A DNA stretch of 64,000 bases, from positions 2,914,001 through 2,978,000 of the forward strand of contig NZ_LT796768.1 of the NCBI RefSeq assembly GCF_900167475.1, in the 5' to 3' direction. Below the pieces are notes generated by a model. The model ran no database searches. It was not told the DNA's origin and saw only the letters and a list, made by a program, of their open reading frames with translations. The position numbers and the translations under genes are program-made. Numbering within the stretch: the first letter of the stretch is position 1; every line of letters begins with the position of its first letter. Shown here one piece after another: positions 1 through 64,000 of the stretch. The stretch is from Aeromicrobium choanae. GTDB lineage: Bacteria; Actinomycetota; Actinomycetes; Propionibacteriales; Nocardioidaceae.

Positions 1-1
1 T

Positions 2-283
2 TCGGCCAAGGATCTGCAGGACATTCTGTCCGGAGGCGTCGACGGTGCGGGCAACGACCAGGCCGATGTCGGGTCGAACAGTCTCGAGCGTGACGCCGAG
101 CTGTCGCTCGCGGCGAACCAGCGCGAGCTGCTGCTCCAGACCGAGAAGGCACTGGCCCGTCTCGAGGACGGCACCTACGGCGTCTGCGAGCAGTGCGGCG
201 AGCCCATCGGCAAGCTGCGCCTCCAGGCCTTCCCCCGCGCGACGCTGTGCATGGACTGCAAGCGCCGCGAGGAGCGTCGCTGA
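2..283 (+). CDS. TraR/DksA-type C4 zinc-finger protein (5' truncated by window edge)
   Basis: The C-terminal 93 residues of a DksA/TraR-family protein are visible; the start lies before the window. The tail carries the C4 zinc finger, CEQC at about residue 60 of the visible part and CMDC about 20 residues further on. It is preceded by an acidic helical stretch (LERDAELSLAANQRELLL) typical of the coiled coil. Family members act on RNA polymerase through the secondary channel or are small stress-associated zinc proteins. The stop lies 5 bases before the lspA start, so the two are probably co-transcribed, as is common for the TraR/DksA-lspA-rluD order in actinobacteria. The exact role of this paralogue cannot be assigned. 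Confidence 0.9.
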   Translation, partial: SAKDLQDILSGGVDGAGNDQADVGSNSLERDAELSLAANQRELLLQTEKALARLEDGTYGVCEQCGEPIGKLRLQAFPRATLCMDCKRREERR

Positions 284-288
284 CTCCC

Positions 289-810
289 GTGACCCCGTCC
301 ACGGACCCGGTGGCCGAGCCCCTCGGCCGGCGCCGGGTCGGCCTTTTCGCCGGAGTCGCGCTCGCCGTCGTGGCGATCGACCAGCTCACCAAGTGGTGGG
401 CCGTCGCCCGACTCGACGGGCATGACGCGATCCCCGTGCTCGGCGACCTGCTGAGCCTGCGCTTCGTGCTCAATCCCGGTGCCGCGCTCGGCACCGGAGC
501 CGGCTACACGATCGTGCTGAGCCTGATCGCGATCGCGGTCACCGTGACCCTCGTCGTCATCGCCCCGCGACTGCGTGATCCCTGGTGGGCGGTGGGGCTC
601 GGGCTGTTCCTGGGCGGCGCCGTGGGAAACTTGATCGACCGGCTCTTCCGTGAGCCGTCGTTCCTGCGGGGCCACGTCGTCGACTTCATCGACTACGCCG
701 GGTTCTTCGTCGGGAACGTGGCCGACATCGCCCTGACGGTGGCGGCCGTGATCATCATCTGGCGGTCGTGGCGGGGTCACCGCTTCGACGGCACCCGGGA
801 GGACTCGTGA
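289..810 (+). CDS. lspA: Lipoprotein signal peptidase (signal peptidase II)
   Basis: This 173-residue membrane aspartyl protease cleaves the signal peptide of diacylglyceryl-modified prolipoproteins. Family blocks are present: DQLTKWW after the first membrane helix, NPGAALG, GNLIDR with the first catalytic Asp, and VVDFID followed by GNVADI with the second. Four membrane segments can be seen. The GTG at 289 is chosen because an upstream in-frame start would run through the preceding zinc-finger gene. The last bases overlap the next start (GTGA), indicating translational coupling to the pseudouridine synthase. Its partner lgt lies far away at 33.2 kb. The product has the usual LspA length. Confidence 0.95.
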
Positions 811-1748
811 CATCGGACGACACCACCGAGGTGCGTAGCGTCTACATTCCCGAGGGCCTGGCCGGTGAGCGCGTCGACGTCGCCCTCGCGCGGCTGTTCG
901 GTGTCTCGCGCACGCGCGCCGGCGACCTGGTCGCCGAGGGCCTGGTGCTGCTCGACGGCGCCGCCCCGATGAAGTCCGAGCGCGTCGAGCACGGCGCGCT
1001 GATGGAGGCCACCATCCCGGCTCCGCGGCGCGCCGTCGTCGTGCCCACCGAGGTCGAGGGCATGTCGATCGTGCACGAGGACGACGACATCGTGGTCGTG
1101 GACAAGCCCGTCGGCGTGGCCGCGCACCCCGGCGTGGGCTGGGACGGTCCCACGGTCTCGGGCCACCTGGCTGGCGTGGGCGTGCGGATCTCCACCAGCG
1201 GCGCCCCCGAGCGCCAGGGCATCGTGCAGCGGCTCGACGTCGGCACCAGCGGCCTCATGGTGGTCGCGAAGTCCGAGCGCGCGTACACGATCCTCAAGCA
1301 GGCGTTCCGCGATCGCACGGTCGACAAGACCTACCACTCGCTCGTCCAGGGCCACCCCGACCCGCACACCGGCACGATCGACGCGCCGATCGCGCGTCAC
1401 CCCAAGCACGACTTCAAGTTCACGGTGCGCGCCGACGGCCGCGCCAGCATCACGCACTACGACACGCTCGAGGCGCACCGCTTCGCGTCGCTGCTCGAGA
1501 TCAAGCTCGAGACGGGCCGCACCCACCAGATCCGCGTGCACATGGCCGCGATCAAGCACCCGTGCGTCGGCGACCCGCTCTACGGCGCCGATCCGGTGCT
1601 GGCCAAGCGCGTCGGCCTCGAGCGCCAGTGGCTCCACGCCGTGCGGCTCGGGTTCACCCACCCCGGCACCGGCGAGTGGGCCGAGTACGAGAGCCCGTAC
1701 CCCGACGACCTCCAGCGCGCGCTCGACGTCGTGCGCGACCTCGACTGA
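807..1748 (+). CDS. rluD: RluA/RluD-family 23S rRNA pseudouridine synthase
   Basis: The protein has 313 residues. It has an N-terminal S4 RNA-binding domain (about residues 15-75, with [11 protein letters not shown] and [12 protein letters not shown]). This is followed by the RluA catalytic domain with the active-site aspartate in [16 protein letters not shown]. The motif [11 protein letters not shown] near the C terminus is also family-typical. It isomerises uridines to pseudouridine in rRNA. The GTG at 807 overlaps the lspA stop by 4 bases and has a GGAGG ribosome-binding site about 5 bases upstream. lspA-rluD adjacency is a widely conserved pair. Which uridines are modified cannot be told from sequence, so the symbol is by family only. 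Confidence 0.93.
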
Positions 1749-1763
1749 GGCGCGGGCGCGGGA

Positions 1764-1824
1764 AGCGCTGGCAGTGACGTTTGCGGGGCCGACACGCCGG
1801 TGAGTACCCCCGAAGGGTCACGCT
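1764..1824. repeat. Palindromic repeat element, copy A
   Basis: An imperfect hairpin unit begins AGCGCTGGCAGTGACGTT and continues with CGGGGCCGACACGCCGG. Its right side reads CCCCCGAAGGGTCAC, so the outer right arm is degraded while GTGAC/GTCAC and CGGGG/CCCCG still pair. The reverse complement of copy B (2833-2898) matches its first 24 bases exactly and most of the rest. Copy C (34034-34095) shares the core and orientation. It lies 15 bases after the rluD stop, so it could also end that transcript. Confidence 0.8.
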
Positions 1825-1884
1825 CGCGAATTCGGATGTGGAAAACGCGAGCAACGAGCGCTGGACGGCCCACGCTTGCGGATC

Positions 1885-2844
1885 ATGGAGCCGATCTTCG
1901 CGACCGCGAGAACCCGTGCGTTGACGGCGACGCCGGATGAATTGCGTGGCCCGATGTGGGAGCAGCGTGCGCACGGACTGTGGCGGCCCGCCGGCATGGC
2001 GGTGGGGGAGGCCGACGGGCGAGTCGCGGACGCGATAGCGCTCCTGACCGACGGATGTGTCCTCGGCGGATGGGCCTCCCTGCGATTCCAGGGCAACGAC
2101 GCGTTTGACGGCCGCGACCAAGAGCTGCGCCCGGCGCTCGTGCACTGCGGTGCGGGAACGCAGATGCGCCGCCGCAAGGTGGTCGAACCGTGCCGGGCCG
2201 CCGTCTGGGAACACGAGGTCACGTGCTTCGAGGGTGTTCCGGTGACGACGATGGCGCGAGCCGTGTACGACGAGATGCGCCTCGCCCCGTCACTCAGGGC
2301 AGCGGTCGTCGCCCTGGACTCGGCCGTCGCAGGAGTGCGGGACACGGCGCACACCTCGTTGCGGGCGGTGCAGCAGGTGGTGGACTCACATCGCAAGACG
2401 CGCGGCATCATGAGGGCGAAGAAGGCCCTGCGGCTCGGATCGGAGCGCAGCGCGAGTCCGCTCGAGACCCGGACGAGGCTCGTCGCACAGCTGGACGCCG
2501 GTTTGCAGGACCAACAGGTCAACGCGCCGGTGTTTGGTCCATCGGGTGCCCTGCTCGGGGTCGCCGACCTTCTCGACGAGGAGACCGGGCTGGTGATCGA
2601 GACCGATGGCGCTCACCACCGCGACGCGCAGAACCACACCGACGACAACGTTCGGGAGGAGAGGTTCGAGCGCGCCGGCCTGGTCGTGGTCCGTGCGACG
2701 TCGCTCGACCACAGGGACGTTCCGGGCCTGGTCCACCGCATCCGGCTCGGTCATCGCGACGCCCGGCTCTCCCACCGTCGCGACTGGACCCTCGAGCAAC
2801 CCGCGTGGTTCCGCTCCTGGGGGCCGGGTCGACGCTGGCAGTGA
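1885..2844 (+). CDS. AbiEi/DUF559-type protein with PD-(D/E)XK (Vsr-like) nuclease fold
   Basis: The product has 319 residues. The N-terminal part resembles the AbiEi-like module found on many actinobacterial DUF559 proteins. The C-terminal third carries a restriction-like signature: SPLETRTR, then GVADLLDEETGLVIETDGAHH, then a polar helix ending in RFERAGLVVVRATS. These supply the Glu/Asp positions expected of a Vsr/DUF559 nuclease core. ATG 1885 is preferred over a TTG at 1876. The gene sits between oppositely oriented copies of one palindromic repeat. Its last three codons and its stop lie inside copy B. No methylase or partner gene is adjacent, so the substrate is unknown. It could be a selfish or defence nuclease, or a DNA-repair enzyme. 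Confidence 0.75.
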   Translation: MEPIFATARTRALTATPDELRGPMWEQRAHGLWRPAGMAVGEADGRVADAIALLTDGCVLGGWASLRFQGNDAFDGRDQELRPALVHCGAGTQMRRRKVVEPCRAAVWEHEVTCFEGVPVTTMARAVYDEMRLAPSLRAAVVALDSAVAGVRDTAHTSLRAVQQVVDSHRKTRGIMRAKKALRLGSERSASPLETRTRLVAQLDAGLQDQQVNAPVFGPSGALLGVADLLDEETGLVIETDGAHHRDAQNHTDDNVREERFERAGLVVVRATSLDHRDVPGLVHRIRLGHRDARLSHRRDWTLEQPAWFRSWGPGRRWQ

Positions 2845-2898
2845 CGTTCGTGGGGTACTGACCGGCGTGTCGCGCCCGCAAACGTCACTGCCAGCGCT
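2833..2898. repeat. Palindromic repeat element, copy B (perfect outer arms)
   Basis: The arms CGCTGGCAGTGACGTT (2833-2848) and AACGTCACTGCCAGCG (2881-2896) are exact reverse complements around a 32-base centre containing ACCGGCGTGTCGCG. The orientation is opposite to copy A. The left arm supplies the last codons and stop of the DUF559 gene. The right arm ends 32 bases before the aminotransferase start. The hairpin could terminate transcription, although no T-tract follows. Confidence 0.85.
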
Positions 2899-2929
2899 GC
2901 GCACGGAGGCCGTCCGGCACAATGGGCGC

Positions 2930-4153
2930 ATGAGCCCTGTCGTGCGCCAGTCGGAGAAGTTGAGGGATGTCCTGTACGACATCCGCGGCCCCGTCAGCGC
3001 GCGAGCTGCCCAGCTGGAGGCCGAGGGTCACCGGATCCTCAAGCTCAACATCGGCAACCCGCAGCCGTTCGGCTTCGACGCGCCCTCGGAGATCCTCCAG
3101 GACGTCATCGCCGGCCTCCCGACGGCGCAGGGGTACTCCGACTCCCGCGGCATCCAGTCCGCCCGCCGCGCAGTCGTGCACCACTACCAGCTGCAGGACG
3201 GCTTCCCGGCGATCGACATCGACGACGTCTGGCTCGGGAACGGCGTCAGCGAGCTGATCCAGATCGCCCTGCAGGCGCTGCTCGACAACGGCGATGAGGT
3301 GCTGATTCCCACGCCGGACTACCCGCTGTGGACCGCCGTCACCAACCTCGCCGGCGGCCGGCCGGTGCACTACCGGTGCGACGAGGAGAACGACTGGAAC
3401 CCCGACCTCGAGGACCTCGAGTCCAAGATCACCGACCGCACCAAGGTCATCGTCGTGATCAACCCGAACAACCCCACGGGCGCGGTCTACAGCCGCGAGA
3501 CGCTCACCGCGATCGCCGACCTGGCGCGCAAGCACGACCTGATCCTCATGGCCGACGAGATCTACGACAAGATCCTGTACGACGACGCCGTGCACATCCC
3601 GATGGCCAGCGTCGCGCCCGACGTGCTGACCCTGACCTTCAACGGCCTGTCCAAGGCGTACCGGGTGTGCGGCTACCGCGCCGGCTGGCTCGTGGTGACC
3701 GGCCCGCTCGAGCGCGCGGAGGACTACCTCGAGGGCCTCACGCTGCTGGCCTCGATGCGCCTGTGCCCCAACGTGCCGGCCCAGAACGCGATCCAGGTGG
3801 CGCTCGGCGGCTACCAGTCGATCAAGGAGCTCATCCTGCCCGGCGGCCGCCTGCTCGAGCAGCGCGACACCGCCGTCAACGAGCTGCGCAAGATCCCCGG
3901 CGTCAGCGTGGTCACGCCGCGCGGAGCCCTCTACGCCTTCCCGCGCCTGGACCCCGAGGTGTACCCGATCAAGGACGACCAGCGGTTCGTGCTCGACCTG
4001 TTGATGAGCGAGAAGATCCTGCTCACGCAGGGGACGGGCTTCAACTGGCCCGATCCCGACCACCTCCGCATCGTGACGCTGCCGTGGTCGCGCGATCTTG
4101 CCGAGGCCATCCAGCGGATGGGGAACTTCCTCAGCACCTACCGCCAGGACTGA
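2930..4153 (+). CDS. alaA: Pyridoxal-phosphate aminotransferase, AlaA (alanine/aspartate aminotransferase) type
   Basis: This 407-residue class I/II fold type I aminotransferase is close to the AlaA/AspC-like group. Visible blocks are LNIGNPQPFGF near the N terminus, GNGVSELIQIAL, VINPNNPTGAVYS, MADEIYDKILYD, and the PLP-binding lysine in FNGLSKAYRVCGYRAGW. AlaA enzymes interconvert pyruvate and alanine with glutamate as amino donor. ATG 2930 follows a CACAAT hexamer by 6 bases, a near-match to the leaderless pattern in this window. An in-frame extension further upstream runs through the nuclease gene and is not credible. The 3' end overlaps the convergent LicD gene by 16 bases. Exact substrate choice is inference. 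Confidence 0.87.
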   Translation: MSPVVRQSEKLRDVLYDIRGPVSARAAQLEAEGHRILKLNIGNPQPFGFDAPSEILQDVIAGLPTAQGYSDSRGIQSARRAVVHHYQLQDGFPAIDIDDVWLGNGVSELIQIALQALLDNGDEVLIPTPDYPLWTAVTNLAGGRPVHYRCDEENDWNPDLEDLESKITDRTKVIVVINPNNPTGAVYSRETLTAIADLARKHDLILMADEIYDKILYDDAVHIPMASVAPDVLTLTFNGLSKAYRVCGYRAGWLVVTGPLERAEDYLEGLTLLASMRLCPNVPAQNAIQVALGGYQSIKELILPGGRLLEQRDTAVNELRKIPGVSVVTPRGALYAFPRLDPEVYPIKDDQRFVLDLLMSEKILLTQGTGFNWPDPDHLRIVTLPWSRDLAEAIQRMGNFLSTYRQD

Positions 4154-5517
4154 AGCACCCGCGCGAGCCAGCCGCGTCGCTCGGGCTCGGGCTCGGGCTC
4201 CGGCTCGGTCGCGGTGGGTGCCGCGACGGCCTGGTCGGCGAAGTCCTTCTTGCGCCACCGGTGCCGGAAGCCCGGGTCGGGCGTGCTCCAGCCCGGTCCG
4301 TAGATCGTCTCGAGGTACTCCGCCGGGTGCGCGGGCAGCGGGCACGGGACGCCCAGCAGGTCTCCCTGGCTCGGGGGGAACATCGTCGAGCGGTGGAGGG
4401 CGCCCCGGGTGCCGGGGTACCACGCGATGCGGTCGCCCTCGAACAGCGCCGAGAACACGTCGACGCTCTTCCTGCCGGGGGCGGAGGCGACGTGACGGTG
4501 GCCGAAGAAGTCGCCCTTCACGGCGAAGCCGCGGCCGCGCAGGAACTCCTCCACGCGGGCATGTGCCTCGGGCAGCGTGGCCGCCTCGTGGGGCTCGAAC
4601 GCCACGATGAGATCCAGGTCGTCGTCGTGGGGGATGAGGTCGCCGTCGCGGACGACCGCGAGCGCGGCGCCGTAGCCGAAGCAGACGTGTGGGGTCAGCT
4701 CGCGCAGGGCCTCGGCGACCGAGGCGGTGAACCGGACGTAGTCGACCTTCTCCTCGTCGGACCAGAAGCGGAACGACCGCGTCGGGCCGTGCGCGGTCCA
4801 CTCGAGCGACCGGCGCAGCAGCACCCCGTCGTTCACGGCCGCGACGAAGGCGAGCCGGTCCTCCTCCGGGATCTTCTTCGCGACCTGCTTCATCGTCGCC
4901 CGGGCGTCGCGGTACTCGCCGGTGATCGTCAGGGCGAGGGACTCGGTCACCGCCTGGAACGGCACGCGGATCTCGGTCGGCACCTCGTCGGCCGCGGCGG
5001 CGAGGAGCTCGCGCAGGCCGTCCCCGCGCTCGGTCGCGTCGTACACGGTCTCGAGCTCCGAGCCGGGGGAGCCGACGTGCACCCGGACGTCGCGGTCCTC
5101 GACCGCCGCGCGGGCGTCGATCGCCCGCAGGTGCACGGCCGCGACCTCGACCGGCGGATCGAACGTGACCTCGGCCCAGGGGTGGTCCTCGTGCTGCGTC
5201 TGGATCATCAGGCCGTCGTGGTGGGCGGGGTCCAGGAGGCGGGACGGCTGAAGGGTTTCCTGCGCGCTCCCGGACCAGCTGCTCGCCGCGACGGTGCTGC
5301 GACGCGCCAGCGCGTCGGGCGGGAGTGCGTCCGCCGTCACGATGCCGAAGGACTGCAGGCGCAGGATCCCGGGGGAGAGGAGGTCCACCCGCACCCGGTC
5401 GACGGTGCGACCGAGGTCGACGCGCAGCTCACCGCCCGGACGGATGAAGTCGAAGTCCGGGAACGTGCCGTCGACCTCGCGGATGGCTTCGCGGAGCGCC
5501 GCTTCGAGCGGGGTCAC
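4138..5517 (-). CDS. LicD-family (fukutin-like) nucleotidyltransferase-fold protein
   Basis: The protein has 459 residues. The C-terminal half shows the LicD/FKTN signature: CFGYGAALAVVRDGDLIPHDDDLDLIV-type block with the acidic DDD triad around residue 300, then YLETIYGPGW near the end. LicD proteins transfer phosphoalkyl groups such as phosphocholine to surface glycans. The N-terminal 200 residues (PPVEVAAVHLRAIDAR, VRVHVGSPGSELE) look like a beta-sandwich carbohydrate-recognition module, an inference from pattern only. The C terminus is a Glu-Pro run ending in a basic amphipathic tail. GTG 5517 starts directly after the methyltransferase stop, so the two are coupled and probably modify the same cell-surface polymer. 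Confidence 0.8.
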   Translation of the reverse strand: MTPLEAALREAIREVDGTFPDFDFIRPGGELRVDLGRTVDRVRVDLLSPGILRLQSFGIVTADALPPDALARRSTVAASSWSGSAQETLQPSRLLDPAHHDGLMIQTQHEDHPWAEVTFDPPVEVAAVHLRAIDARAAVEDRDVRVHVGSPGSELETVYDATERGDGLRELLAAAADEVPTEIRVPFQAVTESLALTITGEYRDARATMKQVAKKIPEEDRLAFVAAVNDGVLLRRSLEWTAHGPTRSFRFWSDEEKVDYVRFTASVAEALRELTPHVCFGYGAALAVVRDGDLIPHDDDLDLIVAFEPHEAATLPEAHARVEEFLRGRGFAVKGDFFGHRHVASAPGRKSVDVFSALFEGDRIAWYPGTRGALHRSTMFPPSQGDLLGVPCPLPAHPAEYLETIYGPGWSTPDPGFRHRWRKKDFADQAVAAPTATEPEPEPEPERRGWLARVLQSWR

Positions 5518-5518
5518 C

Positions 5519-6172
5519 TCACCGCCTCGCGAACAACGCCCGCGCCACGTAGGCGTCGTCCTGCCGGTACTTCGCGAAGCCGAAGCCCTCGACGGCGTAG
5601 GTGACGTCGAACCCGTGCAGGACGGCCTCGGCGTTGAAGGAGGTCGGGTCGACGAATCGGCGGAAGTGGCTGCCGGTCACCTTGGCGCCACTGGAGTCGC
5701 GCACGGTGCGGTACTCGACGGCCAGCCGGTCGCCGGGGGAGGTCAGGGCCGCCGCCAGGTCGAGGAACGCGGTCTGCTCCTCGTCGGTGATCGCGTGCAC
5801 GAAGAAGCGGGCATAGACCACGGAGCTGCCGGGACTCATGCGCAGCTGCGCGGCGAGGCCGTCCTGGTCGATCGTGGCGGCGAGGAACTCGACGTCGAGG
5901 CCGAGCTCGGCGGCCTGCGCGGTGCACGCCTCGACGGCGGCCTTCGAGGCGTCGACGCCGGTGACGTCGTGACCGTGTGCGGCGAAGAACAGGGTGTCGC
6001 GTCCGGACCCGCTGCCGAACTCGATGATCCGCGCCGGACCGTCGAGCTCGCCCGCCACGAAGGCGGCGAACTGCGACGGCAACGGACGCCCCACGCCGCT
6101 GTCGGCGTAGTAGGCGTTCCAGTAGTCGTCGCGTTCCTGCGAGGAGTCGAGCCGGTCGACCGCGCTGCTCAT
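5519..6172 (-). CDS. Class I SAM-dependent methyltransferase
   Basis: This 217-residue Rossmann methyltransferase has motif I at IIEFGSGSGRDTLFFA and an acidic strand-2 end at DVTGVDASKAAV. VVYARFFVHAIT corresponds to the motif IV region. The start ATG 6172 is preceded by AGGGGGAAGC, a good ribosome-binding site; an upstream in-frame start lacks one. It is the first gene of a tight pair with the LicD-like gene (stop and next start separated by one base). A role in methylating a surface glycan or its precursor is therefore likely but not proven. The upstream region holds an imperfect dyad (AACCGTACGT and ACGTACACGGTT, 6203-6240) that could be an operator. Confidence 0.82.
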   Translation of the reverse strand: MSSAVDRLDSSQERDDYWNAYYADSGVGRPLPSQFAAFVAGELDGPARIIEFGSGSGRDTLFFAAHGHDVTGVDASKAAVEACTAQAAELGLDVEFLAATIDQDGLAAQLRMSPGSSVVYARFFVHAITDEEQTAFLDLAAALTSPGDRLAVEYRTVRDSSGAKVTGSHFRRFVDPTSFNAEAVLHGFDVTYAVEGFGFAKYRQDDAYVARALFARR

Positions 6173-6285
6173 GCTTCCCCCTGCCTTCGGTGTCACGCAC
6201 ACGAACCGTACGTGAACGTCCGGTTAACGTACACGGTTCCCGGGCCGAGGGAGAGGCCCTTCGCGCAGCTGGCGCGTCGGCGGGT

Positions 6286-7422
6286 TCAGTCGGCCTGGCG
6301 GAAGGCGCGGCGGACCTCGCGGGCTCCGCGCTCGTCGAGCTCGCGCAGCTCGCGCGCGATCTCCTCACCGGCCTTGCGGGCGTGGTTCAGGTCCTCGCGC
6401 ACCTGGTCGAGGTGCTCCTTCCAGGTGCGTTGGAACCCGCTCATGCTGCCGATGCGCTCGTCCTCGGGCGTCATGCGACCCTCGCGGATGGCGATCCTGA
6501 TCTCGGGGAGCTGCTCGTCGGCGCGGTTGAGGGCCTGCGCGCACTCCTGCAGCTGCTCGCCGACGGTGGTGAGGTCCTCGGGGCGGGACACGCGGGTCAG
6601 GTCGGGCGCCGCCTGCTGGTCGGGCGCCTGCGCGACCGAGGCGAGGGCCTTCTCGCGCCGGGGGAGCTGCTCGACGAGCTGCTCGTCGACCCGGTGGACC
6701 TGGCGGAGCGCCTCGACCACGTCGTCGAAGATCGCCTGCACGCTCTGGCGGTAGCGCTCGGCAATCTGGTCGACCTTGCCGTCCATCGCCATCGCGACGG
6801 CGCCGTGGCGGTCGGTGAACTCGAGGCCGGCGAGCCGGCGCAGCGGACCGTCCACCTGGTTGAGCACCTGCTGGTCCATGGCGCGGATCAGCTGCGCCGC
6901 CTCGGTGGGCGGCTCGGGATCGCGACGCTCACGGTCGCGGTCGCCGCCACCACCGTGACCCCCGTTCTTGCCGTCCTTGCGAGCCTTCTCCTCGCGCTCC
7001 TCGCGTTCGATCCGCTCGTTCCGCTCGCGCTCGGCCCGGGCGACGCGCTCGTTGAGGTCGTCGACCTGGTCACGGAGCTCGTCACGGGCCTGACGCCAGC
7101 GGCGTCGGGCCTCATCGACCGTGCCCTGGGCATCGGTCAGGCGATCGGCCTGGCGCCGGACGAGCTCGGCCACGTCCGAGAGCTGCTCGGCGTCGGCCTC
7201 GAGCACCCGTCCGACGGTGCCGGCCACGCGGGACATCGCACGGACCGTGGGCCCTCGCGACTCCTTCGGCGCGTCGGCCTCGCGGAGCCGCTGGCCCACG
7301 TCGGTGAGCCCGGTGATGAAGTCCTGCAGCTTCTCGGCACCGCCGCGCAGGCGCTCGGGATCCCCCGGAATCTCGAGCGCGTCCGGATCGAATCGCAGGA
7401 CCAGCTGCAGTTCGGCCACCAT
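6286..7422 (-). CDS. Long coiled-coil protein, possibly with a type VII-secretion-like N-terminal helix bundle
   Basis: The product has 378 residues and no recognised catalytic domain. Residues 10-130 form predicted helices, starting with a segment (GDPERLRGGAEKLQDFITGL) reminiscent of WXG100-type helical hairpins. A very charged coiled coil follows (RAERERNERIEREEREEKARKD), then a Gly-rich break, then a second all-helical half ending in charged helices. No signal peptide or membrane helix is seen. ATG 7422 has GGGGGG upstream; a longer version beginning at 7467 lacks such a site. It is divergent to the DrrA-like ABC transporter, and the 107-base gap must hold both promoters. No toxin domain is visible at the C terminus. 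Confidence 0.7.
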   Translation of the reverse strand: MVAELQLVLRFDPDALEIPGDPERLRGGAEKLQDFITGLTDVGQRLREADAPKESRGPTVRAMSRVAGTVGRVLEADAEQLSDVAELVRRQADRLTDAQGTVDEARRRWRQARDELRDQVDDLNERVARAERERNERIEREEREEKARKDGKNGGHGGGGDRDRERRDPEPPTEAAQLIRAMDQQVLNQVDGPLRRLAGLEFTDRHGAVAMAMDGKVDQIAERYRQSVQAIFDDVVEALRQVHRVDEQLVEQLPRREKALASVAQAPDQQAAPDLTRVSRPEDLTTVGEQLQECAQALNRADEQLPEIRIAIREGRMTPEDERIGSMSGFQRTWKEHLDQVREDLNHARKAGEEIARELRELDERGAREVRRAFRQAD

Positions 7423-7529
7423 GATGAACCCCCCGAGTTCGCGGAAATGCTGGCCCATTCCTACCACCGATCGCAGGAGTCGTCCCGCAGGGGCTTATTT
7501 CTGTCGGACCCTTCGTCCATGATCGAAGG

Positions 7530-8498
7530 ATGAGTGACATGATCCGCGCGACCGGACTGGTCAAGCGCTATGGCGACGTCGAGGCCCTGGCCGGTCTCGA
7601 CCTGGCGGTGCCCGAGGGCACCGTCCTGGGACTGCTCGGGCCCAACGGTGCGGGAAAGACCACGGCGGTCCGCATCCTCACCACCTTGCTCACACCCGAC
7701 GAGGGCCAGGCATCCGTGGCGGGCGTCGACGTCCTGGCCGACCCCGACGGTGTGCGGAGGCGCATCGGCCTGTCGGGGCAGTACGCGGCGGTGGACGAGT
7801 ACCTCACCGGCTACGAGAACCTCGAGATGGTCGGGCGGCTGTACGGGATGAAGGCCAAGGCGGCCGGCGCCCGGGCGCGCGACCTGCTCGCGCGGTTCGG
7901 CCTGTCCGACGCGGCCGACCGGCCGTCGAAGACCTACTCGGGTGGCATGCGGCGCCGGCTCGACCTCGCGGGCGCGCTGGTGGCCGAGCCGCCGGTGATC
8001 GTGCTCGACGAGCCCACCACGGGCCTCGACCCACGCAGTCGCCAGCAGATGTGGGAGGTCATCGCCGACCTCGTCGCGAACGGCGGCACGGTGCTGCTCA
8101 CCACGCAGTACCTGGAGGAGGCCGACCTCCTGGCCGACAACATCATCGTGATCGACCGGGGCCGCTCCATCGCCGAGGGCACCGCCGACCAGCTCAAGTC
8201 GAAGGTGGGCGGCGAGCGCATCGAGGTCGTCGTCGACGACCTCGAGCAGGCGCCCCGCGTCCACGACTTCCTGGCCGAGGTCGCCAAGGGCGAGGTGGCG
8301 CAGAACGACCGCGCGCTCTCGGCGGCGGTCAGCGGCTCGGGGGCCGACGACCTCATGCAGGTGCTGGGCAACATCCGGGGCGCCGGCATCGACGTCCTCG
8401 ACATCGGGCTGCGACGGCCCACCCTCGACGACGTGTTCCTGTCCCTGACCGGTCACCAGGCCGAGGACGAAGCGAACGAGCAGGAGGCTGGACGATGA
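7530..8498 (+). CDS. DrrA-like ABC transporter ATP-binding protein
   Basis: This 322-residue ATPase of the daunorubicin-resistance (DrrA/CcmA) group energises efflux of hydrophobic compounds with the permease downstream. It has Walker A GPNGAGKTT, signature YSGGMRRRLDLA, Walker B VIVLDEPTTGLD, and an H-loop region reading LLTTQYLEEAD. In this family the switch histidine is commonly replaced by Gln as here. A DUF4162-like C-terminal extension (about residues 225-310) follows. ATG 7530 lies 6 bases after CATGAT, a near-match to the local leaderless pattern; ATG 7539 with GAAGGA upstream is the alternative. It overlaps the permease start by 4 bases (ATGA). Confidence 0.93.
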   Translation: MSDMIRATGLVKRYGDVEALAGLDLAVPEGTVLGLLGPNGAGKTTAVRILTTLLTPDEGQASVAGVDVLADPDGVRRRIGLSGQYAAVDEYLTGYENLEMVGRLYGMKAKAAGARARDLLARFGLSDAADRPSKTYSGGMRRRLDLAGALVAEPPVIVLDEPTTGLDPRSRQQMWEVIADLVANGGTVLLTTQYLEEADLLADNIIVIDRGRSIAEGTADQLKSKVGGERIEVVVDDLEQAPRVHDFLAEVAKGEVAQNDRALSAAVSGSGADDLMQVLGNIRGAGIDVLDIGLRRPTLDDVFLSLTGHQAEDEANEQEAGR

Positions 8499-9319
8499 CC
8501 GTCATCACCGAGCGCAGCGCGCCCATGCGCGTCCTCAGCGACGGGTGGGTGTGCGCGAAGCGCAACCTCATCAAGATCAAGCGGGTCCCCGAGATCATGG
8601 TGTTCGTCCTGATCTCGCCCATCATGTTCGTCCTGCTGTTCGCCTACGTCTTCGGCGGCGCGATCGATGCCGGCCCGGGCCTGGACTACAAGGAGTTCCT
8701 GATCGGCGGCATCTTCGCCCAGACGGTCGTGTTCGGTGCCACGTTCTCCGGCGCGGCGATGGCCGAGGACATGCAGAAGGGCTTCATCGATCGGTTCCGC
8801 TCCCTGCCGATGTCACGCTCAGCGGTGCTCGTGGGGCGCACGGGTGCCGACGTCGTCTACAACGTGCTGTCGCTGATCATCATGGCGCTCACCGGCCTGC
8901 TGGTCGGCTGGCGGGCGCACGAGGGCATCCCCAAGATGCTGGCCGCCTTCCTGCTGCTGCTGGTCTTCGCCTACGCCATCAGCTGGATCATGGCCTGGGT
9001 CGGTCTGATCGTGCCCAGCGTCGACGTGATCAACAACGCGTCGTTCATCGTGATCATGCCGCTGACGTTCGTCTCGAACGCGTTCGTGCCCACCGAGTCG
9101 TTCCCCCCGTTCCTGCAGCCGTTCGTCGAGTGGAACCCCGTGTCGGCGCTCACCCAGGCCGTGCGCGAGCTGTTCGGCAACGTCCCCGTCGGGGTCCCGG
9201 TGCCCGACGTGTGGAGCCTGCAGAACCCGGTGCTGTACACGCTGCTGTGGGTGGTGCTCATCATCGCGGTGTTCGTGCCGCTCTCGGTGCGGGCCTACCA
9301 GCGAGCGTCCACCAAGTAG
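8495..9319 (+). CDS. DrrB-like ABC-2 type transporter permease
   Basis: This 274-residue membrane protein of the ABC-2 family has six predicted helices. They begin at IMVFVLISPIMFVLLFAYVFGG and end with VLYTLLWVVLIIAVFVPL just before the C terminus. The family pattern FRSLPMSRSAVLVGRTGAD lies in the cytoplasmic loop after helix 2. SNAFVPTESFPPFLQPFVEWNPVSALTQAVR precedes the last helix. It forms the membrane channel for the ATPase immediately upstream, to which it is coupled by ATGA. GGAGG lies 10 bases before the start. The substrate is unknown; lipids, antibiotics or other hydrophobic molecules are typical for the family. Confidence 0.92.
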   Translation: MTVITERSAPMRVLSDGWVCAKRNLIKIKRVPEIMVFVLISPIMFVLLFAYVFGGAIDAGPGLDYKEFLIGGIFAQTVVFGATFSGAAMAEDMQKGFIDRFRSLPMSRSAVLVGRTGADVVYNVLSLIIMALTGLLVGWRAHEGIPKMLAAFLLLLVFAYAISWIMAWVGLIVPSVDVINNASFIVIMPLTFVSNAFVPTESFPPFLQPFVEWNPVSALTQAVRELFGNVPVGVPVPDVWSLQNPVLYTLLWVVLIIAVFVPLSVRAYQRASTK

Positions 9320-9377
9320 CGCATCGGGGGAGGACTCCCGCGTGGGCGTGCCTACCGACTCCGGTCGGGTGCTCACG

Positions 9378-9383
9378 TAGGCT
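9378..9383 (+). promoter_or_regulatory. Putative -10 element for dnaE
   Basis: TAGGCT matches the TANNNT pattern seen upstream of many genes here. It would place a transcription start near 9390 and give dnaE a leader of about 90 bases ending in a GCGGAGGCC ribosome-binding region. No convincing -35 hexamer is evident. Nothing else is recognised in the 9320-9481 gap apart from a short CCGAC/GTCGG hairpin. Confidence 0.45.
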
Positions 9384-9481
9384 GGAGTCCTTCCCCGACC
9401 CCTCGGCTGCCGGCTCCTCTGGCGGCCCGACACCTGTCCCCGGGCGGGGAACGAACGACGTAGCGGAGGCCGACGGCGACC

Positions 9482-12400
9482 ATGGCGAGTGATTCGAGCT
9501 TCGTGCACCTGCACGTCCACACGGAGTACTCGATGCTCGACGGACACTCGTTGCTGGACGGCATGTTCGCCCGCACCGCCGAGCAGCAGATGCCGGCGAT
9601 CGCGATGACCGACCACGGCAACGTGCACGGCGCCTACGACTTCTGGAACACCGCCCGCAAGCACGGCGTCAAGCCGATCATCGGCCTCGAGGCCTACCTC
9701 ACCCCGGGCACGCACCGCAGTGAGAAGAAGCGGGTCCGCTGGGGCCGCGGCAACGCGGCCGAGGAGGGTGGCGACGACGTCGCCGGCGGCGGCGCCTACA
9801 CCCACATGACGATGTGGGCCTCCACCACCGAGGGCATGCACAACCTGTTCCGGCTGTCGTCGCTGTCCAGCCTCGAGGGCTACTACTACAAGCCACGCGC
9901 CGACCGCGAGCTGCTCGAGACCTACTCGAACGGGCTCATCGCCACCACGGGCTGCCCGTCGGGCGCGGTCCAGACCCGGCTGCGGCTCGGGCAGTACGAG
10001 GAGGCGCGGCGCGAGGCAGCCGAGCTGCAGGAGATCTTCGGCAGGGAGAACTTCTTCCTCGAGCTGATGGACCACGACATCTCCGTCGAGCGCCGGGTCC
10101 GCGACGACCTGCTGCGCCTGGGCCGCGAGCTCGGCATCCCGCCGGTGGCCACCAACGACTCGCACTACACGCACCCGCAGGACGCCGCGGCCCACGACGC
10201 GCTGATCTGCGTCGCCTCGGGCAAGCGGATCAGCGACGAGAAGCGCCTGCGCTTCGACGGAGGCGGCTACTACATCAAGTCCGCCGCCGAGATGCGCTCG
10301 CTGTGGGAGGACAAGCACGGCATGAAGGAGGCGTGCGACAACACGCTCCTGATCGCCGAGCGCTGCGACGTCGAGTTCACCGAGTCCACCGGCGGCTACA
10401 TGGCCCGCGCCGACGTGCCCGCCGGCGAGACCGAGGAGTCCTGGTTCCGCCAGGAGGTCTGGCGCGGGATCGAGTCGCGCTACGGCACCGACTTCTCCGA
10501 CGACGTGCGCGCGCGCACCGAGATGGAGCTCGACATCATCGCGCAGAAGGGGTACTGCGGCTACTACCTCGTGGTGGCCGACTTCATCAACTGGTCCAAG
10601 GACAACGGCATCCGCGTGGGTCCGGGCCGTGGATCGGGTGCCGGCTCGATCGCGGCCTACGCACTGCGGATCACCGACCTGTGCCCGCTGCAGAACGGCC
10701 TGATCTTCGAGCGCTTCCTCAACCCCGAGCGCCCCTCGATGCCCGACTTCGACATCGACTTCGACGAGCGTCGTCGCGGCGAGGTCATCCAGTACGTCAC
10801 CCAGAAGTACGGCACCGACAAGGTCGCCCAGATCGCCACGTTCGGGCGGCTCAAGTCCAAGGCCGCGGTCAAGGACGCCAGCCGCATCCTGGACTACCCG
10901 TTCGCCATGGGCGACAAGATCACCAAGGCGATGCCCGCCGACGTCATGGGCAAGGGCGTGAAGCTCGCCGAGATCTTCGACGAGTCGCACAGCCGCTACA
11001 ACGACGGCAAGGACTTCCGCGACCTCCACGCGCAGGACCCCGACGTGCGCAAGGTCTACGACATCGCGCTGGGCCTCGAGGGCCAGATCCGCAACTGGGG
11101 CGTGCACGCGGCCGGCGTGATCATGAGCAGCGACCCGCTGCTGGACATCGTGCCGATCATGAAGCGCGAGGCCGACGGCTCGGTCATCACGCAGTTCGAC
11201 TACCCGATGTGCGAGTCGCTCGGCCTGGTCAAGATGGACTTCCTGGGCCTGCGCAACCTCACGGTCCTCAATGACGCCATCGAGAACATCAAGGCGAACC
11301 GCGACATCGACCTCGTGCTGGAGGACCTCACGTTCGACGACCCCGAGGCGTACGCGCTGCTGTGCCGCGGCGACACCCTCGGCGTGTTCCAGCTCGACTC
11401 GCCGCCCATCCGCCAGCTGCTCAAGCAGATGCAGCCCGACAACTTCGAGGACATCAGCGCCGTCATCGCGCTCTACCGTCCCGGTCCGATGGGCGCGGAC
11501 AGCCACACGAACTACGCCAAGCGCAAGAACGGGCGCCAGGAGATCGACTACATCCATCCTGAGCTGACCGAGGCGCTCAAGCCGATCCTGGGCACCACCT
11601 ACGGGCTGATCGTGTACCAGGAGCAGGTCATGGAGATCGCCCAGGTGCTGGCCGGGTACTCCCTCGGACAGGCCGACAACCTGCGTCGCGCCATGGGCAA
11701 GAAGAAGCGCGAGGTGCTCCAGCAGGAGTTCGTCGGCTTCGAGGCCGGCATGGTCGAGCGCGGTTTCTCCACGGCGGCCGTCAAGACGCTGTGGGAGATC
11801 CTGGTCCCGTTCGCCGACTACGCGTTCAACAAGGCGCACTCGGCCTCGTACGGCGTCATCAGCTACTGGACCGCCTACCTCAAGGCGCGCTACCCGGCCG
11901 AGTACATGGCGGCGCTGCTGACCAGCGTCAAGGACGACAAGGACAAGTCGGCGCTCTACCTGGCCGAGTGCCGGCGCCTGGGGATCAAGGTGCTGCCGCC
12001 CGACGTCAACGACTCGGTGGCGAACTTCGCCTCGGTCGGTCCCGACATCCGCTTCGGCCTCACCGCCGTGCGCAACGTCGGCGCGAACGTCGTGGCCGGG
12101 ATCATCGAGGCGCGCGAGACCAAGAGCGCCTTCACCGACTTCGCCGACTTCCTCGACAAGGTCCCCACGCAGGTGTGCAACAAGCGCGTGCTCGACTCGC
12201 TGATCAAGGCCGGCGCGTTCGACTCCCTGGGGCACGGCCGGCGCGCGCTGGCCTCGATCGCCGAGGAGGCGGTCGACCAGTACATCGACATCAAGCGCAA
12301 CGCGGCGATCGGCCAGGACTCGCTGTTCGGCGCGTTCGAGGAGGAGTTCGACGGGCTCGGCATCACCGTGCCGGACATCGCCGACTGGGAGAAGACGCAG

Positions 12401-13021
12401 AAGCTCGCGTTCGAGCGCGACATGCTGGGTCTCTACGTCTCCGACCACCCCCTCGGCGGGCTCGAGCACGTGCTGGCGGCCAATTCCGACTCCTCGGTCG
12501 GCACGCTGCTCGACGGCGACCGCCCCGACGGCGACGTGCTGAAGCTGTGCGGCCTGGTCACCAGCGTCCAGCGCCGGATGAGCAAGAAGGGCGACACGTG
12601 GGCGACGATCACCCTCGAGGACCTCGAGGGCTCGGTCGACATCGCGGTGTTCCCCGCGGCCTACAACCTCGCGGCCTCGGTGCTCACCCAGGACTCGCTC
12701 GTCGTGGCCAAGGTGCGCGTCCGGCGCAACGACGACGGCATGGACCTGTCGGCCAACGAGGTCACCCGCCCGGCGATCGGGGAGGGTCGCACCGACCAGC
12801 CTCTCGTCGTCAGCCTGGCCGCCTCCCGCTGCACGCTCGACACGATCAACGCCTTCAAGCAGGTGCTCGGGGCGCACCCGGGGGTGACCGAGGTGCACCT
12901 GAGGCTCTCCGGCCAGGGCAAGACCACGACGATGCGCCTCGACCAGGGCCTGCGGGTGTCCACCACGTCATCGTTGTTCGCCGACCTGAAGGAACTCCTC
13001 GGACCGGGGTGCCTCGCGTGA
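9482..13021 (+). CDS. dnaE: DNA polymerase III alpha subunit (replicative, DnaE1-type)
   Basis: The product has 1179 residues, the usual length of actinobacterial DnaE1. An N-terminal PHP domain starts at VHLHVHTEYSMLDG and keeps metal-ligand-like residues (TDHGNVHG, ATNDSHY). This suggests an active PHP proofreading exonuclease of the kind known in Mycobacterium DnaE1. The polymerase palm carries catalytic aspartates in PDFDIDFDERRR at residues 420-431. GPGRGSGAGS, the fingers block and VYQEQVMEIAQVLAGYS follow. The C terminus includes the helix-hairpin-helix and OB-fold regions (RMSKKGDTWATITLEDLEG). It synthesises the chromosome. The stop overlaps the next gene's GTG by 4 bases. Confidence 0.97.
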   Translation: MASDSSFVHLHVHTEYSMLDGHSLLDGMFARTAEQQMPAIAMTDHGNVHGAYDFWNTARKHGVKPIIGLEAYLTPGTHRSEKKRVRWGRGNAAEEGGDDVAGGGAYTHMTMWASTTEGMHNLFRLSSLSSLEGYYYKPRADRELLETYSNGLIATTGCPSGAVQTRLRLGQYEEARREAAELQEIFGRENFFLELMDHDISVERRVRDDLLRLGRELGIPPVATNDSHYTHPQDAAAHDALICVASGKRISDEKRLRFDGGGYYIKSAAEMRSLWEDKHGMKEACDNTLLIAERCDVEFTESTGGYMARADVPAGETEESWFRQEVWRGIESRYGTDFSDDVRARTEMELDIIAQKGYCGYYLVVADFINWSKDNGIRVGPGRGSGAGSIAAYALRITDLCPLQNGLIFERFLNPERPSMPDFDIDFDERRRGEVIQYVTQKYGTDKVAQIATFGRLKSKAAVKDASRILDYPFAMGDKITKAMPADVMGKGVKLAEIFDESHSRYNDGKDFRDLHAQDPDVRKVYDIALGLEGQIRNWGVHAAGVIMSSDPLLDIVPIMKREADGSVITQFDYPMCESLGLVKMDFLGLRNLTVLNDAIENIKANRDIDLVLEDLTFDDPEAYALLCRGDTLGVFQLDSPPIRQLLKQMQPDNFEDISAVIALYRPGPMGADSHTNYAKRKNGRQEIDYIHPELTEALKPILGTTYGLIVYQEQVMEIAQVLAGYSLGQADNLRRAMGKKKREVLQQEFVGFEAGMVERGFSTAAVKTLWEILVPFADYAFNKAHSASYGVISYWTAYLKARYPAEYMAALLTSVKDDKDKSALYLAECRRLGIKVLPPDVNDSVANFASVGPDIRFGLTAVRNVGANVVAGIIEARETKSAFTDFADFLDKVPTQVCNKRVLDSLIKAGAFDSLGHGRRALASIAEEAVDQYIDIKRNAAIGQDSLFGAFEEEFDGLGITVPDIADWEKTQKLAFERDMLGLYVSDHPLGGLEHVLAANSDSSVGTLLDGDRPDGDVLKLCGLVTSVQRRMSKKGDTWATITLEDLEGSVDIAVFPAAYNLAASVLTQDSLVVAKVRVRRNDDGMDLSANEVTRPAIGEGRTDQPLVVSLAASRCTLDTINAFKQVLGAHPGVTEVHLRLSGQGKTTTMRLDQGLRVSTTSSLFADLKELLGPGCLA

Positions 13022-13530
13022 ACCGGACGTCCCGGGTGCTGCTGGCGGTCGTCGCCGGCGGGATCCCCGCGGCCCTGGTGTGGTGGGCGTTCGCCGAGCC
13101 CTCGCGCTGGCTGGCCACCGAGCGCGGCCTCGTGCTGACCGAGGGCAACGCCACCGGCGACTTCCAGGTCGTGGCGGTGTTCGTCATCGTCGGGATCGTC
13201 TTCGGCGTCCTCACGGGCGTCGCCGTCCACCGGCTCACCCGTCCCGGCCGGTGGGAGACGGTCGTCGGACTCGCCGCGGCGTCGTCGGCCGCGTCGCTCG
13301 TGTGCTGGCGGCTCGGGATCTGGCTCGGGCCTCCGCCGCCCGAGGACGTCAAGGGCCTGGAGGTGGGCGACGAGGTGTCGGCCCAGTTCGGGGTCGACGG
13401 GATCGTCCCGTTCCTGGTGTGGCCGCTCGTCGCGGTGCTGAGCTACACGCTCGCGCTCTACCTCAGCTCCGACGGGGAAGAGGACCGGGAGGAGTACCCG
13501 GACGAGGTCAGCGAGCGATCCGAGCCGTGA
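13018..13530 (+). CDS. Four-helix membrane protein, DUF2567-like
   Basis: This 170-residue protein has four predicted membrane helices: residues 7-25, 50-70, 80-100 and 140-158. It has an acidic hydrophilic tail (EEDREEYPDEVSE). The region between helices 1 and 2 contains SRWLATERGLVLTEGNATGDF, typical of a small actinobacterial membrane family found near dnaE. GTG 13018 overlaps the dnaE stop (GTGA), so it is translated from the dnaE message. The 3' end overlaps the convergent ybaK gene by 23 bases. No function is known. Confidence 0.8.
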   Translation: MNRTSRVLLAVVAGGIPAALVWWAFAEPSRWLATERGLVLTEGNATGDFQVVAVFVIVGIVFGVLTGVAVHRLTRPGRWETVVGLAAASSAASLVCWRLGIWLGPPPPEDVKGLEVGDEVSAQFGVDGIVPFLVWPLVAVLSYTLALYLSSDGEEDREEYPDEVSERSEP

Positions 13531-13996
13531 CGGCGCGGGTCTGAGCCACCAGGTCGTCGGGCGAGATCTCCAGGTCGAGCCCGCGGCGGCCGCCCGAGAC
13601 GAACACCGTCGGATGGGTCAGCGCGCTGGCGTCGACCACCGTGCGGTGCAGGCGCCGCTGGCCGAACGGGCTGATCCCGCCGAGGACGTAGCCGGTGGCC
13701 CGCTGTGCGGCCGCTGCGTCGGCCAGCTGGGCGCGCTTGCCGTTCAGCGCCGCCGCGGCGCGCTTGAGGTCCAGGCTCCCCGAGACGGGGACGACCGCCA
13801 CGGCCAGCGTTCCGTCGACGTCGATCATCAGCGTCTTGAAGACCCGTGCCGGCTCCAGCCCGAGGGCGTCTGCCGCCTCGAGCCCGTAGGAGCGAGCGCG
13901 CGGGTCGTGCTCGTAGGCGTGGGCGGTGACCGTCACGCCCGCGCGGTGCAGCGCGGCGAGCGCCGGGGTCGCGTCGCCGACCTTCTTGTTGACCAC
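13508..13996 (-). CDS. ybaK: YbaK/EbsC-family Cys-tRNA(Pro) deacylase
   Basis: This 162-residue protein matches the YbaK single-domain editing family that hydrolyses misacylated tRNAs, typically Cys-tRNA(Pro). Visible features are VFKTLMIDVDGTLAVAVVP with the conserved lysine, RAQLADAAAAQRATGYVLGGISPFGQ, and the C-terminal TVFVSGGRRGLDLEISPDDL. GTG 13996 gives the normal family length. An ATG at 14077 would add 27 residues but would read through the palindromic region upstream. The gene stands alone on the minus strand between dnaE's downstream partner and benE. Confidence 0.9.
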   Translation of the reverse strand: MVNKKVGDATPALAALHRAGVTVTAHAYEHDPRARSYGLEAADALGLEPARVFKTLMIDVDGTLAVAVVPVSGSLDLKRAAAALNGKRAQLADAAAAQRATGYVLGGISPFGQRRLHRTVVDASALTHPTVFVSGGRRGLDLEISPDDLVAQTRAVTARIAR

Positions 13997-14024
13997 CTGC
14001 GTGAGGCTACCGCCGTCCGGGGTG

Positions 14025-14107
14025 CAGTTTCCCCGGTTAGCCGGGTTTTCTCTCACTGAACGAGGTTCGCGAACCATGTTCAGTGTCAGTTTCCCCGCTT
14101 GACCGGG
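14025..14107. repeat. 32-bp palindrome nested between two 21-bp direct repeats
   Basis: Direct repeats lie at 14025-14045 and 14087-14107. Both begin CAGTTTCCCCG and end CCGGG; they match at 18 of 21 bases. Exactly between them, 14054-14085 is a palindrome of CACTGAAC, then GGTTCGCGAACC, then GTTCAGTG, with only two mismatched pairs. The whole lies between the benE stop and the ybaK start on the minus strand. The left direct repeat is itself a CCCGG-TTAG-CCGGG hairpin followed by TTTT. It may be an operator array, a terminator pair or a small repeat element. Confidence 0.8.
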
Positions 14108-14114
14108 GGAGCTG

Positions 14115-15287
14115 TCAGTCGCGCTCGAGGGTGGCGCGGACGGCAAGCCCGAGCAGCAGGGCCCAGAAGGCGGCGCCGACCGACAGCAGGGAGACGCCCG
14201 AGGCGGCGAACAGGAACGTCAGCCCGGCGCTCGTGCGGTGGCGCTCGTGCGCGAAGGCACCCTGCAGCGAGGCGACGAGCGCCCCGATGAGGGCGAGCCC
14301 GGCCACGGCCTCGATGATGCCCGGGGGCGCGACGTCGGCCAGGGCGACGACGAGCCCCGCGGCGCCGGCGATCACGAGGTAGCCGACGCCGGCCGAGGTG
14401 GCGGCGATCCAGCGCCGGTCACGGGGTCCGGCCTCCTCACCCGCGGCGAGCGCGGCCGACAGTGCCGCCAGGTTCATCGCGTGTCCGCCGAACGGCGCGA
14501 CGACCGCGGTGCCGAGACCGGTCGACACGACGGACGACCGCCACGGCACGGAGAAGCCGAAGCTGCGCAGCACGGCCGCACCCGGCAGGTTCTGCGAGGC
14601 CATCGTGACGATCGTGAGCGGCAGCGCGATGCCGACGATCGCCGGCCACGTCCACGTGGGTGTGGTCCACTCGAGGTGGGGGACGAGCGCCGCGGTGTCC
14701 AGGGACTCGCCTGACCGGGACGCGGCCACGACGATCGCGCCGACCGCGACCAGCAGCGCCACCGGCACGGCCCACCGCGGCGCGAGCCGGCTGGCCACGA
14801 CCCACGCGACGATGACGGGCACCACGTACCCGGGAGAGTCGGCCAGGGCGACGAACGGCGCGATGCACAGCTGCAGCAGGATTCCGGCCAGCATCGCCTG
14901 GGCGATCTCGGTGGGGATCCGGGCGACGAGGGCCCCGAGCGCCGGGACCGCGCCGATGAGCGCGATCAGCAGTCCGGTCACGACGAAGGCTCCGACGGCG
15001 GCGGGCCAGCCGCCCTCGACCGACCCGGTGGACACGAGCAGCGCGGCGCCCGGGGTGGACCAGGCGAGGGTCACCGGGACGCGGTGCACGAGGGCCAGGG
15101 CGATGATCAGGACACCGAAGCCGAGGGTCAGCGCCAGCAGGCCACTGGCGGCCTGGCCCGGGGTCGCCCCCACGGCGCGCAGGCCGGCCAGCACCACCGC
15201 GAACGAGGAGGTGAAGCCCACGAGCGCCGTGACCGCGCCCGCCGTCACCGGCTGCTGCCAGTGCGCGTCGATGGGCGAGTGGGACAC
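14115..15287 (-). CDS. BenE-family benzoate/H+ symporter-like transporter
   Basis: This 390-residue integral membrane protein has about 12 helices. Family marks are ALVGFTSSFAVVLAGLRAVGATPGQAASGLL near the N terminus, the VTLAWSTPGAALL loop and MASQNLPGAAVLRSFGF. VVAPFGGHAMNLAALSAA, in the second half, is also characteristic. BenE transporters take up benzoate or related aromatic acids by proton symport. No aromatic catabolism gene is nearby, so the substrate is uncertain. GTG 15287 lies 6 bases after TAGCCT (15294-15299, minus strand), suggesting a leaderless message divergent from hisD. Confidence 0.85.
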   Translation of the reverse strand: MSHSPIDAHWQQPVTAGAVTALVGFTSSFAVVLAGLRAVGATPGQAASGLLALTLGFGVLIIALALVHRVPVTLAWSTPGAALLVSTGSVEGGWPAAVGAFVVTGLLIALIGAVPALGALVARIPTEIAQAMLAGILLQLCIAPFVALADSPGYVVPVIVAWVVASRLAPRWAVPVALLVAVGAIVVAASRSGESLDTAALVPHLEWTTPTWTWPAIVGIALPLTIVTMASQNLPGAAVLRSFGFSVPWRSSVVSTGLGTAVVAPFGGHAMNLAALSAALAAGEEAGPRDRRWIAATSAGVGYLVIAGAAGLVVALADVAPPGIIEAVAGLALIGALVASLQGAFAHERHRTSAGLTFLFAASGVSLLSVGAAFWALLLGLAVRATLERD

Positions 15288-15293
15288 GCTGTG

Positions 15294-15320
15294 AGGCTAG
15301 GCCATCGTGCGACCTAGACT
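15294..15320. promoter_or_regulatory. Divergent leaderless promoters for benE and hisD
   Basis: On the minus strand TAGCCT (15294-15299) ends 6 bases before the benE GTG. On the plus strand TAGACT (15315-15320) ends 7 bases before the hisD GTG at 15328. Both fit TANNNT -10 hexamers at leaderless distance. The two start codons are only 40 bases apart, so the polymerase sites must overlap. Confidence 0.55.
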
Positions 15321-15327
15321 TCAGGGT

Positions 15328-16626
15328 GTGCTGAGACGACTCGACCTGCGTGACCAGACCGACGGCTACCGCGACGCGGTGCCCCGTGCCGAGGTCGACG
15401 TCGAGCATGCGCTCGCGGCGGTCGTCCCCATCTGCGACGACGTGCGCGACCGCGGGGCGGCCGCGGTCCTGGACGCGGGCGAGCGCTTCGACGGCGTCCG
15501 GTCCGAGCGCCTCCGCGTGTCCGCCGAGGACATCGAGAAGGCGCGCCTGGGCCTGGACCCCGCCGTGCTGGACGCCATCGACGAGTCGATCACCCGGCTG
15601 CGGGCCACCTGCGAGGCCGAGCTCGAGCGCACGGTCTCCGTGGAGGTGGCGCCCGGTGCGCTCGTCGAGCGCCGCATCGTGCCGATGCAGCGGGTGGGCC
15701 TCTACGTGCCCGGCGGCCTCGCGCCCCTGGTCAGCACCGTGATCATGAACGCCGTGCCGGCCCAGGTCGCCGGCGTGCCCGGGATCGCCCTCGCGAGCCC
15801 TCCGCAGGTCGAGTTCGGCGGCCTGCCGCACCCCACGATCCTCGCCGCGTGCGCGCGCCTGGGCATCGACGAGGTGTACGCCGCCGGTGGCGCGCAGGCG
15901 CTCGCCATGCTCGCGTACGGCACGGAGGAGAACGAGCCCGTCAACCTGGTCACGGGCCCGGGCAACATCTACGTCGCCGCCGCCAAGCGCCACCTGCAGG
16001 GTGTCGTGGCGATCGACTCCGAGGCCGGCCCCACCGAGATCGCGATCGTCGCCGACTCCACCGCCGACCCGGCGTTCGTCGCCTCCGACCTCATCAGCCA
16101 GGCCGAGCACGACCCGATGGCCGCCGCCGTGCTGATCACCGACTCCCTCGAGCTCGCGGACGCCGTGGACGCCGAGCTGACCCGCCAGGTGCCCCTGGCC
16201 CGTCACGAGGAGCGGATCCGCACGGCCCTGGCCGGCTCGCAGTCGGCCACCGTGCTGGTGCGCGACACCGACCAGGGCGTCGACGTCGCCAACGCCTACG
16301 CGGCCGAGCACCTCGAGATCCAGACGGCCGACGCGCCGGCGGTCGCGGACCGCATCGTCAACGCCGGGGCCGTGTTCGTCGGCTCGTTCGCCCCCGTCTC
16401 GCTCGGCGACTACGCCGCCGGGTCGAACCACGTGCTGCCCACCGCCGGGTGCGCCTGCCACTCGTCGGGCCTGTCCGTGCGCGCGTTCGTGAAGAACATG
16501 CACGTCGTGACCTACTCCGAGGCCGCCCTGCGCGACGTCGGGCCCCAGGTCGTCACGCTCGCCGAGGCCGAGGACCTGCCGTCCCACGGCGCCGCCGTCA
16601 CCGCGCGCCTGGAGCGTGGCCAGTGA
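15328..16626 (+). CDS. hisD: Histidinol dehydrogenase
   Basis: This 432-residue zinc enzyme catalyses the last two steps of histidine synthesis, histidinol to histidine with two NAD+. Family blocks include [53 protein letters not shown], and [29 protein letters not shown] contains zinc-ligand and catalytic residues, and [10 protein letters not shown] completes the signature. GTG 15328 fits the family N terminus and the leaderless promoter. It heads a coupled hisD-hisC-hisB set and overlaps hisC by 4 bases. Confidence 0.97.
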
Positions 16627-17702
16627 CTGTGCCCAGCTGGGTGCCGATCCGCGACGAGCTGAGGAACGAGGAGCCGTACGGCGCTCCCCAGATCGACGTC
16701 CCGGTCCGCCTGAACACCAACGAGAACCCCTACGGCCCGAGCGAGAAGGCCGCGGCGGACATCGCCGGTGCGGTGCACCAGGCCGCGCTGGAGCTGAACC
16801 GGTACCCCGACCGGGAGGCGTGGGCGCTGCGCGAGGCCCTGGCGGCCTACCTCGGTCACGGACTCACGGCCGACCGGGTGTGGGCGGCCAACGGGTCGAA
16901 CGAGGTCATGCAGCAGATCCTGCAGGCGTTCGGCGGCCCGGGCCGCACGGTGCTGTCCTTCGCGCCGACCTACTCGATGTATCCCGAGTACGCCCGCAAT
17001 ACGCACACGCGCTGGGTCGCGGGGCGCCGGCGCGAGGACTTCGCGATCGACGTGCCGGCCGCGGTCGCGCTCGTGGAGGCGGAGCAGCCCGACGTGGTCT
17101 TCCTGACCTCGCCGAACAACCCCACGGGCACCGCGCTGGCACCCGAGGAGCTCCGCGCCGTGCTCGACGTGGCGCCCGGCATGGTCGTGGTCGACGAGGC
17201 CTACGCGGAGTTCCGGCGTGAGGGGACGCCCACCGCGCTCGAGCTGCTCGCCGGCCACCCGCGGCTGATCGTCACCCGCACCATGAGCAAGGCGTTCGCC
17301 CTCGCCGGGGGACGGCTGGGCTACCTCGCCGCCGATCCGGCGGTCGTCGACGCGCTGCGGATCGTGCGGCTGCCGTACCACCTCTCCTCGGTCACCCAGG
17401 CCACCGCGCTCGGCGCCCTGCGGCACACCGACGAGCTGCTCGCCCAGGTCGACGCGCTGCGCACGACACGCGACGAGACGGCCGACTGGCTCGCCGAGCG
17501 CGGGTACGACGTGGCCGCGTCCGACGCGAACTTCGTCCTGTTCGGGCATTTCCCCGATCGTCACGCCGTGTGGGAGGGTTTGGTCGATCGAGGCGTCCTG
17601 ATCCGCGAGGTGGGACCCGACGGTTGGCTCCGGGTGTCGATCGGCACCCCGGAGGAGATGCAGGCGTTCCGCGCCGCACTGATGGAGGTGGGCCCCCGAT
17701 GA
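16623..17702 (+). CDS. hisC: Histidinol-phosphate aminotransferase
   Basis: This 359-residue class II aminotransferase converts imidazole acetol phosphate to histidinol phosphate. Family features are [51 protein letters not shown], and the PLP lysine in [21 protein letters not shown] 16623 overlaps the hisD stop (GTGA) with GGAGCG upstream. The C terminus overlaps the hisB start by 4 bases (ATGA), which couples the three genes tightly. Confidence 0.96.
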
Positions 17703-18301
17703 GCAGCAGGACCGCACGGATCGAGCGGAAGACGTCCGAGTCGCACGTCGTCGTCGAGCTCGACCTCGACGGCACCGGCCGCACGGAGATCAGCACGGGC
17801 GTGGGCTTCTACGACCACATGCTCACGGCGCTGGGCCGTCACTCGCTCATCGACCTCACCGTCCGCTCCGAGGGCGACCTGCACATCGACGCCCACCACA
17901 CGGTGGAGGACACGGCGATCTGCATCGGCGAGGCGCTCCGCGAGGCGCTCGGCGACAAGGCCGGGATCCGTCGCTACGGCAACGCCATGATCCCGCTCGA
18001 CGAGGCCGTCGCCCAGTGCGTCGTCGACGTGTCGGGCCGCCCCTACTTCGTGCACACCGGCGAGCCCGAGCGGCAGATCACCGCGATCATCGGCGGCTCG
18101 TACATCGGCTCGCTGACCTCGCACGTCTTCGAGTCGATCGCGCACCACGCCGGGATCACGCTGCACATGAACCTCATCTCCGGGCGCGACCCGCACCACA
18201 TCGCCGAGTGCCAGTTCAAGGCGCTCGCGCGGGCCCTGCGTGCCGCCGTCGAGCCCGACCCGCGCGAGACGGGGATCCCGTCGACCAAGGGCGCGCTGTG
18301 A
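17699..18301 (+). CDS. hisB: Imidazoleglycerol-phosphate dehydratase
   Basis: This 200-residue single-domain IGP dehydratase has no fused phosphatase, as usual in actinobacteria. Metal-binding signatures of both half repeats are present: [16 protein letters not shown] with [17 protein letters not shown], and [19 protein letters not shown] with [17 protein letters not shown]. The enzyme dehydrates IGP to imidazole acetol phosphate using manganese. The start overlaps the hisC stop; hisH follows after 13 bases. Confidence 0.97.
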
Positions 18302-18314
18302 GCGGAGCGCCGGC

Positions 18315-18959
18315 ATGACCACCGTCGCCGTCCTCGACTACGGCTCGGGCAACCTCCGCTCCGCCGTGCGCGCCGTCGAGCGCGCGGGGGAGTCGCGGGG
18401 CGTCGACGTCGTCCTGACCGCCGACCGCGAGGTCGCCGAGCAGGCCGACGGCCTGCTGGTGCCCGGCGTCGGCGCGTTCGACGCCTGCATGAAGGGCCTG
18501 CGGGCGGTCGACGGCGAGCGGATCATCGAGCGACGCCTCATCGCCGGCCGTCCCGTCCTGGGCATCTGCGTGGGCATGCAGATCCTCTTCGCCGAGGGCA
18601 TCGAGCACGGCGTGCGCAGCACCGGGTGCGGCGAGTGGCCCGGCACGGTGGAGAAGATCCAGGCGCCGATCGTGCCGCACATGGGCTGGGACACGGTGGA
18701 GCCGCCCGCCGACACGGTGATGTTCGCCGGGATCGAGTCGGAGCGCTTCTACTTCGTGCACTCCTACGGCGTGCGCGAGTGGCTGCTCGACGCCGAGGGC
18801 ACGGCCTTCCGGGCGCCGGGCGTCACGTGGACGCAGTACGGGGGCGACCGCTTCGTCTCCGCCGTCGAGCACGGCCCGCTGTGGGCCACGCAGTTCCACC
18901 CGGAGAAGTCCGGCGACGCCGGCCGCCGCCTGCTCGAGAACTGGATCGCGACCCTCTAG
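18315..18959 (+). CDS. hisH: Imidazole glycerol phosphate synthase, glutaminase subunit
   Basis: This 214-residue class I glutamine amidotransferase supplies ammonia to HisF. The oxyanion and nucleophile region reads [10 protein letters not shown] with the catalytic Cys. The His/Glu of the triad lie in [11 protein letters not shown] near the C terminus. [16 protein letters not shown] is the conserved N terminus. ATG 18315 sits 13 bases after hisB. Its partner hisF lies about 2.6 kb downstream, separated by a YitT gene, priA, a DUF1707 gene and a lipoprotein gene. Confidence 0.96.
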
Positions 18960-18965
18960 CCGCGG

Positions 18966-19622
18966 TCAGGCGCGGTAGCGCTCCGGCCGGTGGTTGAACG
19001 CCAGCACCACGTTGAGGATCACCGCGCCGAGCGCGGACAGCAGCACGTTGTCCCACGGCACCACCAGCAGGGCGGCCAGGACCACGAGGAGGTCAAGGGC
19101 CATCTGCACGTACCCGGCGCGCAGGCCGGCCTGCTCCTGCGCGATGAGCGCCAGCACGCTGAAGCCGCCGAGGCTCGAGCCGTGCCGGAACAGGATGAGG
19201 ATGCCCACGCCCGCCAGCAGGTTGCCCGTGGCGATCCCGTAGACGGGGGCGAGGTCGGGGGAGGGGATCATCTCGGCGTGCACCGCGGTGAACAGCGACA
19301 TCAGCGCGACGGCGATCACGGACCTCACCGTGAACCGCCAGCCCTTCTTCCACAGCGCGAGGGCGAAGAACGGCACGTTCGCCAGGAGCAGCACGGCCGG
19401 GAGCGGCAGGGCCACGGCGTAGGTGATCAGCAGCGACAGGCCGGCGGTGCCGCCGGTGACGGCGTGCGCCTCGTACAGCAGGTGCAGGCCCAGCGAGGCC
19501 AGCCACGTGCCGGTGAGCACGCCCAGCACGTCCTCGGCGGGCGTGTGGGGCAGCGTGACGGCGGACGGCTCGGTGGGGTCCTCGGCGTCGACCGGGGCGT
19601 GCTCGGGGTGGCTGTCGTTCAT
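18966..19622 (-). CDS. YitT-family membrane protein
   Basis: This 218-residue protein has five or six predicted helices. It has an acidic cytoplasmic N terminus and the YitT/DUF161-like pattern [63 protein letters not shown] follows in the second half. Family members are poorly understood inner-membrane proteins, some proposed to be transporters. It lies on the opposite strand within the his cluster, ending 6 bases from hisH. TAGAGT lies 9 bases before the start, slightly farther than at other leaderless candidates. Confidence 0.85.
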
Positions 19623-19663
19623 GGCCCGCCCACTCTACGGAGGGCGGTCGATACGATCGCGGG

Positions 19664-20386
19664 GTGACTCTCGAACTCCTCCCCGCCGTCGACGTCGCCG
19701 AGGGCCAGGCCGTGCGCCTGGTCCAGGGCGAGCTCGGCAGCGAGACGTCCTATGGCTCCCCGCTCGACGCCGCCCTGCAGTGGCAGGCCGACGGTGCGGA
19801 GTGGATCCACCTGGTCGACCTCGACGCCGCCTTCGGCAAGGGCAGCAACCGCGACCTGCTGGCCGAGGTCGTGGGCCGCCTGGACGTGAAGGTGGAGCTC
19901 TCGGGCGGCATCCGAGACGACGAGTCGCTCGACGCCGCGATGGCCACCGGCTGCCGTCGGGTCAACCTCGGCACGGCCGCCATCGAGGATCCCGACTGGT
20001 GCCGCTCGGCGATCGCCCGGTATGGCGACCGGGTCGCGGTGGGCCTCGACGTCCGCGGCCGCACTCTGGCCGCCCGGGGCTGGACGAAGGAGGGTGGCGA
20101 CCTGTTCGAGGTCCTGGCCCGCCTGGACGCCGACGGCTGCGCGCGCTACGTGGTCACCGACGTCACGAAGGACGGCACGCTCACGGGTCCGAACCTCGAC
20201 CTCCTGCGTCAGGTGTGCGAGCAGACCGACAAGCCGGTCGTCGCCTCGGGCGGTGTCTCGAGCCTCGACGACCTGCGCGCGATCGCCACGCTGACCGGCA
20301 TCGGCGTCGAGGGCGCGATCGTCGGCAAGGCGCTCTACGCCGGGGCCTTCACGCTGCCCGACGCGCTGGCCGCGGTCGCGGAGTAG
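19664..20386 (+). CDS. priA: Bifunctional phosphoribosyl isomerase PriA (HisA/TrpF activity)
   Basis: This 240-residue (beta/alpha)8 isomerase acts in the HisA step (ProFAR to PRFAR). In actinobacteria it also does the TrpF step. The PriA-specific stretch [21 protein letters not shown] followed by [13 protein letters not shown] and [14 protein letters not shown] closely resembles the mycobacterial dual enzyme. The catalytic aspartates are D10 in AVDVAEG and D166 in [10 protein letters not shown]. No trpF occurs in the trp block, which supports dual use. GTG 19664 is 6 bases after TACGAT (19652-19657), so the transcript is probably leaderless. Confidence 0.95.
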
Positions 20387-20388
20387 TC

Positions 20389-20907
20389 GTGACCGGCCTC
20401 GTGCGGTGGGAGGGCTTCAGTGCCGATCCGCGTCGTGCGGAGGTGGCCGGCATCCGCGCGGGCGACCAGGACCGCGAGACGGCGGTCGAGGCCCTGCGGG
20501 AGGCCTACGCCGACGGCCGGCTCGACCGGATCGAGTTCGACCGCAGGTCCCACAGCGCCCTGGCGGCCACGCTGCTGGGGGAGTTCGTGCCCCTGCTGCA
20601 GGACCTCGAGGCGCCCACTCCCGCGGCCCTGTCCGTGCACGAGGAGGCGCTGCGGCGCTACCGGCGGGAGACGCGTGACGCCCGCAACGGGGTCGTGGCG
20701 ATCGGGGTCATGACGAGCGGGATCTGGGGAGCCACCAGCATCGCGAGCGGCGAGCTGCTCTTCTTCTGGCCGATCTTCCCGATCCTCGGCGTCGGCGTCG
20801 GTTGGCTCATGCACGTGGTCAACCGGGGGCAGCGCATCGAGCACCACGAGCGAAGGATCGAGCGCCGGCTGAGCCGGCGCGAGGACGAAGAGGACGACGA
20901 GAGCTGA
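20389..20907 (+). CDS. DUF1707 plus 2TM domain protein
   Basis: This 172-residue protein has a DUF1707 segment near residues 20-75 (GIRAGDQDRETAVEALREAYADGRL, then FDRRSHSALAATLLGEF). It is followed by a 2TM module with hydrophobic stretches at about residues 105-145 and a charged tail rich in Arg and Glu. DUF1707 is common at the N terminus of actinobacterial membrane proteins and has no known function. The GTG at 20389 begins 2 bases after the priA stop, so it is co-transcribed. An alternative start a few codons upstream would overlap priA. Confidence 0.8.
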   Translation: MTGLVRWEGFSADPRRAEVAGIRAGDQDRETAVEALREAYADGRLDRIEFDRRSHSALAATLLGEFVPLLQDLEAPTPAALSVHEEALRRYRRETRDARNGVVAIGVMTSGIWGATSIASGELLFFWPIFPILGVGVGWLMHVVNRGQRIEHHERRIERRLSRREDEEDDES

Positions 20908-20910
20908 CGC

Positions 20911-21567
20911 TCAGCAGCCGTCGCGCATGAGGTCGGGACGCGTGCCCGTGGTGACCTCGACCATCAGCACCTCGCTGGTGGGCTCGATCGACTCGGGGTC
21001 CTCCGTGAACAGGAAGCCCAGCCAGGCATCGCCCTCGGTGACGAACACGCCCGTCTGTCCGTAGCCGGCCTCGATCATCTCGGCGGTCTCGTAGACGCCG
21101 GTCACGTCCTTCAGGGTGCTGCCGACGCCCAGGCCGGCGGCGGTGCGGGGCTGCTCGCCGCGCACGCCGAAGGAGACGACGGTGCCGTCCTCCTTCGTCA
21201 GCACGTCGAGCGAGGAGGCGTAGTCGGACTTCCACCCGAGCGGCTCGCTGCGGCCGCACTCCTCGCCGGGGACCTCGACGTCGGCGTCGAACAGGCCGGT
21301 GGCGAGCGCCTCGTCGCGCGACATGCCGGTGCGTGCCGGGCCGACGACACCCGGGGCGACGGTCAGGTCCTCGATCGACGGCAGGGCGGCGGGCGGCTCC
21401 GAGGTGGGCGGCTCCGTCGTGGGGCTCGGGGCCGCCGAGGTCGCGGAGGTCGCCGGGTCCGGGGTCTCGTCGGGGGACTCCGAGCAGGCGCCGAGAGCCA
21501 GTGCGGTGACCGCCGCCAGGAGCCAGAGGCGGCTCGTAGGAACGTCGGACCCACGCACTACGCTCAT
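20911..21567 (-). CDS. Putative lipoprotein
   Basis: The product has 218 residues. A signal peptide runs from residue 1 with hydrophobic core [13 protein letters not shown] and a lipobox LGAC at about residue 27. A Thr/Pro/Ser/Glu-rich linker follows to about residue 65. The rest is a soluble domain with two cysteines (GEECGRSE and the terminal DGC). No family is recognised. The ATG at 21567 lies back to back with hisF: its start codon overlaps the proposed hisF -10 hexamer, so the two genes may interfere. It depends on Lgt and LspA, both encoded in this window. Confidence 0.75.
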
Positions 21568-21571
21568 GGCC

Positions 21572-22333
21572 GTGAGCCTAGCCGTCCGTGTGATCCCCTG
21601 TTTGGACGTGGACGGCGGTCGCGTCGTCAAGGGAGTGAACTTCGTCGACCTGCGCGATGCGGGCGACCCGGTCGAGATGGCGCGCGTCTACGACGCCCAG
21701 GGCGCCGACGAGCTGACCTTCCTCGACATCACCGCGTCCAGCGGCGATCGCTCCACGACCTACGACATCGTCGGCCAGACCGCCGAGCAGGTGTTCATCC
21801 CGCTCACCGTCGGTGGGGGAGTGCGCGCCGTCGAGGACGTCGACCGGCTGCTGCGCGCCGGCGCCGACAAGGTCGGCATCAACACCGCCGCGATCGCCCG
21901 ACCCGACGTCATCGGCGAGATCGCCCACCGCTTCGGGAATCAGGTGCTCGTCCTGAGCGTTGACGCTCGACGTGCAGACGATCAGCCCAGCGGGTTCGAG
22001 GTGACCACCCACGGTGGCCGCCGGTCGGCCGGCATCGACGCCATCGAGTGGGTGCGCCGCGCCAGTGAGCTCGGCGCGGGCGAGATCCTGCTCAACTCGA
22101 TGGACGCCGACGGCACGCAGGCCGGCTTCGACCTCGAGATGATCCGCGCCGCCCGCGGCGCCACCGACGTTCCCCTCATCGCCAGCGGAGGCGCCGGGCG
22201 CCTCGAGCACTTCGCCCCCGCGGTCGACGCGGGCGCCGACGCCGTGCTGGCCGCCAGCGTCTTCCACTTCGGCACGCTGACGATCCCCGCGGTGAAGGAG
22301 ACGCTGCGAGGCGCCGGACACGTGGTCCGGTGA
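21572..22333 (+). CDS. hisF: Imidazole glycerol phosphate synthase, cyclase subunit
   Basis: This 253-residue (beta/alpha)8 protein forms IGP and AICAR from PRFAR with ammonia from HisH. The catalytic aspartates are in [18 protein letters not shown] and in [34 protein letters not shown] and LIASGGAG are family-typical. GTG 21572 is chosen over ATG 21566. TACGCT (21559-21564) ends 7 bases before the GTG, and [13 protein letters not shown] is the usual HisF N terminus. The stop overlaps the downstream ABC exporter start (GTGA). Confidence 0.95.
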
Positions 22334-24141
22334 GCGCCCCGGCGCTCGACACCCTCAGCGGCGGTGGCACCGACCGGCTGACCCGGCGCGGCTTCGGGGT
22401 CATGGGCCGGGGCATCGCCCGCCAGAAGGTGATGTTCACGTGGGCCGCGCTCGCCTCCCTGCTGTTCGGCGTGATGACCGTCGCCGACGCGTGGGTGCTC
22501 GGCTGGGCCACCGATCACGTCATCGCCCCCTCGGTCGCCGCCGGTGCCGTCACCTGGTCCACCCTGTGGGCCGGCGTGGGCCTGTTCGTGCTGGCCGCGG
22601 TGCTGCGCACCGTGGGCGTGGTGGGGCGCCGCCTGCTGGGCGGCGTGGTGTTCTTCCGGCTCGTGCGCGACGACCGACTGCGCGTCACGCGCCGCTACCT
22701 GCAGCTGCCGCTGCGCTGGCACCACCGGCACCCCGCGGGTCAGCTGCTCAGCAACGCCAACGCCGACGTCGAGGCGACCTGGTCGGTCTTCATGCCGCTG
22801 CCGATGGCGCTCGGCACGATTGCCATGCTGGTCGCCGCGATCGCCACGATGGTGCTGGCCGATCCGGTGCTGACGGTGGTCGGGCTCGTCGTCATCCCGC
22901 TGCTCTTCCTGGCCAACGCCGTCTACCAGCGCTGGCAGGGGCCCCGGATCGCGCTCGCCCAGAGCCTGCGCGGTGACGTCTCCACCGTCGCCCACGAGTC
23001 GTTCGACGGCGCCCTCGTCGTCAAGTCGCTGGGCCGGGAGGCCGACGAGACGGCACGCTTCCGCGCCGCCAGCGAGCGGTTGCGCGACGCCGCCATCGCG
23101 ATCGGTCGGATCCGCGCGATCTTCGACCCCGTCATCGAGGCGCTGCCGAACCTCGCCGTCCTGGCCGTGCTCCTGCTCGGCGCGTGGCGCGTGCAGGGCG
23201 GCGGCGCCGACGCGGGCGACGTGGTCCAGGTGGCCTACCTGTTCACCGTGATCGGCATGCAGATCCGCTCGTTCGGGTGGGTGCTGGGCGAGCTGCCGCG
23301 CGCCGTCGTCGGCTGGGACCGGGTGTCGCGCGTCATCGACGAGGACGACGCCATGGACTACGGCGACGCCCATGTGCCGGGCGCCGGACCTGTCGACCTC
23401 ACCGTGACAGACCTCGACTACAGCCACCCCGACGAGCCCGACACGGCGGTGCTCAACGACATCGCGTTCACCGTGCCCGCCGGCACCGTCACGGCGGTCG
23501 TGGGCGCCACCGGCAGCGGCAAGAGCACGCTGACCTCCCTGGTCACCCGCCTCGTCGATCCCGACGACGGCGCGGTGCTGATCGGCGGCACCGACGCCCG
23601 TCGGCTCTCGCAGCGAGCGCTCACCCGTGCGGTGGCCCTCGTGCCGCAGTCCACGTTCCTGTTCGACGACACGGTCCGCGCCAACGTGGTGCTCGACCTC
23701 GACGTCCCCGACGAGCGGGTCTGGGAGGTGCTGCGCATCGTGCAGGCCGACCGGTTCGTGTCGGCCCTGCCGAACGGCCTCGACACCGAGCTGGGGGAGC
23801 GCGGCACGTCGCTCTCGGGCGGCCAGCGCCAGCGTCTCGCTCTGGCCCGGGCCCTGGTGCGCGACCCGCGCGTGCTCGTGATGGACGACGCCACCAGCGC
23901 CCTCGACCCCGAGGTCGAGCAGCGCATCCTGCGTGCCCTGGCCGACCGCGACGGCTCGCCCACCACTGTCGTGGTGGCGTACCGCAAGGCGACGATCGCG
24001 CTGGCCGACGAGGTCGTGTTCCTCGCCGGCGGCCGTGTCGCCGACCGCGGCACCGATGCCGAGCTGCGCGAGCGCTCGGCCGCCTACCGCAACCTCGTCG
24101 ACGCGTACGACCAGGCCCGTGAGGAGGTCGACCATGAGTGA
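22330..24141 (+). CDS. ABC exporter half-transporter with degenerate ATP site (subunit 1)
   Basis: The protein has 603 residues: an N-terminal six-helix ABC exporter domain (about 30-320) fused to an ATPase domain. Walker A is [10 protein letters not shown], signature [15 protein letters not shown], and Walker [13 protein letters not shown]. In that Walker B the catalytic Glu is Asp, and the switch region reads [10 protein letters not shown] with Tyr in place of the histidine of the usual AHRLSTI. This is the pattern of the catalytically impaired half of a heterodimeric exporter. It is coupled to hisF by GTGA and overlaps subunit 2 by 8 bases. The substrate is unknown; drug or lipid export is typical. 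Confidence 0.9.
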
Positions 24142-25906
24142 CTCCGCGCCCCGCGAGGGCGGCATCTCCGTCCTCGTCCGCGGCATGCGCCGCAACCCCG
24201 AGATCACCGAGGGCATCTGGCTGACGCTCGTGCTCGCGCTCCTCAGCACCGCGGGCGGCTCCCTCGTGCCCATCGTCGTGCGGGCCGCGCTCGACGACGG
24301 CTTCGCCTCGGGCGACGTCGACACCGCGCTGATCGCCCGCTACGTGGGCATCGCCGCGCTGCTCATGATCGTGATCGCCGCTGCGGGCTACTGGTCGAAG
24401 GTGCGGATCTTCACCGCGAGCGAGCGAGGGCTGGCGAACCTGCGCGTCGCGGCGTTCCGGCACGTCCACGACCTGTCGATGCTCACGCAGAACACGCAGC
24501 GCCGCGGGTCGCTCGTCTCGCGCGTCACCTCGGACGTCGACCAGATCAGCCAGTTCCTGCAGTTCACCGGGATCATGATGATCATCAGCATCGGCCAGAT
24601 GCTGGTGGCGACGGTGGTCATGGCGTTCCTGTCGTGGCAGCTCACGCTGGTGGTCCTGATCAGCTTCGTGCCCCTTGCGCTGAGCCTGCGCTGGCTGGCC
24701 GGCGCGATGTCGCGGGCCTACGACCGCGTGCGCGCCAGCGTCGGCGAGATGCTCGCCGTCATCGCCGAGCCCGTCGTGGGCGCGGCCGTCGTGCGGTCCT
24801 ACGGCATCGAGGACCGCACGCAGCACCGCGTCGACGTCGCCGTCAGCGCGAACTACCGCAACAACATCCGCGCCCAGACGATCACCGCCGGCGCGTTCTC
24901 CGCCGCGATCCTCGTGGGCGGCATCGCCAACGCCGCGGTGCTCGCCGTGGGCGTCTGGCTGGGTGTGCTCGGCGAGCTCTCCGTCGGCACGATCGTGGCG
25001 TTCGTGTTCCTCGTCGGGCTCTTCACCGGCCCGGCGCAGATGGCCACCCAGGTGATCTCCGAGGCACAGAACGCGATCTCCTCGTGGCGCCGGGTCCTGG
25101 ACCTGCTCGACACCCCGGCCGACGTGGTCGACCCGGGCCCGGACGGGCAGCGCCTCCCCGAGGGCGACCTCGAGGCGCGCTTCGAGCACGTCTCGTTCTC
25201 CTACCCCGAGGGCCCCACCGTGCTGGCCGACGTCGACGTCACGATCCAGGCCCGTCAGCGGGTCGCCGTCGTGGGCGAGACCGGGTCGGGCAAGACCACG
25301 TTCGCCAAGCTCCTCACCCGCCTGATGGACCCGGCCGAGGGCCGTGTGGTCCTCGGCGGCGTCGACATCGCGCAGGTCCCGTTCGACGACCTGCGCCGTC
25401 ACGTGCTGATGGTGCCGCAGGAGGGCTTCCTGTTCGACGCGACGCTGGGCGAGAACCTGCGCTACGGATCGCGCACCGCCACGGACGCCGACCTCGTCGA
25501 CGCCGTCGAGCGGCTCGGCCTCGCCGACTGGTTCGCGGCCCTGCCGCGCGGGCTCGACACGCGGGTGGGCCAGCGTGGCGAGTCGTTGTCGGCGGGGGAG
25601 CGGCAGCTGGTCGCGCTCGTCCGCTCGGCGCTGGCCGACCCCGCGTTCCTCGTGCTGGACGAGGCCACCAGTGCCGTCGATCCGCAGACCGAGCTGCGCG
25701 CCACCCGGGCACTCGACCGTCTGCTGCAGGGCCGCACCAGCGTGACGATCGCCCACCGGCTGTCCACCGCGGAAAACGCCGACCGCGTGCTCGTGTTCGA
25801 CCAGGGCCGTCTCGTCGAGGACGGTCACCACCGCGATCTCGTCAAGGCCGAGGGCGTCTACGCTCGCCTGCACGCCTCCTGGGTCGCGCAGGCGACCCTC
25901 GCCTGA
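24134..25906 (+). CDS. ABC exporter half-transporter with canonical ATP site (subunit 2)
   Basis: This 590-residue partner has six helices in about residues 20-300 and an ATPase domain with Walker [11 protein letters not shown]. Walker B is [12 protein letters not shown] with catalytic Glu, and the switch histidine lies in [16 protein letters not shown]. Its own signature is altered to [16 protein letters not shown]. Paired with subunit 1, one composite site would have intact catalytic residues and the other not. Known heterodimers such as TmrAB and BmrCD are built this way. The ATG overlaps the first gene. hisI begins 37 bases downstream. Confidence 0.9.
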
Positions 25907-25943
25907 TGCGGGGCGCGGGGCCGCGCCTGAGACACTGGGGGAC

Positions 25944-26282
25944 GTGAGCTCCCTGGATGCGGCGATCGCCGCCCGCTTGAAGCGCGACGAGGCCGGCCTG
26001 GTCCCGGCGGTGGTGCAGGACGCGACGTCGCGCGCCGTGCTGATGGTCGGCTGGATGGACGACGAGGCGCTGCACCGCACCCTCACCACCGGGCGCTCCA
26101 CCTTCTGGAGCCGCAGCCGTGGCGAGTACTGGGTCAAGGGCGAGACGTCGGGTCACACCCAGCACGTGCGCGAGGTCCGCCTCGACTGCGACGGCGACAC
26201 GCTGCTCGTCGTCGTCGACCAGGTCGGCGCCGCGTGCCACACCGGCGCCACCACGTGCTTCGACCAGGACCTCCTGACGTGA
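25944..26282 (+). CDS. hisI: Phosphoribosyl-AMP cyclohydrolase
   Basis: This 112-residue monofunctional HisI opens the adenine ring of PR-AMP in the third step of histidine synthesis. There is no fused HisE pyrophosphohydrolase. Zinc and magnesium ligands appear in [22 protein letters not shown] and the downstream [38 protein letters not shown] is the family core in the first half. GTG 25944 lies 7 bases after GACACT, a weak variant of the leaderless hexamer. The stop overlaps the next gene's GTG by 4 bases. Confidence 0.95.
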
Positions 26283-26830
26283 ACCGCAACCTCCTCGGGC
26301 CCGCCGTCCTCGTGCTGCTGGCGCTCGGCGGGGGCACGCTGCTGGCCGTCCGCGCGACCTGGTCCGAGGCCACCGCGCGCGCGGCGGGAATCCCCGAGAC
26401 CGACCTCGCCGTGTCGGGCGCGGACGTCGTCCCGGGTGCGGCCGGGCTCGCCCTGCTGGTGATGGCCGCCGCCCTCGGCGTGCTCGCGGGCGGGCCCCGG
26501 CTGCGTCGGGTGATCGGCGCCCTCGTCGCGGTGGCCGGCGTCGTCGGCGTGGTGATCTCGAGCCGCACCGGGGACGCGCTGCAGACGGCGCAGCAGCGCG
26601 CGATCGACGAGGCCGCCGTCGCCGGTGCCACGGTGGACTGGAGCTCCACCGCCGCTCCGGCCTTCGCGATCGCCGGCTTCGCGCTGGTGGTCGTGGTCGG
26701 TGGCGCCGTCGCCTGGCTCGGTCCGCGCTGGGCCACGATGGGCCGCAAGTACGAGACCCCGGCCGCCCGGGAGCCCGACGCGAGCGACCTGTGGAAGGCG
26801 ATGGACGACGGCGTCGATCCCACCGCCTGA
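26279..26830 (+). CDS. Trp biosynthesis-associated membrane protein
   Basis: This 183-residue protein has three or four predicted helices. It has the actinobacterial Trp-associated pattern: an N-terminal helix, then the periplasmic piece [30 protein letters not shown], and a last helix [18 protein letters not shown]. The tail [11 protein letters not shown] is typical. Members lie next to trp genes and have unknown function. The GTG start overlaps hisI (GTGA). In Streptomyces-like clusters trpE usually separates hisI from this gene; here it does not. Confidence 0.85.
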
Positions 26831-26838
26831 CCACCGAG

Positions 26839-26844
26839 TAGGCT
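26839..26844 (+). promoter_or_regulatory. Putative -10 element for the HGxxPAAW gene
   Basis: TAGGCT lies 40 bases before the ATG at 26885. That places a start near 26851 and leaves a 34-base leader containing TAGGAGC as ribosome-binding site. It would give HGxxPAAW-DUF2752 their own transcript. Confidence 0.4.
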
Positions 26845-26884
26845 GTCGTCCGAACCACCCCGAGCACCACTAGGAGCACCACCC

Positions 26885-27085
26885 ATGTCGCACGGATCGT
26901 CGCCGGCCGCCTGGACCGCCGTCCTCGTCAGCCTCGCCGGCTTCCTGATCGGCGGGATCGCCCTGATCCCCGAGCCGAACTGGGTCCTCTTCACGATCGG
27001 CGTCGTGCTGGCGGTGGGTGCGCTCCCGCTCGGCAAGGTCATGTCCGTCGCCGGGTACGGCACCAGCCGGGTGAAGGATCACTGA
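26885..27085 (+). CDS. HGxxPAAW-family small membrane protein
   Basis: This 66-residue protein has the family start MSHGSSPAAWTAV and two membrane helices (about residues 12-30 and 37-52). It ends in a short basic tail containing GYGTSRVKDH. The family is conserved next to trp genes in actinobacteria, but its role is unknown. AGGAG lies 8 bases before the ATG. Its stop overlaps a CTG codon (CTGA) that is the likely start of the DUF2752 gene. Confidence 0.88.
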   Translation: MSHGSSPAAWTAVLVSLAGFLIGGIALIPEPNWVLFTIGVVLAVGALPLGKVMSVAGYGTSRVKDH

Positions 27086-27510
27086 CCGATCAGGTCATCC
27101 CGACGACCGCCTCGCGCGGTCGTCTGCTGCGCGCCCCGCTGATCGCCGGCGGCGCCGGCCTCGCGGCGTTCGCCCTGCTGCACTTCCGTGACCCCCACGT
27201 CGAGGGCGCCTACGGCTTCTGCCCGTTCCTCGTCCTGACCGGGCAGCCCTGTCCCGGCTGCGGGGGACTGCGCGCGGTGAACCTGCTGACGCGCGGCGAC
27301 TTCGCGGCCGCCGTCTCCAGCAACCTGCTTGCGGTCGCCCTGGTCGCCCTGGGCGTGGTGGCGTGGCTCGTGTGGCTCGGCCGGCGGGCGCGCGGGCTGC
27401 CCGCGCGCTACCTCACCTGGTCGGCGCGCACCGTGACCGCCCTGGGCGTGGTGGCCGCCGTCTTCGGCATCGCGCGGCTGACGCCGTGGGGCGCCTGGCT
27501 GGCCCCCTGA
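27082..27510 (+). CDS. DUF2752 membrane protein with probable CTG start
   Basis: The frame encodes a 142-residue DUF2752 protein with the hallmark GQPCPGCGGLRAVNLL at residues 54-69. It has three hydrophobic helices. No ATG, GTG or TTG lies in this frame upstream of 27277, and starting there would delete the CPGCG motif. CTG at 27082 overlaps the preceding stop as CTGA and has GAAGGA just upstream. This mirrors the ATGA/GTGA coupling seen elsewhere in the window. I therefore infer a CTG start. DUF2752 function is unknown; the two cysteines suggest metal binding or a disulphide. Confidence 0.8.
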   Translation: MTDQVIPTTASRGRLLRAPLIAGGAGLAAFALLHFRDPHVEGAYGFCPFLVLTGQPCPGCGGLRAVNLLTRGDFAAAVSSNLLAVALVALGVVAWLVWLGRRARGLPARYLTWSARTVTALGVVAAVFGIARLTPWGAWLAP

Positions 27511-27524
27511 CGAGAAGAGACACC

Positions 27525-28853
27525 GTGACGGACATGGGGACGCCGGCCGGCGCGGCTGCGTCGATGGCTGGAGGCCGACCTCGGCGGCGGGTGCACCGGG
27601 CGTGGCTCGTCGCGGGGGTCACGTTCCTCGTGCTCCTGGCGTCGGCCGCGTTCCGGTCCAGCCTCGGCGTGATGCTGGTGCCCATCGAGGAGGACCTCGG
27701 CTGGAGCCGCACGGAGACGTCGATCGCCGTCTCGCTCAACCTCATCGTCTACGGTGTCGCGGCGCCGTTCGCCGCGGCCCTCCTCGAGCGGATCGGCGTC
27801 CGCCGCACCGCCGTCGCCGCCCTCCTGCTGATCGCCCTGGGCTGCCTCGCCTCCACCGTGATGACCGCGCCCTGGCAGCTCTCGGTGCTGTGGGGCCTCG
27901 TGATCGGCGTCGCCACCGGCTCGGTCGCGCTCGTGTTCGGCGCGATCGTCGTCAATCGCTGGTTCGTCGCTCGGCGGGGCCTCGTGCTGGGCATCCTGGG
28001 CGCCGCGTGGGCCACCGGGCAGCTCGTGTTCCTGCCGCTGCTGGCCGCGATCGTCGACGAGTTCGGGTGGCGCGCCGCGTCGCTGGCGATCGCGGGCTGC
28101 TGCGCGGCCCTGGTGCCCGTCGTCGCGGTGGTGCTGCGCGACCGCCCCTCCGACGTGGGCCTCGAGCCGTACGGCGGGATCGACGACGAGGCGGCCGCCG
28201 TCGTGCCGCAGACCGCGGGCGCCGCCGTCGTCCACGCGGTCACGGTGCTGCGCGAGGTTCTCCGGACGCGCTCGTTCCTCCTGCTCGCGGGCACCTTCTT
28301 CGTGTGCGGCTGGACCACGAACGGGATCATCAGCAGCCACTTCGTGCCCGCCGCCCACGACCACGGCATGCAGGCCACGACCGCGGCCGGGCTGCTGGCC
28401 GTGGTGGGCATCTTCGACATCGTCGGCACGATCGGCTCCGGCTGGCTGACCGACCGCTACGACCCGCGCCTCCTGCTGTCGGTCTACTACGCGCTGCGCG
28501 GCGTCGCGCTGCTGGCGGTGCCGGCGCTGCTCGGCCCGACGGTGGAGCCGCCGATGCTGGTGGTCGTGGCGCTGTTCGGCCTGGACTGGGTCGCCACGGT
28601 CCCGCCGACGGTGGTGCTGTGCCGGACCGCGTTCGGTCCCGAGCGGGGCGGCATCGTGTTCGGCTGGGTGTTCGCGGCGCACATGATCGGCGCCGGCGTC
28701 GCGGCCGCGGCCAGTGGCGCCCTGCGCGCGTCCTCGGGTGACTACACGTCGGCGTGGCTGCTGGCCGGAGCGCTCGCCGTGGCTGCGGCGGTGGGCAGCC
28801 TGCTGCTGCCGCGCCCCGTCACGGCGTCAGTGCCAGGTCCAGCACGACGCTGA
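27525..28853 (+). CDS. MFS transporter, monocarboxylate/oxalate-formate-like
   Basis: This 442-residue major facilitator protein has 12 predicted helices. The first half contains RSSLGVMLVPIEEDLGWSRTETSIAVSLNLIVYG. A mid-loop RDRPSDVGLEPYGG is characteristic of the monocarboxylate/OFA-like subfamily. GSGWLTDRYDPRLLL matches the internal motif A repeat. GTG 27525 with GAGAAGAGA upstream is preferred; ATG 27534 is possible. The substrate is unknown. It is an insertion between the DUF2752 gene and trpC, and its 3' end overlaps the convergent DUF4190-like gene by 35 bases. Confidence 0.85.
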   Translation: MTDMGTPAGAAASMAGGRPRRRVHRAWLVAGVTFLVLLASAAFRSSLGVMLVPIEEDLGWSRTETSIAVSLNLIVYGVAAPFAAALLERIGVRRTAVAALLLIALGCLASTVMTAPWQLSVLWGLVIGVATGSVALVFGAIVVNRWFVARRGLVLGILGAAWATGQLVFLPLLAAIVDEFGWRAASLAIAGCCAALVPVVAVVLRDRPSDVGLEPYGGIDDEAAAVVPQTAGAAVVHAVTVLREVLRTRSFLLLAGTFFVCGWTTNGIISSHFVPAAHDHGMQATTAAGLLAVVGIFDIVGTIGSGWLTDRYDPRLLLSVYYALRGVALLAVPALLGPTVEPPMLVVVALFGLDWVATVPPTVVLCRTAFGPERGGIVFGWVFAAHMIGAGVAAAASGALRASSGDYTSAWLLAGALAVAAAVGSLLLPRPVTASVPGPARR

Positions 28854-29154
28854 GGGCGCCGACGACGAGCGAGAGCGCGCCGATCACGATCGCGGCGACG
28901 CCCACCCAGTAGGCGGCGGTGGCCATCGAGGTGTCGGCGTACGGGCCGCCCCACTGCCGCGCGCGGTCGCGCTCACCCTTGGCCAGGATCATGGCCGCGA
29001 TGCCGCCGGCGATCGAGAACACCCCGCAGCAGCAGGAGAGGAACACGCTCACGATCGCGATGACCAGGGCCCACACGGCCTGGTTGTTGTCCGGCGCCGA
29101 GGGATACCCCTGGCCGTAGGGAGGCTGGCCGGGCGGCGGGGGATAGCTCGTCAC
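28819..29154 (-). CDS. Proline-rich N-terminus, two-helix DUF4190-like membrane protein
   Basis: This 111-residue protein has a Pro/Gly/Tyr-rich cytoplasmic start (SYPPPPGQPPYGQGYP). Two membrane helices follow: a cysteine-rich one (VSVFLSCCCGVFSIAGGIAAMIL) and VGVAAIVIGALSLVVGALSVVL. Such proteins are abundant in actinobacteria and have no assigned function. GTG 29154 lies 6 bases after TATGCT, giving a probable leaderless transcript. It is adjacent to a second Pro-rich membrane protein on the same strand but separated from it by a strong hairpin. Confidence 0.78.
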   Translation of the reverse strand: MTSYPPPPGQPPYGQGYPSAPDNNQAVWALVIAIVSVFLSCCCGVFSIAGGIAAMILAKGERDRARQWGGPYADTSMATAAYWVGVAAIVIGALSLVVGALSVVLDLALTP

Positions 29155-29168
29155 CCGCCGAGCATAGG

Positions 29169-29203
29169 ACGGCGCGGCCGGGCTGCTCGCCCGGCCGCGC
29201 CGT
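29169..29203. terminator. Strong hairpin between two minus-strand genes
   Basis: ACGGCGCGGCCGGGC (29169-29183) and its exact complement (29189-29203) form a perfect 15-bp GC-rich stem with a five-base loop. It lies 12 bases after the stop of the minus-strand gene at 29215-30084. No T-tract follows, as is common for actinobacterial terminators. Confidence 0.75.
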
Positions 29204-29214
29204 GTCCTGCCGTG

Positions 29215-30084
29215 TCAGGCGGCGACCGGCTGGTCGCGGAACTTCTTGTAGGCGTACGCCGTGGCGATCGTCACCACGGGGTAGGCGACCAGCAGGCCGA
29301 GGCCGCACAGGCACGCGCCGATCAGCACGATCACGAAGCTCAGCAGCGCCAGCAGCAGGGCCTGGCCGAGGTTGGCCGACACCAGCTTCACGCTCGACGT
29401 GATCGCGTCGACGGGGGACTGGTTCTCGTCCACGACGAACAGCAGCGCGAAGTACGACAGGAACGCGAAGATGATGCCCGGCAGGACGCACAGGACGAGG
29501 CCGATCGTGATGCCGATCGACACCAGCAGCGACGTCAGGATGACCGGCCCGACCGGCACCCGCGAGAACGTGTCGGCGAGCGAGAACGGCCGGCCCTCGG
29601 TCTCGTCGAGCGCGCCGCGGTAGATGAACGCGGAGATCACGTAGGTGGCCAGCGTCGAGAGCAGGTTCACCACGATGCTCGCGAAGTTGAACCCGGCGAA
29701 CGGGTTGGTCTCGTTCGCGTCGATGTCCGGCTGCACGAGGAAGCTGAAGAGGCCGAAGATCACCGAGACGGCGAAGATCGCCAGTCCGGCGATGATCCAC
29801 TGACCCGCGTTGGCGGAGAACTTGCGCCAGCCGTAGCCGATCGCGTCGGTCGGGCTGAAGGGCTCGATGAACCCCGAGCCGCCGGGCGGGGGAGGCGGGT
29901 ACCCGCCGGCGCCGTAGCCGGACGGGCCTCCGGGGGGAGGCGGGTAGCCGCCGCCGGACGCGTCACCGGGCGGGGGCGGCGGGTAGGAGGTGCCGCCGTA
30001 GGAGGGCGGGGGCGGCGGCGGGGGCGGGACGGGACCGTCCGGGGTCTCCGGGTCGGGTCCGGTGGGCGGCTCGTTGGTCGACAT
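29215..30084 (-). CDS. Pro-rich N-terminus, multi-helix membrane protein
   Basis: The protein has 289 residues. The first 75 are a low-complexity Pro/Gly/Tyr segment. Then FSPTDAIGYGWRKFSANAGQW leads into about six helices, including VILTSLLVSIGITIGLVLCVLPGIIFAFLSYFALLFV. Glycerophosphoryl-diesterase-membrane-domain or DUF975-like proteins share this architecture. No enzyme domain is present. ATG 30084 is 7 bases after TATGCT (30092-30097, minus strand), consistent with leaderless transcription. The gene is divergent from trpC. Confidence 0.78.
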   Translation of the reverse strand: MSTNEPPTGPDPETPDGPVPPPPPPPPSYGGTSYPPPPPGDASGGGYPPPPGGPSGYGAGGYPPPPPGGSGFIEPFSPTDAIGYGWRKFSANAGQWIIAGLAIFAVSVIFGLFSFLVQPDIDANETNPFAGFNFASIVVNLLSTLATYVISAFIYRGALDETEGRPFSLADTFSRVPVGPVILTSLLVSIGITIGLVLCVLPGIIFAFLSYFALLFVVDENQSPVDAITSSVKLVSANLGQALLLALLSFVIVLIGACLCGLGLLVAYPVVTIATAYAYKKFRDQPVAA

Positions 30085-30196
30085 ACGGGCGAGCATAGGG
30101 AGGATCGGGCGCTCCGTACACCGTGCGGATCATCGATCCTGCCAGTGATGCTGTCTCGAAACGGAGGGTGCGTGCCGCTTGACCACGGCGCGGGGA

Positions 30197-30202
30197 TACG
30201 CT
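30197..30202 (+). promoter_or_regulatory. Putative -10 element for trpC
   Basis: TACGCT is the best promoter-like hexamer upstream of trpC. TTGACC at 30179-30184 resembles a -35 but is only 12 bases away, too close for a standard spacer. The leader of about 40 bases ends in GGGGAAGGGAG. I found no Trp-rich leader peptide or attenuator hairpin. Confidence 0.4.
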
Positions 30203-30248
30203 GGAGGTCAGTTCGGAGCCGAGTCCCGACAGGGGAAGGGAGAGTGCG

Positions 30249-31064
30249 ATGACCGTACTCGACGACATCCTCGCGGGGGTGGCCGAGGACCTGGCCGAGC
30301 GACAGAGCCGGGTGTCCCTGGACGACCTCAAGCGTCAGGCCGACAAGCAGCCCCCCGCACTGGACCCCATGCCGGCGTTCCGGGCCGAAGGCGTCTCGGT
30401 GATCGCCGAGGTGAAGCGGTCGAGCCCCAGCCTGGGCGCGCTCGCCGACATCAAGAACCCCGCCCAGCTCGCCGCGGACTACGCGGCCGGCGGCGCCGCC
30501 GCGATCAGCGTGCTCACCGAGCAGCGTCGCTTCAACGGCACCCTCGACGACCTGCGTGCCGTGCGCGGCCAGGTCGACGTGCCGGTGCTGCGCAAGGACT
30601 TCATCACCACGTCGTACCAGCTGTGGGAGGCCCGGGCCGCCGGTGCCGACATGGCGCTGCTGATCGTGGCCGCTCTCGACCAGAACGCGCTGGAGTCGCT
30701 GATCGACCGCGCTCGGTCGATCGGCCTGACCCCGCTGATCGAGGTCCACGACGAGGCCGAGGTGCGCCGCGCCCTCGACGCCGACGCCGACCTCATCGGC
30801 GTGAACGCTCGCAACCTCAAGACGCTCGAGGTCGACCGCCAGACGTTCGAGCGGCTCGCCCCCCACATCCCCGACTCGGTGGTGAAGGTCGCCGAGTCCG
30901 GCGTCCGCGGGCCGCACGACGTGATCGAGTACGCGCGCTTCGGCGCCAACGTCGTGCTCGTCGGCGAGACCCTCGTCAAGGGCGACGACCCTCGCGCCAC
31001 CGTGGCGGACCTGGTCGCGGCCGGCTCCCATCCGGCGCTGCAGCATCGATGGCAGCCGAGCTGA
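30249..31064 (+). CDS. trpC: Indole-3-glycerol phosphate synthase
   Basis: This 271-residue (beta/alpha)8 enzyme closes CdRP to indole-3-glycerol phosphate. Family blocks are [13 protein letters not shown] with the catalytic lysine, [61 protein letters not shown], and [11 protein letters not shown]. No TrpF domain is fused, so PRA isomerase activity must come from elsewhere, most likely PriA. It is the first gene of the trpC-trpB-trpA run. Confidence 0.97.
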
Positions 31065-31103
31065 ACCCACCAGCTCCCTGCCGACCCCTCACCCAGGACG
31101 ACC

Positions 31104-32347
<1,244 letters not shown>

Positions 32348-32351
<4 letters not shown>

Positions 32352-32434
32352 GCGAGCGCGAGCGAGTGAACGAATCCGGCGCACACATCGCGCCGCCGAC
32401 CTATCCTGCTCTTCCAGAGGCGGTGGCGCGATGA
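32348..32434 (+). CDS. Putative 28-codon ORF bridging trpB and trpA
   Basis: This 28-residue frame begins [11 protein letters not shown] and ends LPEAVAR. Its ATG overlaps the trpB stop (ATGA at 32348), and its TGA overlaps the trpA ATG (ATGA at 32431). It therefore joins the two genes with no untranslated base. No ribosome-binding site stands out, and TATCCT at 32402 could be a separate trpA promoter. It may keep ribosomes running from trpB into trpA, or encode a true micropeptide. Streptomyces has a small trpX gene in its trp operon, but between other genes; homology is not claimed. Confidence 0.5.
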
Positions 32435-33225
32435 CGGTGATTGACGAGCTGTTCGAGCGCACGCGCGCCGAGAACCGCGCGGCCCTCGTGGGCTACCTGC
32501 CCGCCGGGTTCCCCACGGTGGACGGCTCCATCGCGGCCATCGGCGCCATGATCGAGGCCGGCGTGGACCTGGTCGAGGTGGGCCTGCCCTACAGCGATCC
32601 GGTGATGGACGGTCCCACGATCCAGGCCGCCGCGGAGGCCGCGCTGGTCAACGGCACCCGGGTCGACGACGTGTTCCGCGTCGTGGAGGCCTCGGCCGCC
32701 GGCGCTCCCACCGTGGTCATGACCTACTGGAACCCGGTCGAGCGCCGCGGCGTCGACCGGTTCGCCGCCGACCTCGCCGCCGCCGGGGGAGCCGGAATCA
32801 TCACGCCCGACCTCATTCCCGACGAGGCCATCGACTGGGAGCGCGCCTCCCGCGAGCAGGGCCTGGACCGCGTCTACCTCGTGTCGCCGTCGTCGTCCGA
32901 CGAGCGACTGGCGATGACGGCCGAGGCCGCCAGCGGCTTCATCTACGCCACCGCGGTCATGGGCGTCACGGGACAGCGCGAGCAGACCAGCAGCCTCGCG
33001 CCCGAGCTGGTCGGCCGGCTGCGCAAGGTCACCGACAAGCCCGTCGGCGTGGGGCTCGGCGTCAGCAACGGCGCCCAGGCCCACGAGATCGCCGCGTTCG
33101 CCGACGCGGTGATCGTGGGTTCGGCGCTCGTGCGCTGCCTGCTCGACCAGCCCGACGAGGCCTCCGGGCTCGCGGCGATCCGCGACCTCGTGACCGACCT
33201 GCGCACCGGCGTCGAGCGGGACTGA
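32431..33225 (+). CDS. trpA: Tryptophan synthase alpha subunit
   Basis: This 264-residue (beta/alpha)8 subunit cleaves indole-3-glycerol phosphate to indole. The catalytic Glu and Asp lie in DLVEVGLPYSDPVMDGPTIQ, where the usual GxPxSDP signature is complete. VMTYWNPV, GIITPDLIPDEA, and VGLGVSNGAQ for phosphate binding are present. The ATG overlaps the stop of the upstream 28-codon ORF; CCAGAGG lies upstream as a weak ribosome-binding site. lgt starts 1 base after its stop. Confidence 0.96.
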   Translation: MTVIDELFERTRAENRAALVGYLPAGFPTVDGSIAAIGAMIEAGVDLVEVGLPYSDPVMDGPTIQAAAEAALVNGTRVDDVFRVVEASAAGAPTVVMTYWNPVERRGVDRFAADLAAAGGAGIITPDLIPDEAIDWERASREQGLDRVYLVSPSSSDERLAMTAEAASGFIYATAVMGVTGQREQTSSLAPELVGRLRKVTDKPVGVGLGVSNGAQAHEIAAFADAVIVGSALVRCLLDQPDEASGLAAIRDLVTDLRTGVERD

Positions 33226-33226
33226 C

Positions 33227-34066
33227 ATGACCATCGCCGCCTACATCCCCTCGCCCGAGCAGGCCGTCTGGCACCTCGGGCCGCTGCCCCTGCGGGCCTA
33301 CGCGCTGTGCATCATCGCCGGCGTCTTCGCCGCCATCTGGATCGCCGAGCGGCGCTACGTGGCTGCCGGAGGCCGTCCCGGCGCGATCGGCGACGTGGCG
33401 ATCTGGGCCGTGCCGTTCGGCATCATCGGCGGACGGATCTACCACGTCCTCACCGACCCCCAGCTCTACTTCGGCGACGGTCGCGACCCGATCGACGCGC
33501 TGAAGATCTGGGAGGGCGGCCTGGGCATCTGGGGCGCCATCGCGTTCGGCGGCCTGGGCGCGTGGATCGCGTGCCGACGGTACGACATCGACTTCCTGAA
33601 GATGGCCGACGCCCTGGCGCCCGGACTTCTCGTCGCGCAGGCGATCGGACGACTCGGCAACTACTTCAACCAGGAGCTCTTCGGCCGTCCCACCACGGTG
33701 CCGTGGGCCCTGGAGATCTCCGAGCGGCACCGTCCCGACGGCTTCGAGCAGTTCGCCACGTTCCACCCGACGTTCCTCTACGAGGCACTGTGGAACCTGG
33801 CGGCCGCGGCGCTGCTCGTGTGGCTGGGCAAGCGCTTCGCGCTGACGCACGGACGGGTCTTCGCGCTCTACGTCATGCTCTACACCCTCGGGCGCGGCTG
33901 GATCGAGTCCCTGCGGATCGACACGGTGAACCACATCGGGCCGTTCCGGCTGAACATCTGGACCTCGATCGTGGTGTTCTGCCTGGCCCTGGCCTACTTC
34001 GTGTGGGCCGGCCGCCGGTACCGCGAGAGCCCTGAGCGTGACGTTTCCGGGGCCGACGCGCCGTAG
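33227..34066 (+). CDS. lgt: Prolipoprotein diacylglyceryl transferase
   Basis: This 279-residue membrane enzyme transfers diacylglycerol to the lipobox cysteine. It has seven helices and the Lgt signature GRLGNYFNQELFGRP. GGLGIWGA and the essential arginine region LGRGWIESLRID are also present. trpA-lgt linkage is usual in actinobacteria. The last ten codons (ERDVSGADAP) and the TAG come from palindromic repeat copy C. The natural C terminus was probably altered by the repeat. It acts before LspA on prolipoproteins. Confidence 0.96.
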   Translation: MTIAAYIPSPEQAVWHLGPLPLRAYALCIIAGVFAAIWIAERRYVAAGGRPGAIGDVAIWAVPFGIIGGRIYHVLTDPQLYFGDGRDPIDALKIWEGGLGIWGAIAFGGLGAWIACRRYDIDFLKMADALAPGLLVAQAIGRLGNYFNQELFGRPTTVPWALEISERHRPDGFEQFATFHPTFLYEALWNLAAAALLVWLGKRFALTHGRVFALYVMLYTLGRGWIESLRIDTVNHIGPFRLNIWTSIVVFCLALAYFVWAGRRYRESPERDVSGADAP

Positions 34067-34095
34067 GCGACCCCCGGAACGTCACTGCCAGCGCT
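34034..34095. repeat. Palindromic repeat element, copy C
   Basis: GTGACGTT (34038-34045) pairs with AACGTCAC (34078-34085). CCGGGG pairs with CCCCGG inside, and the right side continues TGCCAGCGCT as in copy B. Orientation matches copy A. The left end encodes the lgt C terminus, and the right end stops 4 bases before the minus-strand MT0933-like gene. It sits exactly at a convergent junction, so a bidirectional terminator role is possible. Confidence 0.82.
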
Positions 34096-34098
34096 TCC

Positions 34099-34320
34099 TC
34101 AGGCCTTCGGGTCGTCCTCGAGCCGGTCCGCGGCCTCCTTGAGCTTGGCGGCGGCGTCGTCGATCTTCTCGGTGAACTTGCCGTCGGTGGCCTTGTCGGC
34201 GAGGTCCGCGACCTTGTCGATCGCGGCGTCGATGTCCTCGTCGTGCTGCGCCGCCTCCTCCTTGGCCCGATCGACTAGCTGCTCGACGTCCTTGCCCTTG
34301 AACTTGTCCAGGAAGCCCAT
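34099..34320 (-). CDS. MT0933-type antitoxin-like small acidic helical protein
   Basis: This 73-residue protein starts MGFLDKFKGK and continues with acidic amphipathic helices (AIDKVADLADKATDGKFTEKI, then AAAKLKEAADRLEDDP). This resembles the MT0933/Rv0909 antitoxin family, whose members begin similarly and repeat the TDGKFxEKID pattern. ATG 34320 has GAGAGGG upstream. No toxin gene is adjacent: lgt is convergent and miaA divergent. It is therefore probably an orphan or has another role. Longer in-frame starts run opposite miaA and are rejected. Confidence 0.75.
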   Translation of the reverse strand: MGFLDKFKGKDVEQLVDRAKEEAAQHDEDIDAAIDKVADLADKATDGKFTEKIDDAAAKLKEAADRLEDDPKA

Positions 34321-34411
34321 GGATGGCCCTCTCGTCCGTGACGGGACCGTGCATCGGTCCCGGACGTCACGGTACTTCGGCTCGGCGGACCCCGCCTGAA
34401 AGACTGGGACC

Positions 34412-35320
34412 ATGAGACCGAGCCGCCCCGTCGTCGCCGTCGTGGGCCCTACCGCCTCGGGCAAGACGCGGCTCTCGGTCGGTCTGGCTCGCGCCGTGGG
34501 CGGCGAGATCGTCAACGCCGACTCCGTGCAGCTGTACCGCGGCATGGACGTGGGCAGCGCCAAGGCCACCGAGGAGGAGCGTGACGGCGTCCCGCACCAC
34601 CTTCTGGACGTCCTCGACCCGTCCCAGGAGGCGAGCGTCGCGGCATTCCAGCGCGAGGCGCGAGCCGTGATCGAGCAGGTCCGTGGCCGGGACGCCGTGC
34701 CGATCCTCGTGGGTGGCTCGTCGCTGTACGTGCGCGCCGTGCTCGACCCGTTGGACTTCCCGGGCACCGACCCGGAGGTGCGCCGCCGCTGGACCGAGCG
34801 CCTCGACGCTTTCGGCCCCGAGGCGCTCCACACGGAGCTGCTCGCCCGTGACCCCGAGGCCGCCGCGGCGATCCTGCCGACGAACGGACGCCGGATCGTG
34901 CGCGCCCTGGAGGTGGGCGAGCTGACGGGCAGGCCGTTCGTCGCCACGATGCCCGCCCCGGTGTCGATCTACCCGGAGGTCGTGATGATCGGCCTCGACG
35001 TGCCGCGCGACGTGCTCGACGCGCGCATCGACGCCCGGGTCGACGCGATGTGGGCCGACGACCTCGTCGAGGAGGTCACGGGACTGCCCGGCCTCGCCGG
35101 CTCGCCCACGGCCTCGCGGGCGCTCGGCTACCAGCAGGTGCTGGCGATGCTGGCCGGTGAGATGACCGAGGACGAGGCCCGCGCCGAGACGAAGTCCGGC
35201 ACGCGGCGATTCGCGCGGCGCCAGGACCGGATGATGCGCAAGGATCCGCGGATCCACTGGCTGCCCTTCGACGACCCCGACCTGCTCGGGCGTGCGGTGG
35301 CGCTCGTCGAACACCCGTAG
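34412..35320 (+). CDS. miaA: tRNA dimethylallyltransferase
   Basis: This 302-residue P-loop enzyme isopentenylates A37 of tRNAs reading UNN codons. VVGPTASGKTRLSVGLA is the Walker A, followed by VNADSVQLYRGMDVGSAK and PHHLLDVLDP. VGGSSLYVRAVLD is also present, and TKSGTRRFARRQDRMMRKDPRIHWL closes the protein. AAGACT lies 6 bases upstream of the ATG. Its stop codon TAG is part of the dapF -10 hexamer. Confidence 0.96.
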   Translation: MRPSRPVVAVVGPTASGKTRLSVGLARAVGGEIVNADSVQLYRGMDVGSAKATEEERDGVPHHLLDVLDPSQEASVAAFQREARAVIEQVRGRDAVPILVGGSSLYVRAVLDPLDFPGTDPEVRRRWTERLDAFGPEALHTELLARDPEAAAAILPTNGRRIVRALEVGELTGRPFVATMPAPVSIYPEVVMIGLDVPRDVLDARIDARVDAMWADDLVEEVTGLPGLAGSPTASRALGYQQVLAMLAGEMTEDEARAETKSGTRRFARRQDRMMRKDPRIHWLPFDDPDLLGRAVALVEHP

Positions 35321-35329
35321 GCTGGGGAC

Positions 35330-36142
35330 ATGGAATTCACGTGGTTCAAGGGGCACGGCACCGAGAACGACTTCGTGCTGCTGCCCGACCACGACGGCAC
35401 CCTGCACGGTGACCTCGACCCGGCGTTCGTGGCCGCCCTGTGCGACCGGCGCCGCGGCATCGGCGCCGACGGCGTCATGCGCGTCGTGCGGTGCACCGCG
35501 CTGGGCCACAACTCGCCCGCCGAGTGGTTCATGGACTACCGCAACGCCGACGGCTCGCTGAGCCAGATGTGTGGCAACGGCATCCGCGTGTTCGCACGCC
35601 ACCTGCTCGAGCAGGGCCTGGTCGAGGGGCCCGAGTTCCCGATCGACACGCGCGACGGACTCAAGTTCCTCTCCGTCGTCGGCGACGAGATCGCGGTCGA
35701 CATGGGCGCCTTCACCACCGGAACCCACTCCAAGGTCTCCGCCGCCGGCCAGACCTGGGAGGCGCTCGAGGTGCACACCGGCAACCCGCACGCCGTCGCG
35801 TTCGTCGACCGCGTGCACGATGCCGGCACCCTCCTGGAGCAGCCCGCGTTCTCCGAGTCGGTCTACCCCGAGGGCGTGAACATCGAGTTCGTCGAGCGGC
35901 GCGGCACCCACCACGTGGCGATGCGCGTTCACGAGCGCGGCTCGGGCGAGACCCGCTCCTGCGGCACCGGCGCGTGCGCCGCGGCGATCGCCACGGCGCG
36001 TGCCGACGGAGCACACGATCCCACCGAGTACCGGGTCGACGTGCCCGGCGGAACCCTGCACGTGACCGTCGAGCCGGAGCGCACCGTCCTGCGAGGGCCG
36101 GCCGTCATCGTGGCCGGCGGAACGATGGAGTGGCGCGGATGA
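35330..36142 (+). CDS. dapF: Diaminopimelate epimerase
   Basis: This 270-residue cofactor-independent epimerase converts LL- to meso-diaminopimelate for lysine and peptidoglycan. The two catalytic cysteines are in SQMCGNGIRVFARHL and TRSCGTGACAAAIA. FTWFKGHGTENDFVLLPD is the conserved start. TAGGCT (35318-35323) ends 6 bases before the ATG, suggesting a leaderless transcript that begins at the end of miaA. The stop overlaps the hflX start (ATGA). Confidence 0.97.
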   Translation: MEFTWFKGHGTENDFVLLPDHDGTLHGDLDPAFVAALCDRRRGIGADGVMRVVRCTALGHNSPAEWFMDYRNADGSLSQMCGNGIRVFARHLLEQGLVEGPEFPIDTRDGLKFLSVVGDEIAVDMGAFTTGTHSKVSAAGQTWEALEVHTGNPHAVAFVDRVHDAGTLLEQPAFSESVYPEGVNIEFVERRGTHHVAMRVHERGSGETRSCGTGACAAAIATARADGAHDPTEYRVDVPGGTLHVTVEPERTVLRGPAVIVAGGTMEWRG

Positions 36143-37533
36143 GCGACGAGAACCGTCCCGACCTCCAGCAGGGGGAGATGGACCTTCAGGACCGCTCGTC
36201 GCTGCGCCGCGTCGCCGGGCTGTCCACCGAGCTCGAGGACATCAGCGAGGTCGAGTACCGCCAGCTGCGGCTCGAGCGGGTGGTGCTCGTCGGCGTGTGG
36301 ACCGAGGGCACCGTCGAGGACGCCGAGAACTCCCTGACCGAGCTGAAGGCGCTGGCCGAGACGGCCGGCTCCGACGTGCTCGACGCCCTGATCCAGCGGC
36401 GCCAGAAGCCCGACCCCGCCACCTACATCGGCAGCGGCAAGGTGGAGGAGCTGCGCGAGGCGGTGCGCGCCACCGGTGCCGACACCGTGATCTGCGACGG
36501 TGAGCTGGCGCCGAGCCAGCTGCGCAACCTGGAGGACCGCGTCAAGGTCAAGGTCGTCGACCGCGTGGCCCTGATCCTCGACATCTTCGCCCAGCACGCC
36601 AAGAGCGCCGAGGGCAAGGCCCAGGTCGAGCTGGCGCAGCTGCAGTACCAGACCCAGCGCCTGCGCGGCTGGGGCGGCAACCTGTCCCGGCAGGCCGGTG
36701 GCCAGGCCGCGGGCGGCGAGGGCATCGGTGGTCGTGGTCCCGGTGAGACGAAGCTCGAGACCGATCGCCGCCGCATCCAGGCCAAGATGGCCAAGCTGCG
36801 CCGCGAGCTCAAGGAGTTGCGCGGCACCCGCGAGACCAAGAAGGCCGAGCGCCGCCGCAACAAGATCCCCTCGGTCGCGATCGCCGGGTACACGAACGCC
36901 GGCAAGTCGAGCCTGCTCAACCGGCTGACCGGCGCGGGCGTGCTGGTCGAGGACGCGCTGTTCGCCACCCTCGACCCCACCACGCGTCGCGCCGAGACGT
37001 CGGACGGACGCGTCTACACGCTCTCGGACACCGTGGGGTTCGTCCGGCACCTGCCGCACCAGCTCGTGGAGGCGTTCCGCTCCACCCTCGAGGAGGTGGC
37101 GGACGCCGACCTCGTCCTGCACGTGGTCGACGGGTCGCACCCCGACCCCGAGGGTCAGATCGCCGCGGTCCGCGAGGTGTTCGCCCAGATCGAGGCCGTC
37201 CGGGTCCCGGAGGTCATCGTCATCAACAAGGCCGACCAGGCCGACCCCCTGGTGCTGAAGGCGCTGCTGGCCCGTGAGCCGCACGCGGTCGTCGTGAGCG
37301 CCCGCACGGGGGAGGGCATCGACGAGCTGCTGAACGCGATCGAGGCCGACCTGCCGGTGCCCGAGGTGCTGGTCGACGCGGTGGTGCCGTACTCGCGCGG
37401 CGACCTCGTGAACCAGCTGCACCTGCACGCCGAGATCGAGCAGCTCGAGCACGTCGCCGACGGCACGCACGTCGTCGCCCGCGTCCATCCCGAGCTCGCC
37501 GCGGAGCTCGAGCAGTTCGCCCGGGCCCACTGA
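36139..37533 (+). CDS. hflX: GTPase HflX
   Basis: This 464-residue ribosome-associated GTPase splits or rescues stalled ribosomes under stress. The HflX N-terminal domain has YIGSGKVEELREAV and CDGELAPSQLRNLED. A basic helical linker is followed by GRGPGETKLETDRRRI. The G domain shows GYTNAGKSSLLNRLTG (G1), DTVGFVRHLPHQL (G3) and INKAD (G4). ATG 36139 overlaps the dapF stop; in-frame starts further upstream would run through dapF. miaA-dapF-hflX is a common order in actinobacteria. Confidence 0.95.
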   Translation: MSDENRPDLQQGEMDLQDRSSLRRVAGLSTELEDISEVEYRQLRLERVVLVGVWTEGTVEDAENSLTELKALAETAGSDVLDALIQRRQKPDPATYIGSGKVEELREAVRATGADTVICDGELAPSQLRNLEDRVKVKVVDRVALILDIFAQHAKSAEGKAQVELAQLQYQTQRLRGWGGNLSRQAGGQAAGGEGIGGRGPGETKLETDRRRIQAKMAKLRRELKELRGTRETKKAERRRNKIPSVAIAGYTNAGKSSLLNRLTGAGVLVEDALFATLDPTTRRAETSDGRVYTLSDTVGFVRHLPHQLVEAFRSTLEEVADADLVLHVVDGSHPDPEGQIAAVREVFAQIEAVRVPEVIVINKADQADPLVLKALLAREPHAVVVSARTGEGIDELLNAIEADLPVPEVLVDAVVPYSRGDLVNQLHLHAEIEQLEHVADGTHVVARVHPELAAELEQFARAH

Positions 37534-37589
37534 CCGGTCACCTGTGGATCGGTGAGCCTGCGGCTCCGGTCGCCGGGTAGCGTTCTGCC

Positions 37590-39539
37590 ATGCCCTCCCG
37601 CCCCGGTGTGACCGACGTTCTCGGTGCCGCCGTCGCGGCGGTGGGCGGATCCGAGCGACCCGGGCAGGTCGCGATGGCCGAGGCGGTCGCGAAGGCCCTG
37701 TCCGAGGAGCGCCACCTGCTGGTCCAGGCCGGCACCGGCACCGGCAAGTCGCTGGGCTACCTCGTGCCGGCGCTGCTGCACGACAAGCGCGTCGTGATCG
37801 CGACGGCCACGCTCAACCTGCAGCACCAGCTGGTCGAGCGCGACATCCCCGCCCTCAAGGAGGCGGCGCGCGGCACGATGTCCACGGTGCCGCACCACGC
37901 CGTGCTCAAGGGCCGCGCCAACTACGCGTGCCTGCACCGCGTCCGCCAGGGCGCTCCCGACGACCAGGGCGTCCTGGTCGAGGTCCCCGAGGGCTCGCTG
38001 GGCGCCGAGGTCGTGCAGCTGCGCGAATGGGCCGAGGACCAGGCGCAGGGCGGCCACGCGGGCGACCGCGACGGTGCGCCGACCCACGGCGAGCGCGCCT
38101 GGCGCCAGGTCAGCGTCTCCTCGCGCGAGTGCCTCGGCGCCTCGCGCTGCGAGTACGCCGCCGAGTGCTTCGCCGAGCGGGCCCGCGAGGACGCCGCCAA
38201 CGCCCACGTCGTGGTCACGAACCACGCCATGCTCGCGATCGACGCGATCGAGGGCATCCCGATGCTGCCGGAGTTCGACGCCGTGGTGGTCGACGAGGCG
38301 CACGAGCTCGCCGCCCGGGTCACCCAGGCGTCCACCGACGAGCTCGATCCCGGCCTCATCGAGCGGGCCGCCCGCCGCGCCCGCTCCTACCTCGACGACG
38401 CGGGCACCGCCGACGACCTCGGCGACGCCGCCGACGCTCTCGCCGACGCGCTCACGCACGTCCAGCCCGGCCGGATCGACGCGATCGAGCCCGCGCTGGC
38501 CGGCGCGCTCGCGCTGGTCCGAGACAGTGCGCGCGCGTGCTTCTCGAACTTCACCAAGGAGAAGGGCGAGGAGGCCGACCCGGGTCGCCAGCAGGCGCGC
38601 ACCTCGATCGACGACGTCCGGGGCGTGGCCGAGCGGATGGCCGCCGGGCGCGAGACCGAGGTGCTGTGGCTGGGGGAGGGCCGCACCGGCCTGCACCTGC
38701 GCATCGCGCCGATCGACGTCTCGGGCGCGCTGCGCGAGAAGCTGTTCGGCGAGAAGACCGTCGTGCTCACCAGCGCGACCCTCACCCTCGGTGGCTCGTT
38801 CGGTCCCGTCGCCGCCTCCCTCGGACTGGACCTGAAGGGCTCCGACTGGACCGGGCTCGACGTCGGCTCCCCGTTCGACTACCAGCGCCAGGGCATCCTC
38901 TACGTCGCGCGCCACCTCCCGGCGCCCGGGCGCGACGGCCTCGAGGCCGAGCAGCTCGGCGAGATCACCGCCCTGGTGAAGGCGGCCGGCGGCCGCACTC
39001 TCGGGCTGTTCTCGTCGCGGCGGGCCGCCGAGCGGGCGGCCGAGTACGTCCGCCAGTCCCTGCCCGATCTGGACATCCTCTGTCAGGGCGACGCCCAGCT
39101 GCCCGAGCTGGCCCGCCGCTTCGCCGAGGAGCCCAGCGCCTGCCTGTTCGGCACGCTGAGCCTGTGGCAGGGCGTAGACCTCCCGGGAGACACCTGCACC
39201 TTGGTCATCATCGACCGGATCCCGTTCCCGCGCCCCGACGACCCGCTCAGCAGCGCGCGCCAGCGCCTCGTCGAGCGTCGCGGCGGCAACGGCTTCATGC
39301 AGGTGGCCGCGCAGCACGCCGCCCTGCTGCTGGCCCAGGGCGTCGGTCGCCTGATCAGGCGCTCCACCGACCGCGGCGTGGTCGCGATCCTGGATCCACG
39401 TCTGGTCACCGCGCGGTACGGCGGATTCCTGGCGTCCTCGCTGCCGCCGCTGTGGCGAACGACCGACCGCACGGTGGTCACCGCGGCCCTGCGCCGCCTC
39501 GACGAAACGGCGAAGGCGGGGAATCAGGCCTCGGTTTGA
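37590..39539 (+). CDS. dinG: DinG-like XPD-family ATP-dependent DNA helicase
   Basis: This 649-residue superfamily 2 helicase has Walker A in VQAGTGTGKSLGYL and the DEAH box in VVVDEAHELAAR. Four cysteines suggest an Fe-S cluster: YACLHR near residue 112, then CLGASRCEYAAECF. Motif VI lies in GVGRLIRRSTDRGVV. Such helicases unwind damaged or structured DNA. TAGCGT (37578-37583) ends 6 bases before the ATG. No SOS box is seen upstream, so LexA control as in E. coli is not supported here. Confidence 0.92.
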   Translation: MPSRPGVTDVLGAAVAAVGGSERPGQVAMAEAVAKALSEERHLLVQAGTGTGKSLGYLVPALLHDKRVVIATATLNLQHQLVERDIPALKEAARGTMSTVPHHAVLKGRANYACLHRVRQGAPDDQGVLVEVPEGSLGAEVVQLREWAEDQAQGGHAGDRDGAPTHGERAWRQVSVSSRECLGASRCEYAAECFAERAREDAANAHVVVTNHAMLAIDAIEGIPMLPEFDAVVVDEAHELAARVTQASTDELDPGLIERAARRARSYLDDAGTADDLGDAADALADALTHVQPGRIDAIEPALAGALALVRDSARACFSNFTKEKGEEADPGRQQARTSIDDVRGVAERMAAGRETEVLWLGEGRTGLHLRIAPIDVSGALREKLFGEKTVVLTSATLTLGGSFGPVAASLGLDLKGSDWTGLDVGSPFDYQRQGILYVARHLPAPGRDGLEAEQLGEITALVKAAGGRTLGLFSSRRAAERAAEYVRQSLPDLDILCQGDAQLPELARRFAEEPSACLFGTLSLWQGVDLPGDTCTLVIIDRIPFPRPDDPLSSARQRLVERRGGNGFMQVAAQHAALLLAQGVGRLIRRSTDRGVVAILDPRLVTARYGGFLASSLPPLWRTTDRTVVTAALRRLDETAKAGNQASV

Positions 39540-39545
39540 TACCGT
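39540..39545 (+). promoter_or_regulatory. Putative -10 element of the secreted-protein gene
   Basis: TACCGT lies 36 bases before the ATG at 39582, giving a short leader that contains CGGGGAT upstream of the start. It overlaps the end of dinG; no clear -35 is seen. Confidence 0.35.
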
Positions 39546-39581
39546 GGCCCGGACTCATCGCTCAACCAGCTCGGGGATCCC

Positions 39582-41327
39582 ATGCCGTTCCGTCTTCCCT
39601 CGCTCGCCGCTGCATGCCTGGCGCTCGTCGGATCTCTCTTCGTCGCCGTCGCACCCGCGCAGGCCGCGGGCACGCTGTCGACCAAGACCTCCCTCGTGGC
39701 CATGACCGACGCCGGATACGGCTCGGTCTGGGCGCGCTGCACCAAGAAGAAGACGTGCAAGGGACACATCTGGGTCGACGGTGTCTCCTCCCAGAAGCGC
39801 AGCTTCAAGGTCAAGGCCAGGTCGTCGCGCTACGTCACCTTCCGGAACACGACGTGGCGCGCGAAGCCGAAGGCGGTCGTGCGCATGAGCGGCGCGGCCG
39901 CTCGGCCGATCACGATGCAGGCCAAGGTCACGTACGGCACCATCTCCGGCACCGTCGCCCGCACGGGCGGCGCAGCCGCCAGCGGCGTCAAGGTCGAGCT
40001 GTGGCGCCTGGGCTCGCGCAACCGCAACGTGCTGATCTCCACGGCCAACGACGTCGAGCGCAACGGTGGCCGGTTCGGCTTCCGCGTCCGCATGGGGGCG
40101 AACAACTCCCCGTCCGCCAGCTACAAGCTGCACATCATCGGCACCTCCGGCGGCGAGCGCCGCTCGTGGTGGTTCCGGGGCAACGGCGCGGGCGCCTTCA
40201 TCGGCGGTGCGCGTGACATGAGCGCGGGCACCACGATCCGCGTGACCCGTGGCGGCAAGTACCGCTACGTCGCCAATGCGCGCTACGCGTCGATCCGCGG
40301 CCAGGTCGTCAACGGCTCGAAGCCGGTCGCCGGCTCCGAGGTCACCGTCGTGGGCCGTCCTCCGTACTGGTCCAGGTCCTCGCGCGTGCTGCGCGACCTG
40401 GACTTCATGTCCTGCGCCAACGTCTACGGACGCACCCGCACCAACTCCAGCGGCCGCTACGAGGTCGGGTTCCTGCCCACCTCCGGCAACCGCATCTACG
40501 CCGTGAAGCCCGCTGGTGGCCTGTGGTTCGGCGCGAGCGACCGCGGGTGGGGCTCGTGCCACACGATGGTCAACCAGCGTGCCGAGGCCCGCTCCACGGG
40601 TCGCATGCTCCCGCTGCCCAACGGCGGGCTCTCCGGCCGCGTGCAGAACGTCGGCGGGCACCGCACCAAGGTCTCGGTCGTCACCGGCGGCTACCAGGGC
40701 CGGTCCAGCTCGGCCAAGGTCGACCGCTACCTGACGATCCGCGAGTACGCGACGGGCCGCGCGATCCTCGCGTCCGACGTGGTCCGTGCCGGCAGCGGCC
40801 GCCAGGTGAGCCTGGGCGAGGGCTACTACTGGTTCGAGATGGGCCGCCGCACCGGCTGCCACGCCTGGTACAAGAGCCGCTACAAGAACAACGACGGCTA
40901 CTTCAACGGACTCGACCGCGGGTTCGAGAAGTGGAAGGCCAAGAACTACAAGATGTACCGCCAGCACTGCCGGGCCTGGACCTCCGGCACGTACAAGCGC
41001 GTGTACGTCAAGGGCTCGTCGATGCGCGTCGGCCTGAAGAACTACAAGGGCGGCTCGGTCAGCGGTCGCGTCACGGCGAACAAGGTCAAGCCGCGCACCG
41101 AGCTGATGATCCGCCTGACGTCCACCGACGGCAAGAAGGTCTACCGCACCGCGATGACCGACGGCGGCGGCAAGTTCAAGGTCACCGGCCTGGCGTCGGG
41201 TCGCTACCGCATCGTCGTCAACGCCGACTCGTGGCGCGGCATCTCGCGCGGATTCTCCGGTCCGAAGACGGTCAAGGTGACGCGGGGCAAGAACAAGTCC
41301 GTGGGCACCCTGAAGTTCCGCCAGTAG
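39582..41327 (+). CDS. Secreted basic protein with four carboxypeptidase-regulatory-like beta domains
   Basis: The product has 581 residues with a Sec signal peptide ending AQA-A near residue 28. After it come about four repeats of a beta-sandwich start: ISGTVARTGG near residue 118, IRGQVVNGSK near 235, LSGRVQNVGG near 348 and VSGRVTANKV near 490. These resemble carboxypeptidase-regulatory-like (prealbumin-type) domains. It is very rich in Lys, Arg, Tyr and Trp and has scattered cysteine pairs. No membrane anchor or sortase signal is seen, so it is probably released or held to the wall by charge. Its function is unknown; adhesion or matrix roles are guesses. Confidence 0.78.
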   Translation: MPFRLPSLAAACLALVGSLFVAVAPAQAAGTLSTKTSLVAMTDAGYGSVWARCTKKKTCKGHIWVDGVSSQKRSFKVKARSSRYVTFRNTTWRAKPKAVVRMSGAAARPITMQAKVTYGTISGTVARTGGAAASGVKVELWRLGSRNRNVLISTANDVERNGGRFGFRVRMGANNSPSASYKLHIIGTSGGERRSWWFRGNGAGAFIGGARDMSAGTTIRVTRGGKYRYVANARYASIRGQVVNGSKPVAGSEVTVVGRPPYWSRSSRVLRDLDFMSCANVYGRTRTNSSGRYEVGFLPTSGNRIYAVKPAGGLWFGASDRGWGSCHTMVNQRAEARSTGRMLPLPNGGLSGRVQNVGGHRTKVSVVTGGYQGRSSSAKVDRYLTIREYATGRAILASDVVRAGSGRQVSLGEGYYWFEMGRRTGCHAWYKSRYKNNDGYFNGLDRGFEKWKAKNYKMYRQHCRAWTSGTYKRVYVKGSSMRVGLKNYKGGSVSGRVTANKVKPRTELMIRLTSTDGKKVYRTAMTDGGGKFKVTGLASGRYRIVVNADSWRGISRGFSGPKTVKVTRGKNKSVGTLKFRQ

Positions 41328-41349
41328 TCGGGCGCCCTAGGCTGCCAAT

Positions 41350-42318
41350 ATGGCGATCCTGGTCACCGGCGGAGCCGGTTACATCGGTGCTCACGTCGTC
41401 CGGGCCCTCGAGCGAGCCGGCCTGGAGTCGGTCGTCGTCGACGACCTCTCCAGCGGCCACCGCGAGTTCGTGCGCCCGGAGGTCCCGTTCATCGACCTCA
41501 ACGTCCTGCACGCGAAGCAGTTGGTCGATCAGCTCGCCGAGCACGACATCGAGGCCGTCATCCACCTGGCCGCGTTCAAGTACGCCGGGGTCTCGGTCGA
41601 GCGACCGGCCCACACGTGGCGCCAGAACGCCGGCGGCACGCTGAGCCTGCTGCGCGCCATGGAGCGGCTCGACATCGGCGCGATCGTCTTCTCCAGCACC
41701 GCGGCGGTCTACGGGACCCCCGACGTCGAGACGGTCACCGAGGACACCGCCACCAACCCGGAGTCGCCCTACGGCGAGTCGAAGCTGGTGGGAGAGTGGA
41801 TGATCCGCGACCAGGCCCACGCCACGGGCCTGCGCCACACGTCGCTGCGATACTTCAACGTGGTGGGATCGGGCGAGCCCGACCTGTACGACTCGAGCCC
41901 GCACAACCTCTTCCCGCTGGTGATCCGGGCCCTCACCCAAGGACACCGGCCGCGGATCTTCGGCGACGACTACCCGACGCCCGACGGGACCTGCGTGCGC
42001 GACTACGTGCACGTGGCCGACCTCGCGGAGGCGCACGTCACCGCGGTGCGGCGCCTGCTGGCCGGGAACGAGCTCGAGCGGGTCTACAACCTGGGCAACG
42101 GCGAGGGAGTCTCCGTGCGCCAGATCATGCAGTCGGTCTCCGACGCCACGGGCATCGCGTTCGAGCCCGAGGTGATGGGACGTCGTCCCGGCGACCCGGC
42201 CCGCATCGTGGCCTCGGGCGCACTCGCGGCGCGCGACCTCGACTGGAAGCTGACCCACACGCTCGACGACATGGTCGCCAGCGCGTGGGCTTCGCGTCCG
42301 GTCGAGCCGGCCGACTGA
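41350..42318 (+). CDS. galE: UDP-glucose 4-epimerase
   Basis: This 322-residue extended short-chain dehydrogenase has the NAD-binding TGGAGYIGAHVVRAL at the start. The catalytic Ser/Thr lie in VFSSTAAVYG and the YxxxK in SPYGESKLVGEWM. DGTCVRDYVHVADLAEAH is a GalE hallmark. It interconverts UDP-glucose and UDP-galactose for surface glycans. TAGGCT (41338-41343) ends 6 bases before the ATG (leaderless). It converges on lexA with a 10-base gap. Confidence 0.94.
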   Translation: MAILVTGGAGYIGAHVVRALERAGLESVVVDDLSSGHREFVRPEVPFIDLNVLHAKQLVDQLAEHDIEAVIHLAAFKYAGVSVERPAHTWRQNAGGTLSLLRAMERLDIGAIVFSSTAAVYGTPDVETVTEDTATNPESPYGESKLVGEWMIRDQAHATGLRHTSLRYFNVVGSGEPDLYDSSPHNLFPLVIRALTQGHRPRIFGDDYPTPDGTCVRDYVHVADLAEAHVTAVRRLLAGNELERVYNLGNGEGVSVRQIMQSVSDATGIAFEPEVMGRRPGDPARIVASGALAARDLDWKLTHTLDDMVASAWASRPVEPAD

Positions 42319-42328
42319 CGCGCTCGGC

Positions 42329-43015
42329 TCAGACCCGGCGCAGGACCGCGGTGACCTTGCCGATGATCTGGGCGTCGGTGCCGTCGATCGGGTCGTAGGC
42401 GGCGTTCTGCGGCAGCAGCCACACCTCGCCGTTCTTGCGGCTGAGGGTCTTCACGGTGGCCTCGCCGTCGATCAGGGCGGCCACGATCTCGCCGTTCTCG
42501 GCGACCTGCTGCTGGCGGATCACGACGTAGTCGCCGTCGCAGATCGCGGCCTCGACCATCGAGTCGCCCTTGACCTGGAGCAGGAAGAGGGTGCCGTCGC
42601 CGACGAGCGAGCGAGGCAGCGGCATGACCTCCTCGACGCGCTCCTCGGCCAGGATCGGGCCACCAGCGGCGATGCGCCCGACCATCGGCACGTAGGCCGG
42701 CTGGGGGACCGCGTCGCCGCTGTCGGTCTCGTCGACCTCGGCAGGACGCGAGCGCATCGCCGGCTTGGAGTCGGGGAGGTAGATCTCGAGGGCGCGCGGC
42801 CGGTTGGGGTCGCGGCGGATGAAGCCCTTGCGCTCGAGCATGCGGAGCTGGTGCGAGACCGACGACGTGCTGGCGAGATCGCAGGCGGCGCCGACCTCGC
42901 GCATGCTCGGCGGGTAGCCGTGGGACTCGATGTGGTCCTTCAGGAACACCAGGATGCGCCGTTGACGCTTGGTCAGCCCGGTCAGGTCGACCGGCTCGTC
43001 CAGGTTCTCGCTCAT
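42329..43015 (-). CDS. lexA: LexA SOS repressor
   Basis: This 228-residue repressor has an N-terminal winged HTH ([33 protein letters not shown]) with recognition helix [17 protein letters not shown]. The S24 autoprotease has cleavage site [10 protein letters not shown] (Ala-Gly), catalytic Ser in [13 protein letters not shown] and Lys in [13 protein letters not shown] 43015 lies 6 bases after TACGGT, so it is probably leaderless. An SOS box at 43047-43062 lies just upstream of that hexamer, as expected for autoregulation. It is an essential part of the window's SOS module with the LysM gene. Confidence 0.97.
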
Positions 43016-43046
43016 GGCACGACCGTAGTCCCGGTGGGGCGGCGAA

Positions 43047-43062
43047 TCAAACACGTGTTCGA
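43047..43062. promoter_or_regulatory. SOS (LexA) box upstream of lexA
   Basis: TCAAACACGTGTTCGA matches the actinobacterial LexA consensus TCGAAC-N4-GTTCGA at 11 of 12 fixed positions. It lies between lexA and the divergent gene at 43098, so LexA could control both. Confidence 0.8.
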
Positions 43063-43097
43063 CTCGGCGTGTCCGCCCGTGGCCTAGGGTGTGGGAC

Positions 43098-43406
43098 GTG
43101 AGCTATGTGGTGGTGGGAACGCGCGTGGGCGACCAGTGGGCGGTCGACGTGTCCGGTGTGGGCACGTCCACGGCCGAGGATCTGGCGCAGGTCGAGGCCT
43201 GCGCCCGCGAGGTGCTGCGGGAGCACGGGGTGGCCGATCACGCCACCGTCGACCTGCAGCTGCTGCTGCCGGACTTCGAGGTGGACCTGCGCCAGCACGG
43301 CGTGCCCGACCACGGCCTCGGGCCGGTCGAGCTGGTCAGCGGTGCGATCGCCCTCGTGGTGGTGGTCGGCGCGATCGCCTTCCTGCTCGGCCGACTCCTC
43401 GGCTGA
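43098..43406 (+). CDS. HicB-like small domain fused to a C-terminal membrane helix
   Basis: This 102-residue protein begins [24 protein letters not shown], similar in pattern to HicB-type antitoxin folds. An acidic helix and a [13 protein letters not shown] strand follow. It ends with one hydrophobic helix ([23 protein letters not shown]). GTG 43098 is 7 bases after TAGGGT (43085-43090), so it is probably leaderless; an earlier GTG at 43089 overlaps that hexamer. No HicA toxin is adjacent, so the HicB likeness does not establish function. It faces the lexA SOS box. Confidence 0.7.
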
Positions 43407-43420
43407 CCGGCGCGGCGGGC

Positions 43421-43891
43421 TCACAGCGGCCCCAGGGTGCTGTGGGGGTCGGCGTCGAGCTCCAGCGTCTCCAGCACCGACAGCAGCCGCCGCTCCTCGA
43501 ACCGAAAATGGCTCTCCATGACCGCGGCGATGCCCTCGAGGTGCCGGTCGAGCTCCGCAGCCGAGGCGGACCGGTCCACGGCGTCCCGCAGGCCCGTGAC
43601 GAGGTACTCGATCATCGAGTGGTCCTGGCGCAGCAGGCGCAGGGTGTCGGCGAGCTCGGGGTGGGCGGACGCGATCGCGGGGAACAGCTCGTGGTCCTCG
43701 CCCCGGTGATGGCCCGAGAGGGCCGTGCAGAAGCCGTGGCAGAACAGCAGCAGGTCGCGCGCGGCGGGGCCTGCGGCCTCGCCCGCGGCGACGGACGCGC
43801 GCGTCACGGCCAAGGCCTCGCGCAGCCGCGCGTGGACTCGGCGCAGCTCATGACTCCAGGCGGTCAGCCTGATCTTCTCGCCCTCAGTCAC
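43421..43891 (-). CDS. Hemerythrin-like (HHE) domain protein
   Basis: This 156-residue four-helix protein has the iron-ligand pattern of HHE hemerythrins. WSHELRRVHARL is in helix 1, SGHHRGEDHELFP in helix 2, RQDHSMIEYLV in helix 3 and ESHFRFEERRLL in helix 4. Bacterial members bind a di-iron site and may sense oxygen, nitric oxide or iron. GTG 43891 is the visible start. Its neighbours offer no specific pathway clue. The 43892-44012 gap downstream of yihY holds nothing I can identify. Confidence 0.88.
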   Translation of the reverse strand: MTEGEKIRLTAWSHELRRVHARLREALAVTRASVAAGEAAGPAARDLLLFCHGFCTALSGHHRGEDHELFPAIASAHPELADTLRLLRQDHSMIEYLVTGLRDAVDRSASAAELDRHLEGIAAVMESHFRFEERRLLSVLETLELDADPHSTLGPL

Positions 43892-44012
43892 GCGAGGGCG
43901 AAGGCAACGACGAGGTCATCGTCGACTCCTTCGGGTCCCACGCCTCCATGCCTGGCACGGACTGCCACCGGCACGCGACGCTGAGCCGAAGGTACCAAAC
44001 GCCGGAGCGCGG

Positions 44013-44939
44013 TCAGTGGCGCAGCCTGTCGTCGAGCTCGTCGGTGAACCGGTCCAGCCCCGCGGCGACCTCGGCGTCCTGTGAGCGCCGGCGCGCCAGC
44101 TGCTCGTCCTCGGTGAGCGTCTCGCGGGTGACGATGTGCTCGCGGGCGGCTTCGACGCACGCGCCGAGCAGGATCGCGTACATGCCGACCCAGAGCCACA
44201 GCAGCAGCACCACGACACCCGCCAGCGCCCCGTAGGTCTTGGAGTAGTTGCCGAACAGGTCGACGTAGAGCGAGAAGCCCACGGAGACCAGCAGCCACAG
44301 GGCGGCGGCGATCAGCACGCCCCGGTTGACGATGCCGCTGGTCGACGTCCGATCGGGCGCGACGCGGTAGAGCACACCGATCGCCACGGTGATGCCGGCG
44401 GCCAGCACGACCCAGCGGAGTGCATTCACGAGGAACCGGATCCCCGGCACCACGTCCACGACGTCGAGGACGGCAGGCACCACGGCGACGAGGGAGATGG
44501 CGACGAGCCCGAAGACGACCCCGGCGGCGGTCAGCCCCAGGGCGAGCGCCTTCCGTGCGATGAACGAGCGAGTGTCCTGCAGGCCGTACAGCTGGTTGAT
44601 GGCGGTGACGAGGTTGCCGATGCCGCCCGAGGCCGCGTACACGGCCAGCACGATCGCGATCACCGCGCCGAGACCGAGGGAGCTCGACGGCGCCGAGGTG
44701 AGCTGCTCGATCTGCCCGTTGATCAGGGACGCGGCGTCCGCGGGCAGGGCGTCGGAGATCCGCTCGGTCTGGTCGGCCACGGTCGCGGGGTCCGCCACCA
44801 GGCCGTAGATCGAGACGGCGGCGATCAGCGCGGGGAACAGCGACGTGAACAGGTAGAAGGCCACGCCCGCGGCCAGCAGGGGAGCCTGGCGGGCCGAGGC
44901 CTGGCGCCAGGCGGTCAGGAAGGTGCGGACGATCGACAT
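44013..44939 (-). CDS. YihY/UPF0761-family inner membrane protein
   Basis: This 308-residue protein was formerly annotated as ribonuclease BN but is a membrane protein of unknown function. The family start LTAWRQASARQAPLLAAGVAFYLFTSLFPAL is clear. Six helices follow, with YAASGGIGNLVTAINQLYGLQDTRSFIARK and VLLLWLWVGMYAILLGACVEAARE. ATG 44939 is 7 bases after TAGCGT (44947-44952, minus strand), consistent with leaderless transcription. It is divergent from the LysM gene and could share the first SOS-box-like site. Confidence 0.88.
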   Translation of the reverse strand: MSIVRTFLTAWRQASARQAPLLAAGVAFYLFTSLFPALIAAVSIYGLVADPATVADQTERISDALPADAASLINGQIEQLTSAPSSSLGLGAVIAIVLAVYAASGGIGNLVTAINQLYGLQDTRSFIARKALALGLTAAGVVFGLVAISLVAVVPAVLDVVDVVPGIRFLVNALRWVVLAAGITVAIGVLYRVAPDRTSTSGIVNRGVLIAAALWLLVSVGFSLYVDLFGNYSKTYGALAGVVVLLLWLWVGMYAILLGACVEAAREHIVTRETLTEDEQLARRRSQDAEVAAGLDRFTDELDDRLRH

Positions 44940-44985
44940 GCCCCCGACGCTAACGGCGTCAGCCACGCGGCGCACGACACGCCGT

Positions 44986-45067
44986 TCGAACAAGTTTTCG
45001 ATGGTGCTCGATTTTGTCGGAGGTCGGTCGTACAGTCGTTCATGTGTTCGATAGAACACCTGATCGA
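44986..45067. promoter_or_regulatory. Cluster of three LexA-box-like sites with -10 TACAGT, upstream of the LysM gene
   Basis: TCGAACAAGTTTTCGA (44986-45001) matches the 12 fixed LexA positions at 11. TCGTTCATGTGTTCGA (45036-45051) matches at 10 and overlaps a -10-like TACAGT (45031-45036). TAGAACACCTGATCGA (45052-45067) matches at 10 and is directly adjacent. A perfect GTGTTC-GATA-GAACAC palindrome also lies at 45044-45059. Confidence 0.65.
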
Positions 45068-45113
45068 ATCGAACACCGCACGACACGACTGCCGAACTTC
45101 CCCGGAGGCCATC

Positions 45114-45515
45114 ATGAGCATCACCCTCGACCACACCCCGTTCGCCCCGCTCGACCTGGCGCGACGCCCCGTCGTCACCCGCACGACGTACGCCTCGGCC
45201 GCCGCGGCGCCGTCGGCACCCATGCGTCTCACGGGCCGGGGCCGCGTGGCCATCGTGGCGGTCGCGCTCGCGATCATCACCACGCTCGTGATCGTCTTCG
45301 GGTCGGCCGTCGTGGCCACGGGGTCGGCCTCTGACCCGGGCACCGTCACCACGGTCACGGTGCAGCCGGGTCAGACGCTGTGGAGCATCGCCGCCGAGGC
45401 TCGGCCGAATGCGGACATCCGCGCCACGGTCGACGAGATCATCAAGCTCAACGCCCTCGAGGACGGGGCGCCGCTGCCCATCGGCTCCACGCTGGCGGTT
45501 CCCGTCCAGGACTGA
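45114..45515 (+). CDS. LysM-domain membrane protein, probable SOS cell-division suppressor
   Basis: The product has 133 residues. A Ser/Ala/Pro-rich cytoplasmic start is followed by one membrane helix (about residues 44-68, IVAVALAIITTLVIVFGSAVVA). An external LysM domain follows (TVQPGQTLWSIAAEA to IGSTLAVPV). Such proteins next to lexA act as SOS-induced division inhibitors of the YneA/DivS/SosA kind in Gram-positive bacteria. The LexA-box-like cluster just upstream supports that role. ATG 45114 has GGAGG at a good distance. It ends in a strong terminator hairpin. Function is inferred from architecture and context. Confidence 0.82.
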   Translation: MSITLDHTPFAPLDLARRPVVTRTTYASAAAAPSAPMRLTGRGRVAIVAVALAIITTLVIVFGSAVVATGSASDPGTVTTVTVQPGQTLWSIAAEARPNADIRATVDEIIKLNALEDGAPLPIGSTLAVPVQD

Positions 45516-45534
45516 GCGCTCGCTCCACCGCGCC

Positions 45535-45588
45535 CGCACACGGCGCCCATCGATGCCTCGGGGAAGGGGCCGGTGGGCGCCGTGTGCG
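45535..45588 (+). terminator. Terminator hairpin after the LysM gene
   Basis: CGCACACGGCGCCCA (45535-45549) pairs exactly with TGGGCGCCGTGTGCG (45574-45588) around a 24-base loop and is followed by TCTTCTCGT. It begins 20 bases after the stop. Confidence 0.8.
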
Positions 45589-45661
45589 TCTTCTCGTGGT
45601 CGTCCGAGCGTGTTCGACACGCGTTCATCGCCGAGTCGGCCCGCTGCGGACCCCGGCGGCG

Positions 45662-45667
45662 TAGCGT
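45662..45667 (+). promoter_or_regulatory. Putative -10 element for the 45702 membrane-protein gene
   Basis: TAGCGT would start transcription near 45674, leaving a 28-base leader with GGGAGG. A perfect-armed palindrome GCGTGTTCGACACGC at 45608-45622 lies about 55 bases upstream of that start. Its GTTCGA half resembles half of a LexA box. Confidence 0.4.
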
Positions 45668-45701
45668 GAGCCGTGACACCGACGTCGAGGGAGGTCCGCC
45701 C

Positions 45702-46190
45702 ATGGCCATCGTCGCCCATGGTCACCACATCCACGTGATGACCAGGTTCCGCCGCCAGGTGATCAGCCGAGCCGCCCTGTTGCTGGTGGCCAGCGCCGCC
45801 ACCTGGCTGGTGCCGGTCCGTGACGACGCCCACGGCGTCGGCGCCCCGTCGGCCTGGCTCGGCAGCGCGCTCACCGAGATCTCGGCCTGGATCGCCGTCG
45901 CCCTGCTGCTGTCGCTGGTGGTCGCGGGATACGTCTGGCAGCGGGTGCGCCCCGCCGACATGGGCGCCCTGGCGTGGGTGGTGGCCGGGGGAGTCCTGGG
46001 CTTCGTGTCCCTGGCCCTCGTCCTGCTGAGCGGGCTGGGGGAGGGCCCGGTCTACTGGTGGCTCGCGACGGCCGTCGTCGTCACGTCGATGGCGCTGCAG
46101 GTGCTCGCCGCGCTCGCGGGTCACGGGATCGCGGTCCTGCAGGACCGCCGCGCGCAGGGCCACGCGGCCCACCCCCACACGCTGGTCTGA
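45702..46190 (+). CDS. Four-helix membrane protein of unknown function
   Basis: This 162-residue protein has four predicted helices (about residues 25-40, 60-82, 88-112 and 118-142). It has a His-rich start (VAHGHHIHVMTRFRRQ) and a basic His-containing tail. No family is recognised. ATG 45702 follows GGGAGG by 7 bases; longer in-frame versions lack a start signal and cross the terminator region. It is convergent with dps, and a strong hairpin lies between. Confidence 0.65.
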   Translation: MAIVAHGHHIHVMTRFRRQVISRAALLLVASAATWLVPVRDDAHGVGAPSAWLGSALTEISAWIAVALLLSLVVAGYVWQRVRPADMGALAWVVAGGVLGFVSLALVLLSGLGEGPVYWWLATAVVVTSMALQVLAALAGHGIAVLQDRRAQGHAAHPHTLV

Positions 46191-46199
46191 GACCGAACG

Positions 46200-46234
46200 G
46201 ACGAATGCCCCGGTCGTGGACCGGGGCATTCGTC
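46200..46234. terminator. Bidirectional terminator between membrane protein and dps
   Basis: GACGAATGCCCCGGTC (46200-46215) and its exact complement (46219-46234) form a 16-bp stem with a three-base loop between convergent genes. Confidence 0.85.
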
Positions 46235-46251
46235 TGCTCGAGTGGGTGTGG

Positions 46252-46758
46252 TCAGCTCTTGAGCTCGCCGCCGGCGCTCTCGAGGTGCGCCCGCACGAAC
46301 CAGTGGAACAGCTCGAGCGTGCTGATCTGCCCGATGACCATGTCCTCGGTGACCGGGTCGAGCTCCGAGACCGCGGCCTGGGCCTTGCGGTGGTCGTCGA
46401 TCAGTCCGATGTACACCTGGTCGAGCGCCTTGAGGTGCTCGGTCGTGGTGGCCCGACCGAGGGGGTAGTCGTCCCACGACCGGCCCTCGACGATCGCGGC
46501 GGGCGTGCCCAGGGGCACCGCGCCGAGAGTGGCGATGCGCTCCGCGGTCTCGTCGACCATGTCGCGGACCTCCACGACGTGCGGGTCGATCATCTCGTGC
46601 ACGGCGATGAAGTGGGGTCCCACGACGTTCCAGTGCACATGCTTCAGGGTCAGCATCAGGTCGTTGAGTGCGTTCAACCGGTCCTGCAGCGTCTTCGCGA
46701 TGCTCTCGCCATCGGCGATGCTGAGACCGGGAACCGTGTACTTGGGTTTGGTGGCCAT
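46252..46758 (-). CDS. dps: Dps/ferritin-like DNA-protection protein
   Basis: This 168-residue Dps oxidises and stores iron with hydrogen peroxide and coats DNA in starvation. The inter-subunit ferroxidase signature reads KHVHWNVVGPHFIAVHEMID, followed by DMVDETAERIATLG. A further helix contains IGQISTLELFHWFVRAHLE. ATG 46758 is preceded by GGAGG, and TACGGT lies 6 bases upstream. A leaderless or very short-leader transcript is possible. The Lys-containing start MATKPKYTVPG may bind DNA. Confidence 0.94.
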   Translation of the reverse strand: MATKPKYTVPGLSIADGESIAKTLQDRLNALNDLMLTLKHVHWNVVGPHFIAVHEMIDPHVVEVRDMVDETAERIATLGAVPLGTPAAIVEGRSWDDYPLGRATTTEHLKALDQVYIGLIDDHRKAQAAVSELDPVTEDMVIGQISTLELFHWFVRAHLESAGGELKS

Positions 46759-46812
46759 GCCTCCACCGTAGGGCGCTGGCCGAGGCTCGCAACCGCAGCG
46801 GATGTGACCTGT

Positions 46813-47910
46813 CTAGCGCTCCAGTGCGCCGCGCAGCCGCTGGTGCTCGGTGACGCCGCGGGCCCGCGCGACGGCCGCGCTCCACGCGCGGTCGGCCTCT
46901 TCGGCGCGGTCGAGCCGGCGCAGCAGCTCGGCCCGCGTGGCGTGGTAGAGGTGGCTGTCCAGGCCGAGGCGCTCCACGCCCTCCAGGGCCGTCTCGGGGC
47001 CGTGCACCTCGGCCACGGCGCAAGCGCGGCCGAGCGCGACGGTGTCGGAGGGGCTGACCTGCATGAGCCGGTCGTGCAGGGCCAGCAGGCGGTTCCAGTC
47101 GGTGTCCTTCGCCTCGTGGGCCGTGACGTGAGCTGCCTGGATCGACGCACGGATCTGGTAAGGACCGGTGCGGCCGTCCCTCTGGCTGCCGCGGAGCAGG
47201 AAGAGGCCCTCCTGGATCTCGTCCTGGCGCCACAGGTCGCGGTCCTGGCGTGCGAGTGCCTTGAGGCTGCCATCGGAGTCCAGGCGGGCGTCGCGGCGCG
47301 CCCGGGTCAGCAGCATGAGGGCCAGCAGTGCCTTCGGCTCCTGCTGGTCGGGGAACAGCTGGACCACCGCACGCGTGGTCTCCAGTGCCTCGTGCGGCAG
47401 GTCCACGGAGTAGTTCGGGTGGACGATGCCGTCGTCGAAGATCAGAAGCAGCACGTCGAGCACACGGCCGAGATGGCTCTGCGCCTCGCGCTCGGCGATG
47501 GCGGTACCGAGAGCCCCGCGGGCGCGGTTCTCGGCCCAGGTGATGCGCTGCGTCATCGTCTCGTCCGGGACGGAGAACGCGCCGGCCGTCTCGGTGATCG
47601 GCAGCCCGGCGGCGGTCGTGAGCATGAGGGCGATCCGCGCGGCTTCGGGGAGAGCGGGGTGGCAGCACGCGGCCAAGGTGGTGAGGACATGGTCCCCGGT
47701 CTGTGCCTCGTCGGGAGGAGCAAGGCCCGCGATCCGTGCGGTCGAGGCGACGAGGTCGTGGGCGCTGTCCGGGTCGGCGAGCGCCTGGTCGACCGCGTCC
47801 CGCGCGGCACCGAGGTCGCGCAGGTGCACGGCGATGGAGGAGAGAGCGCTCAGGCGCGCCGAGCGCAGCTCGGGCGGCAGGGGCAGGATCATCGAGATCT
47901 GAGAGGTCAT
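46813..47910 (-). CDS. ECF42-like/DUF6596 protein with degenerate sigma2 region
   Basis: The product has 365 residues. From about residue 70 it matches the ECF42/DUF6596 plan. LTTLAACCHPALPEAARIALML is followed by a sigma4-like helix-turn-helix (GLPITETAGAFSVPDETMTQRITWAENRARG). Then comes a long helical TPR-like half (LDVLLLIFDDGIVHPNYS, YQIRASIQAAHV). The N-terminal 70 residues only faintly resemble sigma2 (HLRDLGAARDAVDQAL) and lack the basic aromatic block that opens the -10. It may not act as a normal sigma factor. Its ATG overlaps the stop of a 12-codon ORF with a strong ribosome-binding site. Confidence 0.75.
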   Translation of the reverse strand: MTSQISMILPLPPELRSARLSALSSIAVHLRDLGAARDAVDQALADPDSAHDLVASTARIAGLAPPDEAQTGDHVLTTLAACCHPALPEAARIALMLTTAAGLPITETAGAFSVPDETMTQRITWAENRARGALGTAIAEREAQSHLGRVLDVLLLIFDDGIVHPNYSVDLPHEALETTRAVVQLFPDQQEPKALLALMLLTRARRDARLDSDGSLKALARQDRDLWRQDEIQEGLFLLRGSQRDGRTGPYQIRASIQAAHVTAHEAKDTDWNRLLALHDRLMQVSPSDTVALGRACAVAEVHGPETALEGVERLGLDSHLYHATRAELLRRLDRAEEADRAWSAAVARARGVTEHQRLRGALER

Positions 47911-47945
47911 CGGGGAGCCGGGCGGAGCAGGTGATCGTTCGACAT
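47907..47945 (-). CDS. 12-codon leader ORF coupled to the ECF42-like gene
   Basis: The frame MSNDHLLRPAPR is preceded by AAGGGAGC at ribosome-binding distance, and its TGA overlaps the next ATG (ATGA). The downstream gene itself has no good ribosome-binding site, so translation probably enters through this mini-ORF. It may be a vestige of the DGPF/YCII partner gene that often precedes ECF42 genes. That is speculation. Confidence 0.5.
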   Translation of the reverse strand: MSNDHLLRPAPR

Positions 47946-48109
47946 CGTGGCTCCCTTCGGTCCGGCGCTGCCCCGGTTGGGGCCTCGCTGTTGGGGGGTG
48001 ACCCCTCGATGTTCTCCGACACGCCCGGATTTCGCGACTCGAGATCCCCACACCCCGCCCTGACCTGCGCAAACGTCCCTCCATCGTGGGCCGATGTCGT
48101 TTCTGTCGG

Positions 48110-48205
48110 ACTTCTTTGCGAAGTTGTTGCTTGGCGTCGATGCGCGGCGTACAGTAACCACTACATCTAGTAGTTACACGGATGTGATTCTCCACATATA
48201 GGTCC
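48110..48205 (+). promoter_or_regulatory. nrdR promoter with tandem NrdR boxes
   Basis: TTGCTT (48127-48132) and TACAGT (48150-48155) are spaced by 17 bases. ACTACATCTAGTAGT (48160-48174) and CCACATATAGGTCC (48192-48205) resemble NrdR boxes with centres about 31.5 bases apart, three helical turns as known for NrdR. The first overlaps the expected transcription start. A further palindrome ACTTC-N5-GAAGT (48110-48124) adjoins the -35. Confidence 0.7.
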
Positions 48206-48273
48206 ACAGGTTGCGGCCTGTTGCCCACACGATCTGCGGAGATGTCCACAGTTCGTCCCCAGGTTCATCCACG
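48188..48273 (+). promoter_or_regulatory. Five DnaA-box-like 9-mers in the nrdR leader
   Basis: TTCTCCACA (48188), AGGTCCACA (48200), TTGCCCACA (48221), ATGTCCACA (48242) and TCATCCACG (48265) all lie in the same direction. Each differs from TTGTCCACA/TTATCCACA at one or two positions. The last four are spaced by 21, 21 and 23 bases. The rest of the 47946-48308 gap shows no gene. Confidence 0.5.
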
Positions 48274-48308
48274 GGGACCCGATCTCGGCCCCACGCGAGG
48301 AGGAAACG

Positions 48309-48839
48309 ATGCACTGCCCGTTCTGCCGGAACACCGACACCCGCGTGCTCGACTCGCGCGTGGCCGACGAGGGCGGCTCCATCCGCCGGCGCCGCGCCTG
48401 CTCGCAGTGCGAGAAGCGCTTCACCACGATCGAGCAGATGCAGCTCATGGTCGTGAAGCGCTCCGGAGCCACCGAGCCGTTCGTCCGCGAGAAGGCGATC
48501 GCGGGCGTCGCCAAGGCCTGCAAGGGCCGTCCGGTGTCCACCGACGACCTGGCCTGCCTCGGCCAGCAGGTCGAGGACGCCCTGCGCGCCTCGGGCCAGG
48601 CCGAGATCAACACCCAGGACATCGGGATGGCGATCCTCGAGCCGCTGCGCGACCTCGACGAGGTGGCCTACCTGCGCTTCGCCTCGGTCTACAAGTCCTT
48701 CGACTCCGCCGACGACTTCGTCGCCGAGATCGCCGGGCTGATGGCCGACCACGCCGACATCGGGCAGATGCTCGACGCGTCGACCCCGCCGTCGTCACCC
48801 CAGCCGACGTCACCCCAGTCGTCCGACCACGGGTCCTGA
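48309..48839 (+). CDS. nrdR: Transcriptional repressor NrdR
   Basis: This 176-residue ATP-cone regulator represses ribonucleotide reductase genes when dATP is high. The zinc ribbon has [17 protein letters not shown] and [14 protein letters not shown]. The ATP cone follows with [15 protein letters not shown] and [32 protein letters not shown] Ser/Pro/Gln-rich tail of about 25 residues extends beyond the usual end. GAGGAGG precedes the ATG. It is upstream of nrdJ, and tandem NrdR boxes in its promoter indicate autoregulation. Confidence 0.97.
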
Positions 48840-48924
48840 CCCGTCCCGGTCCGTTCGACGGGCCCACCAGCTTCACATCACAGCCACACCAACCTCACGC
48901 AGCACACCAGGACAGGAGCACCAC

Positions 48925-51843
48925 ATGACCGAGACGGTCGGCGGGAACTCGGGACCCGCCCCTCGCACCAGCCGCAAGTCCTCCAAGGCAGGGCTCAAGA
49001 TCGAGCGCGTCCACACGACCGAGGGCGTGCACCCGTACGACGCGGTGACGTGGGAGCGGCGCGACGTCGTCCAGACCAACTGGAAGACCGGCGAGACCGT
49101 CTTCGAGCAGCGCGGCGTGGAGTTCCCCGACTTCTGGAGCCTCAACGCCTCCACGATCGTCACCACGAAGTACTTCCGCGGCGCCGTGGGCAGCCCCGAG
49201 CGTGAGCAGAGCCTGCGCCAGCTGCTCGACCGCGTCGTGCTGACCTACGTGAAGGCCGGCAAGGACTTCGACTACTTCGCCAGCGACGCCGACGCCGAGA
49301 TCTTCGAGCACGAGCTGACGTACATGCTCCTGCACCAGGTCTTCAGCTTCAACAGCCCGGTGTGGTTCAACGTGGGCACGTCCAGCCCGCAGCAGGTGAG
49401 CGCGTGCTTCATCCTGGCCGTCGACGACTCGATGGACTCGATCCTGAACTGGTACCGCGAGGAGGGCCTGATCTTCAAGGGCGGCTCCGGTGCCGGCCTG
49501 AACCTGTCGCGCATCCGCTCCAGCAAGGAGCTGCTCCGCTCCTCCGGTGGCACGGCCTCGGGCCCGGTGTCCTTCATGCGGGGCGCCGACGCCTCCGCCG
49601 GCACGATCAAGTCCGGTGGCGCCACCCGTCGTGCCGCGAAGATGGTCGTGCTCGACGTCGACCACCCCGACATCGTCGAGTTCGTCGAGACCAAGGAGCG
49701 CGAGGAGGAGAAGATCCGCGTGCTGCGTGACGCGGGCTTCGACATGGATCTCGGTGGCTCGGACATCACCAGCGTCCAGTACCAGAACGCCAACAACTCG
49801 GTGCGCGTGAACGACGAGTTCATGGAGGCCGTCGAGGAGGGCACCGGCTTCGGCCTGCGCGCCCGCACCAGCGGCGAGGTCATCGAGGAGATCGACGCCC
49901 GCGAGCTGTGGGGCAAGATGGCCCAGGCCGCGTGGGCCTGCGCCGACCCGGGCATCCAGTACGACTCGACCATCAACGACTGGCACACCACGCCGGAGTC
50001 GGGCCGCATCACCGCCTCGAACCCGTGCAGCGAGTACATGCACCTGGACAACTCCAGCTGCAACCTGGCCAGCCTGAACCTGCTGAAGTTCCTCACCACC
50101 GAGGGCACCTTCGACACGCAGAAGTTCGTCAAGAGCGTCGAGTTCATCATCACCGCGATGGACATCTCGATCTGCTTCGCCGACTTCCCGACCGAGGCGA
50201 TCGGCGACACCACCCGCAAGTTCCGCCAGCTCGGCATCGGCTACGCCAACCTCGGCGCCCTGCTGATGGCCTCGGGCCTGGCGTACGACTCCGACGGCGG
50301 CCGTGCGCTCGCCGGCGCGATCACCTCGCTGATGACCGGCACGTCCTACCGCCGCAGCGCGGAGCTGGCCGGTGTCGTCGGTGCCTACGAGGGCTACGCG
50401 GCCAACGTCGACGGCCACCAGCGCGTCATGCGCAAGCACCAGGCGGCCAACGACGAGATCCGCACCAAGCACGCGATGGACATCGCCGTGCAGAAGGAGG
50501 CCACCAAGCAGTGGGCGGCCAACCTGAAGATCGGTGAGAAGAACGGCTGGCGCAACTCGCAGGCCTCGGTCCTGGCGCCCACCGGCACCATCGGCTTCAT
50601 GATGGACTGCGACACCACCGGCATCGAGCCCGACTTCTCGCTGGTCAAGTTCAAGAAGCTCGTCGGCGGCGGCTCGATGCAGGTCGTCAACCAGACGGTT
50701 CCGGCCGCGCTGGAGAAGCTGGGCTACACCGGCGAGACGATCGAGGCGATCGTGGAGTTCATCGCCCAGCACGGTCACGTCATCGACGCGCCGGGCCTGC
50801 GCCCCGAGCACTACGAGGTCTTCGACTGCGCCGTCGGCGAGCGGGCCATCAAGCCGATGGGCCACGTGCGGATGATGGCGGCCTGCCAGCCGTTCCTGTC
50901 CGGCGCCATCAGCAAGACGGTCAACATGCCCGAGACGGCCACGGTCGAGGAGATCGCCGACGTCTACTTCCAGGGCTGGAAGCTCGGCCTGAAGGCGCTC
51001 GCGGTCTACCGCGACAACTGCAAGGTCGGCCAGCCGCTGTCCAGCCAGAAGTCGCAGGACGACAAGACGTCGGCCGAGGCGCCCCAGGCCGAGGTCAAGG
51101 TCGTCGAGAAGATCGTCGAGAAGCCGATCCGTCGTCGCCTGCCGAAGTCGCGTGCGTCGATCACCACGAGCTTCAGCGTCGGCGGTGCCGAGGGCTACAT
51201 GACCTCCGGCGCGCACGACGACGGCACGCTGGGCGAGATCTTCCTCAAGCTCGGCAAGCAGGGCTCGACCCTGGCCGGCGTGATGGACGCGTTCAGCATC
51301 GCGGTGTCGATCGGCCTGCAGTACGGCGTGCCGCTCGAGACGTTCGTCAGCAAGTTCACGAACCTCAAGTTCGAGCCCGCCGGTCTGACCGACGACCCGG
51401 ACGTGCGCATGGCGCAGTCGATCATGGACTACGTCTTCCGCCGCCTGGCGCTGGACTACATCGACTTCGACACCCGTTCGGCGATGTCGATCTTCTCGGT
51501 CGACGAGCGTCAGCGCTACCTGGACACCGGATCGTACGAGCCGGCCAAGGGTGACGGCACCACGGCTGCCGAGCTGGTCACCGAGGAGCCCGCGGGCCCG
51601 TCGGCCCAGGAGGCCGCCGAGCTCAAGGCCGAGGCGCAGATCGCCGACGCCGAGGCGGTCGCGGTCCAGATCGAGACGGCGCGTCCGGCCACCGGCCGGG
51701 CGCACACCTCGGCCGAGCTGCTGGAGGAGATCACGGGCGCGGCGGTCGACAGCCCGCTGTGCATGACCTGCGGCACGAAGATGCGGCCGGCCGGCTCCTG
51801 CCACGTCTGCGAGGGCTGCGGCAGCACCAGCGGCTGCAGCTGA
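48925..51843 (+). CDS. nrdJ: Vitamin B12-dependent (class II) ribonucleotide reductase
   Basis: This 972-residue adenosylcobalamin-dependent enzyme makes deoxynucleotides without oxygen. The conserved ten-stranded barrel contains SPVWFNVGTSSPQQVSACF, GGSGAGLNLSRIRSS and NPCSEYMHLDNSSCNLASLNL near residue 370. LAPTGTIGFMMDCDTTGIEP and the radical-site region follow in the second half. The C terminus has cysteine pairs (CMTCGTKM, CHVCEGCG) serving as redox shuttle or zinc site. AGGAGC lies before the ATG. No cobalamin riboswitch is seen. A perfect-type terminator follows. Confidence 0.96.
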   Translation: MTETVGGNSGPAPRTSRKSSKAGLKIERVHTTEGVHPYDAVTWERRDVVQTNWKTGETVFEQRGVEFPDFWSLNASTIVTTKYFRGAVGSPEREQSLRQLLDRVVLTYVKAGKDFDYFASDADAEIFEHELTYMLLHQVFSFNSPVWFNVGTSSPQQVSACFILAVDDSMDSILNWYREEGLIFKGGSGAGLNLSRIRSSKELLRSSGGTASGPVSFMRGADASAGTIKSGGATRRAAKMVVLDVDHPDIVEFVETKEREEEKIRVLRDAGFDMDLGGSDITSVQYQNANNSVRVNDEFMEAVEEGTGFGLRARTSGEVIEEIDARELWGKMAQAAWACADPGIQYDSTINDWHTTPESGRITASNPCSEYMHLDNSSCNLASLNLLKFLTTEGTFDTQKFVKSVEFIITAMDISICFADFPTEAIGDTTRKFRQLGIGYANLGALLMASGLAYDSDGGRALAGAITSLMTGTSYRRSAELAGVVGAYEGYAANVDGHQRVMRKHQAANDEIRTKHAMDIAVQKEATKQWAANLKIGEKNGWRNSQASVLAPTGTIGFMMDCDTTGIEPDFSLVKFKKLVGGGSMQVVNQTVPAALEKLGYTGETIEAIVEFIAQHGHVIDAPGLRPEHYEVFDCAVGERAIKPMGHVRMMAACQPFLSGAISKTVNMPETATVEEIADVYFQGWKLGLKALAVYRDNCKVGQPLSSQKSQDDKTSAEAPQAEVKVVEKIVEKPIRRRLPKSRASITTSFSVGGAEGYMTSGAHDDGTLGEIFLKLGKQGSTLAGVMDAFSIAVSIGLQYGVPLETFVSKFTNLKFEPAGLTDDPDVRMAQSIMDYVFRRLALDYIDFDTRSAMSIFSVDERQRYLDTGSYEPAKGDGTTAAELVTEEPAGPSAQEAAELKAEAQIADAEAVAVQIETARPATGRAHTSAELLEEITGAAVDSPLCMTCGTKMRPAGSCHVCEGCGSTSGCS

Positions 51844-51856
51844 TCGTCCACGAACC

Positions 51857-51896
51857 GCGGCGCGGTCGTCCCTGGGGAAGGGGACGGCCGCGCCGC
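51857..51896 (+). terminator. Terminator hairpin after nrdJ
   Basis: GCGGCGCGGTCGTCCC (51857-51872) pairs with GGGACGGCCGCGCCGC (51881-51896), 15 Watson-Crick pairs and one G-U in the RNA, with an eight-base loop. It lies 13 bases after the stop. Smaller hairpins (GATGCCG/CGGCATC, GGCAC/GTGCC) at 51921-51966 may end the minus-strand SMR transcript. Confidence 0.8.
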
Positions 51897-51991
51897 TCTC
51901 GTGTGTCCGGGGCCGCTCAGCGATGCCGCCTATCCGGCATCGGCACCCGTCAGCGTGCCGCCTCATCGCTGGAGGGACGGTGACGCGTACC

Positions 51992-52312
51992 TCAGTGGGT
52001 CGCGCCGAGCTCGACCAGGAGCACGCCGGCGATGATGAGCGCGATGCCTCCCGACATGAGCGGTGTGAGGGGCTCCTTGAAGAGGACGCGTGACGCGATG
52101 GCCGTGAGCGCGACTCCTGCAGCGGCCCAGATGCCGTAGGCGACTCCGAGTCCGAGCCCTTGGTCGAGGGTCAGGGTGAGGAACACGAAGGCCAGGACGT
52201 AGCCGAAGGCGACCGTGACGTAGTGGGCGTGGCGCCCGGTGGCGGCCATCCGCAGCGACAGGGTCCCGATGACCTCACAGACGATGGCGGAGGCGAGGAA
52301 CAGCCACTGCAT
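51992..52312 (-). CDS. SMR-family multidrug efflux subunit (partner 2)
   Basis: This 106-residue four-helix small multidrug resistance protein has the essential glutamate in IVCEVIGTLSLRMAATG. YVLAFVFLTLTLDQGLGLGVAYGIWAAAGVALTA spans helices 2-3, and FKEPLTPLMSGGIALIIAGVLLVELG is the C-terminal helix. It lies directly after a second SMR gene (TGATG junction). The two probably form a heterodimeric pump like EbrAB or YkkCD. TetR control is expected from the operon. Confidence 0.9.
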   Translation of the reverse strand: MQWLFLASAIVCEVIGTLSLRMAATGRHAHYVTVAFGYVLAFVFLTLTLDQGLGLGVAYGIWAAAGVALTAIASRVLFKEPLTPLMSGGIALIIAGVLLVELGATH

Positions 52313-52665
52313 CAGACGGACTCCTTCGGGTGAGCGCTGCGCTGGGCCTGCTGGGAGCCCAGCTCGACCGTGAGGACGCCGGCGATGATCAGCGCGATGC
52401 CGACGCCCATCAGCGCGGTGAGGGTCTCGTCGAAGATGAATGACGACATGACCGCCGTGGACGCCACGCCAAGGGCGCCCCAGATTCCGTAGGCGACGCC
52501 GAGGGCCATGCCCTGGCGCAGGACCAGGGCCAGGAGGACGAACGACCCGACGTAGCCGACGACGACCACGGAGTAGAGGGCCGGGCGGTCGAGCGCGCCC
52601 TTCAGGGACAGGGAGGCGGTCACCTCGCTGAGGATGGCGGCGCCGAGCAGCAGCCACTTCGTCAT
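52312..52665 (-). CDS. SMR-family multidrug efflux subunit (partner 1)
   Basis: This 117-residue SMR protein has the glutamate in AAILSEVTASLSLKGA, and RQGMALGVAYGIWGALGVASTAVMSS spans helix 3. A longer basic C-terminal tail (QQAQRSAHPKESV) differs from its partner, as usual in paired SMR pumps. The ATG overlaps the TetR stop (ATGA), and the stop touches the second SMR start. Cationic drugs or guanidinium compounds are typical substrates; neither is proven here. Confidence 0.9.
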   Translation of the reverse strand: MTKWLLLGAAILSEVTASLSLKGALDRPALYSVVVVGYVGSFVLLALVLRQGMALGVAYGIWGALGVASTAVMSSFIFDETLTALMGVGIALIIAGVLTVELGSQQAQRSAHPKESV

Positions 52666-53219
52666 GACGTCCCCTCGATGAGCTGATGAGCGAGCGCCCG
52701 GACGGCGGCGCGGTCGGAGTCCGACAGGGGGAGGCCGTTGCCGGCGGCGTTGAACCACATGCCGTCGGCGATGAGCCGGACACCGTGGAGCCGGGCTCGT
52801 CGCGTGGCGGGGAGGCTGTCGGGGACGGCCACCCACGGGCTGATGCGTTCGTTCCACCGGCTGGTGAGCGTGTCCCGCAGGCGCGGGTCGGCGAACATGA
52901 CGAGGTCGCCGGAGTCGAAGCGCCCCTCGCACACCCAGTCGAGGTAGGCGATGAGCCGCTCGGTGGCGGACGGGGCCGTCGGGTCCGCGCCCAGCCTGTC
53001 CTGGAGGTCACGCTCGTAGCCGTCCATCAGATGGTCGACGACGGCCGTCATCAGCGCCTCCTTCGTGGGGAAGTGGTACATCAGTCCGGGCTTGGTGATC
53101 CCCGTGGCGCGCGCGGCGGACTCCAGTGAGATCGCCGCACCGGTCCTGGCCAGCTCGAGCGTGCTCTCGAGGATGTCGTCACGGAGCGAGGGCCGATGGG
53201 CGGCAGCGGGTGGGCTCAT
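52662..53219 (-). CDS. TetR-family repressor of the SMR operon
   Basis: This 185-residue regulator has the N-terminal HTH SLESAARATGITKPGLMYHFPTKEALMTAVVDH (about residues 32-64). It has a helical ligand-binding C domain with RLIADGMWFNAAGNGLPLSD. It heads the operon TetR-SMR-SMR. ATG 53219 is 7 bases after TAAAGT. A 22-bp palindrome (53228-53249) covers the spacer between TTGCTT and that hexamer, so it is very probably its own operator. Confidence 0.9.
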   Translation of the reverse strand: MSPPAAAHRPSLRDDILESTLELARTGAAISLESAARATGITKPGLMYHFPTKEALMTAVVDHLMDGYERDLQDRLGADPTAPSATERLIAYLDWVCEGRFDSGDLVMFADPRLRDTLTSRWNERISPWVAVPDSLPATRRARLHGVRLIADGMWFNAAGNGLPLSDSDRAAVRALAHQLIEGTS

Positions 53220-53226
53220 GACACTT

Positions 53227-53256
53227 ACTTTACCAACCGGACGGTAAAGAAAGCAA
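53227..53256 (-). promoter_or_regulatory. Promoter and TetR operator of the SMR operon
   Basis: On the minus strand TTGCTT (53251-53256) and TAAAGT (53227-53232) are spaced by 18 bases. The palindrome CTTTACC-N8-GGTAAAG (53228-53249) fills the spacer and overlaps the -10. The start codon follows 7 bases after the -10, so the message would be leaderless. Confidence 0.8.
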
Positions 53257-53344
53257 GGATCACGGATGGTCTGCGGAGCAGCTGTGTCGCACCTGCCAGC
53301 AGACCAGGGGTTGCACCTCGGCGGGACCGGCGGACGATGGGGCC

Positions 53345-54520
53345 ATGGAGCGACTCGTGATCGTCGGAGCAGGACTGGCAGCCGCGAAGGCGGTCGAACG
53401 ACTGCGTGAGGAGGGCTACGAGGGTTCGGTGACCGTCGTGGGGGCCGAGGACAGGGCCCCGTACGAGCGGCCGCCGTTGTCGAATGACCTGCTGCTGGGC
53501 AAGGACACCGACCCGACCGTGCTCGGCGAGTCCTGGTGGACGGAGAACGACGTGCGCCTGCTGACCGGGGCGCGGGCGGCCGAGCTGGACCGCGGGAACG
53601 GGCGGGTGCGCCTGGAGTCGGGGGAGTGGCTCGACTACGACCTCGTCGTGCTGGCCACCGGCGCCGAGCCGCGCGTCCCCGACCTGCCCGGTGCCGACCG
53701 GGCGCTCTACCTGCGCACCCTCGAGGACAAGGACCGGGTGCTGGAGGCGATCGGCGCCGGCGGTCGCCTCGTGATCGTCGGCGCCGGCTGGATCGGACTC
53801 GAGGTCGCCGCCGCGGCGCGCAGCCACGACGTCGAGGTGACCGTGCTCGAGCGCGACGACCTGCCACTGCAGAAGGTGCTGGGCGACGAGCTGGCCACCC
53901 ATCTGGCGGAGCTGCACCGCTCGCACGGTGTCGACCTGCGGACCGGCGTCACGGTGGAGGAGGTGCTCGTCGGCGCCGAAGGTCCGGTCGGCGTGCGCAC
54001 GGCGGACGAGACGATCGACGCCGATCACGTGCTGGTGGCGATCGGAGCGGTGCCGTCGGTGGCGCTGGCCGAGGCCGCCGGGCTCGAGGTGGACGACGGG
54101 ATCGTGGTCGACGAGTGGTTCCAGACCCAGGACGAGCACGTCCTGGCGATCGGCGACGTGGCCAACGCGTGGAACGTCACCCTGCAGGACCGGTTGCGGG
54201 TCGAGCACTGGGACAACGCGATCCGCCAGGGACGGGCCGTCGCCGACGTGCTCCTGGGTCGCGACACGGTGCACGACTGGCTGCCCTACTTCTACACCGA
54301 CCAGTTCGAGTTCTCGATGGAGTACGTGGGCCGCCCGGGATCGCAGGACGCGGTGGAGATTCGGGGCGACCTGGCGGCCAACGAGTTCATCGCCTACTGG
54401 CTCGACGCCGAGTCCCGCGTGACCGCGGGCATGAACGTGGGGATCTGGGACGTCAACGAGACGCTGCGCCAGCTGGTGGGCACGACGGTGGACCGCTCGG
54501 AGCTGGGCGACCTGCGCTGA
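53345..54520 (+). CDS. FAD-dependent ferredoxin/rubredoxin reductase-like oxidoreductase
   Basis: This 391-residue flavoprotein has the FAD dinucleotide-binding GAGLAAAKAVERLRE at the N terminus. YERPPLSNDLLLG is typical of ferredoxin reductases. LATGAEPRVPDLPG and the NAD-binding GAGWIGLEVAAAARSHDVEV follow, and LAIGDVAN is the second FAD motif. A C-terminal reductase domain (ENAxxQG-like block HWDNAIRQGRAVADVLLG) completes the fold. It reduces a ferredoxin or rubredoxin with NAD(P)H, but no ferredoxin or P450 gene is near. GACGAT lies 6 bases before the ATG. Confidence 0.88.
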   Translation: MERLVIVGAGLAAAKAVERLREEGYEGSVTVVGAEDRAPYERPPLSNDLLLGKDTDPTVLGESWWTENDVRLLTGARAAELDRGNGRVRLESGEWLDYDLVVLATGAEPRVPDLPGADRALYLRTLEDKDRVLEAIGAGGRLVIVGAGWIGLEVAAAARSHDVEVTVLERDDLPLQKVLGDELATHLAELHRSHGVDLRTGVTVEEVLVGAEGPVGVRTADETIDADHVLVAIGAVPSVALAEAAGLEVDDGIVVDEWFQTQDEHVLAIGDVANAWNVTLQDRLRVEHWDNAIRQGRAVADVLLGRDTVHDWLPYFYTDQFEFSMEYVGRPGSQDAVEIRGDLAANEFIAYWLDAESRVTAGMNVGIWDVNETLRQLVGTTVDRSELGDLR

Positions 54521-54567
54521 GTTCCGGTGAGACCCTTCGACCGCACGTGACTGAAAGCACAGGGCGC

Positions 54568-54589
54568 AACCCCGCGTTACAGGGGTTTT
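54568..54589 (+). terminator. Short terminator-like hairpin
   Basis: AACCCC (54568-54573) pairs with GGGGTT (54582-54587), followed by TTG. It lies 47 bases after the reductase stop and upstream of the GTGCA repeats. Confidence 0.5.
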
Positions 54590-54595
54590 GCAGTG

Positions 54596-54634
54596 GTGCA
54601 TCCAGTGCACGAGTGCATAGAATGCACTTGTGCA
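54596..54634. promoter_or_regulatory. GTGCA/TGCAC operator array and leaderless promoter of the TetR-MFS pair
   Basis: GTGCA-N5-TGCAC (54596-54610), AGTGCAT-AGA-ATGCACT (54612-54628) and TGCAC-TT-GTGCA (54623-54634) overlap in a row. The -10 TAGAAT (54618-54623) lies within the second palindrome and ends 6 bases before the GTG at 54630, which is inside the third. Confidence 0.7.
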
Positions 54635-55256
54635 ATCAGTAGTCGTGAGCCCTCTCGTGGCCGAACGCCAGCGTCAGACCTGGACGGCGATCCACCACGC
54701 TGCTGCGTCGGCCGCCCTCGAGTCGGGCCCCGACGCGGTGACCGTCGCGCAGATCGCCGCCGAGGCGGGGATCTCGCCCCGGACGTTCTTCAACTACTTC
54801 GAGACCAAGGAGGACGCCATCATCGGCGTCCGTCCGCCGTCGGTCAGCGACGAGACGCTGAGGGCGTTCCGGGACAACACGGGCATGACACCCGTCCTGC
54901 GCGTCAGTCACCTCGTGGCAGACGTCGCCGCCAGCACGATCGGCCCGGGCGTCGACCTCGTGCAGCGCCGCCGGCTGGCCGTCGCGTATCCGCGCCTGCG
55001 CACCCGGCTCACGCAGGTCTTCACCGACAGCCGCAAGCACGTCGCGTCGCGTCTCGTCGAGGACGTCGAGACGCCCTGGCTCGGCATCGAGAGCCTGCCG
55101 ACCGACCTGCACCAGGCCCGCGCCCTGATCCTGCTCGCCGGGGCCGTCGTCACGCTCGCGTGGACGACCGACCCCGACCACTTCAACACGCACCGCGCCG
55201 CCGCCCTCGAGACGGCCATCGACACCTTCCGGAAGGTCACCTCCACCACGCTATGA
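54630..55256 (+). CDS. TetR-family regulator of the downstream MFS exporter
   Basis: This 208-residue regulator has HTH AVTVAQIAAEAGISPRTFFNYFETKEDAI at about residues 35-63 and a helical C domain. GTG 54630 is supported by TAGAAT 6 bases upstream and by GTGCA palindromes over the start, the probable operator. The stop overlaps the MFS start (ATGA), so regulator and pump are one transcript. The ligand is unknown, presumably a pump substrate. Confidence 0.88.
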   Translation: MQSVVVSPLVAERQRQTWTAIHHAAASAALESGPDAVTVAQIAAEAGISPRTFFNYFETKEDAIIGVRPPSVSDETLRAFRDNTGMTPVLRVSHLVADVAASTIGPGVDLVQRRRLAVAYPRLRTRLTQVFTDSRKHVASRLVEDVETPWLGIESLPTDLHQARALILLAGAVVTLAWTTDPDHFNTHRAAALETAIDTFRKVTSTTL

Positions 55257-56824
55257 GCACCACCATCACCGATCCCCACCAGAAGCGGACCGTCCGTCTC
55301 GTCTTCGCCGCGCTCATGCTCGTGATGCTGCTGGCATCGCTGAGCCAGACCGTCCTGTCGACCGCCCTGCCGACGATCGTCGGCTCGCTCGACGGTGCCG
55401 ACCACATCGCCTGGGTCATGACCGCCTACCTGCTGGGCATGACGGTCACCATGCCGATCTACGGCCGCCTCGGCGACCGGCTCGGCCGCAAGCCCATGCT
55501 GCTGCTCGCGATCGTGCTGTTCACGATCGGCTCCCTCGTCGGCGCGCTCGCCCAGGACATGACCGTCCTGATCGCCGGCCGTGCGGTGCAGGGCCTGGGC
55601 GGCGGCGGCCTCATGGTGCTGTCGCAGGCCGCCATCGCCGACGTCGTGCCCGCGCGTGACCGCGGCAAGTACATGGGCATCCTCGGCGCCGTGTTCGGGC
55701 TGTCCTCCGTCGCCGGCCCGCTGCTCGGCGGCTGGTTCACCGAGGGTCCCGGCTGGCGCTGGACTTTCTGGATCAACGTGCCGCTGGGCGTGCTGGCGTT
55801 CGCCGCGGTCGTGATGCTGCTGCAGAAGCCCGCCGTCGAGCGCGCCCGCACCCGCGTCGACTACCTGGGCATGGCGCTGCTGGCCATCGCCACGAGCGCC
55901 CTGATCCTCGGAGCGACGTGGGGCGGACACCAGTACGACTGGAACAGCCCGCAGATCATCGGCCTGGCCGTGACCACCGTCGTCGCCGCGATCGCCTTCG
56001 TGTTCGCCGAGCGCCGCGCCGAGGAGCCGGTCATGCCGCTGGCGCTGTTCCGCGACCGCAACTTCAACCTCACCACCGTCGGCGTCATCATCCTGGGTGT
56101 CGCGATGTTCGGCTCGCTGTCCTACCTCCCGACGTACCTGCAGATGTCGGTGGGCGTCGACGCCACGCACGCCGGTCTCATGATGATCCCGATGATGGGC
56201 GGCATGCTCGTCACGTCGATCACGGTCGGCCAGGCCGTGAGCCGCACGGGCCGCTACCGCTGGTACCCGATCGCGGGAGCGCTCGTCACCGGCCTGGGCC
56301 TGTTCCTGCTCTCGACGATCGACATCGGCGACTCCCGCTGGGTGATCGAGGGCTCGCTGCTGGTGCTCGGCATCGGCATCGGCCTGGGCATGCAGGTCCT
56401 GACGCTGATCGTGCAGAACTCGTTCTCGCACCGGATCGTCGGCACGGCGACCGCCGCGAACAACTTCTTCCGCCAGGTCGGTGGCACCCTCGGTGCCGCG
56501 GCGGTCGGCTCGATCTTCACGTCGCGCCTGACGGACTCGCTCAGTACGAGGCTGCCGGCGGCCGGTGGCGGATCGTCCTCGCTGACGCCCGACTCCGTCT
56601 CCCAGCTCCCGCAGGAGATCCACGACATCGTGGTGGGCGCCTACAACGAGGCGCTCATGCCGATCTTCCTGTGGCTCGCGCCGCTGACCCTGGTGTCGGC
56701 CGTAGTGCTGTGGTTCGTGCACGAGAAGCCGCTGCGCCACACGATCGAGGCGAGCAAGAAGGACGAGTCGATCGGCGAGCAGGCTCTCGATGCCGCCGAG
56801 GCGATGACCGGCGCCGAGCGCTGA
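55253..56824 (+). CDS. DHA2-family (EmrB/QacA) 14-helix MFS drug exporter
   Basis: This 523-residue exporter shows motif A GRLGDRLGRKPMLLLA, motif D1-like SQTVLSTALPTIVGSL in helix 1 and motif C in GLSSVAGPLLGGWFTEG. About 14 helices are predicted, with the extra pair near residues 200-240. LTLIVQNSFSHRIVGTATAANNFFRQVGGTLGAA is a typical DHA2 C-half block. The start overlaps the TetR stop. It ends 1 base from the convergent recD stop. Drug:H+ antiport is the family role. Confidence 0.9.
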   Translation: MSTTITDPHQKRTVRLVFAALMLVMLLASLSQTVLSTALPTIVGSLDGADHIAWVMTAYLLGMTVTMPIYGRLGDRLGRKPMLLLAIVLFTIGSLVGALAQDMTVLIAGRAVQGLGGGGLMVLSQAAIADVVPARDRGKYMGILGAVFGLSSVAGPLLGGWFTEGPGWRWTFWINVPLGVLAFAAVVMLLQKPAVERARTRVDYLGMALLAIATSALILGATWGGHQYDWNSPQIIGLAVTTVVAAIAFVFAERRAEEPVMPLALFRDRNFNLTTVGVIILGVAMFGSLSYLPTYLQMSVGVDATHAGLMMIPMMGGMLVTSITVGQAVSRTGRYRWYPIAGALVTGLGLFLLSTIDIGDSRWVIEGSLLVLGIGIGLGMQVLTLIVQNSFSHRIVGTATAANNFFRQVGGTLGAAAVGSIFTSRLTDSLSTRLPAAGGGSSSLTPDSVSQLPQEIHDIVVGAYNEALMPIFLWLAPLTLVSAVVLWFVHEKPLRHTIEASKKDESIGEQALDAAEAMTGAER

Positions 56825-56825
56825 C

Positions 56826-58517
56826 TCAGCGCACCGCCGCACGGGCGGCGAGTCGCTCCGCGATCCCACTGGATCGGGCGACTCGCCGCCCGATCGCCGT
56901 CCGGATGTCCTCGGGCGTGCCGATCACGGTCACCCCGGTGACGGCTCGGGTGATGGCGGTGTAGAGCAGCTCGCGCGTCATGGCGCGCGACTCGGCTCCC
57001 GGCAGCAGCACGGTGACGTGGTCGAACTCGCTGCCCTGGCTGCGGTGGATCGTCATTGCGTAGCCGGTCTGCACGTCGGGCAGGCGCGAGGTGGCCAGCT
57101 CGCGCACCGGGTCGCCGTCGAGCGCCACCAGGACGTGCTCGTCGCGTGCCACCACCACGCCCGCGTCGCCGTTGAACACCGCGAGCGGGGCGTCGTTGCG
57201 GGTGACCAGCACCGGACGGCCGGGGTACCACTCGTCGTAGCCCACGTCGGGCCGCAGCCAGGCGGTGACGTGGTCGTTCCAGGTGGTGGCTCCGTGCGGG
57301 CCGTCGCGGTGCGCGCACAGCAGCCGGTGGCGGGCCAGCCGGGCGAGGGCCGTGGCCTCGTCGCCCGACCGTCCCGCGGCGACGAGGTCGCGGGCCAGCG
57401 GCAGCAGGGTGGACTCCAGCTCGGCGTGGGCGCGGGCGGGATCGACGAGCCGGATCGACGGCTCACCGGCCGTGAGGAGGTCGACGGCGGTGTCGGCGTC
57501 GCCGTCGCGGACCGCGGCGGCCAGCCGGCCGATGCCCGCCCCGAAGCGGTGGCTGCGCGTGAGCCGGACGACGTGCTCAGAGGACCAGCCGGCCACGACG
57601 TCGTGCAGCACCGCGCCCGCCTCGACCGAGGCCAGCTGGTCGGCGTCGCCGACCAGGATCAGGCGGGTGTCCGGGCGCAGGGCCTCCAGCAGCCGGGCCA
57701 CGTGCTCCAGGGACGCCATCGAGGTCTCGTCGACCACGACCACGTCGTGGGGCAGCCGCCGGTTGCGGTCGTGGCGGAACCGCGTGTGGTTGTCGTGGCG
57801 CCAGCCGAGGAGGCGGTGCATCGTGGACGAGGGCAGGCCGGTGAGCCACGCGCGTTCGTCGTCGGTGAGGGCGAGGCGCGCGGCCGTGGCGACCACCGCC
57901 TCGCGCATGCGCGCGGCCGCCTTGCCGGTGGGTGCCGTGAGCGCCACGCGCAGCGGTCGGCCCAGCGTGGCGAGCGACTGGGCCTGCAGGATCGCCAGCA
58001 CGCCGGCGACCGTGGTGGTCTTGCCGGTGCCGGGCCCGCCCGTGAGCACGATCGTGGCCACGCGGGCCGCGCGCTCGGCGGCCGCCCGCTGGTCGAGGTG
58101 CTCGTCTCCCGGGAAGAGGCGGTCGAGATCGGCGGTGAGCCGCTGCTCGTCGAGCGCCGGGGGCGTCGTGGCGGCCCGGGCCGCGAGGTCGTCGCACAGC
58201 GCGACCTCGAGCTCGCGGTAGCGGTCGAGGTAGAGCAGGTCGTGCTCGGCGACGAGCACCCGTCCGAGCCCGCTCGCGCGAACGGCCTCCAGCCACGCCT
58301 CGGCATCGGGCCAGGCGAGGCCGGGGACCTCGGGATCCTGGCGCGGGTCGAAGCAGGTGGAGCCGTGGCGGACGGCGCGCAGCGCGAACGCCAGGGCGAG
58401 CAACGGCAGGGGAGCGGACTCACCGGTGATCCGTCCGAGTCGTGCGGTCATCAGCGCGTCGCCCGGGGTGAGGACCTCGGCGGCGACGAAGTCGTCGATC
58501 GTGGCGTGCGGGGTCAT
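56826..58517 (-). CDS. recD: RecBCD exonuclease V, alpha subunit
   Basis: This 563-residue SF1B 5'-3' helicase has Walker A VLTGGPGTGKTTTVAG, Walker B VVVVDETSMASLEHV and motif III GDADQLASVEAGAVLHD. The C-terminal 2B/SH3 region includes GYAMTIHRSQGSEFDHVTVLLP and ELLYTAITRAV. ATG 58517 overlaps the recB stop (ATGA). The length is close to normal RecD. It is the last gene of a recC-recB-recD operon. Confidence 0.95.
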   Translation of the reverse strand: MTPHATIDDFVAAEVLTPGDALMTARLGRITGESAPLPLLALAFALRAVRHGSTCFDPRQDPEVPGLAWPDAEAWLEAVRASGLGRVLVAEHDLLYLDRYRELEVALCDDLAARAATTPPALDEQRLTADLDRLFPGDEHLDQRAAAERAARVATIVLTGGPGTGKTTTVAGVLAILQAQSLATLGRPLRVALTAPTGKAAARMREAVVATAARLALTDDERAWLTGLPSSTMHRLLGWRHDNHTRFRHDRNRRLPHDVVVVDETSMASLEHVARLLEALRPDTRLILVGDADQLASVEAGAVLHDVVAGWSSEHVVRLTRSHRFGAGIGRLAAAVRDGDADTAVDLLTAGEPSIRLVDPARAHAELESTLLPLARDLVAAGRSGDEATALARLARHRLLCAHRDGPHGATTWNDHVTAWLRPDVGYDEWYPGRPVLVTRNDAPLAVFNGDAGVVVARDEHVLVALDGDPVRELATSRLPDVQTGYAMTIHRSQGSEFDHVTVLLPGAESRAMTRELLYTAITRAVTGVTVIGTPEDIRTAIGRRVARSSGIAERLAARAAVR

Positions 58518-61500
58518 CGGAGGGCCTCCGGCCGGGTGCCGTCGAGCAGGTCGGACAGGGCGATCACCAGCGCGGTGGGCGGCTGCCACGAGAACACCCC
58601 GTACGGAACGACCTCGTGCCGTGGGGCGTCAGGCCCGACCATGCCGCGCACGTAGAGATAGAGGACGCCGCCGAGGTGCTCCTGCGGCGCGTACCCACGC
58701 ACGCGCCACCGCAGGAACCGGTGCAGCACGACGGCGTACAGCAGCGCCTGCAGCGGGTAGGTGCCCGAGTTCATCGCGGTGGCGAGAGCGTCGGGCCGGT
58801 AGCCGCCGATCGTGAGCGGCGCGTCGGGTGCGCCGAGCCAGTTGGTCTTGTGGTCGACCACGAGGAAGCGGCCCGACGGCAGCCGCAGCGCGAGGTCGAT
58901 GGAGCCGGTGAGGTAGCCGCGCAGCGACTGCTCGGCCAGCGCCGGCGAGCGGAGGCGATCGGCGAACGGCCGGATCGGGTCACCAGCGGGAAGGTGCTGC
59001 TCGAGCAGGTCGGCCAGGTCGGCGAGCCGGCCCATCGTGGCGCCGGGGTGGTCGCCGCCGCCCATCGGGATCTCGAAGTCGAGCTCCTTGAACTGGCGTT
59101 CGGCCAGCACGGTGGCCAGGTCGAGATCGTCGGCGAGCGGGCCCAGCGGCGTCGTGAGGATGGCCTCGAACGCTGCCACGGCGACATCGACGTCGAGTTC
59201 GACCGGCCAGAGCGCCAGCTGCTCGCGGACCCGGAGCTCGAGCTCGGCGCGCCGGTCGGGGGCCGTCACGTCGACCTCCTCCAGCACCGCGTGCACGAGG
59301 CTGCCGAACGTGGCGCCCTTGGGCAGTTCGGACATCGGCGAGAGCCGCTCGTCGCGTCCGACGTCCGCCACGACGAGGGTCTCGGACTCGTCGGTGGTGC
59401 CCTCGGCGTCGGGCTCGCTGCCCACGTGCGGCGTGGACTCCTGCTCCGCGCGGATGAGCCCGGAGTAGGACGTGCGTCGCCACGCGAGGTCGAGGGCGCG
59501 GTCGAAGGTGCGCACTCCGAGATCGGCGGTCTCGGCGGGCGGCGGTGGCACGGGACTCGAGCGCTCGGTGACGCGCTCGAGCACGGGGCCACCCCGCTCG
59601 CTCCAGCCGCGCAGCACCGACCACGCGGTCGGGTCGTCGGGGGTCGTGACCTCGTCGGGGACCTCCGGGCGGGCCGGGTCGGGCCGGAAGAGCAGGCGGT
59701 GCAGGCCGGAGTTGCGGGCGTCGCGCGTGGGCGCCCACCACGCGACGAGCTGCGACTTCGCGCGGGTCATCGCCACGTACGCGAGTCGCAGCACCTCGCC
59801 CGCGTCCTCCGCCTGGGCGGCACGCGAGTGGGCGGCGAAGTCGGGGTGACCCGGCCCGCCGACGTCGAGGAACCGGCTGCCGGAGGCGTCGTGGAAGCGC
59901 GGGCGCTCGTCGCGGTCGGGCCGCCACCGGTTGAACAGGAACGGCAGGTGGACGATCGGGAACTCGAGGCCCTTGCTGGCGTGGATCGTGAGCACCTGGA
60001 CGGCCTTCGCGTCGCTGTCGAGGCGCCGGGTGAGCTCGGGCGACTCGCCGGCCTCGGTGCGCCGGCGCCGCAGCCACTGGACGAGTCCGGACAGGCCGAG
60101 CCGCTCGCGCAGGGCCACCTCGTGGAGCAGGTGGGCCACGTGGCGCAGGTCGGTCATCCGGCGATAGCCGTCGGGTCGGGCCAGGATGCGCGCGGAGAAC
60201 ACCTCGTCGGTGAGGGACTCCACCACCGCGGCCACGCCGCGGGTGCCCAGCAGGTCGGCGAGGTCGCGCACCCGGGTGGCGATCGCGTCGGTGAGACGGT
60301 CGCCGCCCGCGACGAGGCTGGAGGCGTCGTGACCGAGCAGGTCGGTGAGGGCGGCCGCGCGGACGAGGCCGGACCGTTGCGGGGACTCCATCGCCTCGAG
60401 GAGCGTGAGCCAGTCGTCGGCGGCCTGGCTGACCAGGACGTTGCTGCCGCCGCCGAGGACGGCGGGGATGCCGTGCCGGGCGAACGTGCGCCGGACGAGG
60501 TCGGCCTCGACGCCCGTGGCGACCAGGACCGCGATGTCGCCCGCGGCCACCGACCTGACCTCGGCGCCCGTGTCGTAGGCGGCGCCGGACGCCAGCGCCT
60601 CGGCGACGTCCACCGCGAGGTCCTCGACGATCCGCTGGCGCGCGAGGGCGACCGGCAGGTCCTGGGAGTCCTCGAAGTCCTCGCGGTCGAGGACGCGCAG
60701 CCGGAAGGCGGCCGGGTGCGGCAGGCCCGAGAGGCGGCTGCCCTCGTGCTGGGCCCGCACGGGCCGGACGGCGATGTCGGGATGCCCGAGCTGGGCCCCG
60801 GCGAAGGTGGCGCCGAGGGCGTCGACCAGCGGAGCGTCGCTGCGCCAGTTGATCGGCAGCGTGCGGCGCTCGGTGGCCGTGGCTGCCGCCCGCAGGTACG
60901 TCTGGACGTCACCGCCGCGGAAGGCGTAGATCGCCTGCTTCGGGTCGCCGATCAGCACGAGCGTGGCCACACCGCTGAACGCCCGGTCGAGCACGTTCCA
61001 CTGGACCGGGTCGGTGTCCTGGAACTCGTCGACCAGGACGACGCGCCAGCGGTTCCGCATCAGCGTGCGGGCGGGGGAGTCGGGGTCCTCGAGGACGCTC
61101 TCGAGCCGCCGGAGCAGGTCGTCGTAGTCGAGCAGGCCGAGCTCGCGCTTGCGCTGGTCGAGCCGGCGGCGCACGGCCCCGGCGAACCGCACCCGGACCC
61201 CGGCCGGCGAGTCGGGGTCGGCGTCGGCGGGCACGAGCGCCGCGTGCGGGTCGGCCACGACCGCATGGGCCAGCGTCCGGGCCTGGCCGTGCGAGAGTGC
61301 GGGGCCGTCCTCGTTCGCGTACTTGGCCACGTAGAGGTCGTCGACGATCTGGTCGACCAGCTCGGTGAGGTCGTCGGTCAGCTCGGCCGAGCCGTCGGAG
61401 TCGCCGGCGGTGCCGAGGCTGCGCAGCACCGTCTGGCAGAACTGGTGGGTGGTGGCGATCGTGGCGCCGTCGAAGTCGGCCAGCGCCGCGCGCAGCCGGG

Positions 61501-61843
61501 CCCGCCGGGCGACGAGCTCGGGCTCGGGCACGTCGACGAGGAGACGCAGGAGCGGGTCGTCGCCCGCGCGATGGGCGGCCGGGTCGCTGAGGGCGGCCTC
61601 GGCCGTGACCAGCTGGTCGCGCACGCGCTCGCGCATCTCGCGGCTGGCGGCACGACCGAAGGTGATCACCAGCAGCTCGGGCAGCGTGACGACGTCCTCG
61701 GCGACGTACCGCGCGACGAGCGCGCCGATGGTCCAGGTCTTGCCGGTGCCGGCGCTGGCCTCGAGCAGGGTGGTGCCCTGCGGCAGCGGGTCGGTGATGT
61801 CGAACGCGCTCAGCTCGGGCGCCGTCAGGGGCAGGTCACTCAC
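58514..61843 (-). CDS. recB: RecBCD exonuclease V, beta subunit
   Basis: This 1109-residue SF1A helicase-nuclease has Walker A LEASAGTGKTWTIG near residue 28, motif II VDEFQDTDPVQW, and QAIYAFRGGDVQTYL. Helicase motif V-like KAVQVLTIHASKGLEFPIV and AYVAMTRAKSQL follow. The C-terminal nuclease keeps its catalytic pattern: GSIDLALRL, VVDHKTNW and YPLQALLYAVVL with QxxxY. GTG 61843 overlaps the recC stop (GTGA). Together with RecC and RecD it resects double-strand breaks for recombination. Inteins or frameshifts are not seen. Confidence 0.95.
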   Translation of the reverse strand: MSDLPLTAPELSAFDITDPLPQGTTLLEASAGTGKTWTIGALVARYVAEDVVTLPELLVITFGRAASREMRERVRDQLVTAEAALSDPAAHRAGDDPLLRLLVDVPEPELVARRARLRAALADFDGATIATTHQFCQTVLRSLGTAGDSDGSAELTDDLTELVDQIVDDLYVAKYANEDGPALSHGQARTLAHAVVADPHAALVPADADPDSPAGVRVRFAGAVRRRLDQRKRELGLLDYDDLLRRLESVLEDPDSPARTLMRNRWRVVLVDEFQDTDPVQWNVLDRAFSGVATLVLIGDPKQAIYAFRGGDVQTYLRAAATATERRTLPINWRSDAPLVDALGATFAGAQLGHPDIAVRPVRAQHEGSRLSGLPHPAAFRLRVLDREDFEDSQDLPVALARQRIVEDLAVDVAEALASGAAYDTGAEVRSVAAGDIAVLVATGVEADLVRRTFARHGIPAVLGGGSNVLVSQAADDWLTLLEAMESPQRSGLVRAAALTDLLGHDASSLVAGGDRLTDAIATRVRDLADLLGTRGVAAVVESLTDEVFSARILARPDGYRRMTDLRHVAHLLHEVALRERLGLSGLVQWLRRRRTEAGESPELTRRLDSDAKAVQVLTIHASKGLEFPIVHLPFLFNRWRPDRDERPRFHDASGSRFLDVGGPGHPDFAAHSRAAQAEDAGEVLRLAYVAMTRAKSQLVAWWAPTRDARNSGLHRLLFRPDPARPEVPDEVTTPDDPTAWSVLRGWSERGGPVLERVTERSSPVPPPPAETADLGVRTFDRALDLAWRRTSYSGLIRAEQESTPHVGSEPDAEGTTDESETLVVADVGRDERLSPMSELPKGATFGSLVHAVLEEVDVTAPDRRAELELRVREQLALWPVELDVDVAVAAFEAILTTPLGPLADDLDLATVLAERQFKELDFEIPMGGGDHPGATMGRLADLADLLEQHLPAGDPIRPFADRLRSPALAEQSLRGYLTGSIDLALRLPSGRFLVVDHKTNWLGAPDAPLTIGGYRPDALATAMNSGTYPLQALLYAVVLHRFLRWRVRGYAPQEHLGGVLYLYVRGMVGPDAPRHEVVPYGVFSWQPPTALVIALSDLLDGTRPEALR

Positions 61844-64000
61844 AGCTGAGCCTCCTGCTGGTGGTCGAGAGCGCCGTCCCACAGCCGGGCGGCCAGGGCG
61901 GTGAACCCGCCGGCGACGAGCGTCTCGAACGGTGCCTTGGGTCCCCAGACGCGGACGATCTCCTCGGCGTCGCGGTCGGCGGGCGGGCCGAACGCCTTGG
62001 CCTCCCGCTGCCACTCGCGGGCGGCGATGCGAGCCGCGGCCTGGGGCCCGCGCGTCCGCTGCTGGAACGCGAACAGGCGGGCGAGCTCGACGGGCAGCGG
62101 CAGGGGACGCTGCAGGCCGTCGTCGCGCAGGTCGACGAGATCGGCGAGCAGGCCCAGGGCCTCGTCGCGGCTGGCGGGGGAGCGGGTGACGAACTGGGCG
62201 GTGCCGCGGCCCACCTTGCCGGCGAGGTGGGCGACCCAGGGGACCTCGGGCCGCTGGAGGCTCAGTGCCAGCAGCCGGACCCAGTCGCGCAGCCGGTGCC
62301 GGCCGTGGACGGTGGAGTAGGAGACGGTGACGAGTCGGTCCTCGTGAACACCCTCGACCGTGCCGGTGAGGCGTCTCCCGTCGGGCAGGGCGATGTCGAC
62401 GTCGACGGACTCGGCGTCGCCCGCGCGCAGCGCCGTGGTGCCGCCGACGAGCGTGGCGACCCGCGTGCCGACGTCGTTGCCGACGGCCTCGCCGAGGCGG
62501 CCCGGCGGCATCATCCCGGCTCGCCAGACCGCCGACCACGCGTCGGCCGGTGCCACGCCGCGCACCGCGTCGTCGAGGAGGCGCTGCCCGATCCGCCAGC
62601 GCTCGAGCCCGTCGAGCGTGATGGGCAGGTCCTCGTCGAGGAGCTGCTCCTCACCACGCAGGAGGACGTCGAGCCGCTGGCGCCAGAATCCGCGCACCGG
62701 GTTCTGCACGAACGCGATGAGGTCGGCCAGCGCCAGGTCCTCGCGTGGCGCGGCCGGCAGCGGTTCGGGCAGGAAGGGGGCGGGCTCGGTCCGGGGCCGC
62801 AGGCTCGCGCGCGCCCCGGCCAGTGCCGCGGGATCGAAGCTGAAGGGCCGGGGATCGCCGGTGACCGCACCCGGTCGCAGGTTGCGCGGGTCGAACGGCT
62901 GCAGCGGGTGATGCGTGACGACGTCGGTCTCGCCGGCCGTGCGGCGGACCTGGTCGAGCAGCTCGCCCAGCGGGACGGCCGGCGGGCGCGCCTGGCCCCG
63001 GTGCTCGTCGGCGCCCGTGTAGGTCACCACGAGTGTCTCGGTGGCGGACATCACGGCGTCGAGCAGGAGCTGGCGGTCCTCGGCGCGCGCGTCGCGCTCG
63101 CCGGTGAGCGGCCGGCGGGCGAGTGCGTCGTCGCCGTCGACGTGGGTGGCGCGGGGGAAGGTGCCGTCGTCGAGGCCGACGAGGCACACCACGCGGTGCG
63201 GCACCGAGCGCATCGGCACCATCGTGCAGACGGTGAGGCTGCCCGTGCGGAAGTTGGCCCGCGAGGGGCGTCCCGCCCAGCGCTCGCGCACCATCGTGAG
63301 AACCTCCCCGGGCCGCAGCACGGTGGTGTCGTCGTCGAGGCGCTCGAGCTCGCGGTCGACCTGCTGGCGCTGCCAGGCGTCGCGCAGCGGGACCTCGGCG
63401 AGGTCGGTGAGCATCGCGTCGATCCGCTCGGACCACTGCGCCATCGTGGCGCTGCCGGCGAACGCGTCGACCGCGCGCTCCAGGCCGTCGAGGAACGTGA
63501 CCAGCCGGCCGGCCAGGTCGACGTCGCCACTGGGCACGTCGTCGAGCGGCAGCACCTCGGCGACGAGGCGGGCCGGGTCCTCGGTGGCGGCCACGCCGGC
63601 GACGAGGCGGTCGAGGCCCGTGCGCCACGTGTTCTGCTCGACCCGCAGGCCGAACCGCTGGCGGTGGGGCCCGTCGAAGCCCCAGCGGACCCCGCTGGAC
63701 TCGATCCACCCGGCGATGCGCTCGATCGCGTCGTCGTCGAGGTCGAAGCGGTGCCGGATGGGCTCGGCACCGAGCAGGTCGAGCACCTCGGCGTTGGTGG
63801 CGCGCCCGCGCCGGGCCAGCTCGAGCACGGCCGCCGTGAGGCCGAGGAGGGGATTGGTGCGCGACGCGGCACGGTCGGCGAGCATGACGCGCAGCCGGTG
63901 GCCCGGGTGGTGGGGCGTGTCGCCGAGAATCTCGGCCTGCCCGAACGCCGCGTGGAACAGCGGTGCGTAGGACTCGATGTCGGGGACCATGACGAGGACG
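61840..64000 (-). CDS. recC: RecBCD exonuclease V, gamma subunit (N-terminal part beyond window)
   Basis: About 720 C-terminal residues are visible; the start lies past the right edge. Features of RecC include VPDIESYAPLFHAAFG, HRLRVMLADR and VRWGFDGPHRQRFG. NFRTGSLTVCTMVPMRSVPHRVVCLVGLDDGTFPR resembles the inactive helicase-like block, and LADLIAFVQNPVRGFWRQRLDV lies in the C-terminal nuclease-like domain, which lacks catalytic residues as in known RecC. It recognises Chi and splits strands in the complex. It overlaps recB by 4 bases. Confidence 0.93.
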   Translation of the reverse strand, partial: VLVMVPDIESYAPLFHAAFGQAEILGDTPHHPGHRLRVMLADRAASRTNPLLGLTAAVLELARRGRATNAEVLDLLGAEPIRHRFDLDDDAIERIAGWIESSGVRWGFDGPHRQRFGLRVEQNTWRTGLDRLVAGVAATEDPARLVAEVLPLDDVPSGDVDLAGRLVTFLDGLERAVDAFAGSATMAQWSERIDAMLTDLAEVPLRDAWQRQQVDRELERLDDDTTVLRPGEVLTMVRERWAGRPSRANFRTGSLTVCTMVPMRSVPHRVVCLVGLDDGTFPRATHVDGDDALARRPLTGERDARAEDRQLLLDAVMSATETLVVTYTGADEHRGQARPPAVPLGELLDQVRRTAGETDVVTHHPLQPFDPRNLRPGAVTGDPRPFSFDPAALAGARASLRPRTEPAPFLPEPLPAAPREDLALADLIAFVQNPVRGFWRQRLDVLLRGEEQLLDEDLPITLDGLERWRIGQRLLDDAVRGVAPADAWSAVWRAGMMPPGRLGEAVGNDVGTRVATLVGGTTALRAGDAESVDVDIALPDGRRLTGTVEGVHEDRLVTVSYSTVHGRHRLRDWVRLLALSLQRPEVPWVAHLAGKVGRGTAQFVTRSPASRDEALGLLADLVDLRDDGLQRPLPLPVELARLFAFQQRTRGPQAAARIAAREWQREAKAFGPPADRDAEEIVRVWGPKAPFETLVAGGFTALAARLWDGALDHQQEAQL

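Follow-up and report, generated by a model that had tools for sequence, protein, structure and literature searches.

Among the systems described so far, the closest counterparts of the locus reported here are the REP elements and their RAYT enzymes, where a repeat-bracketed gene is accompanied by dispersed solo repeats and where each set has a repeat of its own (PMC3116915, PMC3733652). RAYTs are tyrosine transposases of the HUH Y1 type with GTAG-tagged repeats, the tag being either GTAG or CGTC at one end of the repeat (PMC3116915, PMC3733652). Inverted repeats are also bound by AbiEi antitoxins (PMC7319586). Here we describe a palindrome-bracketed gene that encodes a nuclease of the DUF559 type (PF04480), a family whose function is given as unknown by Pfam. 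The gene is contained in a stretch of 64,000 nucleotides, referred to as the window, which corresponds to C1:2914001-2978000 of a complete 3.42-Mb Aeromicrobium genome (G000, the source genome).

The nuclease gene and its flanking palindromes

The nuclease gene is free-standing between rluD and alaA, with two copies of a palindrome, A and B, located on opposite strands around it (Table 1). The reverse complement of B is identical to A over its first 24 bases (24/24), and the final codons and the stop of the nuclease reading frame are contained within B. The same cassette is found at the same location in A. flavum (L023, 78% identity), where the counterpart of copy A is better kept (L023 2878-2949, with 34-nt arms that are 82% complementary).

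Table 1. Positions of the cassette, its host-gene neighbours and the solo palindrome S in the window
Feature	Position	Strand	Remarks
rluD, pseudouridine synthase	807..1748	+	Left flanking host gene; the GTG start at 807 is our choice
Palindrome copy A	1763..1830	+	14 bp past the rluD stop; right arm decayed; 68.5 bits (covariance model)
Nuclease gene, 319 aa	1885..2844	+	AbiEi-like region at residues ~82-171; C-terminal Vsr-like PD-(D/E)XK / DUF559 domain at ~190-298
Palindrome copy B	2831..2899	-	Intact; inverted relative to A; 83.3 bits (covariance model)
alaA-like class I/II aminotransferase	2930..4153	+	Right flanking host gene; the name alaA is that of the earlier note
Solo palindrome S	34027..34095	+	At a gene 3' end; 80.3 bits (covariance model)

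Plain BLAST first linked copies A, B and S, and all three contributed to a covariance model built from 13 copies. A search with this model located 14 copies in the source genome, of which 12, S among them, are solo copies and the other two are A and B; the majority of the 14 are found near stop codons. The palindrome spans about 68 bp and consists of two arms and a loop carrying a conserved motif that confers direction. B and S fold far better than shuffled sequence (z -6.3 and -4.7, respectively), and copy A, whose right arm is lost, folds no better than shuffles (z -0.5). The placement of 51 solo copies from four species was assessed relative to open reading frames called by codon composition, with distances being approximate: 19 reside between convergent, 24 between tandem and 5 between divergent genes, and 3 apparently within a reading frame. 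Of the 62 scored edges of solo copies that face a stop codon, 41 fall within -6 to +10 bp of it, and at nine such edges the stop codon ends with the first base of the repeat. When compared to Rfam, the palindrome of copy B matched only microRNA families below gathering scores, which we took as chance likeness. Other strong inverted repeats, unassigned to a family, are located in the window at 46194-46240, 45535-45588 and 56835-56899.

The assignment of the protein to DUF559 is narrow. In frame, the match of 21.3 bits meets the curated cut-off of 20.6, which is not the case for the protein alone (20.0 bits), and the A. flavum homologue clears it with 22.9 bits. AbiEi models align to residues 82-171 in the window protein and to residues 30-184 in its L022 paralogue. 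In a comparison of a predicted structure by VIA-align, the fold closest to the C-terminal domain is the catalytic domain of the homing endonuclease I-Bth0305I (3r3p_A, Z 10.9, rmsd 2.4, 95 residues), with a Neisseria endonuclease-like protein (Z 9.6) and, at a lower level, TnsA (Z 7.0) as next-closest folds. Rows for mitochondrial-ribosome and FASTKD4 proteins obtained Z 8.6-9.1, and Foldseek alone gave no match to the model at E 0.001 or better. The confidence of this model (mean pLDDT 61) is mostly 79-95 over residues 191-300 with a dip at 241-250, and it is low at residues 1-120, leaving the N-terminal region unresolved. E194, D228, E239, D254 and R257 are invariant across 54 members (in window numbering; the alignment of these members numbers residues three higher because its reading frame starts at 1876). 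The invariance of these acidic residues is shown; that they reflect an active enzyme is an inference from sequence alone, for which there is no biochemical evidence. NCBIfam contained nothing useful for the nuclease, and one scan of viral contigs, which concerned carriage by phages, found no relative of it.

An earlier note on the window, made without database searches, had claimed that A and B are inverted around the nuclease gene, that they match exactly over 24 bases and that the last codons lie in B, all of which held. Its solo copy at 34034-34095 held as well, with the covariance model extending it to 34027-34095, and its three copies have become 14 in the source genome. The DUF559-type assignment held narrowly.

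Matching flanks, cognate palindromes and co-occurrence

The source genome contains five DUF559 matches above the family cut-off. Of the other four genes, three (L019, L020, L022) are each bracketed by a pair of another palindrome, and the remaining one (L021) has a long pair of similar flanks (score 48) that do not form a simple hairpin and are unexplained. For a general comparison, we aligned the two flanks (5' and 3') of every gene locally and counted a score of 30 or higher as a pass. The set included 75 DUF559 genes, namely the five from the source genome, 30 loci returned by a search and 40 chosen before their flanks were viewed, of which 73 remained after two with a cut flank were dropped. 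As controls we used 65 other genes from 40 stretches of genomes in the same family, the Nocardioidaceae. Matching flanks are found at 56 of 73 DUF559 genes but only at 4 of 65 controls (Fisher p 3e-18). Without the five genes of the source genome that prompted the idea 51 of 68 pass, and the 40 later-fetched loci alone yield 30/40. Both segments are also hairpins in 51/73 DUF559 genes as opposed to 3/65 controls (L156, L157 and L160). Exchanging downstream flanks between loci left no more than 2 of about 72 passing in any of 20 trials. At lower thresholds, the corresponding counts are 59/73 versus 8/65 (at 26) and 68/73 versus 28/65 (at 20), and 17 of the 73 DUF559 genes remain below the chosen threshold. 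The pairing of flanks at these genes is shown. Chance or local coincidence was considered as its explanation and is ruled out by the controls and the swapped flanks.

Among the 56 passing pairs, 31 are inverted, 21 direct and 4 tied, and with 21 direct cases the palindromes are thus not regular terminal inverted repeats. The matching pairs vary between loci, even inside one genome. By eye, five DUF559 cassettes with different palindromes (L085, L109, L115, L121, L124) seem to share a neighbourhood with a metallo-hydrolase-like gene upstream and a Crp/Fnr-like gene downstream.

Among 120 genomes of the family, 106 contain a DUF559 match, and a sample of the class gave a match in 131 of its 197 genomes. 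The class-wide flank test comprised 59 loci, from which 11 that were cut and two further Aeromicrobium loci (both of which pass) were removed, leaving 46. Outside the family, 17 of these 46 loci pass, distributed over nine numbered families, with 14/27 among hand-picked and 3/19 among usable top-scoring loci; there were no control genes from these families and the score threshold was borrowed. From these counts, the palindrome-bracketed trait appears to be that of a subfamily.

The relationship between nuclease and palindrome was found to be specific. Eleven palindromes from as many DUF559 loci were sought in eight genomes, and 150 of the 182 result rows were counted. In these rows, 75 of the 77 off-diagonal cells of the palindrome-by-genome matrix are empty, and every palindrome is present in its own genome, at 2 to 16 places if bracketing copies are included. 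Dispersal is unequal among nucleases, since the palindrome of L085 is represented among the counted rows by its two bracketing copies only, and those of L122 and L114 by one extra copy each. The two off-diagonal exceptions concern the palindrome of L022, with 7 copies in G060, and that of L019, with 3 weak copies in G071 that have no nuclease assigned to them. The nuclease in G060 is 72% identical to that of L022, and the six other genomes outside the source genome, with at most 49% identity or no match, contain zero L022 palindromes. In G116, which has no DUF559 match, none of the 11 palindromes was found. Across 54 genes, palindromes are alike only when proteins are alike (Mantel p 0.001), with a palindrome shared by 45% of the 31 pairs above 0.6 protein similarity and by at most 2% in lower bands. 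The N-terminal part yields a partial rank correlation of 0.16 and the nuclease part one of -0.04, which is only a weak indication of the protein region that predicts the palindrome.

The co-occurrence of both components was investigated in 49 Aeromicrobium genomes, with a cognate nuclease defined by E below 1e-60 and palindrome hits accepted up to E 0.001 and counted on both strands. The cognate nuclease is present in 23 genomes, a fragment in one (G124, with 14 palindrome hits), and 25 genomes are without. Seven or more palindrome hits are found in 22 of the 23 genomes with the nuclease but in only 4 of the 25 lacking it (Fisher p 1e-8, uncorrected for relatedness), and 16 of these 25 show zero hits. 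In G071 the nuclease is present with one hit, and its flanking palindrome pair has diverged with both members changed alike. The nuclease is missing but palindromes remain in G106, G108, G114 and G136 (the last being 58% complete). The association of nuclease and palindrome and their cognate specificity are shown, and each nuclease likely tends to own a private palindrome family, making this a class rather than a single cassette.

Occupied and empty sites and the upkeep of the palindrome

The junction between rluD and alaA is found in different states in related genomes. Of 45 genomes with rluD, 30 were retrieved as loci for comparison. The cassette is forward in 4 of them and reversed in 7; in 13 the gene is absent and the gap does not exceed 333 bp, and in the other 6 the content differs or alaA is out of reach. 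The gap measures 53-193 bp in 12 of the 13 gene-absent junctions, in some of which a solo palindrome from a different family is found. Ten further junctions include one forward (G053), one reversed (G112) and two empty cases (G106, G108), three with alaA out of reach and three with gaps over 2 kb that contain no match to the nuclease. In six genomes (G089, G092, G098, G071, G123, G095), a homologous nuclease resides on the same contig more than 330 kb from rluD. Forward, reversed and elsewhere states are interleaved in the nuclease tree, whose deep forks are weak. Empty and occupied sites, as well as reversed and relocated cassettes, are shown by these comparisons.

Inspection by eye found palindromes of other sequence, with the gene missing, at the rluD-alaA junctions of G049, G071 and G108 (L192, L193, L385). 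Such other-family palindromes at nuclease-less junctions suggest a hot spot. An imperfect palindrome at 14025-14114 of the window matches the palindrome at the rluD-alaA junction of G114 (L167) with a local score of 37, compared to 10-12 for eight other junction loci, and a second palindrome family may therefore use the same junction.

Solo sites were compared with copies fetched from the source genome (12), G043 (9), G114 (9) and G101 (21, with about four left out). Twelve sites are common to two to four species and 16 are found in one only, and many solo copies are thus old. The site of S is also occupied by a copy in G043, G114 and G101. For site o2432 of the source genome, where the insertion lies directly 3' of a TGA stop, clean empty counterparts are known from G043, G114, G060 and G029. 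No clear target-site duplication was recognized at o2432, the sole clean empty site aligned in full. Another site, o1325, is empty in G114 and contains other sequence in G043. Together, the empty and the shared sites illustrate both recent gain and older inheritance. Near 328.4-329.2 kb of the source genome (L010 1235-1986), about 750 bp beside a solo palindrome are missing at the matching place in G101 (L278).

A further observation relates to G114, where no homologue of the nuclease was detected at E 1e-10. The loop motif is kept within one mismatch in all 42 fetched solo copies of the three genomes G000, G043 and G101 but only in 3/9 copies of the nuclease-less G114. The median covariance-model score is 57.7 in G114 compared to 82.6-86.7 in nuclease-bearing genomes, with the model having been built from G000. 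The pairing of stems differs little (20.6 of 28 positions in G114, 20.8 in G043, 21.8 in G000 and 23.6 in G101). The loss of the motif in this one genome is shown. Since G101 is more distant from G000 than G114 (rluD protein identities of 91% and 95%, respectively) and yet keeps the motif, distance alone does not explain its loss in G114.

The earlier note had proposed a link between the repeat and DUF559 genes, which held far above controls (56/73 compared to 4/65), and had expected relatives with an rluD-alaA junction lacking the cassette, which held with twelve gaps of 53-193 bp among 30 loci. It would have been refuted by a repeat scattered at random without connection to DUF559 genes and by the absence of any empty junction, and both came out in its favour. 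Its reading of a mobile unit is supported, with movement of the element by the nuclease still inferred. The inverted layout is only partly general, in light of the direct pairs, and the one cassette it had described is widened to a class whose nucleases each tend to be paired with a palindrome of their own.

Interpretation, alternatives and relationship to known systems

On balance, we favour, with modest confidence, an interpretation of the window cassette as a member of an actinobacterial system that consists of a nuclease gene between two palindromes together with dispersed solo palindromes, and that resembles REP/RAYT elements with a Vsr-like nuclease and an AbiEi-like region in place of the tyrosine transposase. 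In the mechanism we propose, the AbiEi-like region would recognize the cognate palindrome, perhaps as a hairpin of single-stranded DNA during replication, although there are no binding data, and the nuclease domain would nick or cut at the palindrome or at some target close to the end of a gene, with cutting being inferred. A nuclease alone does not join DNA and host repair must therefore be invoked, which would copy the palindrome into a new site or refresh old copies, and a gene located between two palindrome copies may on rare occasions be copied along. Binding, cutting and the nuclease as cause of the movement and upkeep of the palindromes are in each case inferred, without biochemical or experimental evidence.

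Three alternatives deserve consideration, all of which we regard as unlikely. In the first, the palindromes serve as bidirectional terminators of transcription, accompanying the gene and insulating it, and the task of the nuclease is unrelated. This simpler reading of shared terminators had been mentioned in the earlier note, and solo copies are indeed located at other gene ends, as it would predict, with 41/62 stop-facing edges close to a stop codon. It is also supported by the strong hairpins and by stems that are largely kept in the nuclease-less G114. However, terminators do not need a private sequence that is common to both flanks, dispersed and nearly restricted to genomes with a matching nuclease, and the conserved loop motif, mostly gone where the nuclease is gone, argues against them too. 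In the second alternative, the protein is a nuclease of a defence or toxin-like kind that controls itself by way of its AbiEi-like region, with the palindromes as operators, while the palindromes spread by other means. In its favour, AbiEi models match and AbiEi antitoxins autoregulate via inverted repeats (PMC7319586), but the downstream copy and the copies dispersed at gene 3' ends would be unnecessary for autoregulation, and the neighbours in the window, which are the only ones considered, are rluD and an aminotransferase rather than an AbiEii toxin. The third, a free-standing homing endonuclease that inserts beside or between pre-existing palindromes moved by an unknown transposase, is consistent with the closest fold (I-Bth0305I) and with the other-family solo palindromes at some gene-less junctions (L192, L193, L385), but it is opposed by the cognate specificity and co-occurrence, by matching pairs that differ by locus even within one genome and by the lack of any match to Y1_Tnp, the sole transposase family searched, in the source genome. 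All three alternatives leave the private, nuclease-linked repeat families unexplained.

Returning to the preferred reading of a nuclease that drives its own palindromes, such activity, if confirmed, would define a role for part of DUF559, account for many of the dispersed hairpins in these GC-rich genomes and add an enzyme chemistry to the few known routes for the spread of tiny palindromes. Each genome offers a natural set of matched enzyme-site pairs that would be useful to learn how the AbiEi-like region reads DNA.

With respect to known systems, the AbiE type IV toxin-antitoxins share the protein part ahead of the nuclease, which matches models of the antitoxin AbiEi, but here this region is fused to a nuclease and the repeats are dispersed. 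The AbiE pair, with AbiEi followed by the AbiEii nucleotidyltransferase, was examined as a candidate and is not met by the neighbours in the window. EDxHD or Vsr-like homing endonucleases such as I-Bth0305I provide the closest solved fold of the C-terminal domain, and their Vsr-like catalytic fold is met, whereas the gene described here is free-standing, with no intron or intein noticed, and comes with flanking palindromes of its own and with solo copies dispersed in the genome. MITEs and the ends of IS200-IS605 elements are similar as small palindromic units with clean empty sites, but the source genome is without a Y1 transposase, the only type searched for, and no clear target duplication is seen at the site aligned.

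The closest resemblance is to REP/REPIN elements and their RAYTs (REPtrons, TIRtrons), which likewise comprise a single-copy gene bracketed by palindromic repeats, solo copies at extragenic sites and several gene-repeat sets per genome with their own repeat each. As in a REPtron, the palindromes that bracket the gene recur dispersed over its genome, with the exception of L085, which has no solo copy among the counted rows. In contrast to RAYTs, the cassettes encode a PD-(D/E)XK nuclease that has an AbiEi-like region, and the hairpins, which at DUF559 cassettes mostly measure about 50-90 bp, are longer and carry no obvious common end tag; by eye, none is common to the copy alignment or the flank pairs, and CGTC is found inside many palindromes. 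Membership among RAYTs is ruled out, as the source genome has 0 matches to Y1_Tnp (PF01797) and the bracketed gene is of the DUF559/PD-(D/E)XK type. In the open-access literature searched, which covers few subscription papers or preprints, we found no description of a DUF559 nuclease with its own palindromes or inverted repeats. Within this scope, we incline to the view that the system is new in kind, because REP/RAYT, the most similar known family, fails on the defining enzyme despite its similar behaviour, and because the other systems either fail a tested feature or leave the dispersed cognate repeats unexplained. In a bolder reading, which we hold to be slightly better supported than its opposite, it would constitute an undescribed class of actinobacterial mobile DNA, where a private family of hairpins is maintained, spread and renewed by a Vsr-like nuclease joined to an AbiEi-like region that reads palindromes. 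The REP/RAYT way of life would then have arisen a second time, independently and with an unrelated enzyme.
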